Shown: piece by piece, positions 1 through 64,000 of the stretch
Position numbering within the stretch: the first letter of the stretch is position 1
How the letters are laid out: each line of letters opens with the position of its first letter
Assembly (NCBI GenBank): GCA_019694165.1
Contig: JAIBCL010000004.1
Span: 310,001 to 374,000, forward strand
Direction of reading: 5' to 3'
Source: Verrucomicrobiaceae bacterium
GTDB lineage: Bacteria; Verrucomicrobiota; Verrucomicrobiia; Verrucomicrobiales; Verrucomicrobiaceae
Length of the DNA: 64,000 nucleotides
Program-made: the position numbers and the translations under genes
The notes under the pieces: generated by a model
What the model was told of the DNA's origin: nothing
Databases searched by the model: none
Seen by the model: only the letters and a program-made list of their open reading frames with translations

Positions 1-281
1 TGTCCATGCGTGTAATCGGAAGAAAAGTTTTGCCGTCCGTCACTTGTGTGAGGTGGGCATTCGTTGGTTGCGTGGACGGTTGCGAAGGTGACAGATGCTT
101 TCTGGCATCAGGCGGGCAAAGGCGGAAAATGCGAGCCGTTTCATGGGAATGGCACAGTAGATCATTGTCCGGCCTCCGGCGTCAATTTCCCCAAAGGAAA
201 GGTTGCGAGAGAACGATATCGGAACCTCGGTGTGTTCCAGCGGACGCACGCTTTTTCGGTCAGCATCTTCATCAGCGTCCT
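1..281. other. No gene recognised at window start
   Basis: This stretch lies downstream of the minus-strand DUF4239-like gene. Only short overlapping open frames of about 70 codons are present, none with a recognisable protein. I see no clear terminator hairpin. It may hold the end of a neighbouring gene lying outside the window. Confidence 0.4.
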
Positions 282-1076
282 CTAGTTTTCTGCTGCCGGC
301 ATCATCGATCGCTGGAGATCAAGCATCGGTTGCTGATCGATGCTGATGAACCCCTGATGCGGATGCGTGAGATCGAAGACGAGCATGATGACCACGCTGA
401 TGAGCAGCGGGAGGAAGAAGTCAGTGAGGCCGGAGCGCACGCCTTCCGCACCTGAGCCGCACGCGCTGATGAAACAGCCGCAGGCAGCGACGACAAGGAG
501 CAGCAGCCAGACACTACCGGGAATCATGTTCCGCCCCGCCGTGACGCGTTCAGCATCGGTGTCGATCATTTCATTGAGCGTGATGATGAAGGTGGCGGTG
601 ATAGGCGTGGGGGCGACCTTGGCGGCGGCTTCGGCGTGCTGCCACAGTTCGTTCTCGATCTCCGCGCACTTCCGCAAACCCTCGGCGATCCGCGCGGGAT
701 CATCCGCGACTTTCTGCGTCTCGACACGCACATCGACGAATCGGCGCAGCAGGTCCTTCACCGGCGCGCGATCAGCTTCGGGCAACAAGCTCGCGCGGAG
801 CCAGGTGGTGCCGATGGCGTTGGCTTCCTTGAGGACAAGATCACGCCGCTGTTCGTAGCGACTCAGCGCCATGGAGAAGGTGAATCCTACCAGCAATCCG
901 AGCAGCCCGAGCACCGCACCCTGAACGCCGCCGATCTGGCTCCGTCTCGCCTCATCCTTAGCGTTGAAAAGCCGGAGTCCGATCCGGTAACCAAGCTCCG
1001 AGAGGCTGAGCAGCACCGCCGCGACGGTGAGGAAGAAGACCCATTGGTTCGAGAGAAGGCCGGGAAATTCATTCAT
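282..1076 (-). CDS. DUF4239-like (bestrophin-like domain) membrane protein
   Basis: Inner-membrane protein of 264 residues and unknown biochemical role. Two hydrophobic segments lie near the N-terminus (about residues 12-30 and 50-70). A soluble helical region rich in acidic and basic residues (about 75-180) follows, and two more hydrophobic segments lie near residues 188-205 and 218-236. This 2+2 layout with a central cytoplasmic domain matches DUF4239 proteins, which are remotely related to bestrophin channels. It is the last gene of a minus-strand operon and its start overlaps the end of the BASS-type transporter by 4 bases (ATGA), which implies translational coupling. The family call is by pattern only. 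Confidence 0.65.
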   Translation of the reverse strand: MNEFPGLLSNQWVFFLTVAAVLLSLSELGYRIGLRLFNAKDEARRSQIGGVQGAVLGLLGLLVGFTFSMALSRYEQRRDLVLKEANAIGTTWLRASLLPEADRAPVKDLLRRFVDVRVETQKVADDPARIAEGLRKCAEIENELWQHAEAAAKVAPTPITATFIITLNEMIDTDAERVTAGRNMIPGSVWLLLLVVAACGCFISACGSGAEGVRSGLTDFFLPLLISVVIMLVFDLTHPHQGFISIDQQPMLDLQRSMMPAAEN

Positions 1077-1921
1077 AATGGAGAATCAGGTGTGGGCCGA
1101 TGATGCACCCATCGGCTGTATAAGGCCATCATGAACGGAGCCACCAATGCGTAAGAGGCAATGGCGGGCAGCGCGAGCGGTGCGTTTTGAAAATGAGCGC
1201 CGGAAAGCAGCAGCGCCAGGCCCACATGCCGGTTCACATTGCTCAAGGCCAGCGTCTGTGGCGAGAGTCCCGGATACGCGAGGAGCCAGTGGGCCGCCGC
1301 GAGACAGCCCGCCGCCTGCGCGATCACCGCGAGCGCCAGCCACGGGCTCACTTCATAGAGTGCCGGACCGAGCTTGATCAGCAGGACGATGATGACCACA
1401 GTCAGCGTGACATTTCCCGCGATGTTGAGCAGACGCCGCACTCGCGTCGAAAATGCGGGAGCGAAATGCATCATCACCATGCCGATGACGAGCGGCAGGA
1501 ATTGCTGCCGCGCGACCACGGCGAGCACTTCCAAGGGCGGGATCCAGATTTGGCGACCGTAGAGCCATGCGGCGCCGCCGACGAGAAGAGGAATCATGAG
1601 CGGCGCGAGCAGCGCACCCCATACCTGATAGCCCGCGGCCATGTGCATATCGAAACCACGACGGGCCACATTGCGTGTCATCAGCGGAGCACCGGGTGCC
1701 ACGGCGATGAGGAAGAGTCCGGCCATCGCGGGGCGACCGATGGGCAACACCTGTCCGAGCAACAACGCGAGCAACGGCGGCAGGATAAAAGTGGCCGCCA
1801 GCAGTCTGCACCACGCCGCCGCGCTCAGGCGACGCCAGTTGGCGGCAAACCGGACGGGATCGAGACTCATCCCGGTCGAGATCATCAGCATCGCCACGGT
1901 GAACTCGACAAGAATCGTCAT
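1073..1921 (-). CDS. BASS-family (bile acid:sodium symporter-like) transporter
   Basis: Polytopic inner-membrane protein of 282 residues, almost wholly hydrophobic, with about eight to ten membrane segments. The N-terminal pattern TVAMLMISTGMSLDP and the later segment with APGAPLMTRNVARR resemble the bile acid:sodium symporter/arsenite-permease superfamily; a sodium-coupled organic anion transporter is the natural reading, substrate unknown. It starts with ATG at 1921 and overlaps by 4 bases (ATGA) the stop that the upstream SulP frame would use if its internal TAG were read through. That overlap is good evidence the two genes were once translationally coupled. Confidence 0.65.
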   Translation of the reverse strand: MTILVEFTVAMLMISTGMSLDPVRFAANWRRLSAAAWCRLLAATFILPPLLALLLGQVLPIGRPAMAGLFLIAVAPGAPLMTRNVARRGFDMHMAAGYQVWGALLAPLMIPLLVGGAAWLYGRQIWIPPLEVLAVVARQQFLPLVIGMVMMHFAPAFSTRVRRLLNIAGNVTLTVVIIVLLIKLGPALYEVSPWLALAVIAQAAGCLAAAHWLLAYPGLSPQTLALSNVNRHVGLALLLSGAHFQNAPLALPAIASYALVAPFMMALYSRWVHHRPTPDSPL

Positions 1922-2076
1922 GCCTGCACCGCCCGTTGTCCCTGAAACTCATCGATGGCATCGGCCAAAGTCGTCCGGCGGCCGAAGTAGCCGACGAGTT
2001 CCTCCAGTCCTTCGGCGCGCAAGAGATCGCACACCGCTCCGCGAGCGGACACGAGTTGAAGACGAATCCCGGCTAC
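1918..2076 (-). pseudogene. Detached C-terminal tail of the SulP STAS domain, after an in-frame stop
   Basis: The frame of the SulP gene continues past the TAG at 2077-2079 for 52 codons and ends at TGA 1918-1920. The translated tail reads like a normal STAS ending, including GIRLQLVSARGAVCDLLRAE followed by a glycine-aromatic-helix ending. No frameshift is needed: a single TAG replaces one sense codon (CAG, AAG or GAG are one change away). The tail's own stop overlaps the next gene's start by 4 bases. It is either a real nonsense mutation, a sequencing error, or a read-through site. Confidence 0.75.
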
Positions 2077-3654
2077 CTACAGATCCTCGTGCATCTTCTT
2101 CAGCATCCGGGCACCAGCGAGATCGACCGTGGGTGAAGTGGACAGATCACAGACGACCAACTTCAGCGGTTCGCTGGCCGCGCGGACTTTTTGCCAGACG
2201 ATGTCACGCACATGTCCGACGTTAAAATAGAGAAGTGCCGCCTCCACCCGCACCATCAGCGCTCCGGGAATGGCGACGTTGTCGGGATTGCGCTCCATGT
2301 CGGAGTAAATCCGGGTGCCAGGAATCTGTCCCAGAAACGCCACGTGTGGATGTGCCGCACGGCGCAGCAAAAGAAGAAGAGAAACCAGCACGGCTACGAT
2401 CACGCCTTTGAGAATGCCGAGCAGCAGCACGGCGATGAAGGCGACCATCGACACGATGAATTCAAACCGGCTCACCCGCCACACATGACGCAGTTCGCGG
2501 AGGTTGATCAGTCCTTTGACCGCCACCAGCACGATGGCGGCGAGCACGACGTTCGGCAGGTTGCTCAACATCCCGGTCAGGAACATCAGGCACAGACCGA
2601 TCGTGATGGAGGCAAACACCAGCGCGAGCGGTGTCCTGGCTCCTGCCTTGTCGTTCACTGAGGATTGCGACAGGCCGCCCGCCACCGGATAGGCCTGGAA
2701 GAGCGCCGCAGCCAGATTCGCCGCGCCGAGGCCGAGTAGCTCCTGTCGTGCGTCGATCTCATAGCGGTTCTGCGCAGCGAGGGCGCGAGCTGCTGACACG
2801 CTTTCCACATACGCCAGCAGCATGCAGGCAAACGCCAGCGGAATGACGCCATCCACGTCCCGCAGTCGCAAGCCGGGCATGTGAAAGTCAGGCAAGCCTT
2901 TCGGCAACTCGCCGACGACTTTGAAGCCGAGCGAGCCGAGTGAGGTGAACGACAGCACGACAATGGAAGCGATCACCACGAGCAGTGCGACAGGACGACC
3001 GGGTAGAAATTTCTCGCCCAGCAGCAATACCACCAGCGCGACGAGGCCAAAAGTCAGCACGGCGGTGTTCGTCTCGGGGATCTGGCCCCAGAGGATGGCG
3101 ATGCGCTCAAAGAAATGTTCGCCGCCGCCTTTGACGCCGAACAGCTTCGGCAATTGCGTCATGGCAATCGTCAATGCGGCGCCTGCCTTGAAGCCGAGCA
3201 GGATGGTCTCGCTGATGAAATTGACGAGCGAGCTGAGTCGCAGCAGCCACGCCAGAAAGCACATGACGGCCATGACGAGGGCGGTCAGTGCCGCGATGTC
3301 AGCCCAGCGTGCCGCATCTCCTTCCGCCATTCCGGCGACCGTGGTGCCGACGAGCATGGAGATCGCTGACGTGGGGCCGATCGCGAGCTGTCGTGAGGAG
3401 CCGAAGAGCGCATAAAACAGACCGCCGACGAGGTAGCAGTAGATGCCATACTGCGGTGGCAATCCGGCAAGCGAAGCATACGCCAGCGACACCGGAATGC
3501 CGTAGGCGGCCAGCGTGACACCGGCGACGGCATCTTTCACCAGCCACTTCGGCTGATACGAAGGCAGCCACTGTGCCGGAGGAAAGGCGGTGCGCCGGCC
3601 GCTGACAGGAACACCTCTTTCGTGCTTGCTCGTCGGTTGTGCTTCTTCGGACAT
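2077..3654 (-). CDS. SulP-family anion transporter, truncated in its STAS domain
   Basis: Inner-membrane anion transporter or exchanger of the SLC26/SulP family (sulfate, bicarbonate and similar anions). The 525-residue product has a short polar N-terminus, then about 10-14 membrane segments; the PPQYGIYCYLVGGLFYALFG region near residue 68 is the SulP signature. A cytoplasmic STAS domain begins near residue 455 but ends at TAG in codon 526, before its last helices. In frame, 52 more codons follow. It starts 5 bases after the stop of the outer-membrane-like gene, so it belongs to a minus-strand operon. STAS truncation usually damages SulP folding or regulation, so activity is doubtful if the stop is real. 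Confidence 0.85.
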   Translation of the reverse strand: MSEEAQPTSKHERGVPVSGRRTAFPPAQWLPSYQPKWLVKDAVAGVTLAAYGIPVSLAYASLAGLPPQYGIYCYLVGGLFYALFGSSRQLAIGPTSAISMLVGTTVAGMAEGDAARWADIAALTALVMAVMCFLAWLLRLSSLVNFISETILLGFKAGAALTIAMTQLPKLFGVKGGGEHFFERIAILWGQIPETNTAVLTFGLVALVVLLLGEKFLPGRPVALLVVIASIVVLSFTSLGSLGFKVVGELPKGLPDFHMPGLRLRDVDGVIPLAFACMLLAYVESVSAARALAAQNRYEIDARQELLGLGAANLAAALFQAYPVAGGLSQSSVNDKAGARTPLALVFASITIGLCLMFLTGMLSNLPNVVLAAIVLVAVKGLINLRELRHVWRVSRFEFIVSMVAFIAVLLLGILKGVIVAVLVSLLLLLRRAAHPHVAFLGQIPGTRIYSDMERNPDNVAIPGALMVRVEAALLYFNVGHVRDIVWQKVRAASEPLKLVVCDLSTSPTVDLAGARMLKKMHEDL

Positions 3655-3659
3655 GGGAG

Positions 3660-4328
3660 CTAGAATTTCATCCCGATCGAGAAAACGAAGGTCGGATCAG
3701 TCCAGCCCCAGTTGAAGACATAGGTGGTGAAATCGACTTCCTTGATTGTGAATCCGAGAAGGAAGCCGCGCTGGATGTCCAGTTCCGACTGAAACACGCG
3801 GCTTCGCTGGCCGACCAGGCCCACCCACATCCAGTCGGTTGGAGCCCACGTCAGTTCGGACCACATGTAGAGAAAGTTGTTTTCCGAGTCCTGAGCATCA
3901 AAGACGAACTCGGTCTCGTTGGTGAACTCGATCGATCCTTTGCTCAATGCCAGCCGCCAGCCGGGAGCGATGCCGCGCGTGTGGCTGAAGACGCCGCCCA
4001 CCATCGGAGTGAAATCGAGAACGAGCTTCTCGCCGATGCTGAAGTTGTATCCCACCCAAAGTGACGCCGTGTCGAGGTTTTCATAGTTGTGCCGGGCTTC
4101 GAGATGCAGCCAGTCACGATCGGCCAGGAGCACGGGCGACAGGTAATCTTTGTCATCAGGAATGACGTAGCCGGAAACAGAAGCCTCGAAGGACCACTCG
4201 GCTTTTTTGTCCTCCTCAAAGACCGCAGCAACGGGTTGCTTGGCCGGGTTCTTCGTCGCAACGCCTTGGCCTGAAGCGAGACTGACGATGGCGACGGAAG
4301 CGGAAGCGATGGCAAGCAAGCAGCGCAT
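3660..4328 (-). CDS. Putative outer-membrane beta-barrel protein
   Basis: Product of 222 residues with a signal peptide at its N-terminus (ATG at 4326-4328; a TTG at 4367 would add 13 residues but gives a worse signal). The mature part alternates aromatic and polar residues, with repeated W/Y-rich strands such as ASLWVGYNFSIGEKL and a terminal phenylalanine (FSIGMKF), the usual signal for insertion by the BAM complex. It is the first gene of the operon leading into SulP, BASS and DUF4239, suggesting an outer-membrane partner for anion uptake. That role is inferred from position only. Confidence 0.6.
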   Translation of the reverse strand: MRCLLAIASASVAIVSLASGQGVATKNPAKQPVAAVFEEDKKAEWSFEASVSGYVIPDDKDYLSPVLLADRDWLHLEARHNYENLDTASLWVGYNFSIGEKLVLDFTPMVGGVFSHTRGIAPGWRLALSKGSIEFTNETEFVFDAQDSENNFLYMWSELTWAPTDWMWVGLVGQRSRVFQSELDIQRGFLLGFTIKEVDFTTYVFNWGWTDPTFVFSIGMKF

Positions 4329-4389
4329 AAGATTGGCTCTGACAGAGGTAAGGCCAATGAGTTGCAATCCAATCGGAAGTTTCCCATCG

Positions 4390-5052
4390 ATGTTTCTTTT
4401 GGGGCACCAAGCAGAAATCGTTTTGGTTTACGGCGTAGCGACGGTGGGGGTGTTGGGTATCGTCCTGTTCGTCTCAGACACGTTTCTTGATTTAAGCGAC
4501 TTCGGCCGTCAAATCGGTGGATTGTCGATCTTGGTTGCTGGCATAGTTGTAGCTGTCGGTCGAGCGGTAGTGGGTTTCAGACGAGTCAGTCGCCTTGAAG
4601 ATACTGATTCATCTTTGATGGGCCGAGCTCGTGAGTTGCGCAGAAGTCCCTGGGCCTTCAGTGTTGGCGAATGGGAGTTCTGTTTTGAAGACTTGTATGA
4701 TCAAGTGCAGCGAGATCATTGCGCTTGGCAGCTTGAGAAGTTTTGTCGGTGGGTTGATCTGGTTCGGGCCTTTCCGAACACCAAGTTCGTGCCACTTCAG
4801 AAACCACTCGAATCAGCAAACAGCAACAACGTCCCCAAGTCTCAGGAGGCACACTCCGAGCAAGCGGGTTTCCTCCAAGTGAACAAAAGCAGCGGCTTCC
4901 GCCATGAGTCGAAGATCGCTGTACAGCGCGAGACAGCGGTTTCGCTCTTTCGATTCATCCTGGGCGTCCCGCTCAAAGCCGCAGGCTGCCTCGTCTCGAT
5001 GATCGGTTCCCTCGTCGGGCTTTACTTCGGCTGGAAGCTGTTGCGTGGATGA
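4390..5052 (+). CDS. Hypothetical membrane protein
   Basis: I do not recognise this 220-residue protein. Two hydrophobic segments lie at the N-terminus (about residues 8-28 and 38-58) and one near the C-terminus (about 190-215, containing GSLVGLYFGWKLL). Between them is a polar region with several tryptophans and cysteines. The ATG at 4390 is preferred because a longer frame starting at 4207 would run over the divergent outer-membrane gene; a GGAAG sequence lies about 10 bases upstream. GC content here is lower than in neighbouring genes, which hints at acquisition. Confidence 0.55.
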   Translation: MFLLGHQAEIVLVYGVATVGVLGIVLFVSDTFLDLSDFGRQIGGLSILVAGIVVAVGRAVVGFRRVSRLEDTDSSLMGRARELRRSPWAFSVGEWEFCFEDLYDQVQRDHCAWQLEKFCRWVDLVRAFPNTKFVPLQKPLESANSNNVPKSQEAHSEQAGFLQVNKSSGFRHESKIAVQRETAVSLFRFILGVPLKAAGCLVSMIGSLVGLYFGWKLLRG

Positions 5053-5079
5053 TTCGGAGTCCCGTGAGCTGCGCCAGCG

Positions 5080-5178
5080 AAAGTAGTCATGAGCTTGAGC
5101 GCGTGACGGCTGCAAAGGATGATATGTGAATGTTTTGGCCGAACGATGCTCGTGCGCGCTAAAGCGCAGCACTACTTT
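5080..5178. repeat. REP-like element, copy 1 (complete, with inverted ends)
   Basis: About 99 bases with terminal inverted repeats. The left end reads AAAGTAGTCATGAGCTTGAG, and the complement of the right end reads AAAGTAGTGCTGCGCTTTAG; both continue into GCGCG. The interior contains GCGCGTGACGGC, shared with copy 2. It sits just upstream of the DUF104/MazF-type pair. Confidence 0.75.
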
Positions 5179-5233
5179 GCACATGCCGCGACGCATACTT
5201 GACCACCTGTGATGAGACAGATAACCTCCGCGT

Positions 5234-5446
5234 ATGACAGTCACGATGAATGCGATCTACGAAGGCGGGCAACTGCGTTTGCTCGAAGCTCTCTCGTTGC
5301 CGGAACACACGCTCGTGCATGTGCGGCTGGAGACGGTCGAGCGTGACGCGGAGCGTGCCGAGTGGCTGGCGCAGGGCGAGCGTGCATTGACCAAGGTATG
5401 GGACAACGACGCGGACGACGTTTACAATGAACTGCTCGCGCAATGA
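5234..5446 (+). CDS. DUF104 (AF2212-like) antitoxin
   Basis: Small protein of 70 residues. The N-terminal IYEGGQLRLLEALSLPEHTLVHVRL pattern, an antiparallel-strand module centred on a Y-x-x-G-x-L-x-L-L/P-x core, matches the DUF104/AF2212-like antitoxin family. The C-terminal half is acidic and would be the segment that wraps the toxin. It overlaps the toxin gene by 20 bases, typical of a coupled pair. It could start at the fifth codon (second ATG, 5246) instead. DUF104 antitoxins are more often paired with PIN toxins, so the MazF-type partner is a less usual match. Confidence 0.7.
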   Translation: MTVTMNAIYEGGQLRLLEALSLPEHTLVHVRLETVERDAERAEWLAQGERALTKVWDNDADDVYNELLAQ

Positions 5447-5744
5447 TGTGGTGCTGCTGCCGATTCCCTTTACCGATCTGAGCAGCAGCAAGGTGAGGCC
5501 CGCGATCGTGGTCGGCCATGGCAGCTATCCGGGCGACTTGTTCGTCGTGCCCGTCACCTCGCAGACTGCGCATTCGGACTTCATGCTGGCCGACTGGCGC
5601 AAGGCCGGCATCAATGTGCCCAGCGGCGTGAAGTCCCAAGTCGCCACCGTGGAGGATTCACTGGTGCGCAAAATCATCGGCAGACTCACTGCGGCCGATG
5701 CCTCCGCGCTGGACACGCATCTGCGCGCATGGTTTCAGTTGTGA
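5427..5744 (+). CDS. MazF/PemK-family toxin
   Basis: Protein of 105 residues with the MazF/PemK fold signature. The N-terminal GDVVLLPIPF-type strand appears here as NDVVLLPIPFTDLSSSKVRPAIVVG, followed by FVVPVTSQ and a late strand containing KSQVATVEDSLVRKIIGRL. Family members are ribosome-independent mRNA interferases; the conserved RPAIVV arginine and the threonine-serine of VPVTS are present. It overlaps the DUF104 antitoxin by 20 bases. Full family length, with no sign of decay. Confidence 0.82.
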   Translation: MNCSRNDVVLLPIPFTDLSSSKVRPAIVVGHGSYPGDLFVVPVTSQTAHSDFMLADWRKAGINVPSGVKSQVATVEDSLVRKIIGRLTAADASALDTHLRAWFQL

Positions 5745-5762
5745 TCTGGAATTTTCCGATTC

Positions 5763-5844
5763 AGCGCGTGACGGCACCGCAGGCTGATGCGTGAACGTCC
5801 TGGGCGGGTGATGGCGGTGCGAGCTAAAGGCAGGCACTACTTTT
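5763..5844. repeat. REP-like element, copy 2, overlapping the 3' end of the RND gene
   Basis: About 82 bases aligning with the right four-fifths of copy 1, from GCGCGTGACGGC to the terminal ACTACTTT (5837-5844). The left end AAAGTAGT is missing. The stop codon and last codons of the RND gene (RKSSACL then TAG) are written by this element, so it supplies the pump's C-terminus. Confidence 0.72.
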
Positions 5845-8800
5845 TCGCTTCGGCACCAGCGCGTCGAACATCAAGTAGATCACCGGCGTGGTGAAGAGCG
5901 TGAGCAACTGGCTCACAAGCAAGCCACCCACCATCGTGAGTCCGAGCGGATGGCGGAGTTCGCTACCTTCGCCTTCGCCGATCATGAGCGGCAATGCGCC
6001 GAGCAAGGCGGCGAGCGTGGTCATGAGGATCGGGCGGAAGCGGAGGAGGCAGGCTTGGTAGATGGCGTCGCGGGCGGTCATGCCTTGCTCGCGTTCGGCT
6101 TCGAGGGCGAAGTCGATCATCATGATGGCGTTCTTCTTCACGATGCCGATCAGCAGCACGATGCCGATGATGGCCATAACGCCGAGGTCGGTGTTCTTGA
6201 GGTCGAGCGCGAGCAAGGCGCCGACGGCAGCGCTCGGCAGCGTGGAGAGGATGGTGACGGGATGAATGAAGCTCTCGTAGAGAATGCCGAGCACGAGATA
6301 CATCACGACGACGGCGGCGAGGATGAGCAGGAGTTGATTGCTGAGCGCGTTCTGGAAGGCGAGCGCGGCACCTTGGAAATCGGTCTCGATGGTGTCAGGC
6401 AATTTGAGTTCGTCTTGAATGCGCTCGATGTCGGCGACGGCGGCACCGAGCGAAACGCCGGGCGTGAGATTAAAGCTGAGCGTCACGGCGGGGAATTGAT
6501 CCTGATGCGCGATGGCGAGCGTGGCGGGTTCTTCGACGATCTTCGCGAGCGTGTTGAGCAAGACCTGCTGGCCGCCGGTGCCGGGCACGCGGATGTGATC
6601 GAAGGCGCTGAGGCCGTTTTGGAATTCGGTGTCGTGTTCGAGCACCACGCGATATTGGCCGCTCTGGGTGAAGATGGTGGAGACGAGGCGCTGACCGAAG
6701 GCATTATACAAGGCGGCGTCGATAGCACCGGCGGTGACACCGAGTCGCCCGGCGGTCTCGCGATCAATGACGACGCGGGCTTGCAGGCCTTTGTTGAGCA
6801 GGTCGTCGGCGACGTCGGCGAGCAGCGGCGATTCCTTGAGTCGCTGCGTGAGCTTCGGCACCCAGGTTTGCAGCGCGTTGATGTCGGGCGAGTGCAGCGT
6901 CATCTGATACTGCGTGCGGCTCACGCGATCGTCGATGGTGAGGTCCTGCACGGGTTGGAGAAAGAGCTGTGCGCCGGGTGTGTTGCGCACTCGATCTTGG
7001 AGACGGCGCACGACTTCCGCAGACGTGGCGGTGCGTTGCGTGCGCGGCTTGAGATTGATCAACATGCGTCCGCTGTTGGGCGTCGTGTTCACGCCATCCA
7101 CACCAATGAACGATGATACGCTCTCGACCGCTGGATCGGTGAGCACGATCTGCGCGATGTCGCGCGTGCGTTCGCCCATCGCCTTGAACGCCACGTCTTG
7201 CGGTGCCTCGACGATGCCCTGGATCAAGCCGGTGTCCTGCGCGGGGAAGAAGCCCTTTGGCACATCTTTGTAGAGCACCACGGTGGCGGCGAGCGTGGCG
7301 ATGAAGATGAGCATCGTGGCCGCGCTGTGATCGAGCACCACGCGCAACATGCGTCCGTAGAGCGCGATGATCGCATCGAAGAAGCCGCCAACCGCGCGTG
7401 CGATGGGGCCTTCTTTGCCGTGCTTCAGCAGACGCGCGCACATCATCGGCGTGAGTGTGAGCGAGATGATGGCGCTGATGACGATGGCAATCGCCAGGGT
7501 GATGGCGAACTCGCGGAACAATCGCCCGACCACGTCTTGCATGAAGAGCAGCGGGATGAGCACAGCGATGAGCGAGATGGTGAGTGAGATGATGGTGAAG
7601 CCGATCTGCTTCGCGCCCTTCAGCGCAGCTTCCATCGGTGAGTCGCCCTTCTCGATGTAGCGCATGATGTTCTCGATCATCACGATGGCGTCATCGACCA
7701 CGAAGCCCGTGGCGATCGTGAGCGCCATGAGCGTGAGGTTGTTCAACGAGAAGCCGCAGAACCACATCGCGCCGAAGGTCCCGACGAGCGACAACGGCAC
7801 CGCGACCGCCGGGATGATGGTGGCGCGCACGCTGCGCAGGAACACAAAGATGACCGCGACGACGAGTGCGATGGCCAGGAGTAGTTCCTTCTCCACGTCT
7901 TCGACCGACGCGCGAATCGTCGTCGTGCGATCCGTGAGCGGCACGACATCCACCGCGTTCGGCAGCGTCTCCTTCAGCTTCGGCAGCAGCTCTTTGATGC
8001 GGTCGGCGACTTGAATGACGTTCGCGCCCGGCTGGCGTTGCACGTTCACGATCACGGCGGGCTGCGTGCCTGCCCAGGCGGCAAGGCGAACGTTCTCCGC
8101 GTCATCCACGACCTCCGCGACATCGCTCACTCGCACCGCCGCGCCGTTCTTCCACGCGATGACAAGCTTCCGATATTCATCCACCGACATCAGCTGATCG
8201 TTCGCATCCAGCGTGCTCGATCGCGTGGCGCTGTCGAAGCCGCCCTTCGGCTGATTCACATTGCCCTGGGCGATGGCTTGCCGCAGATCCTCGGTGCTGA
8301 GTCCGCGTGCCGCGAGCGCCACGGGATTCGCGCGAATGCGCACCGCGGGCCGCATTCCACCACTGAGCGACACAAGGCCCACGCCACTGATTTGCGAGAG
8401 CTTCGGCGCGAGTCGCGTGTCGGCCACATCCTGCACCTTGATCAAGGGCAGCGTCTTCGACGTGAGCGCGAGCGTGATGATCGGCGCGTCGGCAGGGTTG
8501 ACCTTGTTATACGTCGGCGGGTTCGGCAGATCGGTCGGCAGCAAGTTGTTCGACGCATTGATCGCCGCCTGCACGCTCTGCTCTGCCACATCGAGCGCGA
8601 GCCCGAGCGAGAACCGCAGCGTGATCACCGACGATCCGCCGCTGCTGATCGAATACATCTGCGCCAGCCCCGGCATCTGCCCAAACTGCCGCTCCAGCGG
8701 TGCCGTCACCGACGAGGTCATCACCTCCGGGCTCGCGCCGGGATACAGCGTCGTGACCTGAATCGTCGGATAATCCACCTGCGGCAGCGCCGACACCGGC

Positions 8801-8895
8801 AGCAACCGATACGCCAGCCCACCCGCCAGCAGCACCGCGCACATGAGCAGCGTCGTGGCGACGGGGCGTTCGATGAAGAGGCGGCTGGGGTTCAT
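5824..8895 (-). CDS. RND-family multidrug efflux permease (HAE1/MdtB-like)
   Basis: Inner-membrane proton-driven efflux pump of 1,023 residues, full family length. It has the first transmembrane helix at residues about 10-30, two large periplasmic loops, and two blocks of helices. The family motif [16 protein letters not shown] of helix 4 with its paired aspartates is intact near residue 400. The matching region of the second half, [20 protein letters not shown], carries the expected lysine. The start is ATG at 8893-8895; an upstream extension reads into a REP-like element and is rejected. No membrane fusion protein or outer-membrane channel gene is adjacent. Both gene ends touch REP-like elements, and its first 67 bases are repeated exactly at 12514-12580. 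Confidence 0.92.
8829..8895. repeat. 67-bp direct repeat, copy in the RND gene 5' end
   Basis: Bases 8829-8895 are identical, by direct reading, to 12514-12580 in the same orientation. The repeat ends exactly at the RND start codon. The 3.6 kb between the copies holds a PIN toxin pair and the LRR-Roc-COR-TIR gene. Confidence 0.88.
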
Positions 8896-8975
8896 AAAGT
8901 AGTCATGCGCTTTAGCGCGCGAAGGCGTCATGCGCCAATGCGTTACGCATCCGCCTGCTTTGCCAGGGGCCGCCA
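8896..8975. repeat. REP-like element, copy 3, abutting the RND start codon
   Basis: Begins AAAGTAGTCATGCGCTTTAG at the base directly next to the RND start codon and aligns for about 75 bases with the complement of copy 2, including an ACGCATC-CGCCTG core. It is inverted relative to copy 2, so the AAAGTAGT ends of both copies face the RND gene. The distal end is degenerate. Confidence 0.68.
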
Positions 8976-8979
8976 AATC

Positions 8980-9399
8980 TCAATCGAGCCAGTTTGCAAC
9001 TTGCAGTCCGGGGACATGGGCGAAGTCAATGGTGTTTCGGGTGAGCAGGAACGCATCGTGTGCCAGCGCGATGCTTGCGATCTTCAGATCCATCGTTCCG
9101 CCTTTGACGCGGTCGGCTTTGAGTTTCAAAAACCGCGCTGCACTGTCCGCATCCCAAGGGAGAATCAGGAATACCGAGAGGAATTCCATTCGTTCGACCA
9201 GCTCGGCATACGGTTCGATCTGCGACATCGGGTCGTGGCGTGCGTGGATGGCCGCGAGCAAGCCGCTGAGCTGCTCATCGACCGAGATGGCGGTCGTTGC
9301 AATCTCCTCACCGCTCTCCGACAGCCGCTCCTGGAGCCGCCGCCCGATGGCTGAATCGTAACCCATCGCTGTGAGGTGATCGGTGTCGAGAACCAGCAC
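8980..9399 (-). CDS. PIN-domain toxin (VapC/FitB-type ribonuclease)
   Basis: 139-residue protein with the PIN acidic set: Asp5 in LVLDTDHL, a glutamate in ISVDEQL near residue 42, an aspartate in GGTMDLKIASIALAHDA, and the late TRNTIDF motif with Asn and Asp. Members cleave RNA, often initiator tRNA or rRNA, with Mg2+ held by these residues. Its partner gene ends 9 bases upstream. It lies inside the segment bounded by the 67-bp direct repeats. Confidence 0.85.
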   Translation of the reverse strand: MLVLDTDHLTAMGYDSAIGRRLQERLSESGEEIATTAISVDEQLSGLLAAIHARHDPMSQIEPYAELVERMEFLSVFLILPWDADSAARFLKLKADRVKGGTMDLKIASIALAHDAFLLTRNTIDFAHVPGLQVANWLD

Positions 9400-9408
9400 G
9401 GCTGCGAC

Positions 9409-9615
9409 TCACTGTTCGGCGTTTTGCTGCTGGCGGAACTCGCGTCCACGCCGATCCACCTCGCGATTGAACGGTGTGTCGCGCAGCCTGCCCGCCGCGC
9501 GACGCCAGTCCTTCCGCTCCGGGGACGGCTTCAGAGTCGAAGTCAGCGTCGCAAGGGTCTGTTCGACGCTGGTCAGGCGTTGTTCGATGGTCTGTTCCAT
9601 GGTGGATCGTCCCAC
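9409..9615 (-). CDS. Putative antitoxin of the PIN toxin
   Basis: Small 68-residue protein directly upstream of the PIN toxin on the same strand with a 9-base gap. The N-terminus has a heptad-like helix (MEQTIEQRLTSVEQTLATL) that could dimerise; the C-terminal half is basic and glutamine/arginine rich. I recognise no known antitoxin fold such as AbrB or RHH, so the assignment rests on its size and position. The start may be the internal ATG five codons in. Confidence 0.55.
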   Translation of the reverse strand: MGRSTMEQTIEQRLTSVEQTLATLTSTLKPSPERKDWRRAAGRLRDTPFNREVDRRGREFRQQQNAEQ

Positions 9616-9641
9616 AAACGGGCATATCGGTCAAACAAGGA

Positions 9642-12527
9642 TTAGCCTTCGGGCTTCAACGCCTTCTTCAAATCCTTGATCAGACGCTTCAGATTCTGGC
9701 CGGCGCTTTTGCCAAACAAGTCCCAGGCGTGCAGATCGCTCAGCAAATCGCCGCAGACTTCGATGTCGGGCACTTCGCATTTCTCAAGACGCGCCGGGAA
9801 GATGAAGGCCGGTGAACTGGGCAGTTTGTCGGCTTGCCGAGGTGACGCTTCCTTCAGCTCGTAGCATGTCACCGTCTTGTCCCGCGCATCGACGCTGGTG
9901 CTCCAGCAGGAGACAAACGCGCTTGCCTTCTTGATGGCGATCTTCAGCACACTGCGCCAGTTCTTGCCGCCGGGAATATGCTTCCTGTCCCACCACACTC
10001 GGATGCCAGCTCCTTCCAAAGCTTTACGGAGTTGACGAATAGGCTCCACATCTTCCGACATGTAGGACAGGAAGACGTAAGGCGGCTCGGGTGGTTCGTC
10101 GCGATCGTCATCGACATCTGCGGGCATGGCGTCTTCGGTGGAGTCACCACCCATGGCATCGCTGCGCAGGCTGGACCGGCTAGCGCGCGCTCTCATAGCT
10201 GGCTGGCCGGGAACTTCGAGACGACCGAGCAGGCGCTTAACATCGACTTTCACGATGCGTTCATCGTCGTCGGTGTCGGTGAAGGAGGGGATGCCCTCGC
10301 GATCGTGCGCTTCGAGCTTGGTTAGCGGGATGGGTTTCAGCTTGGGATGCTCGGGATCGGGCACGAGCAGCACGGGCTCCAGGTTGCTGAAGGTGGAGTG
10401 AATCACATCGCACTCGTGTTTGAGCAGGCGCAGGAACTCGGCGCGGCGGTTGACCGGGCCTTGCACAGCGATGCGAATCTCGCCCTGACCGCCGCGCACT
10501 TCGTCCCAGCGGGCGTTCACCAGCGCGGTGCAGCGGGTGCCGGTGCGGTCTTCCAGCAGGATGCCATCGCGCCACCAGTGCTTGTCGGGCGATAGCCGGT
10601 GCGTGCGCACGATGAAGCGACCAATGATGCCCTCGGGCAGAGTCTTCTTGTAGCGCAGGTGCAGGCGCAGGGCATCGGCGGGCAGGTCGAAGGCTCTCGC
10701 TTTCGCAGCCACCTCATCGCTCGCGCTCTCTTCGAGCAGGGGCGGGACATACCACTGGCTGTCGGATTGGAAGGCGAGTTCGTTGCGCTCCATCAGTTCC
10801 AGCAGCCATTCGTGATCGCTGGGCCTGTATTTGTTCATGTCCAGCCAGCGGCGAAGATCGTGCGGATGCAGCAGACCGCGCTGGGTTTTCAGCTCGGCGT
10901 GATTGAGGATTGAATAGATGCCCTGGATCAACCACGAGGGCTCCAGCAGGGCGCGATCTCCGAGCGGCTGGAGTTCCTCGGTGAGGCTTCCCAGGCCATC
11001 GTTCTTCGGCTGGAAGCACACCACCAGCCCGGCGTGGTCCAGATAGCGCAGCAGCACGGAGCGCAGCGTGGGATCGGCAACTGTCGCCTGCTCACAGACA
11101 TCGTAGTAGTAGTCCATGGAGACGTGCGGTTTGCCCTTCTGCTTCAGAGCGGCCATCTGGTCTTTGATCTGGAAGAAGGACTCCGGCATGGAGAGCCAGG
11201 GCTCGCGCAGCTCGGCGAACTCACGCAGCAGGGACTTGGTCAGCTCCTGGATGCCCGTGCCCTTCGTGCAGCTCGTGTAGTGGAAGGCATCGTCCGGTAG
11301 GTTCTCGGGATAGGCAGCGAGGAAATCGCGCACGTTCACCGTGGCGGGCATGTCCTCGGAGTGATTCAGCGCCACCAGCACGCGGGCCTTGGGCGCGCGG
11401 GCGCGGATGTGCTGGAGCCAGTAGTGGACTTTGCTGGCGGGATCGCTCTCCCGCATGTTCACCACCACGATGTAGATGGCCTCCTCGCCCATGAAGAGCC
11501 GCTGATGCGTGGTGTGCATCACCTCCTGCCCGCCGAAGTCCCAGATGCGCACCTTGAGCGCGCCTTTGTCGCCCACCTCTGGCAAGTCCCAGTCCAGGAT
11601 GTCGATGCCCAGTGTTTGTTTGTTCTCCTTGGGTTGCATGGCCTTGCCGGTGATGAGGCACTTCGCCAGGGAAGATTTCCCAGCAAAGCCGTGTCCCACG
11701 ACCACGAGGCGGGCTTCACGGAACTCGCGTGAGGCCTTCGCGTTGGCGGCGTCTTGCTTAGCGAAGTAGTAGCGGAGGATTTCGAGGGCGGGGGTGGCCG
11801 ATATGAACTGAAATCCATCACTTTTGATTGCCGCCAGAGGCGTCGAGAAATCGTCTCCGTCACGAATCGTCTTAGCCATCATCGAATCAGGCAGGCCAAG
11901 CTCTGGGTTTGCTTCTAGCAAAAGACTGGTCAGGCTACCCTTCGTCGCCATCGTCTCCAGAAACCGGGGAAGAGATCGGAGGCGATTTGCCTCCAAACTC
12001 AGCGATATGAGGAGGGAGAGGCCCGCCAGTTCCGTCGGAACTTCGGTCAGATCGTTGCCGCGAAGGTGGAGCAACCGAAGTTCTAAAAGGTGCCCGATGC
12101 CTTTTAGGCTCAGGCCTGGATTCCCCCAGAGATACAGAAGTCTCAGCTTGCTCAGAGACAGAAGTGAGTCAGGCAATATCACGAAGGCATTCTTTCCTAA
12201 TCCCAAGTCTTCCAAGTTTTCGAGTTGCCTCAACTCGGCCGGCAAACCGTCAAGAGCATTTCCGCCCAGCGATAGCTTTTTGAGTTGGCGCAAGAGACCG
12301 ATCTCCGGCGGAACTTTGATAAGCTTTCCTGGTAGCGTGGATCCACGCCAGTCCGCTCCATTCAAATTCAACTTCGTCGCCCCGGTGCGCTCCGCTTCCT
12401 CAATCCGCCGCAGCGCCTCGTCGTAGGCTTTCTGTTGTTCGATGTCATGCGGGTTTCTCGCACGAAGCCGCAGGCGATAGCAAGCGGGCTTTTTTACTGA
12501 ATGCTTTCCGTGCGCAGCACCGCGCAC
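9642..12527 (-). CDS. LRR-Roc-COR-TIR protein (ROCO-family STAND-like sensor/effector)
   Basis: 961-residue multidomain protein. Leucine-rich repeats fill about residues 65-225, with the regular L..L.L..N.L..LP pattern. A Roc GTPase domain (about 270-430) has the P-loop GHGFAGKSSL near 277 and the G3 motif WDFGGQE near 326. A COR-like region (about 440-720) links to a C-terminal TIR domain (about 812-960) with YVFLSYMSED, GIRVWWDRKHIPGG and the candidate catalytic glutamate in TCYELKEA near 887. By analogy with bacterial TIR proteins it could hydrolyse NAD after the LRR part senses a trigger, giving abortive immunity; this is inference. The only initiator giving the full frame is GTG at 12525-12527, inside the duplicated RND segment, so the true start is uncertain. 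Confidence 0.88.
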   Translation of the reverse strand: MRGAAHGKHSVKKPACYRLRLRARNPHDIEQQKAYDEALRRIEEAERTGATKLNLNGADWRGSTLPGKLIKVPPEIGLLRQLKKLSLGGNALDGLPAELRQLENLEDLGLGKNAFVILPDSLLSLSKLRLLYLWGNPGLSLKGIGHLLELRLLHLRGNDLTEVPTELAGLSLLISLSLEANRLRSLPRFLETMATKGSLTSLLLEANPELGLPDSMMAKTIRDGDDFSTPLAAIKSDGFQFISATPALEILRYYFAKQDAANAKASREFREARLVVVGHGFAGKSSLAKCLITGKAMQPKENKQTLGIDILDWDLPEVGDKGALKVRIWDFGGQEVMHTTHQRLFMGEEAIYIVVVNMRESDPASKVHYWLQHIRARAPKARVLVALNHSEDMPATVNVRDFLAAYPENLPDDAFHYTSCTKGTGIQELTKSLLREFAELREPWLSMPESFFQIKDQMAALKQKGKPHVSMDYYYDVCEQATVADPTLRSVLLRYLDHAGLVVCFQPKNDGLGSLTEELQPLGDRALLEPSWLIQGIYSILNHAELKTQRGLLHPHDLRRWLDMNKYRPSDHEWLLELMERNELAFQSDSQWYVPPLLEESASDEVAAKARAFDLPADALRLHLRYKKTLPEGIIGRFIVRTHRLSPDKHWWRDGILLEDRTGTRCTALVNARWDEVRGGQGEIRIAVQGPVNRRAEFLRLLKHECDVIHSTFSNLEPVLLVPDPEHPKLKPIPLTKLEAHDREGIPSFTDTDDDERIVKVDVKRLLGRLEVPGQPAMRARASRSSLRSDAMGGDSTEDAMPADVDDDRDEPPEPPYVFLSYMSEDVEPIRQLRKALEGAGIRVWWDRKHIPGGKNWRSVLKIAIKKASAFVSCWSTSVDARDKTVTCYELKEASPRQADKLPSSPAFIFPARLEKCEVPDIEVCGDLLSDLHAWDLFGKSAGQNLKRLIKDLKKALKPEG

Positions 12528-12580
12528 ATGAGCAGCGTCGTGGCGACGGGGCGTTCGATGAAGAGGCGGCTGGGGTTCAT
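12514..12580. repeat. 67-bp direct repeat, distal copy (vestigial RND start)
   Basis: Identical to 8829-8895. On the minus strand it encodes the first 22 codons of the RND pump ([20 protein letters not shown] and on), then leaves the RND frame and stops after a few codons. It overlaps the proposed N-terminus of the LRR-Roc-COR-TIR gene. Confidence 0.88.
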
Positions 12581-12755
12581 GTGGAATGACTAATCACGAC
12601 GCGGGTCTGGGGGGAGAATGGGGCCATTCGTCATTCGGATTTGGCAGTTCGTCAAACGAGGCCGCCGCCCTGGCGGGGAACGGGCATGGCAAGACACATG
12701 CATTCGCGCCGTTGGTTTGAAGGAATCACCTCCGACCGTCAAACCACTCACCATC

Positions 12756-14207
12756 ATGCCCTCGTCTTCGCTTTCCCGCCGTCGTTTCCTCACCCGGACC
12801 AGTCTTGCCGCCGCATCTTCGTTTGGCTTTCCGGCCATAGTGAGCTGCAAGTCTCCGAATGAGAAACTGAACCTTGTCTTTATCGGAGCCGGAGGACGCG
12901 CGGCCGGGAATATCAAGGAGCTGACCGGCATCTCCCCGGGAGCCGGCACACCCAAGGGCAAGCCAGGCGCGAAGGCAAAGCAGCAGCCCCAGGCGCCATC
13001 GACGGCGGACATCCAGATTCCTCAGGAAAACGTGGTGGCGCTGTGCGACGTGAACGGCCAGAACCTCGATGCGGCGGCCTACAAATTCCCCGGCGTAAAG
13101 ACCTTCCGGGATTTCCGCCAGCTCTATGACAAGCTGAAGGATTCGGAATTCGACGCCGTGGTCGTCAGCACATGCGAGCACACGCACGCCTACGCCACGA
13201 TGCCGGCGCTGCTGCGGAAGAAGCCCGTGTATTGCGAAAAACCGCTCACGCGCGACGTGCACGAATGCCGCCTGATCCGCGCCGCCGCCGAGAAGGCCGG
13301 CGTGCCGACCCAGATGGGCACGCAGATTCACGGCATGCCGAATTACCGCCGCGTGGTGGAGCTGATCCAGAGCGGCGCCATCGGCAAGGTGACCGAGGCG
13401 CATGTGTGCGTATCGCGCGCGTGGGGCCTGCAGAGCAAAGAGGACGCCGAAAAGAACGGCGACATCATCCATGTCACCGAGCGTCCGAAGCAGGAGCAGA
13501 CGCCGCCGCCGTTCCTGGACTGGGATCTGTGGATCGGCCCCGCACCGTACCGGCCGTACAACGAGGTCTATTTCCCCGGCCCGAAGTGGTATCGCTGGTG
13601 GGATTTCGGCAACGGCACCATGAGCGACCTCGGCAGCCATTGGAACGACCTGCCCTTCTGGGCGCTGAAACTCGACGCGCCGAAGACCATCGAGGCCAGC
13701 TCCGAGATCGCGCCGCATCCGGAGATCGCGCCCGCGTCAATGACCGCGGTGTATGAGTATGGACCGCGTGGCGACATGCCGGCGTGCAAGCTCTACTGGC
13801 ACCAGGGATCACACAAGCCCGAGGTCTGGAAGAGCGCTCCGATCTTCGAAAAATTCGGCAGCGGCGTCCTTTTCATCGGCGACAAGGGAATGTTGCTCTC
13901 CGATTACGGGAAGCACGTCCTGCTCCCAGAGGACAAGTTCAAGGACTTTGCACCGCCCGCGCCGTCCATCCCCGACTCACCCGGCCAGCACAAGGAATGG
14001 CTTAACGCCATCCGCAACGGCACTCCGACCGGCAGCCCGTTCAACCACTATGCCGGCCAGCTTACGGAGGCGAACCACCTCGGCAATGTGGCTTACCGCG
14101 CGGGCAAGAAGCTTGAGTGGGACGCCGCGAACATGAAAATCCCGAACGCCCCCGATGCCGAGCACTTCCTGAAGCGCGAGCCGCGGAGGGGGTGGAGCCT
14201 CATGTAG
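12756..14207 (+). CDS. Gfo/Idh/MocA-family oxidoreductase, Tat-exported
   Basis: 483 residues. A twin-arginine signal ([20 protein letters not shown]) opens the protein, followed by a Rossmann NAD(P)-binding segment [14 protein letters not shown] and the family motif [13 protein letters not shown] with the conserved lysine. The C-terminal half has the family's beta-sheet domain, with [23 protein letters not shown] bacteria carry many such Tat-exported dehydrogenases thought to act on sugars or sugar acids in the periplasm; the substrate is unknown. ATG at 12756 is chosen because it opens directly on the Tat signal. Confidence 0.9.
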
Positions 14208-14398
14208 GCGGGTCGGTCCGGCGCGCCCCTGACGTCATCGCCGCCCTTTCAGTCCTTTCCGCCCTCTTCCCCTCCCCCGAGGACAGCCGGGACACAAAGG
14301 ACCCAATGGACGCACACCCTGTGCGATTGACACCTCGCGCCTCCGCTGTAAGAGGCGCGCAGCCGCTCTTCATGCAGCGGCCTTCACCCTCCGCACCC

Positions 14399-15028
14399 AT
14401 GATCTCCTTTCAGAAGCTCTTCGGCAAAACGGACATTTTTTACGACCTGCTCGAGGCCAGCGCAAAAGAGGCGCAAAACAGCATCCAGTCGCTCTCGAAG
14501 CTCTTCGGCCAGCCGGTCACCTCGCTGACCCTCGACGACCTCATCCTCTCGCGCCGCAAGGACAAGAAGATCACCGAGAAGATCAACAAGGAGCTGTGTG
14601 TGACCTTCGTGACCGAGCTGGAGCGCGAGGACATCGAGGCGCTGAGCAATGCGCTCTACAAGATCCCCAAGACGGCGGAGAAGATCGCCGAGCGCTTCAT
14701 CGTCTATGCGCAGAAGCTGCAAGGAATCGACCTCACCCAGCAGGTGGCGCTGATGGAGACCGCCGCGGCTTCGGTGGTGGAGATGGTGGGCGAGCTGCGC
14801 AAGAAGCTCCACCTCGACCGTGTGAAGGACATGAACGCAAAGCTCCAGCTCGTCGAGGGCCAGGCCGACAAGCTCATGCTCGACCTGCTGCGTGACCTCT
14901 ACAGCGGCCGCTACGATCCGATGCAGACCATGATGCTGCGCGATCTATACGATCTGATGGAAAAGGTGGTCGATCGCTGCCGCGACGCCGGCAATGTGAT
15001 CTCCCACATCGTGCTGAAATACTCCTGA
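14399..15028 (+). CDS. DUF47 family protein (PhoU-like regulator of PiT)
   Basis: 209-residue all-helical protein. It matches DUF47/YkaA-type PhoU-like proteins: an N-terminal LFGKTDIFYDLLEASAKEAQ, an EREDIEALSNALYKI segment with the acidic metal-binding E/D pattern, and a late YDLMEKVVDRCRDAGNVI helix. It lies 20 bases upstream of a PiT transporter, the usual arrangement, and probably controls its activity. ATG at 14399 is preferred over upstream starts because the frame before it has no family similarity. Confidence 0.88.
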   Translation: MISFQKLFGKTDIFYDLLEASAKEAQNSIQSLSKLFGQPVTSLTLDDLILSRRKDKKITEKINKELCVTFVTELEREDIEALSNALYKIPKTAEKIAERFIVYAQKLQGIDLTQQVALMETAAASVVEMVGELRKKLHLDRVKDMNAKLQLVEGQADKLMLDLLRDLYSGRYDPMQTMMLRDLYDLMEKVVDRCRDAGNVISHIVLKYS

Positions 15029-15048
15029 TCCCGAGCGAGCCGCCGCCC

Positions 15049-16140
15049 ATGTCCGCCGCCCTCGTTTTGCTTCTTTTCGTACTGCTGATCGTGCTCGCCT
15101 TCGAGTACATCAACGGCTTTCACGACACGGCCAATGCCATAGCCACCGTCGTATCCACGAAGGTGCTCACACCGCGCCAGGCGCTCGCGCTGGCCGCCAT
15201 CATGAACCTCATCGGGGCGTTCTTCGGCAGCGAAGTGGCGAAGACGATGATCTCCGGCATCGTCGATGGGAAACTGGTGGATGTCAGCGTGGTGTTCATC
15301 CTCTGCACGATGCTCTCCGCCATCACATGGAACCTGCTCACATGGTGGTTTGGCATGCCGTCCAGCTCCAGCCACGCGCTGATTGGCAGCATGTGCGGCA
15401 CGGCGCTGGCGGCCTCGCACATGAACTGGCACACGCTCATCTGGTCCCGCGTGAAGATTGATGCGAAGACCGGCGCGCACAGCATGGAGGGCATCTTCCA
15501 CAAGGTGGTGATCCCCATGATCAGCTCCCCCGTGCTCGGCATCCTCATCGGCTTCTTGCTCATGGGCCTGATCTTCTTCCTCATCCGCCACTGGCGGCCG
15601 CACACGGTGAACACGGTCTTCGGCCGCCTGCAGATCCTCAGCGCCGGCTACATGGGCTGGGGCCACGGCCTCGCGGATGCGCAGAAGACGATGGGCGTGA
15701 TCACGCTGATGCTGCTCGGCGCGACGAAGGCCGGCACGCTGAACGATGCGCCCGCGTGGCTCGGTTTTCTCAAGGTGAACTCCGAGGCCATCCCGGCGTG
15801 GGTAAAACTCGTCTGCGCGTTCACCATGGCCGCAGGCACCTGGGCGGGCGGCTGGAAGATCATCAAGACGCTTGGCCACAAGATGGTGAAGATGAAACCC
15901 GTCCACGGTTTCGCCGCCGAGACCACCGCCGCCTCGATTCTTTTTGCCACCGGGGCGATGGGCATGCCGGTGAGCACGACGCACGTCATCACCACGAGCA
16001 TCATGGGTGTCGGCGCCGCGAAGCGCTGGGGCAGCGTGAAGTGGACGCTGGTGGAGCGCATCGTCTGGGCATGGATATTCACCATTCCCGTCACCGCCGT
16101 GCTGGCGTTCGGCTTCTTCAAGCTCGGCGCCTTGTTCTGA
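15049..16140 (+). CDS. Inorganic phosphate transporter, PiT family
   Basis: 363-residue inner-membrane transporter, probably cation- or proton-coupled. The PiT signature GFHDTANAIATVVSTKVLTPRQAL occurs near residue 24 and its partner GMPVSTTHVITTSIMGVGAAKR near residue 305; both halves of the inverted topology are present. PSSSSHALIGSMCG is also conserved. It follows the DUF47 gene by 20 bases and is clearly cotranscribed with it. Complete and intact. Confidence 0.93.
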   Translation: MSAALVLLLFVLLIVLAFEYINGFHDTANAIATVVSTKVLTPRQALALAAIMNLIGAFFGSEVAKTMISGIVDGKLVDVSVVFILCTMLSAITWNLLTWWFGMPSSSSHALIGSMCGTALAASHMNWHTLIWSRVKIDAKTGAHSMEGIFHKVVIPMISSPVLGILIGFLLMGLIFFLIRHWRPHTVNTVFGRLQILSAGYMGWGHGLADAQKTMGVITLMLLGATKAGTLNDAPAWLGFLKVNSEAIPAWVKLVCAFTMAAGTWAGGWKIIKTLGHKMVKMKPVHGFAAETTAASILFATGAMGMPVSTTHVITTSIMGVGAAKRWGSVKWTLVERIVWAWIFTIPVTAVLAFGFFKLGALF

Positions 16141-16305
16141 GCGCAGTGCGGGCGCAACTGCCGCGCGGCCCTTCGTTTGTGGATCGCATCGGTGATCGCG
16201 TGGGCTGGAGCTTGTGAAGGCTTTGGCTGGGAAGTTCGGACGGTGACGTTGTGAGCCAAGGCGGACTCGCCTGCGCGTTGCTGCGAATCCGCTTGCGGCG
16301 GAAAT

Positions 16306-16322
16306 GTGGCGACTTCCGCCAC
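16306..16322. terminator. Possible hairpin downstream of the secreted repeat-protein gene
   Basis: GTGGCG-ACTTC-CGCCAC forms a perfect 6-bp stem with a 5-base loop about 14 bases beyond the minus-strand stop. No clear T-run follows on the minus strand, so termination is tentative. Confidence 0.35.
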
Positions 16323-16335
16323 TGGACCGCGCGCG

Positions 16336-18699
16336 CTACGGCACGAGCACCTGCGTGGTCGCACCTCCAACGAAGGTCACATAGACAAGCAGGCGGCCAG
16401 TGGAGTCCATCACGGGCTGCTCCCAGCGGCGGTCGGTGGTGTTGCTGCCGGGGAAGTCCACGTTGGAGATGGTCTTCACGCCTTGCGTCGTCGTCATCGT
16501 GTCGCCGGCGCGCAGCACGAGGCTCAATGCGCCGCCGTTTGCCGCGCTGCGCCACACGCCTTTGTTGTTCGCGCTCGTGGTGCCGCCGCCGGTGACGGTG
16601 CCGAGGAAGGCCATTTGCTCGGTGCCGCCAACGACTGGCAGATCGAAGCCGGAGAAGGTCGCTCCGCCGATGCCGGGCGCTGCGTCGCCGACTTTGAGCG
16701 CAAGGGTCATCGTACCGCTGAGATCGGTGTAGATGGCGTTCACGTCACCATCGGTGGTGGAGCTGGTGCCGTTGCCGTTCACGTCCAGCCAGCCTTTCCA
16801 TGCGCCGTGATTGGCATTGGTGAGCCAGCTGTGCCAGAGATTGCCCACCTTCGCTCCAGCAGGCAGACCGAGGCCGGGGCGGTTGGTGTTGTCGTCACCG
16901 GCGCGCAGGATGCACTGGAAACCGCCGGCCACACTGCCGCGCCAGATGCCGTCGCCTTTCTTTCCGCTGGTGTTGTCGCCGTTGGCGTTCAAGAAGCCGC
17001 GGAAGCAAATGGTGCCGGCGCTGCCCATCGAGGGGGACTTGATGTTCTTGAACGTCGCGCCGGTGCCCGGCGCCGTGTCGCCAGTGGCGGCGGTGCCGGC
17101 GATGAATGCCTTCACCGCCGTGCTGCCAGCCGGACTTGCCGGCTGATACCAGATGCTCTCGCGCCCGGTCTTCGAGAGTGCGACAAAGCACAGATTGCCC
17201 GCCGAATCCATGCGGAGAGCGTCAGAGTAAGTGCTGGCGAGGTTGGCGAACTGCTCGCCTGCGACGCCGGGCATGGCGGTGTTTTCACGGACCACGACAC
17301 CGACGGCGGTGACTGCGGGGCTGGTGATGCTGGCGCGCAGGATGGCAGTGTCGGCACTGCCGTTCTTCATGGTGACGGCAAAGGCTGCTTCACCAGTCGA
17401 TGCGCTGGTGTGCGCGGTGGCAAAGCAGCCGGAGGCAAAACCACCGACCTGCAACGGACTCAGGTTTGGAATCGTGTCACCCTCACGCATCAAGATTCCG
17501 AGGCCCGTGGAACCGAGTTCGCTCCAGAGGCCGGTGTCGTTATCGACGGTGGTGGGCGGCGTGCTCGCGCCGCTGACGACGAGGGAGGCGAGGAAGGTGA
17601 CTTCGCCGCTGTCGTTGATGGCTGGCACGGTGGGCAGCACGTCCCATTTCGCGGCGGTGCCGCCGGTTTCGGGCGCATCGTTGCCGCTGCGTGCGAGGAG
17701 CTTGAGGCTCACCCCATCGTGCTTCCAGAGGCCCATGTAGTTGTTCGGGCTGAGCGTCACACCGCCGGTGCCGATGAGAAGCTGGCCGGGGAAGATCAAG
17801 TTGCCGTTCTCCGCGAGGAAGCCCCCGCGCTTGAGAAGATCGAAGTCCGCGCCGCTGTCGGCACCGGCGGCGTTGGGCGCGCCGGCACCGGAGACGACAT
17901 CGCCGAAGGTGGTCTGAACCGGTGTGGGCTGCGAATTCTGGCCGAAGGTCACCGAGAAATTGTCCACGGCAGCCTGTTCCTTGCGGAAGGTCTGGAATCC
18001 CGTCGCGGTGATCACCGGGGTGAACGCACCGAGACTCACGTCGGTCAGCACCTGAGTGCCGTTGATCCAGGCGCTGGCCTTGTTCGTGGCGGCGTCATAT
18101 TGGAGCTTGAGGTGATTCATGCCCACCACGAAGCCCGGTGCCGTTCCCGCCGCGCCGCTGCCCAGCGCGATGGCCGTTGCATTGGCGAACGCATTCCACG
18201 AACCGTCCTTGGCGAGAAGTATCCAGACCTGCCCCACGCCCGCGTTGAAGAAGCCCGATCCGGACAAGGCGGCCGGGTTGTTGGCGACGCCGATCGCCGT
18301 CCATACGTTGGCGGCGGCATTGCCAAAAGGTGGCGAGACATCCGCCTCCACCGTGATGGCCTCCCCGGCAGCCAGCGGCGTGTTGAGGTAGGCGATGCGG
18401 GAGTCCACGCTGGTCAGCGGCAACCGGGTGGAGTCATTCTCCGCGCGATTGGTGGCAGAGTAGAAATATGCCGCCTCGGCCTGCCAGACCGCAGTGCCCA
18501 CCTCCACCTGATTGCCATGAAGGTTGCCGTTGGCCACGCCCGTGCCGTCTCCGGTGGTGAAGGTGTCCGTGAAAGTAGTGGCAGGTGCTGATACGGCGAA
18601 GGGCCCGCGCCCTCCTCCTTCCACCGCACCTCTCAATTGCGCATGGCAGAAGCTGGCGAGCAGAACGATGACGATGGGGAATGCATGGATTGTTTTCAT
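16336..18699 (-). CDS. Large secreted protein with tandem NxxG-type repeats
   Basis: 787 residues with a signal peptide (MKTIHAFPIVIVLLASFCHA). Residues about 35-250 resemble a LamG/concanavalin-like beta-sandwich domain. From about 265 onward a unit recurs roughly every 60-70 residues: a strand with G-x-x-L (for example GLWKHDGVSLKLLARSGNDA), a D-x-x-P turn, and a hydrophobic strand after INDSGEVTFLA or MDSAGNLCFVA. This looks like the choice-of-anchor tandem-repeat class found in Verrucomicrobia and Planctomycetes. Probably cell-surface; no catalytic residues recognised. Low lysine and high Gly/Thr/Ser content fit an exported protein. Confidence 0.65.
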   Translation of the reverse strand: MKTIHAFPIVIVLLASFCHAQLRGAVEGGGRGPFAVSAPATTFTDTFTTGDGTGVANGNLHGNQVEVGTAVWQAEAAYFYSATNRAENDSTRLPLTSVDSRIAYLNTPLAAGEAITVEADVSPPFGNAAANVWTAIGVANNPAALSGSGFFNAGVGQVWILLAKDGSWNAFANATAIALGSGAAGTAPGFVVGMNHLKLQYDAATNKASAWINGTQVLTDVSLGAFTPVITATGFQTFRKEQAAVDNFSVTFGQNSQPTPVQTTFGDVVSGAGAPNAAGADSGADFDLLKRGGFLAENGNLIFPGQLLIGTGGVTLSPNNYMGLWKHDGVSLKLLARSGNDAPETGGTAAKWDVLPTVPAINDSGEVTFLASLVVSGASTPPTTVDNDTGLWSELGSTGLGILMREGDTIPNLSPLQVGGFASGCFATAHTSASTGEAAFAVTMKNGSADTAILRASITSPAVTAVGVVVRENTAMPGVAGEQFANLASTYSDALRMDSAGNLCFVALSKTGRESIWYQPASPAGSTAVKAFIAGTAATGDTAPGTGATFKNIKSPSMGSAGTICFRGFLNANGDNTSGKKGDGIWRGSVAGGFQCILRAGDDNTNRPGLGLPAGAKVGNLWHSWLTNANHGAWKGWLDVNGNGTSSTTDGDVNAIYTDLSGTMTLALKVGDAAPGIGGATFSGFDLPVVGGTEQMAFLGTVTGGGTTSANNKGVWRSAANGGALSLVLRAGDTMTTTQGVKTISNVDFPGSNTTDRRWEQPVMDSTGRLLVYVTFVGGATTQVLVP

Positions 18700-19471
18700 A
18701 TCCGGTGGCCATTGCGGCGAGGGTTGATGTGCTTACCGGGTATTTTCGCGGAACCGGCAGTTTCGTTTCAGGGCAGTGCGATGAATTGCCGGCGGCGGAA
18801 TCGTCAGCCGCACCGTCTCACCAGATGACACTCAGTGGACCCGGGCTCGCGGGCCGGCGGTGCCTGCCGTAGCGATTGGAGGGAGGATGTGCGCACGACA
18901 TCAGCGCAAGCGGGAGATGGATGCCGATTCTGGAGGAGATTGCCGGTCTTGGTGCGAGTACGGGCAGGAGTCCACGCTTGCTCGTTCTACAGCGAGTGGT
19001 GAAAACAGCCGCAACTGCTGAAGACCCAGACTCCATGAACTCCGGCTTCTGCCATCCACGACACTCCCACCGGGCCAGGAATGACGGATGCCCACTCTCA
19101 GAGCCTGTCCGGTAAATCACTCGAACCACGAGAACTCTACCCCCTCACCCCAGCCCTTTGCTGGACTTCTTTTGAAGCATCTTCTCCAGCCATCTCGCTG
19201 TCGCTCGGTTCCCCAGGGGAGAGGGAGACGATGGCGCTCCCGCGCCACAACGAAAATGGTGTTTTGTCATTCGAGCGGCAGCTCGTTTTGCTCCCTCTCC
19301 CTGTGGGAGAGGGCTGGGGTGAGGGGGACGTTTCTGTTTGCTCTCACGCTTTCGTTTGCCTGGCTATGATGATTCAGGGCATTTGCCGGACAGGCTCTCA
19401 AGCAAATGTCGCAGAGGGATCTCGAGAACTCGTCCGCGGTTTGATCTTGCCGCCTTGATCCGGGCTGCGGG
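18700..19471. other. Intergenic region of about 770 bases
   Basis: It lies upstream of the secreted repeat protein and downstream of the Verru_Chthon cassette. No protein-coding frame with recognisable content is present on either strand. The main structure is the inverted-repeat element at 19100-19398, described separately. Confidence 0.6.
19100..19398. repeat. Inverted-repeat (MITE-like) element of about 300 bases
   Basis: The outer ends are AGAGCCTGTCCGGTAAAT at 19100 and, on the opposite strand, AGAGCCTGTCCGGCAAAT ending at 19398 (17 of 18 match). An inner pair, CCCTCACCCCAGCCCT near 19142 and its complement near 19308-19324, is followed toward the centre by CTCCC-rich sequence. No transposase is encoded, so it would be a non-autonomous element. 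The CCCTCACCCCAGCCCT motif is widespread in bacterial intergenic repeats. Confidence 0.65.
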
Positions 19472-20086
19472 TCAATAAAGCGACACCGCGCCAGTCTCGG
19501 GCGCGATGACCAGTGTGCGCGCATCTTTTGGGAGCGGCCCCTGCTTGTCAGCGCCCCAGTCTGAGAGAAGCGTCATCGTCCACGGCTGGGATGGATTGGT
19601 TTCCAGATTGGTGGAGCCGTCCGGGCGGAACTCCACCACCACGTAGCTGTACATCGAGTCGCCGGGCAGCGGCGTATCGCTGGCCACGATGCTGGAGTAT
19701 TGGGAGAACTTCGACATCACCGTGGTGCCTTCGAGCCTCTGAAGCTCCGTGACGATGTGAAACTGATCCTGGCTGGCGCCCGGCGTCACACTCACCACCT
19801 GATAGGCGCGGTATTGCGGCTCGGCGGTGGTGATGTCGCCGTCCTGAAAGCGGTAGATGCGCAGTTGCGTGGGGCAGTTGAAGCGCATGGCGTTTGAGCG
19901 TGCCAGCGAGAGCGCCTGCATGAGGCTGGTGGCGGAAGTGTATATCTGCTGGGAGCGCCATGTGGTGCGCAGGCCGTTGGCGGCGAGCGTGATCAACATC
20001 GTGGCGATGGCCATGATGACGAGCATCTCCATGAGGCTGAAGCCGCCTCGCGCGGCAGGACGGAAATTGGCGCGCGGCGTGGTCAT
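19472..20086 (-). CDS. Verru_Chthon cassette protein D (pilin-like)
   Basis: 204 residues with a type IV pilin-like N-terminus: basic leader ending RGG, then FSLMEMLVIMAIATMLITLA, with the usual Glu+5 position occupied by Glu. Cleavage by a prepilin peptidase after the second glycine is expected. The body resembles GspH-type minor pseudopilins (long strands, YSYVVVEFRPDGS near residue 150). It is the last of four ordered pilin-like genes and starts 3 bases after gene C ends. No PilD, ATPase or secretin gene is present in the window. Confidence 0.82.
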   Translation of the reverse strand: MTTPRANFRPAARGGFSLMEMLVIMAIATMLITLAANGLRTTWRSQQIYTSATSLMQALSLARSNAMRFNCPTQLRIYRFQDGDITTAEPQYRAYQVVSVTPGASQDQFHIVTELQRLEGTTVMSKFSQYSSIVASDTPLPGDSMYSYVVVEFRPDGSTNLETNPSQPWTMTLLSDWGADKQGPLPKDARTLVIAPETGAVSLY

Positions 20087-20089
20087 GGC

Positions 20090-21265
20090 TCAGCGTCCCT
20101 CATCGTCGGTGGTCCAGCGGCCGGCGGGCATCTGGATGGTGGTGGTGATCACGCGGTGGTGCATGCGCCGGCGGTTCAGTTCGCCTGTGACGGCGCCGAT
20201 GTCGGAGGTGAAGCCGGCGGGATGGCGGAAGAGTCCAGCGACCGTGTTCCTGAGTTCCGCACCGGTGCGGAGGGCCTGATCTTCGGTGAGCTTGTCCCAG
20301 TCGCGCTCGTCGAGGACGATCACGGTTAGCTTCAATGCCTGAGGCAGCCGGTGGCGGGTGGAAGCGGCGACCGCGCTGCCAGAGTCCCACTGATAACGAC
20401 GGGTGTCGTACAAGTAATCGTCCTCATCCCGGCTGGTCAGCGTGGCGGCGGCACCCGCGGTTTGAGCCTCGGAGGCCAAGACTTTCTGTGGCTCGATGAT
20501 CACGGCCAGGACGTTGTCGGCGATGACCGCACAGCGCCGCCGGGTGCTCTCACCCGACTGCTTCAAAGGTGTGGTGAACCACTGGTAAATCTCGTTCTGG
20601 CTGCGGAGCTGCGAGAACTTTGATTCAGGCGGATCGCTGCCGTCCATCTGGAAAAGGTCCAGCTCATGAGCCGGCTGACGATACTCCATCAAGCGGAAGC
20701 GGTGGCGCTTGGCGGCCAGTCCGAGCGAACGGCGATCACCGGCGATGAACGAAGGCAGGGCCGCGGGATCCTCGGCGAACTCGACGAAGTAGCCCCACGC
20801 ATTGAGCACGCCGGGGAGCGTGTCGTACTCGGCCTTCACTCCGGTGCCCGTGCGCTCATCGGGCCCGGAGTGCCCCAGGGGAGCCTGGAAAAAGACGGCG
20901 TGTCCGGCCGTGCCGCTGGACGGTCCGATCAACGCATCGCAGGGACCGCAGACGAAGTGCAGGTCCGAGTCGCGCAGGAAAAGGGAGGGGGCCGACGCGT
21001 CATCCGTCTTCCACCGGCCGTTCAAGGTGGCGCGCGTGATGGTGCGTGACATCGCCTCGAGCGCGGCGCGCGCATCCTGGGCTTCGCGCACCTGCGTGTT
21101 GGTCATGCGCCATGTTTCCTGCACGCGGGACATGGCTTCGACAACGACGAGCATGGCGATGGCGACGACCGACATCGCAACGATCATCTCGAGCAACGTG
21201 AACGCCGTCCGCGCGCGCGCACGGGCGGCTGGCAACTGCAGCGGATGGAAAACCGGCGTCTTCAT
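20090..21265 (-). CDS. Verru_Chthon cassette protein C (pilin-like)
   Basis: 391 residues with a prepilin N-terminus (ARTAFTLLEMIVAMSVVAIAM) at about 19-40. The remainder is a large soluble domain with several tryptophans, resembling a GspJ/PilW-like minor pseudopilin but longer. It overlaps gene B by 4 bases (ATGA). The order A-B-C-D and the conserved lengths fit the Verru_Chthon cassettes, which occur in many copies in some verrucomicrobial genomes and have no established function. Confidence 0.82.
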   Translation of the reverse strand: MKTPVFHPLQLPAARARARTAFTLLEMIVAMSVVAIAMLVVVEAMSRVQETWRMTNTQVREAQDARAALEAMSRTITRATLNGRWKTDDASAPSLFLRDSDLHFVCGPCDALIGPSSGTAGHAVFFQAPLGHSGPDERTGTGVKAEYDTLPGVLNAWGYFVEFAEDPAALPSFIAGDRRSLGLAAKRHRFRLMEYRQPAHELDLFQMDGSDPPESKFSQLRSQNEIYQWFTTPLKQSGESTRRRCAVIADNVLAVIIEPQKVLASEAQTAGAAATLTSRDEDDYLYDTRRYQWDSGSAVAASTRHRLPQALKLTVIVLDERDWDKLTEDQALRTGAELRNTVAGLFRHPAGFTSDIGAVTGELNRRRMHHRVITTTIQMPAGRWTTDDEGR

Positions 21266-21837
21266 GGATTGGCGGAGCTTCCACCGGATGAAGGAGCAGG
21301 AGCCGCGGCCTGCTCCTGCGGAGGCGACTTGTCGTAGTCCACCAGGGTCACGTACCGCTCGCGGTAGCTCCCCTGCGCATCGAGGGATGCGCCGTTGCGC
21401 GGCTGGTTGCTGATGCGGATGCGCAGCCGCCTCAGATACGGGCTGGCACCGGTCTCATTCGGCAATGGCAGCCCGGCCAGCAGTTCCGCGCGCGTGCGAT
21501 ACACCACATCCGTGCTGGCCGCATCCACCCATGCGCCATTGCCGTCATAGGTGGATTCCTCCCGTCTGCCCACGAGGCTGTCCAGCTCGCTCCACGTTTT
21601 CATCTGCCAGGCCGCCGCCAGTTGCTGCACGATGCGCGCCTCGGCTTCATTGCGCTGCGCGGTCCGCAGCGATTTCAGCCCTTCCGGCAGCACGCCGATG
21701 AGAGCGAGAAGGGCGAATGAAGTGATGGCCAGGGCGATGAGCACCTCCGCCAGCGAGAAACCGCGCTGCGCACGCGGGGCGCCTGCGCAGCGCACGCTTC
21801 CCGCTCCCTGCCTCGTGCCCGTGTCTCCGTGCTTCAT
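21262..21837 (-). CDS. Verru_Chthon cassette protein B (pilin-like)
   Basis: 191 residues with the prepilin segment RGFSLAEVLIALAITSFALL at about residues 25-44, including Glu+5. It resembles GspI/PilV-type minor pilins and is about the expected size for cassette protein B. It overlaps gene A by 4 bases and gene C by 4 bases, so the four genes are a single translationally coupled unit. The C-terminus is rich in Ser, Pro and Ala. Confidence 0.82.
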   Translation of the reverse strand: MKHGDTGTRQGAGSVRCAGAPRAQRGFSLAEVLIALAITSFALLALIGVLPEGLKSLRTAQRNEAEARIVQQLAAAWQMKTWSELDSLVGRREESTYDGNGAWVDAASTDVVYRTRAELLAGLPLPNETGASPYLRRLRIRISNQPRNGASLDAQGSYRERYVTLVDYDKSPPQEQAAAPAPSSGGSSANP

Positions 21838-24800
21838 GGTGTGAAAGGCTGCCGGCTCACGATCCGGAAGCGGTAGTGGTCATCCAGCGCATCCGAAGCG
21901 CCCGCCTGCACGGCCATGTCAGGGATGTCCTTGTCATTCGGATCGAGGTAGCGCTCGATCACCGCGCTGCCGCGGCTGTCCGCAGTGATCTGGTCAGTCT
22001 GCAGGTCGAAGGAGTCCGCCGAGGTCGAGCGCGACTTGCGGATGATCTGCACGCGATAGTGCACCTGGAACACATTCGAGCGCGTGCAGAGCCGCGGATA
22101 AAGCTGCGCGTAGGGCGACTCGCGCGTGTTGTCCCCCGTGGCTTCAAAGGCATCCGTGGCATTGCCGGCGGCCCCATTCCACCAGTTGATCATCTTGTCG
22201 TGGGTCAGTCCGTTCGTGGGTTTCGCGCCGCCGTAGTCGAGGCTGCTGCCGGCATTCCCGGAGCTGGTGCCCGCGTCCGCCTCGCCGATGCGCTTCGGCA
22301 CCAGGAACATCTCGCAGATTTCCGAGGCGGTGCGGAACACGTCGCCCTTCTTGAAGCGCTCCTCCTCAAAACCGTTCAGCGTGGCCGCAGCGTTCACCTG
22401 ATAGCGGAACTCCTTGTCCGACACGCGCTGCGGATTCTTGTAGAATTGATCCCCCGCCGCCGCCGATGCATACGCCGCTGGCACCGCCGTGACGCGCACG
22501 CCGCGCAGCGCGGCATAGAGCGCCGTGTGCCGCTTGATGTAGGAGAAGGGCATGATCTCACAGTTCAGGTTCACCTTCCCCTCGGTGGCAAATCCGGCGC
22601 TGATCGGCCAGGGGTCCATCACCGGCATCCAGAAAAACTCCAGCCAGGTGTGGTCCGGCGGCGAGAGGAAGCCGAAGTGATCCTTCGCATCAAAACCGCC
22701 GCCGGCCTCGATCTGACGCGAGAGGGGATTCGGGCAAAACAGGAGCGTCTGCCAAGGACGCGAGCTGCCGTCGGCCCCGCTGACGCCCGGAGTGCGAGGA
22801 AAGATGCCTGTCGGCAGTGAACCAAAGGCGACGGCGGAAGCGATCTGCCGGTGAGGAGCCGCGGTGATGCCCGTCTCGTCAGGCTCCATGTCGCCGCCGC
22901 GCTGAAAGTAACCGCCCGTGTCCGTTGCCGCAGTCGCCGCCACTTCGGTCGGCTCATTGCCACTGTCCGGCTTGTCGATGCAGGGACCGTCCTCGATCAG
23001 GCCCGGCCCGTTGGTCCAGTCACCGAGGCGTCCGTTTACATCGACAGCACCGTTGAGCACGAGACCGGATTCACGCGGCGTGGAAACCACGGCGGGGGCG
23101 AAGCCCTTCGCGTAGGTGAGGCCGGGGACCAGCGGGCTGGCGGTGTCCGTCGTCGCCTGGAGCGTCGAGCTGGCGTCCGCCTTGCCGAACTGCTCGACAA
23201 GATGCGCGCCGCTGCGCAGCGAGTGCATCGCCCGCGGTTTCGTCTCGTCCTTCCCATCCGTCCCGGCCTTCAGACTGAAGCGGTCCTCCAGCGCCTTCGG
23301 CGATGGGAAGACGCAGCGCCAGTGGTCTTTCTCCGCGTCCGGATCACCATCGTAGGTGACCGGCGGACCGCCGCGCGTACCCAGCGCGGCGAGCAGCCGC
23401 AGATCTCCACCCCACGGCAGCGAGGGATCCGCCTCGACCGAGCGCACCACATCGCCTTTCAGGATGAGCGGCTGGCGCAGTTCATCGTTCACGGCGGTGA
23501 GCGTGAAGCGCTTCTCGATGTCGCCCGGATTGGTCGCCGTCACGTCGAGCCACGGAACAGGAATGTCGCACGCCGCAGGCAGGGGAATCCGCAGCGTCTG
23601 CACCACGTCATCGTCGGATGCGCCGCCGAAGGCGGAGAGTATCTCCACGGTCAGAGGTCCGCCGCGCAGGGTCACGGTTTCACTTTCCTTCTTCGGTACG
23701 GGCAGCGCCACGTCGAGACTGACGAAGGGGAAGACGCTGTTCTCGTCGCCGGCGAGTTTCCCGGGATCGCTTTTGGGATCGCCATTGGATTTGAGGAACT
23801 GGCCCGCCAGCCCGTTGAAGCATGTGGCGCCCTCGATGACCCTCGCTTTCTGCGTGCCGGAGGAGACGCAGCGGTTCGTGTTCGCGTAGCCGCTGCCGAA
23901 CAGCGCGCGGTTTTCGATCGTGAGGTTTTCGAGCCCCTTGATGCGATACCGCACGGCGGGCGTCGTGGCCGGCAGGCCCGGCACCGGGCTGCACGGCTCG
24001 AGCACGATGAACATGCGCAGGTGCGTGGTCTTGTCCGCCAATCCGTCGCCGTCGTCGTCCTCGTATTTCCCCTCCTTCTTTTCACCCCCCGTCGCCACGA
24101 AAACCAGCGCCAGCTCGGTGATGGTGGGGAAGCGCCCGAAGCCCCGCACCTGCCCCTCCTCGACGCCCACGACCATCGGCGCGGCCGAGTATTCGCCGAG
24201 TGAATTCGCCTGCGCGGCCTTCCGACCCGGCGGCAGATACGAGTAGGGGTCGCCCTCGTCGCGGTCGTCGTTGCCCGCATTCACGCCCCAGCGCAGCATG
24301 TCGAACATTGAAATGATGATCTGGTCCGAGTTCTTCGGCGCGCCGCGTGAGCCTCCGCCATACTTCGCCTCAAGCGATCCGCCGTAGCCGGGCATCGCCA
24401 TGCTCGCAAGATTCTGCAGATAGCCGATGATCTGCGCATTGCGGACGATCTTCGCGTCATCGCTCGTGCTCTGGGAAGATCCGGGATTCGCCTCGCCCAG
24501 CCACACGCTCGCGCGCTGCCAGTAGAATGGCCGTCCGCTCAACGTGGCCGCCATGGCAAGGCGGCGGTCAGTCTTCGTGCGCGGACCATCTCCCTCCTGC
24601 ACGGGCCAGAGGGAGATTTTCGGCCGGTTGAAAGGGTTCGTCTCAGGCGCGGCACTGTGCGTAGTGAGGAAGAAGCGCGCCTTGCGGATGTCGTCCTCCT
24701 TGAAGGTCTGCGCATCGCTCAGGCTGTCACCCTCCACGGTCATGGGGCTGCGCTTCGTGTCGAAGAACAGTTCGTCGATGGTCGAAAAAAGACGCTCCTG

Positions 24801-25994
24801 TTTCAGATTCACGCGCTCCGCCGGCGGCTGCGTGCCGTGGCCTGAGCCGCGGTCGCGGTTCGTGCTGCTGGAGGAGTCCGGCGTGCGCGGCAGCGGACGG
24901 TGATTCGACTCGACGTAGTCGAAGAACTTCGCAGCGTCGCTGTCGGTATTTTTGCGAAAGGCGCCGCCTGTGTTTGTGATGCCGGCCGGATCGGGCACGG
25001 GCGTGAAGGGGGTGGGAGCCGCCTGGTCGGACTCGGTGGCTGCATCACGGCCGAACGCCTGAAAAACCGGGCTCAACGCCGTGAAGGCCGGATGGCCGGC
25101 CTGACGGTGAAATTCATTCCGCGCCGGCTGGTAGGCGGCATAGGCGCGGTCCCTCCTGCTGTTTGCGCGCGGCACATCCCACGGAGCAGGCTCACTGGCG
25201 GTGTTCAGGTTGATCTTGCAGCTTTCGTCATCAGTCCAAAAGGCGATGCGGCCGACGATGGGATTCGTCGCCGAGGTCGTGCCGGCTTGGAACGTCGCCG
25301 TTGTGCTCGTGCCGCCGACGGGAGCGATGACACGTCCGTCCTTCAATACATAAAGCCAGGCCACGGGCATGGGCAGCGGCTGCGCTTCCGAAGCGCCCGG
25401 AGCGCCCGCGACCGCAAAACCCTCCACGAGTTTGAGCGCACCGGGATCGAGGATCGGATACACGAGGCGGCTCTTTGCCGTCGGAGCATTCGAGCTGCCG
25501 CTCCCCGCCTTCACCACAGCACGCAGCGGCACCGGCTCGTTCAGGTCCGTGTAGAGAGTGGGCGAGCCGCTCCACGCGGCAATCCGGTTTTTTTCAAGCG
25601 CTGCGTCGAAGTCCTGTCCCAGCACCACCATGTGGTCGGAGGAATAGAGCTTGAAAACATCGTAGAGCGCCGAGCGACCGCTGTCGTCCACATTGCCGCT
25701 CGCAAAACGCCGGATCAACCCGGGCTGCGAGGTCCAGATGAGGTCCGTCTTCAAGTCACCCGTCGCACGTCGGAGCTGAGAGATCACAAGCTGGGCAGGC
25801 AGGTCCGCCAGCGTGCGCACATCGATGATGTCGGCGGATGCCTTCGAGGCCCGGTCCTCATTGCGCGCCACGGTGAGCACAAGCAGCACGAGAAACGACA
25901 GCAGCGCAAGCGCCGCCAGCACGAGCATCAGTGCCATGCCCCGCTTGCGACGGACGACGTGCCCGGATGATGCCTCTGCTGCTGGGACGAACAC
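21834..25994 (-). CDS. Verru_Chthon cassette protein A (giant PilX/GspK-like protein)
   Basis: About 1,386 residues if it begins at GTG 25992-25994, or 1,367 from ATG 25935-25937. The GTG start is preferred because it keeps the basic leader RRKRG before the hydrophobic helix MALMLVLAALALLSFLVLLV, as in PilX/GspK-type pilins. The rest is a very large exported domain with many polar, Asp/Gly and aromatic motifs and no recognised enzyme signature. It leads the cassette and overlaps gene B by 4 bases. A longer frame running to 26555 is rejected because it crosses the divergent gene. Its size makes it a candidate tip or adhesin subunit. Confidence 0.8.
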   Translation of the reverse strand: MFVPAAEASSGHVVRRKRGMALMLVLAALALLSFLVLLVLTVARNEDRASKASADIIDVRTLADLPAQLVISQLRRATGDLKTDLIWTSQPGLIRRFASGNVDDSGRSALYDVFKLYSSDHMVVLGQDFDAALEKNRIAAWSGSPTLYTDLNEPVPLRAVVKAGSGSSNAPTAKSRLVYPILDPGALKLVEGFAVAGAPGASEAQPLPMPVAWLYVLKDGRVIAPVGGTSTTATFQAGTTSATNPIVGRIAFWTDDESCKINLNTASEPAPWDVPRANSRRDRAYAAYQPARNEFHRQAGHPAFTALSPVFQAFGRDAATESDQAAPTPFTPVPDPAGITNTGGAFRKNTDSDAAKFFDYVESNHRPLPRTPDSSSSTNRDRGSGHGTQPPAERVNLKQERLFSTIDELFFDTKRSPMTVEGDSLSDAQTFKEDDIRKARFFLTTHSAAPETNPFNRPKISLWPVQEGDGPRTKTDRRLAMAATLSGRPFYWQRASVWLGEANPGSSQSTSDDAKIVRNAQIIGYLQNLASMAMPGYGGSLEAKYGGGSRGAPKNSDQIIISMFDMLRWGVNAGNDDRDEGDPYSYLPPGRKAAQANSLGEYSAAPMVVGVEEGQVRGFGRFPTITELALVFVATGGEKKEGKYEDDDGDGLADKTTHLRMFIVLEPCSPVPGLPATTPAVRYRIKGLENLTIENRALFGSGYANTNRCVSSGTQKARVIEGATCFNGLAGQFLKSNGDPKSDPGKLAGDENSVFPFVSLDVALPVPKKESETVTLRGGPLTVEILSAFGGASDDDVVQTLRIPLPAACDIPVPWLDVTATNPGDIEKRFTLTAVNDELRQPLILKGDVVRSVEADPSLPWGGDLRLLAALGTRGGPPVTYDGDPDAEKDHWRCVFPSPKALEDRFSLKAGTDGKDETKPRAMHSLRSGAHLVEQFGKADASSTLQATTDTASPLVPGLTYAKGFAPAVVSTPRESGLVLNGAVDVNGRLGDWTNGPGLIEDGPCIDKPDSGNEPTEVAATAATDTGGYFQRGGDMEPDETGITAAPHRQIASAVAFGSLPTGIFPRTPGVSGADGSSRPWQTLLFCPNPLSRQIEAGGGFDAKDHFGFLSPPDHTWLEFFWMPVMDPWPISAGFATEGKVNLNCEIMPFSYIKRHTALYAALRGVRVTAVPAAYASAAAGDQFYKNPQRVSDKEFRYQVNAAATLNGFEEERFKKGDVFRTASEICEMFLVPKRIGEADAGTSSGNAGSSLDYGGAKPTNGLTHDKMINWWNGAAGNATDAFEATGDNTRESPYAQLYPRLCTRSNVFQVHYRVQIIRKSRSTSADSFDLQTDQITADSRGSAVIERYLDPNDKDIPDMAVQAGASDALDDHYRFRIVSRQPFTP

Positions 25995-26171
25995 AATGGT
26001 CCGATTGTATCCCCTCCCGGAGCAGTGTCGAGAAATGAAACCGTGCGCACGGTGGGCCGACAGGTACGCGACTCGCGGACAGCGTGAGGCGGAGCGGACG
26101 AAGAAATATGCAAAACTCCGGGTTCGTTTGTCATCCGTCCGCGCCACCAATTTGAGCACCTGCCAGCCGCC

Positions 26172-26903
26172 GTGAAGTTTTCCTCTGCAACCATAGTCGT
26201 CGTGATCTCGGGATCCATTCTGGGCGCGGCATCGGTCCGCGCCGACCAGCCGGCCGCAGCCGGTGCCGACCCGGACCTCCCCCAGTCGTTCGATGCCGCG
26301 ATGCTCACCTCCCTCGTCGAAAAGCCGCCCTTCAACCGGATCGTCAGCTTCGAGGACACCTACCTGCTCACGGGCGTGGCTTACGTGGAAGGCAAACCGC
26401 TGGCGACGCTCGTGAACAAGGAGACGAAACAGCGCTACGTCGTCGGTCAGGAGCCGAACGCACAGGGCTGGCATCTGGCGGCGGCGAGCGCGGGCCACGA
26501 TCCTCGCTACACCGAGGTGAAGCTCGTCATCGGCGACGAGGAAGTGGCGCTGCACTACACCGACGTGCTGCAGGCACCCGGGAAAAAATCTTCTTCATCA
26601 TCGTCAGGCAGCGGCCGTCGGCGTGAAGTCACGCCGGTGGACATTCACAAGCTCTCCGAATCCGAGTACCTGCGCAAAGATGAGAACGGCAAGACCTATG
26701 TCCGGGGATCGATCTACCTGCCCACCGAGGACCGGGATCGCTACTACAACAGCATGTCGAGCCCGGCGCGCGACCGCTTCCGCCAGTTGGTGCAGGACGC
26801 CCGCGACAAGATGTTCAGCTACACACCCGACCAGCGCGCAGCATTTGCCAAGAAGGCCTTCGACCAGGCGGAGGCAGAGGAGCGGGCAGGCAAGCTGCGC
26901 TAA
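26172..26903 (+). CDS. Hypothetical exported protein divergent from the Verru_Chthon cassette
   Basis: 243 residues starting at GTG 26172, with a signal peptide ending near ASVRA. A short beta-rich region (TGVAYVEGKPLATLVNKETK, then VVGQEPNAQGWHLA) resembles the small periplasmic HR/PDZ-type modules of type II secretion assembly proteins such as GspC or PilP. A serine-rich linker (residues about 138-146) and a charged helical C-terminus follow. It is transcribed divergently from the cassette with about 180 bases between starts, so shared control is possible. The function is not known; the secretion link is inference. Confidence 0.6.
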   Translation: MKFSSATIVVVISGSILGAASVRADQPAAAGADPDLPQSFDAAMLTSLVEKPPFNRIVSFEDTYLLTGVAYVEGKPLATLVNKETKQRYVVGQEPNAQGWHLAAASAGHDPRYTEVKLVIGDEEVALHYTDVLQAPGKKSSSSSSGSGRRREVTPVDIHKLSESEYLRKDENGKTYVRGSIYLPTEDRDRYYNSMSSPARDRFRQLVQDARDKMFSYTPDQRAAFAKKAFDQAEAEERAGKLR

Positions 26904-27005
26904 GCCGGCCTGTCCGTCTGCCAGGCCAGGCACACGGAGGAAGGCACGGACTCTGAAGCACCGCTCGTAAGAAGCAGGCGCCGCGCCTCGTGATTCCGCA
27001 CAGCC

Positions 27006-27848
27006 ATGAAACGAAGAACTTTTCTGCAAACAATCGCCACCGCTGCGGCGGCTGGTGGCGCGCCCGGGCCGGCGTCCGCGCGCACGGCCGGCAAGGTCCG
27101 CATCCGCAAGAGCCTCAAGTGGGGCATGGTCAAGGACCAGACAGGCACGCTGGCCGGCCGCTTTGAAAAACTGAAGCGCTGCGGCTTCGACGGCGTGGAG
27201 CCAAATGTCAGCCAGGTCAAGGATGCGTCAGAATGGGCCGGGGCCAGCAAGGAAAGCGGCCTGGTGATCGACGGCGTCGTGAGTCCGGGAACCGACGACA
27301 TCGAGAAGGCAGTCGATCTTTGCAAACAGCTCGGCGGCGACAGCATTCTCATCGTGGCGCGGCTCGACAAAAACAAATCATTCCAGCACAACTGGACGGA
27401 GACGCAGTCCGCAATCAAGGCCGCCGCACCGCACGCCGGGCAGCAGCGGATCAAGCTCCTCGTCGAAAATGTGTGGGCCAGTTTTCTCGTCAGTCCGCTC
27501 GACATGGCGCGCTACATCGACGAGATCGCGGACCCGTGGGTGGGTGTGCACTACGACGTGGGGAACATCATGCGCTGGGGCGTCTCCGAGCACGGCATCG
27601 AGGTGCTCGGCAAACGCATCGGCAAGCTCGACATCAAGGAATACAGCCTCGACAAGGCGATGAAGGAAGGCATGGCGAAAGGCTTCGACGTGTCCATCGG
27701 CACCGGCAGCATCAACTGGCCTGGCGTGCGCAGCGAGCTGGCAAAGATCGAGTACACCGGCTGGGCCGCCGCCGAAGTGAAGGCCGGCGAGTGGGGCTAC
27801 CTCGCCGAAGTGGCCCAACGGATGGACAACGCGCTCGGCCTGACGTGA
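27006..27848 (+). CDS. Sugar phosphate isomerase/epimerase-like TIM-barrel protein, Tat-exported
   Basis: 280 residues. The N-terminus is a Tat-type signal (MKRRTFLQTIATAAAAGG), followed by an AP-endonuclease-2/xylose-isomerase-like TIM barrel. Family features seen are KRCGFDGVEPNVSQ near residue 57, LLVENVWASFL with its glutamate, VGVHYDVGNIMRWG with His/Asp, and KLDIKEYS. These acidic and histidine residues bind a divalent metal in the family. Likely a periplasmic epimerase or isomerase in sugar catabolism; substrate unknown. Confidence 0.85.
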   Translation: MKRRTFLQTIATAAAAGGAPGPASARTAGKVRIRKSLKWGMVKDQTGTLAGRFEKLKRCGFDGVEPNVSQVKDASEWAGASKESGLVIDGVVSPGTDDIEKAVDLCKQLGGDSILIVARLDKNKSFQHNWTETQSAIKAAAPHAGQQRIKLLVENVWASFLVSPLDMARYIDEIADPWVGVHYDVGNIMRWGVSEHGIEVLGKRIGKLDIKEYSLDKAMKEGMAKGFDVSIGTGSINWPGVRSELAKIEYTGWAAAEVKAGEWGYLAEVAQRMDNALGLT

Positions 27849-27911
27849 TGGCGCGAACATCTGCGGTGCATCACCAGGAACGTGCTCAAACACCTGATCG
27901 GGGCATGACCA

Positions 27912-28451
27912 TCAGGCGCGCTCGTGCAGAATCTTGAACTGCCGCGCGCTCCGGTCATCAGCCCAGCCGTAAATCGCCAGCCGGTGCAGATGGATCTCCG
28001 TCGCCGGAAGCGGAACCGCATCGTTCGGCATCCAGCGTGACGCGCGTCTCGCTTGATTGCCCGGCCTGGCAAACGTGAAGTGCGGCAGCGGCTCGCGCGT
28101 GTCCGGCTCCAGACCTGCCGCCCGCATCAGCGGAGCGTGGCACTGCTTCATGTAGTCGTGCAATGGGCCGCCATCATCGAGCGCCAGCGCCACCGCCGAA
28201 CAACGGCGCACCGACGGAAGCAGCAGCAGTCCAGCCGTGCGCAGGAGAAAGTCTGGCAGCGGCAGCGCATCGAGCACGGACGTCACCTCCGGCAATCGCT
28301 CCGGCTCGAACCGTCCGAAAAACGCGACGGTGAGATGCAAATCCTCGCGCGCGAACCAGCGCAGCGGCGCAGCGGCGGGAAACGCACCTCGCAACGCCTG
28401 CCACGCTTCCGAGGGCAGATCGACTGGAATGGCGGCGAAGTAGTTCGGCAT
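27912..28451 (-). CDS. thpR: RNA 2',3'-cyclic phosphodiesterase (ThpR/LigT)
   Basis: 179 residues with both HxTx motifs of the 2H phosphoesterase family: HLTVAFFG near residue 39 and HFTFAR near residue 123. The family opens 2',3'-cyclic phosphates to 2'-phosphates and was first described as a 2'-5' RNA ligase. Length is normal. The gene is single, convergent with the TIM-barrel gene and divergent from the ATPase gene, with no operon partner. Confidence 0.9.
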   Translation of the reverse strand: MPNYFAAIPVDLPSEAWQALRGAFPAAAPLRWFAREDLHLTVAFFGRFEPERLPEVTSVLDALPLPDFLLRTAGLLLLPSVRRCSAVALALDDGGPLHDYMKQCHAPLMRAAGLEPDTREPLPHFTFARPGNQARRASRWMPNDAVPLPATEIHLHRLAIYGWADDRSARQFKILHERA

Positions 28452-28563
28452 GATGTGCTGGCTGGTTCCGCGCGAGTGTGGCAGCCGGGAGCCCGCTGCG
28501 CAAAGCCTTCGACTGGATTCCCATTCCGTCCGCCTGGTCTCTGGCTTCGGCTGGTTGCTCCTG

Positions 28564-28600
28564 TCATCAAAACACGTTTTGACAAAACATGTTTGGATGA
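28564..28600. repeat. Palindromic repeat, upstream copy flanking the ATPase gene
   Basis: A 37-bp core TCATCAAAACACGTTTTGAC continuing into AAAACATGTTTGGATGA. It matches the copy at 30014-30050 at 35 of 37 positions and is itself largely palindromic around its centre. It ends 13 bases before the ATPase start codon, so it also overlaps the likely promoter and ribosome-binding region. Confidence 0.92.
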
Positions 28601-28613
28601 ACTACACTCCGGC

Positions 28614-30011
28614 ATGAGCAGCTTTCGAGGACGCAAACGCGAGGCCGCCGCGCTGGATGCGGCGTGGCGGGGAGGTGCGTCGGCTTTCATTCCGGTTTAC
28701 GGACGCCGGCGCGTGGGCAAGAGCGAGCTGATCGTCCACTTCATGGCCGGCAAGGGTGGCGTCTATTTCGTCGGCAAGCGCGCGCCGGGCGAGACGCAGC
28801 TCGCCGAGTTCCTGGAGACGGCCGCCCGCGCGCTGGACGAGCCCTTGCTTGCGCAGGCGCGCGTGAACGGCTGGCGCGATGCGCTCGATCTTGTGGTGAA
28901 GCGCTGGACCGGAAAACGAAAGCTTATCCTCGCGCTCGACGAATTTCAGTGGATGGCCGAGGCCGCGCCGGAGCTGCCCTCGGTGATCCAGGAGCTGTGG
29001 GACCGCCAGTGGGCGAAGTCGGGGCGCGTGATGCTCATCCTCTGCGGGTCGTATCTCGGCTTCATGGAGCGCGAGGTGCTGGGCAAGAAGAGCCCGCTCT
29101 TCGGCAGGCGCACCGCGCAGATTCTCTTGCGCCCTTTTCATCATCTCGAAGCGGCGGAGTTTCATCCGCGCTGGTCCGTCGCCGATCAGGCAAAGGCATA
29201 CGCGCTCTGCGGCGGCATCCCGATGTATCTGCTGGCCTTCGACGAGAAGCTCTCGATCGAGCAAAACATCACCACGCGCATCCTCGATGATCTCTCCATG
29301 CTCTCTCGCGAGCCGGAGTTTCTGCTGCGCGAGGAGCTGCGCGATCTGATGCCGTATCACGCCGTGCTCATGGCGCTGGCGCAGGGAAAGACCGCGCCGG
29401 CGCAATTGTCCAGCACCACCGGGATCGACGTGCGCGGCCTGAACTACCACCTCAACACGCTCGTGGAACTCGGCTACGTGCAGCGCCGTTATCCGCTCAC
29501 GGGCATCAAGCCGGCCGTGCGCTCCGTGCGCTACGCGCTGGATGATCCGTTCCTGCGCTTCTGGTTCCGCTTCGTCTTCCCGCATCAGAGCGTGCTGAAG
29601 CTGCTCGGCCCGCAGCGCGGCTTTGCGGAGGTGATCAAGCCCGGGATCGATGCCTACTACGGCCGCTGCTTCGAGCGCCTGTGCCGCGAGTGCCTGCCGA
29701 TGATCTATCACGATGAAGGCGTCCGCGCCGCGTTCGAGTGCGGAGAGTACTGGGACAAGGACGTGCAGATCGACGTGGTCGGCGTACGGCAGGACGGCTG
29801 GACGGACCTCGGCGAGTGCAAATGGGGCGACGTCGGCTCCATGAGCGCCCTCGCCGCCGAGCTGGAGTCAAAAATCCCGCGCTACCCGAACAAGCGGAAC
29901 GCCACCATCGGCCGCAGGCTCTTCGTGCGCTCCAGCAAGGCCCGCGCGAAGACGCCGGGCATCCGTGTTCACACACTGGATGACCTCTACTCACTGAAGG
30001 CGGCTCCGTAA
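28614..30011 (+). CDS. Archaeal-type ATPase with DUF234-like C-terminal nuclease domain
   Basis: 465 residues. P-loop GRRRVGKS at 30-37, Walker B ILALDEFQ near 107, and a sensor-like LILCGSYLGFMEREVLGKKS near 142 mark the archaeal ATPase group of the STAND/AAA+ class. A winged-helix region (about 250-300; LSSTTGIDVRGLNYHLNTLV) is followed by a DUF234-like domain. This ends in a PD-(D/E)xK pattern: D in VQIDVVGV near 384 and ECK near 400. ATG at 28614 starts on the conserved FRGRKRE N-terminus; an upstream frame of 187 codons is non-coding. The gene sits exactly between two matched 37-bp palindromes and nothing else. The activity, probably ATP-driven DNA binding or cleavage, is inferred. Confidence 0.85.
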   Translation: MSSFRGRKREAAALDAAWRGGASAFIPVYGRRRVGKSELIVHFMAGKGGVYFVGKRAPGETQLAEFLETAARALDEPLLAQARVNGWRDALDLVVKRWTGKRKLILALDEFQWMAEAAPELPSVIQELWDRQWAKSGRVMLILCGSYLGFMEREVLGKKSPLFGRRTAQILLRPFHHLEAAEFHPRWSVADQAKAYALCGGIPMYLLAFDEKLSIEQNITTRILDDLSMLSREPEFLLREELRDLMPYHAVLMALAQGKTAPAQLSSTTGIDVRGLNYHLNTLVELGYVQRRYPLTGIKPAVRSVRYALDDPFLRFWFRFVFPHQSVLKLLGPQRGFAEVIKPGIDAYYGRCFERLCRECLPMIYHDEGVRAAFECGEYWDKDVQIDVVGVRQDGWTDLGECKWGDVGSMSALAAELESKIPRYPNKRNATIGRRLFVRSSKARAKTPGIRVHTLDDLYSLKAAP

Positions 30012-30013
30012 TG

Positions 30014-30050
30014 TCATCAAAACACGTTTTGACGAAACATGTTTTGATGA
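30014..30050. repeat. Palindromic repeat, downstream copy flanking the ATPase gene
   Basis: The second copy starts 3 bases after the ATPase stop codon, in the same orientation as the first, with two mismatches in 37. Its two halves, TCATCAAAACACGTTTTGA and GAAACATGTTTTGATGA, are near inverted copies (32 of 37 positions symmetric). Confidence 0.92.
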
Positions 30051-30080
30051 AAGTACCACCGGCCGCCGCGTAATCGGCGC

Positions 30081-32084
30081 ATGACCATCCGCTTCTTCAT
30101 CGCCTCCTTCGCCGCCGGCGTGTGCGCCGCCGCTGATCTGCTTCCACCGCAACTGGAAGACCTCTACAAGACTGACACCGCCGCCGATGTGATCCCGCTC
30201 GATGGCGGAAAAAGCGCGATCTACGTGAGGCAGCGCGTGGATCCGAAGACTCGCGCACTGAAGCAATCGCTCTGGCGCGTGGATGAAAAGAGTGGCGTCG
30301 CGGCGGTGGAGGATGGTGAACCGGATGCATTCAGCCCGATGCTGTCGCCGGATGGAAAATGGATTTTGTTTTTGTCCACGCGCCCCTTCGCGGATGGCAT
30401 GCCGGCCTTTCAGCCCGTGCCACCGTACTCCGATCCAGCGGCGGACATCTGGCTGATGCCGGCCAGCGGCGGAAAAGCGGTTCCACTCGGCGGCAAGGGC
30501 AAGCCGTATGGCCGCGTGATCACGGACAAATTCTATGGCCGCGTGGCTTTTTCGCGCGATGGAAAGCAGCTCGTGTTCGTCGCGGATGACGGGCGCGATC
30601 CTCGCACGGAAGAGGAGAAGCGGAACAACGTGGTCATCGTTCGTGACGATCAGGGCGAGGGCTACGAAGGTTGCGGTCCAATGCAAATCTGGGTGGCGGA
30701 TTTGCTAGATGCACCAGGTGATATCGCCGCCGCAAAGATCACGAAGCTGACGACTGACGACTTCTGGTATGGCGATCCGCAGTGGTCACCGGACGGCTCG
30801 TTCATCGTGGTTCATGCCAACCGCAACCCGGAGCAGGAGTCCGTGCGCTACAGCGTCAATCACAACTACGACCTGTGGAAGATCACGCTCGCCGACAAAC
30901 GCATCGAGCAGCTCACGACAGGGCCGGGGCCGGAGTTTTCACCGCGCATTTCGCCGGATGGGAAGCGGGTCGTCTGCCTGAGTTCACCGCGACGCGGGCC
31001 GCACATGGACGTGTTCAATCTGATGATCGTCGATCTCGGGCCGGGCGGGCCGAAGTCGCGACTGCTCTTCGATCATCATGCCGGCGACGCAGCGAGGCCG
31101 CCGCATCTCTCGCCCACAACGCCCTTGCCGGACAACTGCTGGCGTGACGAGCATCTTGTGACTTTCACCGGCATCAGCGGCGTGAAAAATGTGGCTCAAC
31201 TCGTGGACATCGACGCAGGTCCGCAGGCCATCGAAGACAAGGTGCCGCCCTCGACTGCGCCGCGCCCAAAGTTGCCACCGGCCACTCCCGAGATTCCGCA
31301 ACGTCTTCGCGCGGAAGATGAAATCGTGCACTGGAAGAGCTTCGACGGTCTCGAGATCGAAGGGGTGCTCACGAAACCGCCAGCGTCCGTTGCAAAGCCG
31401 CCGTTCAAGCTTCTCGTGATGCCTCACGGCGGACCGCACCATCGCGCCACGGGCGGCGGAGGATTTGATGTGCAGTTTTTCTCCACGCGCGGCTTCGCCG
31501 TCTTCCAGCCGAACTTCCGCGGCTCGACGGGCTACGGGCTGAAGTTCCTCGACGCGGACCGCAACGACTTCGGCGGCGGCGATATGAAGGACATTCTCAC
31601 CGGCATCGACTTCCTCGTGCGCGAAGGCATCGCCGACGGCAGCCGGCAGTTTGTCTATGGCGTGAGCTACGGCGGCTACATGACGTCATGGCTGGTCGGC
31701 CACACGAACCAGTTCCGCGCCGCCGCCGCGCAAAACGCCGTGACGGATCTGAATGTGATGTGGCATTACAGCGACCTTCAGAGCTGGACCGAGTGGGACA
31801 TGAGCGGCCTCCCGTGGGAAGTGCCTGAGCGGATGCGAGAACACAGTCCGCTGACTTATGCGAACAAGGTGCGCACACCCACGCTCATCCTGCACTCGCT
31901 CAATGACCGCCGCTGCCCGATGCCGATGGGCCGCATGTTCCATCGAGCCTTACAGAAGAACGGCGTCGATACCCAGATGGTCATCTATCCCGACGAGGGT
32001 CACCCCATCAAACAACTGCCGCATCGCGAGGACGTGCTGCGTCGCGTGCTGGAGTGGTTTGAGGGGCATGACAAGGTGCAGTGA
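30081..32084 (+). CDS. S9-family prolyl oligopeptidase/acylaminoacyl peptidase
   Basis: 667-residue serine peptidase with a signal peptide (MTIRFFIASFAAGVCAA). The N-terminal two-thirds are a beta-propeller made of SPDG-type blades (FSPMLSPDGKWILFLS, WSPDGSFIVVHA, ISPDGKRVVCLS). The C-terminal alpha/beta hydrolase has the nucleophile in GVSYGGYM (Ser about 529), Asp about 609 in HSLNDRRCP and His about 641 in DEGHP. It cleaves short peptides, probably in the periplasm. It starts 31 bases after the ATPase palindrome and is on the same strand but probably has its own promoter. Confidence 0.92.
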   Translation: MTIRFFIASFAAGVCAAADLLPPQLEDLYKTDTAADVIPLDGGKSAIYVRQRVDPKTRALKQSLWRVDEKSGVAAVEDGEPDAFSPMLSPDGKWILFLSTRPFADGMPAFQPVPPYSDPAADIWLMPASGGKAVPLGGKGKPYGRVITDKFYGRVAFSRDGKQLVFVADDGRDPRTEEEKRNNVVIVRDDQGEGYEGCGPMQIWVADLLDAPGDIAAAKITKLTTDDFWYGDPQWSPDGSFIVVHANRNPEQESVRYSVNHNYDLWKITLADKRIEQLTTGPGPEFSPRISPDGKRVVCLSSPRRGPHMDVFNLMIVDLGPGGPKSRLLFDHHAGDAARPPHLSPTTPLPDNCWRDEHLVTFTGISGVKNVAQLVDIDAGPQAIEDKVPPSTAPRPKLPPATPEIPQRLRAEDEIVHWKSFDGLEIEGVLTKPPASVAKPPFKLLVMPHGGPHHRATGGGGFDVQFFSTRGFAVFQPNFRGSTGYGLKFLDADRNDFGGGDMKDILTGIDFLVREGIADGSRQFVYGVSYGGYMTSWLVGHTNQFRAAAAQNAVTDLNVMWHYSDLQSWTEWDMSGLPWEVPERMREHSPLTYANKVRTPTLILHSLNDRRCPMPMGRMFHRALQKNGVDTQMVIYPDEGHPIKQLPHREDVLRRVLEWFEGHDKVQ

Positions 32085-32147
32085 AGACGCCTGCGCTTCG
32101 ATTGCCTTAGCAAGATGCCCCGCCGCCTGCTCGTAGGTTCCCGGACC

Positions 32148-33590
32148 ATGCAACTGACGCATCCAGGCGCGAGAGCTACACGGCGGGAGATCATCCAGGC
32201 CGGCGCGATTGGTTTGCTCGGGTTGGGGATGCATCACGTCGGTGCGCTGCGGGCGCTGGCGTCGCCTTCCACGTTGCCGCCGACGGGCAAGGCGAAGCGT
32301 GTCATTTACATTTTCCTGTCCGGCGGACTCGCGCAGCATGAGAGCTTCGACATGAAGCCGGATGCGCCGATGGAGATTCGCGGCGAGTTCAAGCCGATCC
32401 GCACGCGCACGCCGGGCATCCACATCTGCGAGCACCTGCCGGAGCTGGCAAAGCGGTCGAACAAATGGGCGCTGGTGCGCTCGCTAACCCATGGGACGAA
32501 TGACCACTCGCTTGGCCATCATGTGATGCTCACCGGCCACAGCGAGATGCCGCTCGGCTTCGACCGCACCAAACCGAAGTCAACCGACTGGCCGAGCATC
32601 GCGTCGCTCGCCACGGCGCTGGTGCCGCGACACAACCAACTCCCGCCCGCATTGGTGTTGCCGGAGAAGATGAAGCACCGCGAGGGTCGCATCATCAACG
32701 GCCAGCTCGGCGGTATGATCGGCACGAAGTATGATCCGTGGTTCCTCGAGATGTCGCCGTATCACCCGGCGCACTACGGCGCGTTTCCGGAGTATTTGTT
32801 TCATCACGAGACCGGATTCCAAAAGGACGCGCGCGTGACGTGGGAGACACCGCACCTGTCGTTGCCGCAGGGATTGTCGCTCGATCGCGTCATGGATCGC
32901 GTAAGCCTGCGCAACGAACTTGAATCGCAAAGCAACGCGCTCGCTACTGCGGCTGACGACAGTTTCGACAAATACCGCGAGGCGGCGGTGTCGCTGCTCA
33001 CAAACAGCAAGGTGCATGATGCCTTCGCTCTCGACAAAGTCAGCGCGCAGCAGCTCGACCGCTACGGCCGAAACAGCTTTGGCTGGTCGCTGCTCATGGC
33101 GCGGCGCATGATCGAGACCGGCGTGAGCCTCGTGCAGGTGAACCTCGGCAACAATGAAAGCTGGGACACACATCAGAATGCGTGGCCGAATTTGAAAAAC
33201 TTCCTCCTGCCGCCGATGGACAAGGCCGTGAGCGCGCTGCTCGACGACCTGGACGCGAGCGGCCTGCTTGATGAGACACTGGTCGTCATGGCGAGTGAGT
33301 TCGGTCGCACGCCAAAGATCAGCACGCTCAAGGGTGCCAAAGGCGCGGGTCGCGACCACTGGGGCGCGGTGCAGAGCATCCTGCTGGCAGGCGGCGGCGT
33401 GCGCGGTGGCAATGTGATCGGCAGCAGTGACAAGATCGGCGGCCAGCCCGCGAGCGATCCTCAGAAGCCCGAGAACCTCGCGGCCACGATTTTCGAGGCG
33501 CTGGGATTGTCACGAGACGTTCTCTGGATGGATCTCCAGCAGCGCCCTCACTACCTCTACGAAGCCGAGCCCATCAAGGGGCTGATGTGA
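32148..33590 (+). CDS. DUF1501 protein, Tat-exported
   Basis: 480 residues. It starts with a Tat-like signal (RREIIQAGAIGLLGLGMHHVGALRALA), then the family opening VIYIFLSGGLAQHESFDMKP, a SFGWSLLMARRMIETGVSLVQV region, MASEFGRTPKI and GRDHWG. These are the conserved motifs of the alkaline-phosphatase-superfamily DUF1501 proteins of PVC bacteria, whose activity is not established. In planctomycetes the gene is usually linked to a DUF1553/DUF1800 cytochrome; here no such partner is adjacent. An upstream ATG at 32115 would add 11 residues but weakens the signal. Confidence 0.88.
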   Translation: MQLTHPGARATRREIIQAGAIGLLGLGMHHVGALRALASPSTLPPTGKAKRVIYIFLSGGLAQHESFDMKPDAPMEIRGEFKPIRTRTPGIHICEHLPELAKRSNKWALVRSLTHGTNDHSLGHHVMLTGHSEMPLGFDRTKPKSTDWPSIASLATALVPRHNQLPPALVLPEKMKHREGRIINGQLGGMIGTKYDPWFLEMSPYHPAHYGAFPEYLFHHETGFQKDARVTWETPHLSLPQGLSLDRVMDRVSLRNELESQSNALATAADDSFDKYREAAVSLLTNSKVHDAFALDKVSAQQLDRYGRNSFGWSLLMARRMIETGVSLVQVNLGNNESWDTHQNAWPNLKNFLLPPMDKAVSALLDDLDASGLLDETLVVMASEFGRTPKISTLKGAKGAGRDHWGAVQSILLAGGGVRGGNVIGSSDKIGGQPASDPQKPENLAATIFEALGLSRDVLWMDLQQRPHYLYEAEPIKGLM

Positions 33591-34159
33591 TTTGCGCGCC
33601 TGTCATGCCACCAGACGCGAGCGAGCAGACGCATTTGATCGAGGTGAAGGTGAACGAGGTTCACCAGCTCTTCAATTCGATGGACCCATCGCCCTTCCAC
33701 GAGCGCGATCTGGATCACGATGCGGAGCAGTTCATCGTGAGCTGGGCGCAGGAGCATCACCGCCGCGCGCCCGTGAAGATCGTCGTTCATCTGACGCGAC
33801 GGCCGGACGGGATTGAGGATCCGCAGGCTCTCGTGTCGGAGTCGTTCCGGCATTATTTTGCGTATCGGGCGGAGATGATCTGGCGCGAGCTGAAGCAGCT
33901 CATGCGCGAAGGGCGCACGAGCCTGCTCATCGGCTTGCTTTTCCTGGCAACGTGCAATCTCCTGGCGCGCCTGCTGGCCACCGGACACGAACACTGGCAG
34001 GGCGTGCTGCGCGAGGGCCTCACCATCGGCGGCTGGGTGGCGATGTGGAAGCCGCTCGACATCTGCCTCTACCGCTGGTGGCCGCTGCTGAACTTGAAGC
34101 GGCTCTATGACAAGCTCAGCGCCGCCGAGGTCGAAGTGCGGCTGACGGCGGCGGGTTGA
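33587..34159 (+). CDS. Hypothetical membrane protein
   Basis: 190 residues from GTG 33587 (overlapping the DUF1501 stop as GTGA) or 184 from ATG 33605. The first half is acidic and soluble, with HVHQLF-type and HHRRAPVKIVVHL stretches. Two hydrophobic segments follow near residues 112-130 and 142-162, then a basic tail. I do not recognise the family. The overlap with the DUF1501 gene suggests coupling, so it may be a membrane accessory to it. Confidence 0.6.
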   Translation: MICAPVMPPDASEQTHLIEVKVNEVHQLFNSMDPSPFHERDLDHDAEQFIVSWAQEHHRRAPVKIVVHLTRRPDGIEDPQALVSESFRHYFAYRAEMIWRELKQLMREGRTSLLIGLLFLATCNLLARLLATGHEHWQGVLREGLTIGGWVAMWKPLDICLYRWWPLLNLKRLYDKLSAAEVEVRLTAAG

Positions 34160-34215
34160 GCAAAGAAACCACGCATTGCCATCGTGTATTCCAGCGTACA
34201 ACCGCTCCTCGCCTC

Positions 34216-34626
34216 ATGAAACCGCATCGCTTTTCTTTTTTCCTCGGCGTCATCGCCGTCGCGCTCTCGCCCTTGCTGCACGCCGATGAGAAGGCCGCTG
34301 ACGGAGCCGTGCATGTGACCGCGGACGCAGCCGCGAAGCTGGTGCAGGAGAGCAAGGTCACGGTGCTGGATGTACGCACGGCCGACGAGTTCGGCGAGTG
34401 CCACATCTCCGGGGCCATGAACATCGACTTCCTCGACAGCACCGGCTTTGAGAAAAGAGTGAAGGAACTGGACAAGTCGCGGCCTTATCTCGTGCACTGC
34501 CAGTCGGGCGGCCGGAGCAGCCGGTCGCTCAAGATCTTCAAGAAACTCGGCTTCGAGAAGGTCTATCACCTCGACGGCGGCCTCGGTGCCTGGCAGGCGG
34601 CGGGAAAGCCGGTGGAAAAGAAGTAG
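34216..34626 (+). CDS. Periplasmic rhodanese-domain sulfurtransferase
   Basis: 136 residues with a signal peptide (MKPHRFSFFLGVIAVALSPLLHA). A single rhodanese domain follows: VTVLDVRTADEFGECHISGAMNI, then the active loop VHCQSGGRS with the catalytic Cys. The loop length fits sulfurtransferase rather than phosphatase type. It probably moves sulfane sulfur or acts as a redox or binding module in the periplasm. ATG at 34216 is chosen because it opens the signal. Confidence 0.9.
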   Translation: MKPHRFSFFLGVIAVALSPLLHADEKAADGAVHVTADAAAKLVQESKVTVLDVRTADEFGECHISGAMNIDFLDSTGFEKRVKELDKSRPYLVHCQSGGRSSRSLKIFKKLGFEKVYHLDGGLGAWQAAGKPVEKK

Positions 34627-34631
34627 CGACG

Positions 34632-35279
34632 TCACGAGCGGCGCTGCTTCACCCAAGCGCGGCGGATGAGCAGGCCGGCCGCGGTGCAGCCAGCAAGATT
34701 CGACACGAGGTCCCACCCGGTGTTCTCGTAGCCGCCGACGTTGGTGTTTGGGATCGTGAGCACGGCGATAAATTCGATGACCTCGTTGAGCGCGCCAAAG
34801 CCCATGCCTCCGGCTGCCGCGAGGATCATGAGTCCCGCCGATGGCGACGGCTCCGTGCCATCAGGAGCGCGCAACTGGCTGCGCACCGCATGCCAGCAGA
34901 TCCATGTGGTGACGCCGAAACCGTAGGCATGGACGATCTGGTCGTATTTGAGCACTCCGGGCACCAGCCACAGACTGTAGAGCACGCGGATGGTGCCGTT
35001 GATCGGAAGCGATGCGGGCACCGGCACCAGACCTCCGGCCATGTGCAACATGCCCCACGCCGAGAGCGCCCAGAGCTGGCCGTGCGTGAGCGGCATGCGC
35101 CGATGCACGATCATCACGACGGCGATGAGCGCCAGCATGACCACGATATAAAAAGTGAACTCACGATTTCCCGCGAGCGCCGCGCCAGCGACCGCGGCAA
35201 GGATGTAGGCGGCGGTGAAGGACGCCAGCGGAACTAGCGACTGACGGGCGGATCTGGCCCCGGATGGATTGGTGGTCAT
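34632..35279 (-). CDS. DUF2238-like inner-membrane protein
   Basis: 215 residues with about six membrane segments. Motifs include RIP-like INGTIRVLYSLWLVPGVLKYDQIVHAYGFG, FGALNEVIEFIAV, and GWDLVSNLAGC near the C-terminus, which match DUF2238 (YjdF-type) proteins of unknown function. ATG at 35279; a longer frame continuing over the divergent DksA-like gene is rejected. It converges with the rhodanese gene. Confidence 0.7.
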   Translation of the reverse strand: MTTNPSGARSARQSLVPLASFTAAYILAAVAGAALAGNREFTFYIVVMLALIAVVMIVHRRMPLTHGQLWALSAWGMLHMAGGLVPVPASLPINGTIRVLYSLWLVPGVLKYDQIVHAYGFGVTTWICWHAVRSQLRAPDGTEPSPSAGLMILAAAGGMGFGALNEVIEFIAVLTIPNTNVGGYENTGWDLVSNLAGCTAAGLLIRRAWVKQRRS

Positions 35280-35520
35280 GCTGCCGCATTGAATCACAGC
35301 CACGACAGCGAGTCGATCACTCATCCACGGCAGCCTCTCGTTCGAGCGAGCGGCGTCTTCCAGTTCAAGACCTCCTGCGCAAGGCCGCGTGGAATTGAAG
35401 TGAATTGAAGTTGCCAAGAATTGGAAATCGACACACAATCCCCGCCTCTTTTTCGGCCCCCCGGGCCTTTGGAGAGGCCCCCTGCTCCCGCAACCAACAT
35501 CCTTCATCCCATTCCCAGTC
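35280..35520. promoter_or_regulatory. Divergent intergenic region
   Basis: It separates the DUF2238-like gene from the DksA-like/rpmG/rpsR unit and must hold the promoters of both. It contains a GC-rich stretch GGCCCCCCGGGCC near 35455 with partial dyad symmetry; no specific operator is recognised. Confidence 0.4.
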
Positions 35521-36546
35521 ATGCCTGCGAAGAACAGCAATGCCTCCAAGTCTGGCGGATCCAAGAAGCCCGCCAAGGTCGTGAAGAAGCCTGTGAAAGC
35601 GGTGAAGGCGAAACCTGTTTCCAAGGCCGCGAAGAGCGCACCGAAAGGAAAGAAGCCCCCAGCCCCCGTGAAGAAATCCGCGAAACCAGCAGCCAGCAAG
35701 AAAACAAAAGCCAAGCCCGCGAAAGCGGCGAAACCCGCCAAGGCCGCAAAGCCGGCCAAGGCACCAAAGGCGGTCAAACCCGCCAAAGCACCGAAGCCGG
35801 TCACCACCGTGAAGGCGGCCAAACCGCAGCCTGCCGCGGCACCGGCAAAGCCCGCTCCGGAACCGGCGGCCCCGCCCAAAGACACCGCGCCGCCGAAGAA
35901 GCGCTCTGGATCCTCGAAGCCTGAGCCCATCGTGCCGGTGAAGGCGCTGCACTTTGCGCCGCTCAAGCCCACGCCGCGCCACAAGCCGGAGGAAGTGGGC
36001 GCCACGATCGAAGTGGCGAAAGGTCCGGTAAAGTGGACGCCATTTTTGAAAAAGCAGAAACAGCGCCTCATCGAACTGCGGGACACGCTGCTGAACCTGA
36101 TCGAGGGCGTGTCGCAGGAGAGCCTGCGCCAGCGCGCGGAAGGCGGCGAGGCCTCCGCCTTCGGCATGCATCAGGCGGACGCCGGCAGCGATGCCTACGA
36201 CCGCGACTTCGCACTCAGCCTCCTGAGCCAGGAGCAGGACGCGCTCAATGAAATCAACGAGGCGCTCACGCGCATGGAGAACGGCACTTACGGCATCTGT
36301 GAGATGTCGGGGAAGAGAATCCCGGACGTGCGCCTCGAGGCGCTGCCCTTCACGCGTTTTACGGTCGAGTGCCAGGAGCGCATCGAGCGCCAGCAGATGG
36401 GTGGCCGCGGCCGGGTGCCCGTGCGCTCGCTCTTCGGTCTCGATGAGGCTGCGGACGAGTCCGGCGAGGACGATGCCGAGGAGGAGACGACTTCCGGCTC
36501 CCGGCGGGATGCGAACAGCGAATCGCTTGACTTCGCAAAGGAGTAA
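35521..36546 (+). CDS. DksA/TraR-like protein with a histone H1-like Lys/Ala/Pro tail
   Basis: 341 residues. The first about 140 residues are made almost wholly of K, A and P in repeats such as PAKAAKPAKAAKPAKAPKA, like a histone H1 tail. Residues about 175-310 form the DksA-like part: a coiled-coil region, then NGTYGICEMSGKRIPDVRLE and FTVECQE. The zinc-finger spacing C-x2-C-x17-C-x2-C is kept, but the second and third positions are Ser263 and Thr281, leaving Cys260 and Cys284. It could bind DNA through the tail and RNA polymerase through the coiled coil; both are inference. It is 20 bases upstream of rpmG. Confidence 0.82.
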   Translation: MPAKNSNASKSGGSKKPAKVVKKPVKAVKAKPVSKAAKSAPKGKKPPAPVKKSAKPAASKKTKAKPAKAAKPAKAAKPAKAPKAVKPAKAPKPVTTVKAAKPQPAAAPAKPAPEPAAPPKDTAPPKKRSGSSKPEPIVPVKALHFAPLKPTPRHKPEEVGATIEVAKGPVKWTPFLKKQKQRLIELRDTLLNLIEGVSQESLRQRAEGGEASAFGMHQADAGSDAYDRDFALSLLSQEQDALNEINEALTRMENGTYGICEMSGKRIPDVRLEALPFTRFTVECQERIERQQMGGRGRVPVRSLFGLDEAADESGEDDAEEETTSGSRRDANSESLDFAKE

Positions 36547-36566
36547 CCCAGAATAGCGCCCCTCCA

Positions 36567-36740
36567 ATGCCCAGAGAAATCATCATCCTCGAATGCACCG
36601 AAGCCAAGGCGGCCGGCAAGCCGCCGTCCCGCTACGTCTCCACGCGCAACAAGAAGAGCCTGCGCACGCCGGGACGCCTGGAGAAGGTCAAATTCAATCC
36701 CTTCATGCAGAAGCGCACGCTGCACCGCGAAATCCGCTGA
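36567..36740 (+). CDS. rpmG: 50S ribosomal protein bL33
   Basis: 57 residues: MPREIIILECTEAKAAGKPP is followed by YVSTRNKK and a basic tail ending LHREIR. The YxTxxNKK motif is the bL33 hallmark. It lacks the usual cysteine pairs except one Cys, so it is the zinc-independent form. It lies between the DksA-like gene and rpsR and belongs to the same transcription unit. Confidence 0.92.
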   Translation: MPREIIILECTEAKAAGKPPSRYVSTRNKKSLRTPGRLEKVKFNPFMQKRTLHREIR

Positions 36741-36753
36741 CCGTACATCCATC

Positions 36754-36990
36754 ATGACCCCGAAGACCGAAGAACGCCTCATCCGCTTCCGCAAAAACAA
36801 CCGGAAAATGCCGCGCCGCCGGCTCGACATTCCGCTCGAGAAGGTGAACTACCGTCATCCCGAGATCATCGGCCGCTTCACCACCGAGACCGGCAAGATC
36901 CTGCCCCGCCGTGTGACGGGTGTGCCGGCCTGGCTGCATCGCAAGATCGTGCGCGAGATCAAGCGCGCCCGGGCGGTGAACCTCATGTAA
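36754..36990 (+). CDS. rpsR: 30S ribosomal protein bS18
   Basis: 78 residues. DIPLEKVNYRHPEIIGRFTT and GKILPRRVTGVPAWLHRKIV are the bS18 core, with the usual basic N-terminus. It binds 16S rRNA and uS6 at the platform. The gene begins 13 bases after rpmG, and a strong terminator follows. The usual rpsF/ssb/rplI neighbours are absent. Confidence 0.94.
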   Translation: MTPKTEERLIRFRKNNRKMPRRRLDIPLEKVNYRHPEIIGRFTTETGKILPRRVTGVPAWLHRKIVREIKRARAVNLM

Positions 36991-37020
36991 GCAGAGGCGC
37001 ATCGGAGCCATTCAACCATC

Positions 37021-37052
37021 AAACCCACGGCTGCCGCGGCGGCTGTGGGTTT
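37021..37052 (+). terminator. Rho-independent terminator after rpsR
   Basis: AAACCCACGGCTGCC and GGCGGCTGTGGGTTT pair into a 14-bp imperfect stem around a short GC loop, about 30 bases after the rpsR stop. It is followed by TTTGCTGTTCT. Confidence 0.8.
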
Positions 37053-37231
37053 GCTGTTCTAGGGACGGGAACCGGCGGAGCATTGGAATGGCGGAGGACT
37101 GGATTGTTGGAATTCCGAAACACTCGCCGACCCTCAGAACCGATCGCACCCACTGACTCGCCACTGCCGGCGCTTCGCAGCCCGCTTCGACACATTCTGC
37201 CCGCCATTCGAGTCTTCTCTCCTTCCCCCCA
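37053..37231. other. Intergenic region before folE2
   Basis: About 180 bases between the rpsR terminator and folE2. It must contain the folE2 promoter. No repeat or conserved operator is seen, and a GGAAGC-like ribosome-binding site is not obvious. Confidence 0.35.
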
Positions 37232-38020
37232 ATGCCCCAGCCGCTGACAGACACTCAGAGCGAGCGCGATGACCGGAAGCTGCCGATCGACCGGGTGGGC
37301 GTGCGCGGATTGCGTTTCCCGCTGAAAATTCGGGACCGTGACAACCAGGTGCAGCACACCATCGCTGTCGTGTCGCTGGCCGTCGATCTGCCGCACCACT
37401 ACAAGGGCACGCACATGAGCCGCTTCATCGAGGTGCTCCATGCCCACGGAACGGAGCTGACCGTACGGGACATCGCCGGCATGCCGAAGGCGCTGCTCAA
37501 GCGGCTGAATGCGCAAAAGGCGCACGCCGAATTCCGCTTCCCGTACTTCCGCTCGAAGAGGGCGCCGGTGACGCGGCACGAAGGGCTGCTCGACTACGGC
37601 GTGGTGTTTGAAGTCAACGCGGACGGCTCGGAGGTGGACTTCGTGGTGACGGTGGAAGTGCCGGTCACGACGCTATGCCCGTGCTCAAAGGCCATCAGTG
37701 CGCGCGGCGCACACAACCAGCGCGGCACCGTGACCTTCGCCGTGCGCTTCACGGAGCCGGTGTGGATCGAGGACCTCATCGAACTGGTGGAGAGCAGCGC
37801 CAGCTCGGCCCTCTACTCGCTGCTGAAGCGGCCCGACGAGAAATTCGTCACCGAAGCCGCCTACGACAATCCGGTCTTCGTCGAGGACCTCGTGCGCAAC
37901 GTGGCCGTGAAAGCCGGCGAGCATCCGCGCATCAAGTGGTTCCGTGTGGAGGCGGAGAATTTCGAGTCGATCCACAATCACAATGCGTGGGCGGTGATCG
38001 AGCGCATGAAGCAAAACTAA
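37232..38020 (+). CDS. folE2: GTP cyclohydrolase FolE2 (GCYH-IB)
   Basis: 262 residues. Converts GTP to 7,8-dihydroneopterin triphosphate, first step of folate (and queuosine/biopterin) synthesis. The metal site motif TTLCPCSKAISARGAHNQRG near residue 147 is diagnostic for the type IB enzyme, which can use metals other than zinc. NFESIHNHNAWAVIER ends the protein as in the family. Complete; starts with ATG at 37232. Confidence 0.94.
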   Translation: MPQPLTDTQSERDDRKLPIDRVGVRGLRFPLKIRDRDNQVQHTIAVVSLAVDLPHHYKGTHMSRFIEVLHAHGTELTVRDIAGMPKALLKRLNAQKAHAEFRFPYFRSKRAPVTRHEGLLDYGVVFEVNADGSEVDFVVTVEVPVTTLCPCSKAISARGAHNQRGTVTFAVRFTEPVWIEDLIELVESSASSALYSLLKRPDEKFVTEAAYDNPVFVEDLVRNVAVKAGEHPRIKWFRVEAENFESIHNHNAWAVIERMKQN

Positions 38021-38100
38021 CCGTACTCCGGTTGGGCGGGACGGACAGCGGAGACTCCCGCGCGTCGTTGAAATCGCCGGCCTTGCGCCTGTACGCACGG

Positions 38101-38919
38101 TCACTCCCGTCTGCTTTCGATTTTCCGCGCTTCCGACGCGAATTGCTTCGGGATCGGCACCCCGAAGATCGTGGGATCAGCCTGCCGGGCAGGATCCGCC
38201 TTTGGAGCGAGGTGCTTGAAAAAGTCATCGAACCTCAGACTGCACTGCAACCGGCGCTGGCTGCCGTCGATCTTCGGGTTCACCTGCATGACCGCCTCGG
38301 TGAAGGGCGGGCGGCTCTTGATTTCCTTAGCCCGGCTGCGCGCATCTTCGAGCGTGAGTGACTTGTCCTTGATCACGGCCACGAGACGCTCCAGATCGGT
38401 GCGGGTGACCGGTGCCCAGAGGCGCGCCCACTGCTCCGGCTTGATGTCGGCTGCCTGCACGTTCACCCAGCGCTTCTCGGTTTTCGTCGCCTGCTCCCAA
38501 AAACCGATGATGGCGAGGAAGCGCTCGCGTTTTTCGACGATCTCGAACTGCCGCAGCGCATCACCGAAGTCGATGGGCGTGCCGTACTTGATGGCCTTCG
38601 GATTTACGGGGATGTGGCCGTGGTTGGGATTGAACTCCGCGGGGATGTCCCACTTTTGCGTGTAGCCCCGCGGCGTGTAGCCGCCGAAGAAAGTGTCGCG
38701 CAGCCATTTCTCAAAGAGCAGCCCGTGGCTCTGGACCTCGCGGGCGGAGGCGGAGAAGAGCAATGCAGAATGAATGATGACGACCAACGACTGACGAATG
38801 AGCCGGCGGAATGATCGCGATCGACGCCCTGAAGCGCAGCGCGATGCACCGGCATCACCCACACAGGATGCAGTCGCGCCCCCTTCCCTCACGCCGTCGC
38901 ATTTTTCGTCATTCGTCAT
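38101..38919 (-). CDS. Putative PD-(D/E)xK-type restriction-endonuclease-like protein, possibly exported
   Basis: 272 residues if it starts at ATG 38917-38919, overlapping the gpsA stop by 4 bases (ATGA). The conserved-looking core runs HGLLFEKWLRDTFFGGY, YTQKWDIPAEFN, then NPKAIKYGTPIDFGDALRQF and AIIGFWEQ. The K-x-G-x-x-IDxGDAxR pattern is what I associate with REase-like families. A hydrophobic segment before it (LVVIIHSALLFSASA) looks like a signal peptide, which would be odd for a nuclease. The first about 40 residues look like intergenic sequence, so the real start may be a TTG near 38800. Function is uncertain. Confidence 0.45.
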   Translation of the reverse strand: MTNDEKCDGVREGGATASCVGDAGASRCASGRRSRSFRRLIRQSLVVIIHSALLFSASAREVQSHGLLFEKWLRDTFFGGYTPRGYTQKWDIPAEFNPNHGHIPVNPKAIKYGTPIDFGDALRQFEIVEKRERFLAIIGFWEQATKTEKRWVNVQAADIKPEQWARLWAPVTRTDLERLVAVIKDKSLTLEDARSRAKEIKSRPPFTEAVMQVNPKIDGSQRRLQCSLRFDDFFKHLAPKADPARQADPTIFGVPIPKQFASEARKIESRRE

Positions 38920-39941
38920 TCCTTCTCCGGCCTTGGATCGCGCGAGAGCAGATCGCGCATGGCGAGCTTCGCTGGCTTGTCCTGATAAAGGATGGCGTAC
39001 ACCTCGTCCAGGAGCGGCGTGCGCACGCCGGCCTGGCGCGCGCAGTGGTGGAGGCTCTCGGTGTTCGGCACGCCTTCGGCGATCATGCGGGTGCTGGCGA
39101 CGATTTCCCCCAGCGGCGTGCCCTGGCCGAGCAGCCTGCCCACCCGGCTGTTCCGGCTGTGCTCGGAGTAGCAGGTCGCCACCAGATCGCCCACGCCACT
39201 GAGGCCGGCGAAAGTCTCCGCCCTGCCGCCTTTGGCGATGCCGAAGCGGATCATCTCCGCCAGGGCGCGCGTGACGAGCGCGGCGATGGCGTTGTCCCCG
39301 AGATTCATGCCGCGCGCGATGCCCGCCGCGATGGCGTAAACATTTTTCAGTGCGCCCGCCCATTCCACTCCGATGACGTCATCGCTCGTGTAACATCGGA
39401 ACCACGGCAGCGTGAAACACTCCTGCAGGCGCAGCGCCCGTCCCTGATCCGCGCACGCCACGACCGCCGCCGAAGGCAGGTGCCGGGCGATCTCCTCGGC
39501 GTGATTCGGACCCGAGAGCGCCGCGACGGTCCGACCCGGAAGTGCTTCCGCGATTACCTCCGACATCCGCGCACCCGTCTCCAGCTCGATGCCCTTCGTG
39601 CAGGAAACGACGAGATCATCGTCACGCACAAAGCCCGCAGCACGAACCTGGGCGGCCACGGCGCGCATGCCTCTCGAGGGCACCACAAACACGACCAGCC
39701 CGGCGGGCTGTAATTCGTCCAGGCAACTCGCCGTCTTCACCCCGGCGGGAAGCGTGAGTTGCGAGAGGTAGCGCGGGTTTCGCCGCGTGACATCGATCTC
39801 ACGCATCAGCGCTTCGTCACGGCCCCAGAACTGCACCGCCAGTCCGCGCTCCGCCAGCATCGCCGCCAAGGCCGTGCCCCAGCTCCCGGCACCGATCACG
39901 ATGGCGGAGGCGGGAGCAGCGGAGGAGGGTGCGGCAGGCAT
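38916..39941 (-). CDS. gpsA: Glycerol-3-phosphate dehydrogenase [NAD(P)+]
   Basis: 341 residues. Reduces dihydroxyacetone phosphate to sn-glycerol-3-phosphate for phospholipid synthesis. The Rossmann motif IVIGAGSWGTALA, VSCTKGIE, LSGPNHAEEIA, the catalytic-lysine region GALKNVYAIAAGI, and GLSGVGDLVATC are all present. ATG at 39941 gives the normal distance from start to the NAD motif. It follows pfk by about 44 bases and overlaps the nuclease-like gene by 4 bases. Confidence 0.93.
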   Translation of the reverse strand: MPAAPSSAAPASAIVIGAGSWGTALAAMLAERGLAVQFWGRDEALMREIDVTRRNPRYLSQLTLPAGVKTASCLDELQPAGLVVFVVPSRGMRAVAAQVRAAGFVRDDDLVVSCTKGIELETGARMSEVIAEALPGRTVAALSGPNHAEEIARHLPSAAVVACADQGRALRLQECFTLPWFRCYTSDDVIGVEWAGALKNVYAIAAGIARGMNLGDNAIAALVTRALAEMIRFGIAKGGRAETFAGLSGVGDLVATCYSEHSRNSRVGRLLGQGTPLGEIVASTRMIAEGVPNTESLHHCARQAGVRTPLLDEVYAILYQDKPAKLAMRDLLSRDPRPEKE

Positions 39942-39985
39942 GGAATGTGGAAAGCGCGAGTTCAGTGGTGTCAGATCAACCCGGC

Positions 39986-41167
39986 TCACCACGAGCTGAG
40001 GCTGGCATGCAGCCGGCTGAACTCAGCAGACATCTCGGCGCGCTCCGGCATGTCCGGTGCACCGAAGGGGACGAGTTCCACGCGCCCGTTGCGCAGCGCC
40101 GTGATGCCGCTGCGCTCGGAAGGATCCATGATCGAATTCCACGCCAGTTCGGCGAAGCGGGCGGCCAGGATGCAATCCTGCGGCGTAGCGTGGCCGCCGC
40201 GTTGAAGGTGGCCGAGGACGGAGGGCCGCACCTCCAGGTCTTTGAGCTCGCCTTCCTGCTGATGGAAGAAGGTCTGAAAATAGTCCGCCAGCACGTAGGC
40301 ACGGTTTCGCTTTCCGGGCGGCTGGTCCGGGCTGGCGGACGGCACATACTGCTCCGGCTCGAACTGCACGCCCTCGGCCACCAGCACGATGGTGTGGCTG
40401 CGGCCGCCTTCCATGCCGGACTTGATGGACTCCGCCAGCTTGCGGAGCTGGTCCATCGTCACCGGGCCGCCCTCGGGCGTGATGACCATCTCCGCACCGG
40501 AGGCGATGGCCGAGAGCCGTGCCAGCTCCCCGCGTTTCGCACCCATCGTTTCCAGCACCATGATGCGCTTGTGACTGCGCGCGGTGTCCTTGAAGTGATC
40601 CACCGCCCACACCAGTGTTCCCACGGCGGTGTCCACGCCGATGGCCATCTCGGTGAAAAAGAGATCATTGTCGATGGTGCACGGCACGCCGATGACGCGG
40701 ATGTCGCTCTCCTTCGTAAGGCACTCCGCGCCGGCCAGCGAGCCGTCTCCGCCGCAAACGATGAGCGCGCGGACGTTGAGATTCTTCAGCAGATTCACCG
40801 CCTCCGCCCGACTCCCGGGCTTCTTGAAATCCAGGCAGCGCGCCGAGCCGAGCATGGTGCCGCCCGCGCCGACGATGCCGCTGACCGAGGCGTGATCCAG
40901 CATCACAATGTCCTGCTCCGGATGGATCAATCCCCACCGGCCTCGGCGGCTGGCAATCTCCTGCTTCATCACGAAAAGGTCCTTCTCCGAGCGGCTTCCC
41001 AGCCGTGCCGCGCGCAGCAGGCCGCGGTAGCCCTCACGGATGCCGAAGACGGCCACGCCGTGACGGTTCAGTCCGAGACGCGCGATGGCGCGCAGCAGGG
41101 CGTTCATTCCGGGAGAATCGCCGCCACTGAAAAGCACGGCGACGGGGCGTTCAGGGTAGTTGCTCAT
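39986..41167 (-). CDS. pfkA: 6-phosphofructokinase
   Basis: 393 residues, phosphorylates fructose-6-phosphate to the 1,6-bisphosphate in glycolysis. Nucleotide site FSGGDSPGMNALLRA, CGGDGSLAGA, and the substrate loop GVPCTIDNDLFFTEM are present; GRSHTIVLVAEG and LGHLQRGG complete the sugar-binding set. GGDGS (rather than GGDDS) favours ATP as donor, but the usual PGTIDND glycine (E. coli Gly124) is Cys here, so the donor is not certain. It leads a unit with gpsA. Confidence 0.92.
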   Translation of the reverse strand: MSNYPERPVAVLFSGGDSPGMNALLRAIARLGLNRHGVAVFGIREGYRGLLRAARLGSRSEKDLFVMKQEIASRRGRWGLIHPEQDIVMLDHASVSGIVGAGGTMLGSARCLDFKKPGSRAEAVNLLKNLNVRALIVCGGDGSLAGAECLTKESDIRVIGVPCTIDNDLFFTEMAIGVDTAVGTLVWAVDHFKDTARSHKRIMVLETMGAKRGELARLSAIASGAEMVITPEGGPVTMDQLRKLAESIKSGMEGGRSHTIVLVAEGVQFEPEQYVPSASPDQPPGKRNRAYVLADYFQTFFHQQEGELKDLEVRPSVLGHLQRGGHATPQDCILAARFAELAWNSIMDPSERSGITALRNGRVELVPFGAPDMPERAEMSAEFSRLHASLSSW

Positions 41168-41295
41168 GATTGGGTAGGGGGCGCAGTGTTAGCAAAGGCA
41201 GCCCTCCACGCAAGGGCGGCACTGCTCATGGCCGCTGCGCATCAGCACCGTTGCGCCGGCGGCAGACATGTGCATCCTTCCGCCGGAGAATCCCT

Positions 41296-41808
41296 ATGAA
41301 TGCCATGCGTCCTTTGCTCGCCCTGTCGGTCATTCTGAATCTCGTGCTCGCCGGCATGCTCTGGCGCATGACTTGGGTGAGAAATGCGGCACAACGTCTG
41401 CCGCAAGTTTCCGCAGCAAGAACGGTGCCATCGAGCGCGGCGGATGCATCCACGACCTCCGTCGAGCCGCAGTTCAATGCGGAACATCTACCGAAGATTT
41501 GGAACACCGACCGTGTGGCTCCACTCCCTGGCGACCAAGCCGCTGGCGGGCAGACGCCGTTCGTCAGAGCACCTCTCCGCAGAGTGCCTGACCGAGGCGA
41601 AACGACTCCGCCCCCGTCCGTCAAAGAGATGCTCAACAGGCTCAAGCATGCGCGACTCGAAGCCGAGGAATTGGGATCCGGTGAATTCACCAGGCCAAAC
41701 TCCATGTACCAAATCCCGCCCCGGCTCCATCTGACGCCCGGTCGCAGCATGTCGATCAGCACGCCGCACTGGGATGAGAATCCGGTGTTGCGGCATGGGG
41801 AGAACTGA
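41296..41808 (+). CDS. Hypothetical membrane-anchored protein
   Basis: 170 residues: an N-terminal hydrophobic anchor (PLLALSVILNLVLAGMLW), then a low-complexity exported region rich in Pro, Ser and Arg. GGAGA about 6 bases before ATG 41296 is a good ribosome-binding site. The 3' end overlaps the 3' end of the convergent gene by 53 bases. Unknown family. Confidence 0.55.
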   Translation: MNAMRPLLALSVILNLVLAGMLWRMTWVRNAAQRLPQVSAARTVPSSAADASTTSVEPQFNAEHLPKIWNTDRVAPLPGDQAAGGQTPFVRAPLRRVPDRGETTPPPSVKEMLNRLKHARLEAEELGSGEFTRPNSMYQIPPRLHLTPGRSMSISTPHWDENPVLRHGEN

Positions 41809-42250
41809 TTTCGCGTGCGAGCACTTCAAGCTTCGCCAGCAATCCTGTTGGCGTGCCCTTCTTCTTGATGACGGCTTCGTCGTCGCCGTGAAAGAGGTGG
41901 AAGCTGACGTGATCCTCACGGATGCAGCGGATGCGATCCCACTTCACGAAATCGCCGCGTGCTCTCCGGTAATATACCTCGACCCTCTCGTCATCCCACA
42001 CGATCCGACAGCGCTCGCGCAAAGCACAGGCAAGGCTGCGGAGTTGCATGGCGATGAGCACGCAAATGCAGATCGACTCCACCAACGGATGCCGCTGACC
42101 AGGTGCCGAGGCGGCAGTTCCGACGAGAGTCCATGCCCACGCCAACCACACGCACACTAACAGCACATCCGGAATCACCCGTTGTGGCATCGCCCGGATT
42201 TCGATCATCCGTCTCATCGCTCTCGCGAGTATCATGCGACAACCGACCAT
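41756..42250 (-). CDS. Hypothetical membrane protein, possibly PH-like
   Basis: 164 residues with two adjacent hydrophobic segments (about 27-50 and 58-75) and a C-terminal soluble part containing RIVWDDERVEVYYRRARGDFVKW, resembling short bacterial PH-like modules. An internal ATG at 42190 may be the real start. It overlaps its convergent neighbour at the 3' end. Unknown function. Confidence 0.5.
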   Translation of the reverse strand: MVGCRMILARAMRRMIEIRAMPQRVIPDVLLVCVWLAWAWTLVGTAASAPGQRHPLVESICICVLIAMQLRSLACALRERCRIVWDDERVEVYYRRARGDFVKWDRIRCIREDHVSFHLFHGDDEAVIKKKGTPTGLLAKLEVLAREISSPHAATPDSHPSAAC

Positions 42251-42319
42251 CCCAGGTCAATGAGCGATTTGCCTGTTCGATTGCCGCGTTTCTTGCGTTT
42301 AACGGGACCTCTTTCCGCC

Positions 42320-44935
42320 ATGAGATTCTCACGCTCCGTCGCACTCGCCTTCGTTGTCTTTTCGTCAGCCGGTATCGCTGCCGACTCCGCGAATTCGAAA
42401 ACCCCGCCGCCAAAGAAGGAGGAGAAAAAGAAGAGCAACCGCGGGCCGGAGAATCCGGAGATCAAGTTCAAGCTGCCGCCTCCGCCGGTGCTGACGCCGG
42501 AGCAGGAGTTGAAGTCGATCAAGGTGGCGAAGGGCTACAAGACGGAGCTGGTCGCGTGCGAGCCCATGATCGAGACGCCGGTCGCAATCAATTGGGACGA
42601 CCAAGGCCGGCTTTACGTTTGCGAGATGCGCGGCTACATGAACGACATCAATGCGGCGGGCGAAGACAAGCCAATCGGCCGTATCAGCCGGCTCGAAGAC
42701 ACCGATGGCGATGGCAAAATGGACAAGGCGACGGTGTTCGTGGACAAGCTCACCATGCCGCGTGCGGTGATGGCGCTGGGTGACGGTGCGCTGGTGGCCG
42801 AGCCGCCGAAGCTCACGTTTTACCACGACACCGATGGCGATGGCGTGGCCGACAAGAGCGAAGTCGTCTCGACCAGCTACGCCCGCGCCGGTGGTCAGCC
42901 GGAGCACATGGCGAACGGTCTGCTCTGGTGCCAGGACAACTGGATCTGGTCCGCCGCGCATCCGGAGCGCTATCGCTACAGCGGCGGGAAGTTCATCACT
43001 GATGCCACGCGCAGCGGCGGCCAGTGGGGCCTTACGCAGGACGACTGGGGCCGCCGCTATTTCGATTACAACAGCGATCTCCTGCGCTGCGATCTGCTGC
43101 CGCCCGCGATGTATCTGCGGAATCCGAACGTGAAGGACATGCTCGCGCTGAACTTCAAGGTAATGACCGATCAGAGCGTTTGGCCCGCCGTGCCGACGCC
43201 GGGCGTGAACCGCGGCTACAATCCCGGCCAGCTCCGCGACGACGGTCGCCTCGCGACCGTGACGGGCACCTGCGGCCCCTGCGTGTATCGCGGCGACTTG
43301 ATGCCGGAGCTGCGTGGGAATGTCTTTGCCGCGGAGCCGTGCGGCTTGCTGGTGAAGCGTCTCGTGTTGAAAGAGGCCGGCGGCGTAGTGTCGGCGGCGA
43401 ATGCATATCAGGGCAGCGAGTTCGCGGCATCGACCGACGAGCGCTTCCGCCCGGTGAACATCAACAACGGCCCCGACGGCGCGCTCTACATCACCGACAT
43501 CGCGCGCGGCATCGTACAGCACAAGGCGTTCATCACCCACTACCTCGAAGCGAACATCAAGGCACGAAATCTCGAACAGCCCGTCAATCTCGGCCGCATC
43601 TGGCGCATCGTGCCGGACGTGAACAAAACGAAACCCGCGCCCGTGAAGCTGCCGAAGGCGACGGCGGACATCGTGCCTTTCCTCGATCATCCGAACGGTC
43701 ACATCCGGGACACCGCGCAGCGCGTGCTCATCGAGCGCGCCGATGCAGCCGTCGTTCCGGCGATCAAAGCGCTCGTCACCTCCGCAAAGTCACCGCAGGG
43801 CCGTGTGCAGGCGCTTTGGACGCTCGAGGGACTGAACGCCATCGCCACGTCGCCCGAGACGATCATCGAGGCACTGAGGGACAAGAGCGACAAAGTGCGC
43901 GTCGCCGCCGTGCGATTGAGCAATGTCGCGCAAGCGCCGCAGCTTCTCGCGATGAAGGACGATCCGAGCGCAGAGGTGCGCGTGCATCTCGCCGCACAAG
44001 TCAGCGCGCAAGCCGGACCCGAGGCACAGCAGGCCGTGCTCGCCCTGTTGAAAAAAGGCGGCAGCACGTTGCTCAACGACGCCATCGCCACCGGCGCACG
44101 CGGTCGCGAACTCGAAGTGCTCGAAGCGCTGATGGCCGAGCCCGCGGGCAAAACGGACGCGCTCACCTCGAGCGGCCTGCCCCAGATGCTCGCGAATTGC
44201 GTGATGAACGAGCGGCGCGGCGCTCGTGTGACACGACTGCTTGACCTCACCGCGAAGCAGGCCACGGGAAGTGCGCGACTTGCCGCGTTGCTCAACGGCA
44301 TGGCGGGCATCCCCGTGGACAAGAAGTCGAAGCCCGTGCCGCGCAAACTTTTGTATCTCGAAGCCCAGCCCGCCTCGCTCACTGCGCTGGCGAAGGTCAC
44401 GAAAGGCGACACCGCCACGAAGAAACTTGTGAACGCCATCGACGCCTCGCTCGCATGGCCCGGCAAGCCCGGCGTACCACCGCCACCGAAGATCGTGCCG
44501 CTCACCGCGGAGCAGCAGGCGCAGTTTGAACAGGGCAAGATGATCTACGCCGGCCTCTGCGCCGCGTGCCATCAGCCCACCGGCACCGGCCTCGACGGCC
44601 TCGCGCCGCCGCTCGTCGATAGCGACTGGCTGCTCGGCCCCGCCGAGCGTCCGATCAAAATCGTGCTGCACGGCATCGGCGGGCCGCTCGTCGTCGGCGG
44701 CCGCACCTGGCGTCTCGAGATGCCGCCGCTCACCACGCTCACGGATGATCAGATCGCCAGCATCCTCACCTACCTGCGCCGGGAGTGGGAACACACGGCC
44801 TCGCCGGTGAAGCCTGGCGATGTTGCCAAGGTCCGCGATACCACCAAGGGCCGGACGAAAGCGTGGACCGCTGATGAATTGAAGCCTGCGGCACCGGCGA
44901 CGGACAAAGAGACGACCAGGAAGACGAAGAAGTAG
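42320..44935 (+). CDS. PVC-type membrane-bound dehydrogenase with HEAT repeats and cytochrome c domain
   Basis: 871 residues. Signal peptide, then a glucose-dehydrogenase-like beta-propeller (residues about 60-435; GRISRLEDTDGDGKMDKATV, DPDGALYITD-type motifs). A HEAT-repeat region (about 450-700) and a C-terminal class I cytochrome c with CAACH near 748 and an axial methionine in LEMPPLTTLTDD follow. This fusion is typical of Planctomycetes/Verrucomicrobia and is thought to oxidise a sugar or alcohol and pass electrons to the respiratory chain; the substrate is unknown. ATG at 42320 opens the signal. It is monocistronic. Confidence 0.9.
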   Translation: MRFSRSVALAFVVFSSAGIAADSANSKTPPPKKEEKKKSNRGPENPEIKFKLPPPPVLTPEQELKSIKVAKGYKTELVACEPMIETPVAINWDDQGRLYVCEMRGYMNDINAAGEDKPIGRISRLEDTDGDGKMDKATVFVDKLTMPRAVMALGDGALVAEPPKLTFYHDTDGDGVADKSEVVSTSYARAGGQPEHMANGLLWCQDNWIWSAAHPERYRYSGGKFITDATRSGGQWGLTQDDWGRRYFDYNSDLLRCDLLPPAMYLRNPNVKDMLALNFKVMTDQSVWPAVPTPGVNRGYNPGQLRDDGRLATVTGTCGPCVYRGDLMPELRGNVFAAEPCGLLVKRLVLKEAGGVVSAANAYQGSEFAASTDERFRPVNINNGPDGALYITDIARGIVQHKAFITHYLEANIKARNLEQPVNLGRIWRIVPDVNKTKPAPVKLPKATADIVPFLDHPNGHIRDTAQRVLIERADAAVVPAIKALVTSAKSPQGRVQALWTLEGLNAIATSPETIIEALRDKSDKVRVAAVRLSNVAQAPQLLAMKDDPSAEVRVHLAAQVSAQAGPEAQQAVLALLKKGGSTLLNDAIATGARGRELEVLEALMAEPAGKTDALTSSGLPQMLANCVMNERRGARVTRLLDLTAKQATGSARLAALLNGMAGIPVDKKSKPVPRKLLYLEAQPASLTALAKVTKGDTATKKLVNAIDASLAWPGKPGVPPPPKIVPLTAEQQAQFEQGKMIYAGLCAACHQPTGTGLDGLAPPLVDSDWLLGPAERPIKIVLHGIGGPLVVGGRTWRLEMPPLTTLTDDQIASILTYLRREWEHTASPVKPGDVAKVRDTTKGRTKAWTADELKPAAPATDKETTRKTKK

Positions 44936-44949
44936 CTTCTTCCCCCGGC

Positions 44950-44989
44950 GCTCGTCGTGCGATCGACCACCTGCGACTCTACGACGAGC
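44950..44989. terminator. Weak dyad between convergent genes
   Basis: GCTCGTCGT and ACGACGAGC are perfect inverted repeats separated by 22 bases, 15 bases past the dehydrogenase stop. It may terminate either convergent gene; no T-run, so confidence is low. Confidence 0.35.
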
Positions 44990-45021
44990 CGACGCCGACG
45001 GTCGTCGCACGGAGTGCGTGA

Positions 45022-45729
45022 TCACTTGGACTCCGAGAGGAGCTTCCTGGCCTCCTCAGCGCTGATCTCGTGGACGAAGAGGTTCTTCCACCGGATTTCG
45101 CCGCCGTGGGTTTGCAGCATGACCGGGCCTTTGGCCGGCAGCGGCTGCGTGCGGTCCCAGTAGTTCTCCATGGTCGCACCATCGACGACGAGCTTGTCAT
45201 TGAGCCACACCCACGTCTTCGCGCCGATCTGTCGGATGCGGAAATGATTCCATTCGCCGAAGGGTTTGTCGGCATTCACGAGGGGATCGCGGCCCGGTGT
45301 GTTCGGCGTGTTGTTGAAAAGGCCGCCGGAGCCGAGGTGCGGTTTGCGGTCGGGCTTCTTGGGATCGAAGACCTGCGTGTTGTCCCAGATCTGCACCTGC
45401 GGAGAGCCGCGCAGATAAACGCCGCTGTCGGCATGTGGCACGGTCTTGTAGTCGATGTGCAGCTCGATGTCGCCGAGATCCTCGTTCGTCGTGGCATAGG
45501 GACCGGTGCCGTTGTTCACCAGCTCGCCGTTTTCCACGCGCCAATGGCTGGCAAATTCCTTGTTCTGATCTTCCCGGCCCTTCTTCTTGTCGTGCGGATT
45601 CCAGCCGTTCCAGCCGGTGAGGTCCTTGCCGTTGAAGAGCGCCCGGAAGCCGTCGGGCGGCGTGTTGTCGGCTGCGTGCAGCGAGGTGATCAGGAGGCCG
45701 GATAGAATGAGTGTGAGTGCAGGTTTCAT
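45022..45729 (-). CDS. DUF1080 (3-keto-disaccharide hydrolase-like) secreted protein
   Basis: 235 residues with a signal peptide (MKPALTLILSGLLITSLHA). GFRALFNGKDLTGWNGW, the DSGVYLRG motif and GEWNHFRIRQIG define DUF1080, a laminin-G-like fold found next to sugar oxidoreductases and reported to hydrolyse 3-keto-glycosides. Complete. It is last in a four-gene exported operon. Confidence 0.92.
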   Translation of the reverse strand: MKPALTLILSGLLITSLHAADNTPPDGFRALFNGKDLTGWNGWNPHDKKKGREDQNKEFASHWRVENGELVNNGTGPYATTNEDLGDIELHIDYKTVPHADSGVYLRGSPQVQIWDNTQVFDPKKPDRKPHLGSGGLFNNTPNTPGRDPLVNADKPFGEWNHFRIRQIGAKTWVWLNDKLVVDGATMENYWDRTQPLPAKGPVMLQTHGGEIRWKNLFVHEISAEEARKLLSESK

Positions 45730-45833
45730 GATTGAGGAATGAAACAACGCTCCATCATGGCGCGGCTTTCCGCGCTCGGCGCGGTGAACCGACAAATCAA
45801 GCTTCGCCGGCGCACGGAGGAGAACATGCCGGC

Positions 45834-46871
45834 TCACACTTTCACGATGCTCACATACGTGTGCACATGCGGGAGGACGCGGTAGTTCCACACGAAGCCC
45901 GGACCTTCAAGCCGCCAGAAGCTCCACGGCTCCTTCTCGCTCGTGACCGTGTCGCGGTAAAAGGCGAGGTGGACTTTGTCCATGCCGCCGTTGGCACGCA
46001 CGATGTCCATCACCTCCTGCACGTCCTCCTCGCGATACGGTGCGAGCACGTCGCGCAGCACACCTTCGATCAGGCCCTTTTGATCCTTGCTCAAGTCCTC
46101 TCCGGCGATGCCTGGCAGCGCTCCGGGCGACGGGAACGAAATCGCGTCCTCACGTCCTGGCGGGCGGCCATCGACCACCGCGTGCTTTTGCTGGTCGGGC
46201 TTGAGCGCCTCATACACGCTCATCACCTGCCGCGTCTGCTCGTTGAAGACGTTGCGCTGGCTGTAGCCGTTCACGATGTGGCCGTAGAAGATCGGCCCGC
46301 CGAAGGCGGCGTTCGGTTCCGAGTTCCCGTCGCAGCGCATGGTGAGATGATGGCCGGTGAAGAGGAAGGTGAACTTCCTGTCACCCGTCGGGTCGCCGAA
46401 GATGTACGCACCGCAGGAGAGGATGCCGTCGTTCGCATCCCAGCCGCCGTCGCGCGTGATCTTCCGCCAGCTTTGCTCGTCGCCGGAGGACATCGACTTC
46501 AGAATGCGCTCCACCAGCTCGCGCTGGCTCTTCGTCAAAGCCTCGCCGATGGCCGGACCGATGGCCGTGTTGTAAACACCGAGCCGCGCGGGTCCGCTGC
46601 GCGTGCCGGCGTGATTCCACGGATAGACCAGTTGCTTGCGCTGAAACGGATTCAGCCCTGCGTAAAACTCGCGCACGAGTTCTTCAGCGGGCTTTGCAAC
46701 GTGGCCGTCGGGTCGCGTCGGCGCGGCATCCGCGGCGTCGGACATGAAGCGGCCTGCGAGCGTGCCGGCCGCGGCACCGCCCGCGAGGCGGAAAAAGCGG
46801 CGGCGGTCGAGCGAGGGTGGCTGAGCGGCCCGGGCGCACTCGCGGCAGTTGGGTTGGAGAATGGATTTCAT
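45834..46871 (-). CDS. DUF3500 protein, Tat-exported
   Basis: 345 residues. A Tat signal (RRRFFRLAGGAAAGTLAGRF) is followed by the DUF3500 pattern: QRKQLVYPW, GHHLTMRCDG, and the terminal HVHTYV. Two histidines in GHHLT and HVHTY could bind metal. The activity is unknown. It lies between the EF-hand and DUF1080 genes on the same strand. Confidence 0.85.
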   Translation of the reverse strand: MKSILQPNCRECARAAQPPSLDRRRFFRLAGGAAAGTLAGRFMSDAADAAPTRPDGHVAKPAEELVREFYAGLNPFQRKQLVYPWNHAGTRSGPARLGVYNTAIGPAIGEALTKSQRELVERILKSMSSGDEQSWRKITRDGGWDANDGILSCGAYIFGDPTGDRKFTFLFTGHHLTMRCDGNSEPNAAFGGPIFYGHIVNGYSQRNVFNEQTRQVMSVYEALKPDQQKHAVVDGRPPGREDAISFPSPGALPGIAGEDLSKDQKGLIEGVLRDVLAPYREEDVQEVMDIVRANGGMDKVHLAFYRDTVTSEKEPWSFWRLEGPGFVWNYRVLPHVHTYVSIVKV

Positions 46872-46951
46872 GGGGAAGGAGCGATGAAAAGAAGGGTTAT
46901 GCGTGACGAGAGATGTGCTGGAGGCTGAGTTTGAGTTTGAGTTTCCGATGT

Positions 46952-47494
46952 CTATTTCGCGGGCTTTGGGATGTCAGGCGCACCGAAAATGGGGTCGCCG
47001 AAAATGACGCGCTTAAGTACTTCTCCGTCACCCGGTCCCGCTGCGCCCGGGCGTCGAGGTCCTGGAGGCTGCGGGCGGGTGACGGACGGCTGCGTGGGTC
47101 GTTGTGTCGCGGAAGCCGCCTGCGCGGCGGGTTTCGCTGCGACTCCCGCCCGTTCCTTCTCGTCGAGCGCGCCATCGTGATTGCCATCGGCGGCATCGAA
47201 GAGCTTCGCGAAAAGCTCGGGCGTCTCATCCTTGTCGAGCCGGGCGTTCTTGTTTGCGTCAAAGTCCGCCCAATGCGTGAGCAGCGCCTTGAATTCGACA
47301 TTGGTGATCGTCGGACTCGCGCCCGGATTGCCGCGGCGCGGAGCATCGGCCAGCGGACGTTCGAAGCCGCCGGGCGGCGGGCGCAAAGGCGCGTTTTGCG
47401 CGTGCACCGTACAGGAGAACAACGCGTGCGCGGCCAGGGCGGCGACCAGCGGCGCAAACGCGCGGAGGGAAAGCGTGGGCGTGTGTGATTTCAT
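46952..47494 (-). CDS. Exported EF-hand protein
   Basis: 180 residues with a signal peptide. Two EF-hand loops are visible: DFDANKNARLDKDE and DAADGNHDGALDEKE, each with the D-x-D/N-x-D/N pattern. The C-terminus is low-complexity Pro/Ala/Gln. Likely calcium-dependent binding in the periplasm. Second gene of the exported operon. Confidence 0.82.
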   Translation of the reverse strand: MKSHTPTLSLRAFAPLVAALAAHALFSCTVHAQNAPLRPPPGGFERPLADAPRRGNPGASPTITNVEFKALLTHWADFDANKNARLDKDETPELFAKLFDAADGNHDGALDEKERAGVAAKPAAQAASATQRPTQPSVTRPQPPGPRRPGAAGPGDGEVLKRVIFGDPIFGAPDIPKPAK

Positions 47495-47530
47495 GGCGGA
47501 ATGAGGTGCGTGGGTTGATGCGGAGTCAGG

Positions 47531-47980
47531 TCAGGACTTGGCGAGCGCCGTGTCGAGTTCGGTGACGAAACGTTTCAGCGCGGCGATTTCGTCCGCCGTC
47601 CACGACGGACGCCGCCCCGGGGGCATGTGCGTCTTCGGATTCGGCGTGCTCACCACATGTAGAAATGCGCCGGGGTCGTCAGGCAGCAGGTAGCCGCCGA
47701 CGAGCAGCTTCTCAAACTCCTCCGCCGCACCACCCGAAATGCGCAGCGTGGAGCGATGACGCGGCGTGTGGCAGCCCACGCATCCGTCCTTCCCGTTCCG
47801 CGAAAGCAGCGGCCAGATTTCTTTTTCGAATCGGGCAGTCCACTGCTTCATCTGCAAAGCGGGCAGTGCTTCGCTCGCGGAGCCGTCACCCGCGACAATG
47901 ATCGCAAGTGCGACGACGCCCACCGCTGCGGCGCGGAACAACATCAGGCGAAGGAATCGAAATGGAACGCCAGCACGCAT
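47531..47980 (-). CDS. Periplasmic cytochrome c-like protein (PSCyt1-like)
   Basis: 149 residues. A hydrophobic leader is followed by a single haem motif CVGCH and a late axial methionine candidate in KTHMPPGRRP, typical of planctomycete-type cytochromes (PSCyt1). A shorter product from ATG 47944 fits the signal better. First gene of the exported operon, so it may accept electrons for it. Confidence 0.8.
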   Translation of the reverse strand: MRAGVPFRFLRLMLFRAAAVGVVALAIIVAGDGSASEALPALQMKQWTARFEKEIWPLLSRNGKDGCVGCHTPRHRSTLRISGGAAEEFEKLLVGGYLLPDDPGAFLHVVSTPNPKTHMPPGRRPSWTADEIAALKRFVTELDTALAKS

Positions 47981-48167
47981 CGAATCGGCACGGATCGTGG
48001 CAGGTGAAACCGAGGCCGCGGCGGCAAGTTGTGCGCATCAGCAAAAGGGATGGCGGCTGCCCCCGCAGCCGCCGCGTAACGCCCTGCGCGAAGAGCGTCC
48101 GCATGAAGACGAGCCGTCCGGCGTGGAGGACGCGTGCCGGGAGGCGCGCTGCCCGCGCCGGACATGC

Positions 48168-49532
48168 TCATCCCACGGGCGGCGTGTCGATCTGGTCGAT
48201 GAGCGCCTGCACTTCCTCCGCGCTGAGTTCGTGGTCGATGATCTTGCCGTCGAAGTAGCTCTGATACGCGGCCATGTCGAGGTAGCCGTGACCGCACAGA
48301 TTAAAAAGAATCGTCTTCGGCGTACCGGCGAGATCAGCGGCGCGCGCCTCGCGCGCGGCGATGGCGATGCCGTGAGTGGCTTCGGGCGCGGGCAGGATGC
48401 CTTCGCTGCCGGTGAATTTCACTCCGGCCTCGAAGCATTCGAGCTGCGGCACGGACTGGGCTTCGATGAGCTTGTCGTGAAGGAGCTGGCTGACGATGGC
48501 TCCCGCGCCGTGATAGCGCAGACCGCCGGCGTGGATGGGGCTGGGCACGAAGTTGTGGCCGAGCGTGAACATTGGGATCAGCGGCGTCATGCCCACCGTG
48601 TCACCGAAGTCGTAGCGGAAGACGCCGCGCGTGAGCTTCGGGCAAGAGGCGGGCTCGGCGGCGATGCAGCGGATGTTTTTGCCTTCGGTGAGGTTGTGGC
48701 GAAGGAAGGGGAAGGTGAGGCCCGCGAAGTTCGATCCGCCACCGAAGGGTGCGATTACGATGTCCGGCAAATCACCTGCGATCTCCATCTGCTTCTCCGC
48801 TTCGAGACCGATGATGGTTTGATGCATGAGCACATGATTGAGCACGGAGCCGAGCGCATACTTCGTATCGTCGCGTTGCGCGGCGCGCTCGACGGCTTCG
48901 GAGATGGCGATGCCGAGGCTGCCGGGCGAGTCGGGATCTTTGGCCAGAATGCCGCGACCGGCTTCGGTTTCGGTGGAAGGACTGGCGAAAACCTTCGCGC
49001 CCCAGGTGTTCATGAGCAGCTTGCGATACGGCTTCTGATTGAAGCTGATCTTCACCATATACACTTCGCACTCGAGGCCGAAGTGATGGCAGGCAAAGCT
49101 CAGCGCGCTGCCCCACTGGCCCGCGCCGGTCTCGGTGGTGATACGCTTGGTGCCTTCCTGCTTGTTGTAGTAAGCCTGCGGGATGGCGGTGTTCGGCTTG
49201 TGCGATCCGGCGGGGCTCACGCCTTCATACTTGTAGTAGATGCGGCAGTTGGTGCCGAGCGCCTTCTCGAACTCACGCGCGCGGAACATCGGCGTGGGAC
49301 GCCAGAGCGAATAGAAGTCGCGCACCTCCTCGGGAATGCCGACCCATTTCTCCGTCGTGACTTCCTGCTCGATCAAAGCCTGCGGAAACAGCGGTGCGAG
49401 CATGTCCGGGCTGATCGGCTCCTTGGTACCGGGATGCAGCGGCGGCCTCGGCTTGTTCGGCATGTCGGCCACGATGTTATACCAGCGTTCCGGGATTTCT
49501 TTCTCGCTCAGGGTGATCTTGCGTTCGCTCAT
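48168..49532 (-). CDS. trpB: TrpB2-like PLP enzyme (tryptophan synthase beta-like)
   Basis: 454 residues. PLP lysine in the SPAGSHKPNTAIPQ motif, phosphate loop PFGGGSNFAG, and the TETGAGQWGSAL motif are the TrpB2 pattern; TrpB2 is longer than ordinary TrpB and works without a tightly bound TrpA. It makes tryptophan from indole and serine, or salvages indole. No trpA is nearby. ATG at 49532 is chosen because the shorter product starts on the family's N-terminus. Confidence 0.9.
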   Translation of the reverse strand: MSERKITLSEKEIPERWYNIVADMPNKPRPPLHPGTKEPISPDMLAPLFPQALIEQEVTTEKWVGIPEEVRDFYSLWRPTPMFRAREFEKALGTNCRIYYKYEGVSPAGSHKPNTAIPQAYYNKQEGTKRITTETGAGQWGSALSFACHHFGLECEVYMVKISFNQKPYRKLLMNTWGAKVFASPSTETEAGRGILAKDPDSPGSLGIAISEAVERAAQRDDTKYALGSVLNHVLMHQTIIGLEAEKQMEIAGDLPDIVIAPFGGGSNFAGLTFPFLRHNLTEGKNIRCIAAEPASCPKLTRGVFRYDFGDTVGMTPLIPMFTLGHNFVPSPIHAGGLRYHGAGAIVSQLLHDKLIEAQSVPQLECFEAGVKFTGSEGILPAPEATHGIAIAAREARAADLAGTPKTILFNLCGHGYLDMAAYQSYFDGKIIDHELSAEEVQALIDQIDTPPVG

Positions 49533-49686
49533 GGTTGGATGAGTTGGTTCGGTTGGACGGGCGTGAAGTTTGTGGCGGCGCGTCAAAAAGCGCAATCACC
49601 CGGAGGGGCTGCGCGCACTGTTTCGCAAGATCGGGCTGCCGTCGCCTTGTCCTGCAAAACCACGGCCCGCTGGCCGTAGCATAAGC

Positions 49687-50940
49687 ATGACCAGCCTTTC
49701 TCATCCCAGCCGCCGCCATTTTCTGTCCACGCTAGCCCTCGCCGCCACCGCCGCGCGGGCGCAGGAAACGAAGAGGAACTTCCCGCCCATGCGCCTCATC
49801 ACAAAGGGACCGGGGTTTCATTGGTTCGGCTACTATGACAAGCTGCAGTTCTCGCCGGACAACCGCTTCGTGCTCTCGAACAAGGTGACCTTCGAGCATC
49901 GGTCGCCGACGGCGGATGATGTGATCGAGGTGGGCATGGTCGATCTGCACGAAGGCGACAAGTGGATTCCGTTGGGCAAGACGAAGGCGTGGTGCTGGCA
50001 GCAGGGCTGCATGTTGCAATGGATCCCGGGCACGGAGTCGAAGATCATCTGGAACGACCGCGAGAAGGACAAGTTCGTGAGCCACATCATGGATGTGAAG
50101 ACCGGCGAGAAGCATACGCTGCCGACGCCGGTTTACGCGCTGTCTCCGAACGGCAGGGAGGCCGTGAGCTGTGACTTCTCGCGCGTGGCGGACTGCCGTC
50201 CGGGCTACGGCTACGCAGGCTTCCGTGATCCGTTCTTTGATGACATGGCGCCGGAGCAGACCGGCGTGACCCATGTGAACCTGGAAACGGGCGAATCGAA
50301 GCTGATCATCTCCCACAAGAAGCTGTCCCAGACCGGCGAGATCATCGAGAACCACCCGGACTCGAAACACCACGCGTATCACCTGCTGGTGGGACCGGAT
50401 GGGAAGCGCTTCATCCTGCTGCATCGCTGGACGCAGCCGAAGGGTGGTCATCTCACGCGTCTCATCACGGCGAACATGGACGGCAGCGACTTGCGCATCG
50501 TGATCCCGAACGGCTACGCCTCACACTTCATCTGGCGCGATGCCACGCACATCCTCTCGCAGGCCAAAGGCTGGCTGGGCAACAATGACTGGGGTGATTT
50601 CCTGTTCGCGGACAAGGACAGCGGCATCGTGGAGGAGATCGGTCATGGCATTCTCGACAAGGGCGGCCACCTCACCTACCTCAAGAACAACGAGTGGATT
50701 CTCAATGACACCTATCCGCAGGGTGTGCGCCGCATCCAGACGCCCCACCTGTATCAGATCGCGACGAAGAAGCGCATCGACCTCTGCGAGATCTTCGCCC
50801 CGCGCGAATACACCGGCGAGTGGCGCGTGGACAATCATCCCCGCAGCAGCCGCGATGAACGCTGGGTGTGCATCGATGCGCCCGACGGATCGAACGGCCG
50901 CCAGCTTCATCTGATCGACATCAAAGGGCTGCTCGCATGA
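49687..50940 (+). CDS. Exported beta-propeller protein
   Basis: 417 residues with a Tat-type signal (SRRHFLSTLALAATAARA). Repeated blades with YDKLQFSPDNRFVL, YALSPNGREAV, and HAYHLLVGPDGKRFI suggest a seven-bladed propeller of the oligogalacturonate lyase/WD40-like class. No catalytic residues are certain. ATG at 49687 starts on the signal. Divergent from trpB2, sharing a 154-base promoter region. Confidence 0.68.
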   Translation: MTSLSHPSRRHFLSTLALAATAARAQETKRNFPPMRLITKGPGFHWFGYYDKLQFSPDNRFVLSNKVTFEHRSPTADDVIEVGMVDLHEGDKWIPLGKTKAWCWQQGCMLQWIPGTESKIIWNDREKDKFVSHIMDVKTGEKHTLPTPVYALSPNGREAVSCDFSRVADCRPGYGYAGFRDPFFDDMAPEQTGVTHVNLETGESKLIISHKKLSQTGEIIENHPDSKHHAYHLLVGPDGKRFILLHRWTQPKGGHLTRLITANMDGSDLRIVIPNGYASHFIWRDATHILSQAKGWLGNNDWGDFLFADKDSGIVEEIGHGILDKGGHLTYLKNNEWILNDTYPQGVRRIQTPHLYQIATKKRIDLCEIFAPREYTGEWRVDNHPRSSRDERWVCIDAPDGSNGRQLHLIDIKGLLA

Positions 50941-50976
50941 CTGGTCCCCTGCCCCGTCATCCGGCGCGCCCACGAC

Positions 50977-52059
50977 TCAAAGCTCCGGCACCTTCAGCCC
51001 CCGGGCACGCAGTTCATCGAGGTTCTTCGGCGTGAAAACCACCGGCTCGATCTCGTAGGCTGGCTTGGGCTTGAAGCCGCCGTCCTTCAGCATCCGCTCC
51101 ACCAGACGCCAGGCGAAATCCACGAGCAATGGCTGGTGGACCGTGGCGTCGATGGCGTTCTTGCCCAGCATCTCCAGCCCGCCGCCGGGACCCGTCACGC
51201 CATCGGTGCCCACGATCAGGAGCGACTCGCGGACCTTCTCCTCGACCGAGGCCTCGCTGGCGCCGAGGGCGATGATGTCATTGTGCGCATACACGGCATC
51301 GAAGCCCTTCTGCAGCCGCAGGGCTTCCTTGAAACGCAAGATGGCACCCGCCTTCTCCCAGCCCGTGGCCGCATCATGCACGAGCACGATGCCGGGCTCC
51401 GCCTTGATCGCTTCGGTGAAGCCCTCGCTGCGCGCGCGGCACGCGGGAAGTTTTTCATCTCCTTGAAGCTGGATGACGCGGCCTTTGACGCCGGGGGAGC
51501 CTTCGTCCTGCGCCTTGCGCTTCAGCGCATCCACCACCAGCCCGCCCGCCAGCGTGCCGATTTTCTTCTGATCGCAGAACACCACGGAGTCGCACGCGCC
51601 GCCTCCGAGGCTGGCATCGAGACCGATGACGATCGAACCTGCGGCACGCAGGGCCTGGATGCTCTCCTTCTCCGCCGCGGCGTCCACGGGAAGGACCATT
51701 ACGGCGGACGGTTTCGCGGCGGCCAGCGAAGCAAGCTGCTCGACCTGGGTGGCGACAGAACCCTTGGCATCGTGAGCGCTGATTTCGGTTCCGGATGCCT
51801 GCCGGAGGAGTTCGACGAGCAAATTCACCTGCACGCGCTGGTGGGGGTTTCGCGCATTGGCCAGGCAGAGGGCCACAGTACGCGCGGCTGGTGCGCTACG
51901 CCGCATTCCAGGCACGGGGACGACGATTCCTGACGGATCGCGCGTGGTCTGGCCGGGCTGCTGCGCCGCATCACCACCGGAAGGTTTGCAGCCGGTGATC
52001 AATGCCAGCGCACCGAGCGCGGCGAGAGTGAGTTTTGAAAGCAGTGCCGGATGTGTCAT
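50977..52059 (-). CDS. Sugar-binding periplasmic lipoprotein (ABC transporter-type)
   Basis: 360 residues with a lipobox (LALITGC) near residue 24. The family I periplasmic binding-protein fold follows: ALCLANARNPHQRVQVNLL, VIGLDASLGG, and FDAVYAHNDIIALGA, like ribose- or xylose-binding proteins. No ABC ATPase or permease gene is adjacent; it is an orphan here, upstream of an MFS transporter. It may act as a sensor or use a permease elsewhere. Confidence 0.85.
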   Translation of the reverse strand: MTHPALLSKLTLAALGALALITGCKPSGGDAAQQPGQTTRDPSGIVVPVPGMRRSAPAARTVALCLANARNPHQRVQVNLLVELLRQASGTEISAHDAKGSVATQVEQLASLAAAKPSAVMVLPVDAAAEKESIQALRAAGSIVIGLDASLGGGACDSVVFCDQKKIGTLAGGLVVDALKRKAQDEGSPGVKGRVIQLQGDEKLPACRARSEGFTEAIKAEPGIVLVHDAATGWEKAGAILRFKEALRLQKGFDAVYAHNDIIALGASEASVEEKVRESLLIVGTDGVTGPGGGLEMLGKNAIDATVHQPLLVDFAWRLVERMLKDGGFKPKPAYEIEPVVFTPKNLDELRARGLKVPEL

Positions 52060-52102
52060 GGAAGTGGAGGGTGACGCACACGTAGGCATGGAACCGGCGG
52101 CT

Positions 52103-53365
52103 TCACAAGCGCTCCCTCCACTCCTCGTCCGGCGGCGCCGCGCCGGGCACGAGCCGGTGGCTGGTGCGCGGATCACTGCCACGCGCGCGGGCGACGATGA
52201 AGCCGCTGGCACTGAAGACCATGATCGAGCAGACGATGCCGATGGAGGGGAACGACATGCAGTCGATCATCGCAAACGCGAGGTACGGAGCGATGATGCC
52301 GCGCACGCCGGTCAGGAAGCTGTGGACGGACATGTACTCCGCCACAGCGTGCTTCGGCGCGAGCTTCGTCACCCACAGGCTCCATGTGACATTGCCGCCT
52401 GCATTGCCGATGCCAAAGAGCGCCATGCCCGCCACCCACCACGGCAGTCCGCCGCCGCAGTAGTAAAACAAGCTGGCGAGCGCGAAGACGACGTTCAAAC
52501 TGGCACGCACGGCGAAAAAGTTCACGCGGTCGTACAACAGCCCCCACGGATAGGTGAAGACCACGCGGAACACCACCGGCACCACACCGGTGATCCACAC
52601 CACGGTCTCCGTCGGCAGGCTGTGGCCGTGCTTCTCGTTTGCCAGGAACTCGACGAGCAGGGACCAGGACACCAGATTGCCGATGCCCATGATCATCCAC
52701 GAGATGAGCAGCGTGCGGAAATCACGATCCTCACGCACCCAGCGCCACGAGCTGAGCAGCCTGCTTTGTGATCCCTCCGGCATCTGCCATGGCATGGCCG
52801 GCAGGCCGTAGGTCCAGAAGCCGCTCACCGCCGAGGCGACCGCGAAGGCCCACAGCAACCAGACATAAGAATGGAGCTTCCAGCCCAGCAGCCAGCCGCC
52901 GGCCAGACCGGCCACGGCCGCGGCAAAGGAGCGCGTGGTGGCCGTGAGCGCGAAGAGCTTCCCCCGCGTCTCCTCGGGGTAGTTCAGCCGGTAGATCTGC
53001 GTCTGCAGCGGCACCTGGAGTGCGAAAAAGAACAGACCCATGCTGCTGCCGATGATGAAGACGGCCTCCTTCTCCGGCATGAGCGCCGGCAGCACGAAAA
53101 AAGCCGCCGCGATGAACTGCACGCGCGCCGCGATCTTCGTCACCGTGCTCCGCGTCCGCAGCAGCAGCGGCACCACGAAGAGGCTGGCTATCAAGCCTCC
53201 GCTCGTGGCGGAGAGAAAGGTGCTCTTCGCCAGCTTGCCGGCCTCGAACACCCGCACCGCCACAAGCATCCCGAACGTGCTCCCCAGCGTGTCCAGCACA
53301 CCGGCTGGCACCGACCTCAGCAGTTCATTGCGAAAGGTGCGTGAGGTCGTCTCTTGTTCGTTCAT
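52103..53365 (-). CDS. MFS transporter
   Basis: 420 residues with about twelve membrane segments. It has an N-terminal FGMLVAVRVFEAG segment and the inter-helix loop YPEETRGKLFAL of the major facilitator family. Substrate unknown; the neighbouring sugar-binding lipoprotein suggests a solute of similar type. ATG at 53365 preferred over 53389. Starts 44 bases before the lipoprotein start on the same strand, so both may share a transcript. Confidence 0.8.
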   Translation of the reverse strand: MNEQETTSRTFRNELLRSVPAGVLDTLGSTFGMLVAVRVFEAGKLAKSTFLSATSGGLIASLFVVPLLLRTRSTVTKIAARVQFIAAAFFVLPALMPEKEAVFIIGSSMGLFFFALQVPLQTQIYRLNYPEETRGKLFALTATTRSFAAAVAGLAGGWLLGWKLHSYVWLLWAFAVASAVSGFWTYGLPAMPWQMPEGSQSRLLSSWRWVREDRDFRTLLISWMIMGIGNLVSWSLLVEFLANEKHGHSLPTETVVWITGVVPVVFRVVFTYPWGLLYDRVNFFAVRASLNVVFALASLFYYCGGGLPWWVAGMALFGIGNAGGNVTWSLWVTKLAPKHAVAEYMSVHSFLTGVRGIIAPYLAFAMIDCMSFPSIGIVCSIMVFSASGFIVARARGSDPRTSHRLVPGAAPPDEEWRERL

Positions 53366-53482
53366 TCCCGTGGACGGCACGATTGGCACAAAGCCCGGAC
53401 GGCTTCAAGACCGCAGCACGGCAGGACGATTGATCGCGCCCGGACTGTGTGGGAGCACAAAACGCGACCGTGCGGAGAATCA

Positions 53483-54403
53483 TCACCTGCCCTTCCGCTG
53501 CGTCCACGCCCAGCGAAAAAGGCTGCGCGCATCCGTGAAGCGCGAGTCTTCCGTGTCGCAGCCGAGCACGACGACGAAGAGACGGTCGCCGCGCAGATGG
53601 CCGCTGGCCACCAGGCAGTTCCCGGCCTGATTGGTCATGCCGGTCTTGATCCCGTCGTAGGCAGGATCGACCGCGAGGAGCTTGTTTGTATTGTCCCACG
53701 CGGCCTTGCGCGTGCCGCCATCGGGGCGGCGCACCTCGCACTCGTAGTGCTTCGTGGCCACGATCTCGCGGAAGGCCGGCGACTGCATCGTCGCCTGCGC
53801 GAGCCGCAGCAGGTCGCGCGCAGTGGTGGTGCGGTCGCGCTCGGTGCCGCCGTCGCCGAAGGACGAGCGATAGATCGTGTCCTTCATGCCGAAAGCGCGC
53901 GCATGACGGTTCATCTCGGCGATGAAATTCACCCGCGTGGCGAGTTTGGGATCGTCGAGACCCGCGCGCAGCATGTCCGCGTCCGGCGGATCGAACCGCG
54001 CGTTGAAATGCTCGGCCAGCGCATTGCCGGCATCATTGCCCGATGGCAGCAGCAGGCCGCGGAGGCAGTCTCGCACAGGCAGGCTCTCGCCGGCCTTGAT
54101 GCCCGCGCCGGTGCCGTTGGTGCTGCCCGCCAGTTCGGAGAAGGTCACGCGCTCGTCGAGGACCGACGGCTGTTTTTCGGCGAGCCTCAGCACGGTCCAC
54201 GCGCACATCATCTTCGTGGTGCTCGCGGACTTGCGTTTCTCATCGGCGTTCCTCGCCCACAACACCTCGCCCGTCTTCGCATCGGCCACGGCCCATGCTT
54301 TGGCAGTGACCACCGGCGGCGGTGAACCCGCGATGTCTTGAGCGGAACAGATGAACGGCGCAATGACCATGGCGAGCGGGACTGCAAGGCGTGGCGTTTT
54401 CAT
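53483..54403 (-). CDS. D-alanyl-D-alanine carboxypeptidase (PBP5-like)
   Basis: 306 residues with a signal peptide. Catalytic motifs are S61-T-T-K64 (SASTTKMM), SGN in LPSGNDAGNAL, and KTG in DGIKTGMTNQAG. Trims the terminal D-Ala from peptidoglycan in the periplasm. The C-terminal membrane anchor seen in PBP5 is missing, so it is probably soluble. Complete. Confidence 0.9.
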   Translation of the reverse strand: MKTPRLAVPLAMVIAPFICSAQDIAGSPPPVVTAKAWAVADAKTGEVLWARNADEKRKSASTTKMMCAWTVLRLAEKQPSVLDERVTFSELAGSTNGTGAGIKAGESLPVRDCLRGLLLPSGNDAGNALAEHFNARFDPPDADMLRAGLDDPKLATRVNFIAEMNRHARAFGMKDTIYRSSFGDGGTERDRTTTARDLLRLAQATMQSPAFREIVATKHYECEVRRPDGGTRKAAWDNTNKLLAVDPAYDGIKTGMTNQAGNCLVASGHLRGDRLFVVVLGCDTEDSRFTDARSLFRWAWTQRKGR

Positions 54404-54448
54404 GGGCCGTCGATGTAAGAGCGGATGCCCTCGGATTCAAACGCCGGC

Positions 54449-54970
54449 TCACTGCCTGCCGGCAAGCCGCCGCCGCGAGACGCGCCGCTTCCACCAGCCG
54501 CGCAGCCCGAGCACATCGAGGAACGGAAAGGCGATGGCCAGCACCACATGCGTGAACTGCAGCCACCGGCTCGGCGTGCCGCGGGCGATGACGTGCTGCA
54601 CTTGGTGACCACGCAACAACCAGCGCACGCGCGCCACATGCACGGCACAGGAGACGGCCACCAGACGCGCATTCACGCCGTGCGCGAGCGCGAGTGCCAG
54701 CTCGCACTGCTCCACGGTGTCGAGTCCGCGCGGATCGAGGACGAGGGCCTCTTCCGGCACGCCTTCCGCGCGCAACTGCGCTCCATAAAACGCCAGTTCC
54801 GATGGCGCTCCCGCCTGCTGAAAAGCAGACGGCACATACACCGTAGCCCCCGGCATCTCCTTCCGCAGCCGCGCCGCCAGACGGCACTGCTCCCGCCAGT
54901 CGAACTTCTCGGCCGGTCCGCTTCGTGGCAGATGGGGACCTTGCGTCGGCAGGAACAGGATGGTCTTCAC
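54449..54970 (-). CDS. DUF218/YdcF-like protein
   Basis: 173 residues from GTG 54970 (205 from an ATG at 55066). The middle has ALVLDPRGLDTVEQCELAL and VSCAVHVARVRWLL, as in the YdcF/SanA (DUF218) family, which is linked to cell-envelope functions. A short hydrophobic segment lies near the end. The start is uncertain because neither candidate has a clear ribosome-binding site. Confidence 0.5.
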   Translation of the reverse strand: MKTILFLPTQGPHLPRSGPAEKFDWREQCRLAARLRKEMPGATVYVPSAFQQAGAPSELAFYGAQLRAEGVPEEALVLDPRGLDTVEQCELALALAHGVNARLVAVSCAVHVARVRWLLRGHQVQHVIARGTPSRWLQFTHVVLAIAFPFLDVLGLRGWWKRRVSRRRLAGRQ

Positions 54971-55118
54971 GCCGGCGGGCTTCGCCGGTATTTCCCGCCG
55001 ATGCAAGACGAAGACGCACGCCGGCACAAATCGCCCCGACACTCGCCCGACGCCATCCGGGCACACGCTGCAAGTCCGCGGTGAATGATTTCACCGTCAC
55101 GCGAAGTAGAATGTGCCC

Positions 55119-56498
55119 ATGAATCACGCCTGCCTTTCCGCCCTCGTCCTTGTGCTTTGCTCATCCCAGCTCCCCGCCGGTGAATTTCGCGTCGGCGCGG
55201 CGAAAGTGGACATCACCCCGGCGGATGGCACACCGCTCGGCGGCTACTACCGCTTCCGCGGCTCGGCGGGCGTGCTCGACCCCTTGTTTGCCAAGACGAT
55301 CGTCTTCGAGAAGGACGGCACGCACGCCGCCATCGTGGTGCTTGATCTCTCAGGCACGGTGCGCCCCGTCGTCGAGGCTGCGCGGAATGAAATCCAGAAA
55401 CAGTGCGGTATCGAGGGCGACCACATCATGATCTCCGGAACGCATACACACACGGGGCCGCAACAGCCGCGCGGTTCGCTCATGGACGACATCACCAAGG
55501 TGAACTCGCCGCCCGGCGTGGCCTACATGAGCGCGCTGCCCGGCAAGATCGCTCAATCAGTGAAGGAGGCGAAGGCGAAGCTGGCACCGGCAAAGGTCGC
55601 TGCGGCCGTCGGGAAGGCGGAGGGCATCAGCTTCAATCGTCGCGTGCTGCGTGCAGGCGTGAAGGAAGCCATCTGGCAGCCGCAGAAGATCGATCCGGCC
55701 ACCGACCGGCCCGCGGGACCGATCGATCCCGACGTCGGCGTGCTTGCGTTTCACGGTGCAGGCGCGGATGCCACGCCGCTCGCATCACTGCTGAATTTTG
55801 CCATGCATCCCACTTCGGTGGGCGGCGGCGTGAAAATCTCGGCGGACTATCCCGGCGTCTTCACCAAGCTCGTCAGCGAGCGACACGGCCCCGGCATGAT
55901 CTCCGTCTTCGCCAATGGCTGCTGCGGCAACATCAACCATGGCGACTACCTCACCGGCAAGCGCCGCACCACGCTGGAGCTGGGCACGGCTCTCGCGGAT
56001 GCTGCCACGGCTGCGTGGCCGGCCTTGCAGTACGTCGAGGCTTTCAAGCCGCGCGTGAAATCCGAGATGGTGACGCTGGAGCGCCGCAAACTCAGCGACG
56101 CGGACATCGCGAAGGCGAAAGACGTGGTGAACCGGATGTTCACGGAAAATCTCGGCACCGTGCCGATGGCAGAGGCAGTCTGCGTCATGGAGACGCTCGA
56201 CAAAAAGGACGTCCCGCTGCGTGTCGAAGTGCAGGTGATCGCGCTGAGCGATGAAGTCGCGATCCTGTCTCTGCCGGGCGAGATTTTTGTGGAGCTGGGT
56301 CTCGCGATCAAAAAACAGTCGCCCTTCAAGCACACGTTCATCGCTGAGCTGGCCAATGGCAGCATGGGCTATGTGCCGAACCGCGAGGCGTACCCGCAGG
56401 GCAATTACGAAGTGGTCAGCGCCCGCGGCGAGGCAGGATCGGGCGAGAAGCTCGTCGAAGCCGCCCTCAAGCTGCTGCGCGAGGCCAAGGAGCAGTGA
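55119..56498 (+). CDS. Neutral ceramidase-like exported hydrolase
   Basis: 459 residues with a signal peptide (MNHACLSALVLVLCSSQLPA). The mature start EFRVGAAKVDITPADGTPLGGYY and the zinc ligands of GTHTHTGPQQ and NFAMHPTS match the neutral/alkaline ceramidase N-terminal domain. Found widely in PVC bacteria without known lipid substrates, so a role in lipid or glycan hydrolysis is an inference. ATG at 55119 is chosen over GTG 55113. Confidence 0.88.
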   Translation: MNHACLSALVLVLCSSQLPAGEFRVGAAKVDITPADGTPLGGYYRFRGSAGVLDPLFAKTIVFEKDGTHAAIVVLDLSGTVRPVVEAARNEIQKQCGIEGDHIMISGTHTHTGPQQPRGSLMDDITKVNSPPGVAYMSALPGKIAQSVKEAKAKLAPAKVAAAVGKAEGISFNRRVLRAGVKEAIWQPQKIDPATDRPAGPIDPDVGVLAFHGAGADATPLASLLNFAMHPTSVGGGVKISADYPGVFTKLVSERHGPGMISVFANGCCGNINHGDYLTGKRRTTLELGTALADAATAAWPALQYVEAFKPRVKSEMVTLERRKLSDADIAKAKDVVNRMFTENLGTVPMAEAVCVMETLDKKDVPLRVEVQVIALSDEVAILSLPGEIFVELGLAIKKQSPFKHTFIAELANGSMGYVPNREAYPQGNYEVVSARGEAGSGEKLVEAALKLLREAKEQ

Positions 56499-56552
56499 TC
56501 CCGCTCACCGACTTCCGCCTTGCATCACCGCCAGCCCAGTTTAGTTCCACGC

Positions 56553-57401
56553 ATGAATTTCCGCCATGAGAAGCACGACATCTTCATCCCGGACCAGTCC
56601 GATCCGCAGGTGGCGCTGAGGCGCGTGACGCACCTCGGCATCGTCTCGCACCAGGACGACCTCGAGATCGCCGCCTACCACGGGATCACCGAATGCTTCA
56701 AGGCTGGTGACAAGTGGTTCGGCGGCGTGGTCGTCACCAATGGCGCCGGCAGCCCGCGCAAGGGACCCTACGCACACTACACCGACGAGGAGATGCAGCG
56801 CGTGCGCCTCATCGAGCAGCGGAAGGCCGCATACGTGGGTGAATACAGCTACATGGCCCAGCTCAGCTACCCGAGCGACGACGTGAAGGAGCACCGCCGC
56901 GCGGACGTGGTGGCGGACTTGAAGGGCATCCTCGAGGAGTCGCGGCCGCAGATCGTCTATCTGCACAATCCGTGCGACCGCCACGACACGCATGTGGCCA
57001 CCTTCCTCCGCTGCCTGGAGGCGCTCCGCTCCCTCCCGCGCGAACAGCGGCCGGAAAAGGTGTACGGCTGCGAAGTGTGGCGGAAGCTCGACTGGCTGCT
57101 CCACTCCGACAAGGAGATGCTCTGGGTGGACAAGCACCCGCACATGCTCCGCCCGCTGCTCGGCGTCTTCGATTCCCAGATCAGCGGCGGCAAGCGCTAC
57201 GACCTCGCCGAGGAAGGCTTGCGCCACGCCAACGCGACCTACTTCGACTCCCACACCACCGACAAGACGAGCCTGCTCACCTTTGCCATGGACCTCACTC
57301 CGCTCGTGCTGGACGACGCCATGTCCGTGGAGGAATTCACGCTCGGTTACGTAAACCGCCTCGCCGACGACGTGCGGGACCGCCTGCGGCGGCACCTGTA
57401 G
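56553..57401 (+). CDS. PIG-L family deacetylase
   Basis: 282 residues. VSHQDDLEIAAYHG near residue 30 is the PIG-L/LmbE zinc motif (usually HPDD, here HQDD), and DRHDTHVA supplies further ligands. The family removes N-acetyl groups from GlcNAc-type substrates, as in BshB or MshB. No thiol-biosynthesis gene is close. A GNAT gene follows 54 bases downstream on the same strand. Confidence 0.88.
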   Translation: MNFRHEKHDIFIPDQSDPQVALRRVTHLGIVSHQDDLEIAAYHGITECFKAGDKWFGGVVVTNGAGSPRKGPYAHYTDEEMQRVRLIEQRKAAYVGEYSYMAQLSYPSDDVKEHRRADVVADLKGILEESRPQIVYLHNPCDRHDTHVATFLRCLEALRSLPREQRPEKVYGCEVWRKLDWLLHSDKEMLWVDKHPHMLRPLLGVFDSQISGGKRYDLAEEGLRHANATYFDSHTTDKTSLLTFAMDLTPLVLDDAMSVEEFTLGYVNRLADDVRDRLRRHL

Positions 57402-57455
57402 CCCCGCCGTCCTCCGCGCGGAGCGGAGCCGCGCCATCCCGTGCAAACGCGCGCC

Positions 57456-57935
57456 ATGAATGAGAACATCGTCATCCGCCACTACAACCCCGAAGACCTG
57501 GCGAAGCTCAAGGAGATCACCGTCGATTCCTTCGGCGGCGTGACCCTCGAACAGATGATCGAGCAGAAGCTCGGCGCCTGGAATGAGCAGACGTGGAAGC
57601 AGCGCAAGGCCGCGCACATCGACGAAGACTGCGCCGCGAATCCCGCGGGCGTCTTCGTCGCCGAGCGCGGCGGTGAAATCCTTGGCTACATCACCACGCG
57701 CATCGACGAGGCCAACGCGCGCGGCCGCATCCCGAACCTGGCCGTGGTCGGGGCCGCGCGCGGTCTCGGTCTCGGCCGCCGCCTCATCCAGCACGCGCTG
57801 GACTACTTCCGCCGGAGCGGCATGAAAGTCGCGCAGATCGAGACGATGGCCGCCAATGCGATCGGCCAGCACCTGTATCCGTCATGCGGCTTCGAAGAAG
57901 TGGCCCGCCAGGTGCACTACGCGATGAAGCTGTGA
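57456..57935 (+). CDS. GNAT-family N-acetyltransferase
   Basis: 159 residues. The acetyl-CoA motif A is LAVVGAARGLGLGRRLIQHALDYFRRSGM (R/Q-x-x-G-x-G/A loop), and the early GVFVAERGGEILGYI strand is typical. Resembles the RimI/YhbS sub-groups; substrate unknown. Paired with the PIG-L gene, so a sugar N-acetyl cycle is possible but unproven. Confidence 0.87.
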   Translation: MNENIVIRHYNPEDLAKLKEITVDSFGGVTLEQMIEQKLGAWNEQTWKQRKAAHIDEDCAANPAGVFVAERGGEILGYITTRIDEANARGRIPNLAVVGAARGLGLGRRLIQHALDYFRRSGMKVAQIETMAANAIGQHLYPSCGFEEVARQVHYAMKL

Positions 57936-57978
57936 CCGTGTTCCTTGCTTTTCGCGATCGCTACAGTCACACTTGCCG

Positions 57979-59904
57979 ATGCAAGCAGCCACCGATCTGG
58001 ATGCAAATTTTGCCACGAGCGTGACGGCCTCGCTCGTCGTCTTGCTCCTGTGTCTTGCCGGAGGTGCGCCGCTCACACCGCGCTGTCTGAGAAGAGGAGG
58101 ATGCGACCTGACGAGCCTCGCATTCATGCTGGCGAGCGGGCTGGTTTTCTGGAGTGGAATCGCGGCGGCAGTGACGATGCGCGGCGCGGGTTTCTGGCTG
58201 GCCATGCCGGTGATTCAAGCGACCCTGGCCGCATTGCTTTGGCGCAGGGAAGCCGTCGTCTGCCCCCCGGCTCGAACTGGCAGGCGAAGGGCCGTGCGGC
58301 TGGTGGCGCCTGTCCTCGTCATGGTAGCTGTGTGTGTCTTGTTCATCCGCTGGTGGGCGGCCTTTCGTTCGCCCGATGGCCGTGTCGTCGATGTACACAG
58401 TGACTTGGGCTACTACGGCCAGCTCGTGCTTGGGATGAAAGAATCGGGTCATGCCTCGCTGTGGTCGGGTGTGCTCGGATCGGCCGTCGTCGAGAGCGGG
58501 GCGCCGTTCGATGTATGGTATCACTGGGGGCCGGTGTGGCTGGCCTCGGGCGTGCATGAGTTTGCCGGACTGTCCGTGATGGAGTCGCTGCTGCAGGCAG
58601 ACAGGATTGTCCTCACGGTTCTGCTGGCGATAGCGGCAGGAGCCATCGTGGAAACGCTCACGGGCTGGTCTCCCGGCTGGAGCCTCCTGGTCGGCGGCAT
58701 CTCGGTCATCGCCGTGCCGCTGCTGAAAATGTTCGGCATCCTGTGGTTTGCGGGAGTCCTGCCTTATGGAATCCTCCAGCACCACAGTACCAGCCTGGTG
58801 ATTCAACTGTCCTATCACGTAGAGGCTCTGCTCGTGCTGGTGGCGCTCGCGGCATGGTTAAGTTCGGAAGATCTGCCTGCGGGAGCCATGCTGTTTTTCG
58901 CCGGAGTGAGTGCACCGCACGCGCTGGCGGCGGCGGGAGTGATGGCGGGCGCACTTCTTACCGCCGGCCTGCTCAGACGGGACAGGGTCATGTGGAAGAC
59001 GGCACTGGCGGTCATCTCCATTCTCCTCGCTGCGTGGGCCATGCTGTCATTCGTTCTCGGAGTGAATCTGCCGAAATCGCCTGAATCACGAATGCTGACA
59101 GTCGGTTTCAATGCCATCCGGCTCGCGCTGAGGGCGGGTCTTGTCGATACGCTGATCAGCATTGTGGCCGGTGCGCTGATGGTGCCTGGCGTGGTGCACT
59201 TGATGCGACTGAAGGACGAGGGCGTGCAAGCGGAGCGGCCGAGAATACTCGGATGGATGGCTTTGTGCGCGCTCGCTGGAGGATTCGCGGCATACCATCT
59301 GTTCAGTTCAATGGCGGATCGCTTCCACTTTTCGGCGTTCACCCGGATCGTCCTGATTGTTCCCACCGCCATCTGGGGGATGGCCCGCATGGCATCACGC
59401 ACCGCTGGCCCCAGGAAGGCTGCAAGCATCGCGCTCATTATTTTGGGCGGATTGATGGGAGTCAGCGACCTCGTTCAATACAAGAATCAGACATCCTTCG
59501 CCAAATGGAGCGCGACAGATCTTGGTGTCATCAAGAAGGCCCTGGGAAGCGAGCCGTTCGGCTACTTTGCCGCCAGCGATAGAAACTGGTGGATACCCGA
59601 GCACTGCACGCTGGCGAGCTTCTTGAATGTGCGCTGCGTGCGGCTGAATTTCATCAAGTCCACGGACGCAGCCGGTCAAAACGGCATCTTCTACGGCTCC
59701 AGCAAGCCACGGGAATTGGTGCCGCTCCTGGAGGGTGAAAGCGAGGATCAGTGGTCTCTGCGTTTCGCGCGGAAGCTGGGCATCAAGCGCATCCTCGAGG
59801 TGGAGAAAGAACCATTGCCCGATGCGATCAGCCGCTCCGCCAGAAAGATCGCCGCATCAGGTCCGCTCCGTGTTTACGAACTGCCGGCGGCCATCCAGAA
59901 ATGA
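57979..59904 (+). CDS. Large polytopic membrane protein
   Basis: 641 residues from ATG 57979. About ten or more hydrophobic segments run through to residue about 515. The first loop, GRVVDVHSDLGYYGQLVLGMKESGHAS, resembles the extracytoplasmic D-x-D/acidic loop of GT-C-fold glycosyltransferases, and a soluble C-terminal domain follows. A polyprenyl-phosphate-sugar glycosyltransferase is possible, but the key residues are not confirmed. A terminator follows. Confidence 0.6.
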   Translation: MQAATDLDANFATSVTASLVVLLLCLAGGAPLTPRCLRRGGCDLTSLAFMLASGLVFWSGIAAAVTMRGAGFWLAMPVIQATLAALLWRREAVVCPPARTGRRRAVRLVAPVLVMVAVCVLFIRWWAAFRSPDGRVVDVHSDLGYYGQLVLGMKESGHASLWSGVLGSAVVESGAPFDVWYHWGPVWLASGVHEFAGLSVMESLLQADRIVLTVLLAIAAGAIVETLTGWSPGWSLLVGGISVIAVPLLKMFGILWFAGVLPYGILQHHSTSLVIQLSYHVEALLVLVALAAWLSSEDLPAGAMLFFAGVSAPHALAAAGVMAGALLTAGLLRRDRVMWKTALAVISILLAAWAMLSFVLGVNLPKSPESRMLTVGFNAIRLALRAGLVDTLISIVAGALMVPGVVHLMRLKDEGVQAERPRILGWMALCALAGGFAAYHLFSSMADRFHFSAFTRIVLIVPTAIWGMARMASRTAGPRKAASIALIILGGLMGVSDLVQYKNQTSFAKWSATDLGVIKKALGSEPFGYFAASDRNWWIPEHCTLASFLNVRCVRLNFIKSTDAAGQNGIFYGSSKPRELVPLLEGESEDQWSLRFARKLGIKRILEVEKEPLPDAISRSARKIAASGPLRVYELPAAIQK

Positions 59905-59947
59905 CCGGTTCGCGCCCGAGAATGCAATCGCTCGATCCGACATGAAG

Positions 59948-59977
59948 ACACCCCGGAGGCCTGGGCCTCCGGGGTGT
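59948..59977. terminator. Strong bidirectional hairpin between convergent genes
   Basis: ACACCCCGGAGGCC and GGCCTCCGGGGTGT form a perfect 14-bp stem with a 2-base loop; TGCTTGGGGTTTTT follows on the plus strand. It serves the membrane-protein gene and probably groEL as well. Confidence 0.82.
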
Positions 59978-60034
59978 TGCTTGGGGTTTTTGGAGTTCTT
60001 GTATCAGCAGCCACCGGAGTCGCTGCCGCTCCTT

Positions 60035-62000
<1,966 letters not shown>

Positions 62001-62054
62001 AGTGGTATGTGTTTTGCTTTCTGGTTTGTTTGGTTTGGTTTTGGTTCACCCGGG

Positions 62055-62091
62055 CGGTTGTCCGTCGCGCTGACGACGTGGCGGACAACCG
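62055..62091. promoter_or_regulatory. Inverted repeat upstream of groES
   Basis: Perfect 10-bp arms CGGTTGTCCG and CGGACAACCG separated by 17 bases, 55 bases before the groES start and about 22 bases after the upstream lipoprotein gene ends. It is either the terminator of that gene or an operator for groES. It is unlike CIRCE (TTAGCACTC-N9-GAGTGCTAA). Confidence 0.5.
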
Positions 62092-62113
62092 ACCGCGGAG
62101 GAAAATGGGAAAA

Positions 62114-62824
62114 TCAATTCTTTGGCGGAGGTGCAGGCGTCGGATTGGCTTCGATGGCGACGCCATTGCTGGCGCGTTTGGCACCACCGAGGCTGAGTTC
62201 GGGCGTGGCTTCGCCGATTTCTTCGGAGAGGAAGCTGACGATGCGCTTCGGATCTTCAGAGAGCACCGTTTCGAGCATTCGCTTCGTTCGAGGCTTGTCG
62301 TAGCTCTTGATGTCCATGTCGAGCCGGAAGGAGCCGGGCGCGCCTTCGAGACCCTTGAGCTTTGCCGCGAGCGAGACCGTGGATTCGATCTGCTTCCCGA
62401 GCGAGGGGTCTTCGCCGAGTCGCTTCAGGCCAGCTTTCAAATGCTCGCTCACTTCCGGCGTGCCAAGGAGTTCCGCGGCATCCTTCGTCGGATAGCGCTT
62501 CAGAATGTCGTCTGCTTGAACCGACAGCTCGGCCTCACGCGCGTTGCCGGCCTGAGCCGCAGGCGGCGGAGTGGAGAGAGCCTTCGAGATTTCGGCGTCG
62601 AGTTTGGTGTTTGAAGCTTCCGATGCGGATGCACTCGCTTTCGCGGGCGCCACAGCGACAGGCTTGACGTTGCTTTGCGGCTTCACGTCCGTTTTGCCAC
62701 AAGCGGACATCGCGATCGCCAAGAGCGCGACGGCCACGCCCGCCGGGAGCCGCTGTAGCAGCAACTCACCGGCGATTCGTTCACCGCCACGACCTGCCGG
62801 TCGCAATGTTCCAAAGCGTCGCAT
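62114..62824 (-). CDS. Hypothetical lipoprotein
   Basis: 236 residues from ATG 62824, with lipobox LLAIAMSAC near residue 40. The rest is rich in Ala, Lys and Pro, with helical segments (LKAGLKRLGEDPSLGKQI). No family recognised. It lies between dnaK and groES in the heat-shock gene group; a chaperone or envelope-stress role is only positional. A 48-codon upstream extension runs over the dnaK 3' end and is rejected. Confidence 0.65.
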   Translation of the reverse strand: MRRFGTLRPAGRGGERIAGELLLQRLPAGVAVALLAIAMSACGKTDVKPQSNVKPVAVAPAKASASASEASNTKLDAEISKALSTPPPAAQAGNAREAELSVQADDILKRYPTKDAAELLGTPEVSEHLKAGLKRLGEDPSLGKQIESTVSLAAKLKGLEGAPGSFRLDMDIKSYDKPRTKRMLETVLSEDPKRIVSFLSEEIGEATPELSLGGAKRASNGVAIEANPTPAPPPKN

Positions 62825-62840
62825 CGAAGGAGTCAGCAGA

Positions 62841-64000
62841 TTACTTGTCCTTGTCCACGACCTCGAAGTCGGCATCGACCACTTTGCCTTTGTCTTCGGC
62901 GCTCGACGAAGTCGAGGTGCTGGTCGCCTCTGGAGCAGGACCGCTCTGAGAAGCGGATGCGGTGGCACCGGCTTGCGCGGCGGCTTGATAGGCGGCAGCG
63001 AAGAGTTTCTCGAGTTCTTCGGTCTGCTCCTTCATCTTGTCGGCGTCGTTCGCTTCGATGGCGGACTTGAGGCTTGTGAGCTTGTCCTTCACGGGAGCCA
63101 GCTGCTCGGCGGGGACTTTGCCTTCGAATTCCTTGAGCTGCTTCTCGATCTCAAAGCTGAGCGCTTCGGCCTTGTTCTTGACCTCGACGGCTTCCTTGCG
63201 CTTGCGGTCTTCTTCCGCGTGCTCTTCGGCGTCACGCTTGGCTTTTTCGATCTCGTCCTGGCTGAGGCCGGAGCTGCCCTGGATGGAGATTTTCTGTTCC
63301 TTGCCGCTGACTTTCTCCTTCGCGGAGACGTGCAGGATGCCGTTCGCATCGATGTCAAAGGTGACCTCGATCTGCGGCACACCGCGCGGGGCAGGCGGGA
63401 TGCCGTCGAGCTTGAAGGTGCCGAGTGTCTTGTTGTCGCGGCTCATCGGGCGCTCGCCCTGAAGGACGACGATTTCGACGCCGGGCTGATTGTCGCTGTA
63501 GGTCGAGAAGATCTGGCTGTGCTTCTTCGGAATTGTGGTGTTTCGCGGAATCATCGGCGTGGCGATGCCGCCAGCGGTCTCGATGGCAAGCGTGAGCGGT
63601 GTCACGTCGAGCAGCAGCACGTCCTTCACATCGCCCTTCAACACACCGCCCTGGATGGCAGCGCCGATGGCGACGACTTCGTCTGGATTCACGCCCTGAT
63701 GCGGATCTTTGCCAGCGAGCTTCTTCGCCGTCTCGACGACCTTCGGCATACGAGTCATGCCGCCGACGAGGACGAGTTCATCGATCTTGCTCGCTTCGAG
63801 CTTCGCGGCTGCGAGGCATTCTTTGACCGGCTTGATCGTGCGCTCGAAGAGCGAATCGCAGAGCTGCTCCATCTTCGCACGGCTGAGCGTCTTCATGATG
63901 TGCTTCGGGCCGGTCTGGTCCGCCGTGATGAAGGGCAAATTGATGTCGTAGCTCTGGCTCGAGCTGAGCGCGATCTTCGCCTTCTCGGCTTCTTCTTTGA
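62841..64000 (-). CDS. dnaK: Chaperone DnaK (Hsp70), C-terminal part, 5' end outside window
   Basis: Continues beyond the window edge. The visible part covers the end of the ATPase domain ([29 protein letters not shown]) and the whole substrate-binding domain ([13 protein letters not shown]), with the terminal helical lid ending [12 protein letters not shown] frame starting inside at 63938 would not be the real start: the coding frame is open to 64000. Works with DnaJ/GrpE, which are not in the window. Confidence 0.96.

What the first reader, a model, noticed from the sequence alone, without database searches (positions are those of the whole stretch)
28564..30050. ATPase/DUF234-like nuclease gene packed between two matched palindromic repeats
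The gene (28614-30011) is flanked by two 37-bp palindromes in direct orientation that match at 35 of 37 positions. The first ends 13 bases before the start codon and the second starts 3 bases after the stop, so the unit is just repeat-gene-repeat. The protein combines a P-loop ATPase, winged helix and a PD-(D/E)xK-type end (IDVV...ECK). This layout suggests either a minimal mobile unit that recognises its own flanks, or a palindromic operator copied to both sides. The two copies being almost identical while the gene is intact implies recent movement or selection. Such ATPases are known to multiply in genomes; their mechanism is not established.
Basis: partly seen in the sequence, partly recalled or inferred. 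Interest (0 to 1): 0.85.

Follow-up and report, generated by a model that had tools for sequence, protein, structure and literature searches.

The report
Self-regulated ATPase-nuclease gene cassette between repeats
A single gene for an ATP-driven, DNA-binding, probably DNA-cutting protein sits between two copies of a short palindrome that looks like its own control site; relatives across bacteria and archaea carry a control site with the same unusual 15-base spacing, and in some genomes the gene plus one palindrome copy comes and goes as a unit.

Summary
In detail: the two 40-nt repeats match at 38/40, bracket the gene within 13 and 2 nt, and have no other copy in the 7.8-Mb genome. The protein is an archaeal-type (STAND-like) ATPase, a winged helix and a PD-(D/E)XK nuclease domain: Pfam ATPase_2 + DUF234, PADLOC candidate defence family PDC-S27. 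The left repeat is best read as the gene's own operator: two palindromic boxes at 15-bp pitch over the -35 of a near-leaderless promoter. A 15-bp pitch upstream of the start recurs in 70/80 close homologs (2/74 controls) and 14/16 remote ones, archaea included, although the sequence differs. A recognition-helix residue (R274) tracks the box sequence. A second copy after the stop is rare in this subfamily (3 of 78 loci, plus the window), but 10/10 members of a second branch, one in this same genome, are packed repeat-gene-repeat. At one hisS-linked site, related genomes show no repeat, one repeat without the gene, or repeat-gene-repeat. So it is a self-regulated gene that behaves as a compact cassette gained and lost as a unit. 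Whether its own nuclease moves it is unproven. Near-identity of the copies reflects constraint at least as much as recent movement.

The parts
28562..28601 (+). left repeat: 37-bp palindrome made of two 15-bp-pitch palindromic boxes; proposed autoregulatory operator
   Evidence: family-wide 15-bp pitch
28567..28582 (+). box 1 of left repeat, TCAAAACACGTTTTGA
28582..28597 (+). box 2 of left repeat, ACAAAACATGTTTGGA
28579..28608 (+). promoter-like site TTGACA-18-TACACT; -35 lies inside the left repeat; ATG follows 5 nt after the -10 hexamer (near-leaderless)
   Evidence: 10 of 12 matches; 0.2 expected; consensus match only
28614..30011 (+). 465-aa STAND-like ATPase - winged helix - PD-(D/E)XK (DUF234) protein, PDC-S27 candidate family
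28626..29234 (+). ATPase_2 domain (aa 5-207): Walker A GRRRVGKS, Walker B LDEFQW
29355..29489 (+). winged helix (aa 248-292); recognition helix aa 273-286; R274 tracks operator type
29562..30008 (+). DUF234 / PD-(D/E)XK nuclease-fold domain; D387, E401, K403 conserved
30012..30051 (+). right repeat: second copy of the left repeat directly after the stop codon; no recognisable -10 follows at 15-19 nt
   Evidence: absent before S9-peptidase orthologs
30081..32084 (+). neighbour, S9 prolyl oligopeptidase-like gene (not part of the cassette)

Best explanation
The unit is a self-contained cassette of one gene and its private DNA site. Step 1 (inferred, well supported): the repeat is the operator of the gene; the protein binds it through its winged helix, probably as an oligomer since boxes recur at a fixed 15-bp pitch, and represses its own promoter. 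Step 2 (inferred from fold and motif): ATP and an unknown trigger switch the STAND-like ATPase, and the PD-(D/E)XK domain cuts nucleic acid, as in a defence effector. Step 3 (shown by comparison for a sister branch, inferred for the window): the gene with a repeat on each side behaves as a cassette that is transferred between genomes, lies at different loci with homology ending at the repeats, and can disappear leaving a single repeat. Step 4 (not shown): whether loss and gain are catalysed by the protein acting on its repeats, or are ordinary recombination between the two copies.
For: Operator: best self-match lag is 15 bp upstream of the start in 70/80 close homologs vs 2/74 control stretches; mean autocorrelation 0.42 at lag 15; 14/16 remote homologs in haloarchaea, Fusobacteria, Firmicutes, Alphaproteobacteria, Chlamydiota and Rhodothermota; window promoter overlap. 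Recognition: R274 at the start of the recognition helix is R/K in 51/51 genes with CTTG[AT]C boxes and G/S/A in 5/6 genes with GACTCA boxes, in at least two clades (Fisher 8e-6; helix placement). Cassette: 10/10 branch-B genes have repeats on both sides; between units at different loci identity is ~0.70 in the gene, 0.59-0.94 across the repeats and near random beyond them; the hisS site shows no repeat (L174), one repeat without gene (L167, L165) and repeat-gene-repeat (L145, L143). Repeats are private to their ATPase genes. Horizontal transfer: ATPase 95.2% vs rumA 81.1% nt identity between two genomes; rumA-ADH junction empty in at least ten relatives. Fold: archaeal ATPases PABY2304 Z 21.3 and SSO1545 Z 19.0; C-terminus PD-(D/E)XK nucleases such as McrC, Card1, MspJI.
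Against: No binding, regulation or nuclease activity has been measured. In the window's own subfamily a right-hand copy is rare (3/78 loci plus the window), so it cannot be essential to the gene. Branch A at rumA-ADH inserted with only one repeat. No target-site duplication or circular form was seen. No empty site is available for the window locus. Branch-B repeats do not show the 15-bp direct pitch, so the two branches may use the repeat differently. The R274 association is not corrected for shared ancestry.
Confidence: 0.62

Rival explanations
1. Operator only. The left repeat is an autoregulatory operator; the right repeat is a functional or accidental duplicate (insulator, roadblock, or control of the downstream gene), and nothing is mobile beyond ordinary horizontal transfer.
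For: 15-bp pitch upstream is near universal and a downstream copy is rare in the window's subfamily; both copies in the window are equally close to the repeats of relatives (37/37, 36/36, 38/38 of 40), as if both were constrained.
Against: The right copy is not the native operator of the S9 peptidase: orthologs lack it and no -10 follows it. Branch B has repeats on both sides in 10/10 cases at several loci, and solo repeats occur in genomes without a branch-B gene, where an operator has no use.
Confidence: 0.3
2. Autonomous minimal mobile element: the ATPase-nuclease recognises and cuts its flanking palindromes and catalyses its own movement.
For: Repeat-gene-repeat with sharp homology boundaries at several loci; empty sites with exactly one repeat left; intact ATPase and nuclease motifs.
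Against: No recombinase or transposase domain was found by Pfam; low copy number per genome and no dispersed non-autonomous repeats; single-repeat insertions; loss between 45-bp repeats needs no dedicated enzyme.
Confidence: 0.2
3. Tandem duplication remnant: operator+gene was duplicated head to tail and the second gene deleted, leaving its operator behind.
For: In L050 the downstream copy includes upstream flank and promoter sequence almost to the start codon.
Against: The right copy starts 0-2 nt after the stop in the window, L082 and L089 and overlaps the stop in 10/10 branch-B units, which random duplication junctions would not give; no second-gene remnants were seen after the right repeats of L050, L082 and L089.
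Confidence: 0.12
4. The right copy is a transcription-termination or mRNA-end hairpin that only resembles the left copy.
For: It folds strongly as RNA (-18.1 kcal/mol, z -4.3; branch B -27.5, z -8.8).
Against: It matches the left copy at 38/40 in sequence, not only in structure; it is AT-rich and the window copy is not followed by a T run.
Confidence: 0.08

Closest known systems
PDC-S27, putative defence candidate (PADLOC-DB; NAR 2026 gkag225, PMC12988326)
   Same: Profile match over aa 1-405 (E 3.8e-54); the paper describes it as an ATPase fused to a PD-(D/E)XK member, 3503 found in archaea and 4562 in bacteria.
   Different: The passages read describe neither a shared operator nor a repeat-gene-repeat layout; antiviral activity is described as pending for most such candidates.
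Archaeal STAND-like ATPases PABY2304 (2qen) and SSO1545 (2fna)
   Same: Same ATPase + winged-helix fold (Z 21.3, rmsd 3.3 over 298; Z 19.0, rmsd 3.7 over 292).
   Different: The match covers model residues 1-320 only, so the nuclease domain is not part of it.
STAND-type transcription regulators MalT and IniR
   Same: MalT ATPase domain is structurally similar (8bob, Z 14.1, rmsd 3.8 over 208); IniR has an SSO1545-like ATPase and binds the iniBAC promoter (PMC5760070). Works like: ATPase-gated DNA-site binding.
   Different: They regulate metabolic or stress operons and have other DNA-binding domains; here the site lies on the gene's own promoter and the protein ends in a nuclease domain.
TnsC/MuB ATPases and Orc/Cdc6 initiators
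   Same: Fold of the ATPase part (TnsC 7plh Z 13.2, rmsd 2.9 over 201; MuB 8xvb Z 13.6, rmsd 3.0 over 209; archaeal Orc2 1w5t Z 14.6, rmsd 3.6 over 296); oligomeric DNA-binding ATPases.
   Different: No partner transposase or origin function was found; fold similarity only.
REP/RAYT and IS200/IS605 elements (from general knowledge)
   Same: A gene bracketed by short palindromes.
   Different: No HUH transposase domain; no dispersed repeat copies.

Membership tests
PDC-S27 | match to the PADLOC profile over most of its length | tested here: met
   E 3.8e-54, protein 1-405, profile 1-413/474
PDC-S27 | anti-phage activity | not testable with these tools
   no experiment; literature calls validation pending for most PDCs
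Archaeal-type STAND-like ATPase (Pfam ATPase_2) | ATPase_2 domain above cut-off with intact Walker motifs and matching fold | tested here: met
   48.8 bits vs 33.2; 2qen Z 21.3; invariant G30, G35, K36, D109, E110
PD-(D/E)XK nuclease superfamily | D...E-x-K motif and core fold | tested here: met
   DUF234 59.7 bits vs 22.5; D and E invariant, K at least 90% in 53 sequences; the top fold matches are mostly PD-(D/E)XK enzymes, Z 8-9, many tied
PD-(D/E)XK nuclease superfamily | nuclease activity | not testable with these tools
   none
Autoregulated DNA-binding regulator | conserved site overlapping its own promoter and an HTH domain | tested here: met
Autoregulated DNA-binding regulator | direct binding of the protein to the site | not testable with these tools
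   only indirect covariation, R274
Insertion sequence / transposon | recognised transposase or recombinase domain | tested here: not met
   none among the Pfam hits
Insertion sequence / transposon | occupied and empty sites with defined ends | tested here: inconclusive
   three states at hisS for branch B and an empty rumA-ADH site for branch A; none for the window locus; no target duplication recognised
REP/RAYT | dispersed palindromic copies | tested here: not met
   no scattered copies in 68 genomes, apart from one strict solo copy and two imperfect ones

The most novel reading that the evidence does not exclude
A previously unrecognised class of one-gene mobile cassettes in which a STAND-like ATPase with a winged helix and a PD-(D/E)XK nuclease recognises its own palindromes (15-bp pitch in most lineages), uses them both as operator and as recombination ends, and spreads through bacteria and archaea while each lineage evolves a private site.
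Probability: 0.2. Interest if true: 0.87.

Novelty: new variant of a known kind. Interest (0 to 1): 0.66.

Why it matters
PDC-S27/DUF234 ATPases are common (thousands of copies in bacteria and archaea) with no known trigger or mechanism. A shared cis-element with fixed 15-bp geometry but fast-changing sequence gives a concrete handle: it predicts a DNA ligand, an oligomeric arrangement, an autoregulatory circuit and a specificity residue, all directly testable. If the repeat-gene-repeat form is also self-mobile, it would be a new type of minimal selfish or defence cassette.

Tried and rejected
Right repeat as native operator of the S9 peptidase: orthologs in G038, G008 and G064 have no such site. 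Dispersed REP/MITE-like repeat: no scattered copies. Rfam element in the window: none. Viral carriage of the window's subfamily: no IMG/VR match; remote homologs occur in 8 phage records and 127 plasmid records, all below 60% identity. Empty site for the window locus through its TIM-barrel neighbour: no relative closer than 62% identity, so the loci were not pursued. L083 and L058 scored above the control for flank repeats, but by GC-rich flanking sequence and by an unrelated palindrome, and were not counted. Within-unit homogenisation of left and right copies in branch B: not clear (0.867 within units vs 0.82-0.87 between). Literature searches for a described palindrome-flanked DUF234 ATPase found nothing in the library held; 'DUF234' searches seem mostly to return longer DUF names beginning with those digits. 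Searches were rejected for argument errors.

Full report
1. What is there. The two repeats (28562-28601, 30012-30051) match at 38/40 and bracket a 465-aa gene (28614-30011), with 13 nt between the palindrome and the ATG and 2 nt between the stop and the palindrome. Each is a 37-bp palindrome built from two overlapping ~16-bp palindromic boxes 15 bp apart. Four box matches occur in the window against 0.38 expected, and a search of the whole genome (7.8 Mb, 66 contigs) with the complete unit finds no other copy. The left repeat contains the -35 of a good sigma-70-like promoter (TTGACA-18-TACACT, 10/12; 0.2 expected), and the ATG follows the -10 hexamer by only 5 nt. The right repeat is not followed by a recognisable -10.

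2. The protein. It has Pfam ATPase_2 and DUF234 above cut-off with a MarR/ArsR-like winged helix between them, and it matches PADLOC PDC-S27 over aa 1-405. AlphaFold2 gives a confident model (pLDDT 93.4). Residues 1-320 match the archaeal ATPases PABY2304 (Z 21.3) and SSO1545 (Z 19.0), ahead of Orc/Cdc6, NLR, MalT, MuB and TnsC. The C-terminal 137 residues modelled alone match PD-(D/E)XK nucleases (McrC, Cdn1, PaqCI, Can2, MspJI, EndoMS, Card1; Z about 8-9, many tied). The D-E-K catalytic triad (D387, E401, K403) and the Walker motifs are conserved.

3. The upstream repeat is a family-wide feature. Most homologs first recovered had a repeat or palindrome close to the start codon. In 80 homologs from several phyla with about 50% identity or more (flanks), the best self-match lag upstream of the start is 15 bp in 70/80, against 2/74 for downstream control stretches (mean autocorrelation 0.42 at lag 15). 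The sequence of the boxes varies (CTTG[AT]C, GACTCA, CAAAAC and others) but the pitch does not. The same 15-bp lag is best in 14 of 16 remote homologs from plasmids of haloarchaea, Fusobacteria, Selenomonas, rhizobia, Protochlamydia and Rhodothermus (one of the 14 a tie; loci). R274 at the start of the predicted recognition helix is R or K in 51/51 CTTG[AT]C-type genes but G, S or A in 5/6 GACTCA-type genes, which fall in at least two clades. This is indirect evidence that the protein reads its own repeat; it is not corrected for phylogeny.

4. The second copy. In the window's subfamily a matched copy behind the stop is rare: three loci of 78 (L050, L082, L089) plus the window. In the window, L082 and L089 it starts 0-2 nt after the stop. 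A sister branch (about 27% identical; 10 genes in 68 family genomes, one of them in the window's own genome at G000:C30:210583-211980) has a ~45-bp palindrome on both sides in 10/10 cases; the right one overlaps the stop codon and the left one abuts the ATG in 9/10. Units at different loci are about 70% identical in the gene and 59-94% across the repeats, and fall to near random just outside them.

5. Occupied and empty sites. Downstream of hisS the same site exists in three states in related genomes: without a repeat (L174), with one repeat and no gene (L167; L165 with the other repeat variant), and repeat-gene-repeat (L145, L143). For the window's subfamily, rumA and an iron-containing alcohol dehydrogenase gene overlap directly in at least nine relatives and adjoin without the ATPase in several more, while in three genomes one repeat plus the ATPase gene lies between them. 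There the ATPase is 95.2% identical at DNA level between two genomes whose rumA is 81.1% identical and ADH 87.6%, so the gene has been transferred horizontally. Repeats occur almost only next to their gene; exceptions are one strict solo copy in G024 and the two imperfect solo copies at hisS.

6. Interpretation. The left repeat is most likely an autoregulatory operator. The repeat-gene-repeat form is a cassette that is gained and lost as a unit; in branch B the loss leaves one repeat. Passive recombination between the two copies would explain the loss without any catalysis, and no step of catalysed movement is shown. The near-identity of the two copies in the window is not proof of recent movement: repeats of relatives whose gene is 81% identical still match at 36-38/40, equally to both copies. 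The right copy is not the native operator of the downstream peptidase. An RNA-hairpin role cannot be excluded, and L050 looks like a longer duplication reaching almost to the start codon.

7. Against what is known. The protein belongs to a known candidate defence family (PDC-S27) and a known fold class. I found no description of the shared 15-bp operator or of the repeat-gene-repeat cassette in the open-access papers held, which is a limited search. Hence 'new variant of a known kind'.

8. Limits. Many genomes are MAGs; the sets are not phylogenetically independent; E-values and counts are from local collections; no experiment was possible; the window's own locus has no close strain for comparison.

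Noticed in passing
L140 (G000:C30:210583-211980): The same genome has a second repeat-gene-repeat unit from a different subfamily with unrelated 45-bp palindromes.
   Followed up: yes
L145 and L167, just after hisS; L146 upstream region: A half-repeat remnant (GAAAATC) lies a few bases upstream of the left repeat at hisS, and L146 has two full repeats in tandem upstream, as if several insertion and loss rounds had occurred.
   Followed up: partly
L058 (flanks of the gene): A different palindrome, TGCTGGTTCCCAAACTCCAATTTGGGAACCAGCA-like, lies on both sides of the gene in a deltaproteobacterial MAG; origin unclear.
   Followed up: no
L050, downstream of the stop: The downstream copy carries the whole promoter region almost to the start codon but no second gene.
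   Followed up: partly
window 35737-35867: Short coding-like tandem repeats (periods 18, 21, 27) rich in Ala/Lys/Pro codons.
   Followed up: no
window 21834-26555, - strand: Very long ORF whose inner part, starting near MALMLVLAALALLSFLVLLVL, looks from memory like a pseudopilin-type secretion protein of Verrucomicrobia; not tested.
   Followed up: no
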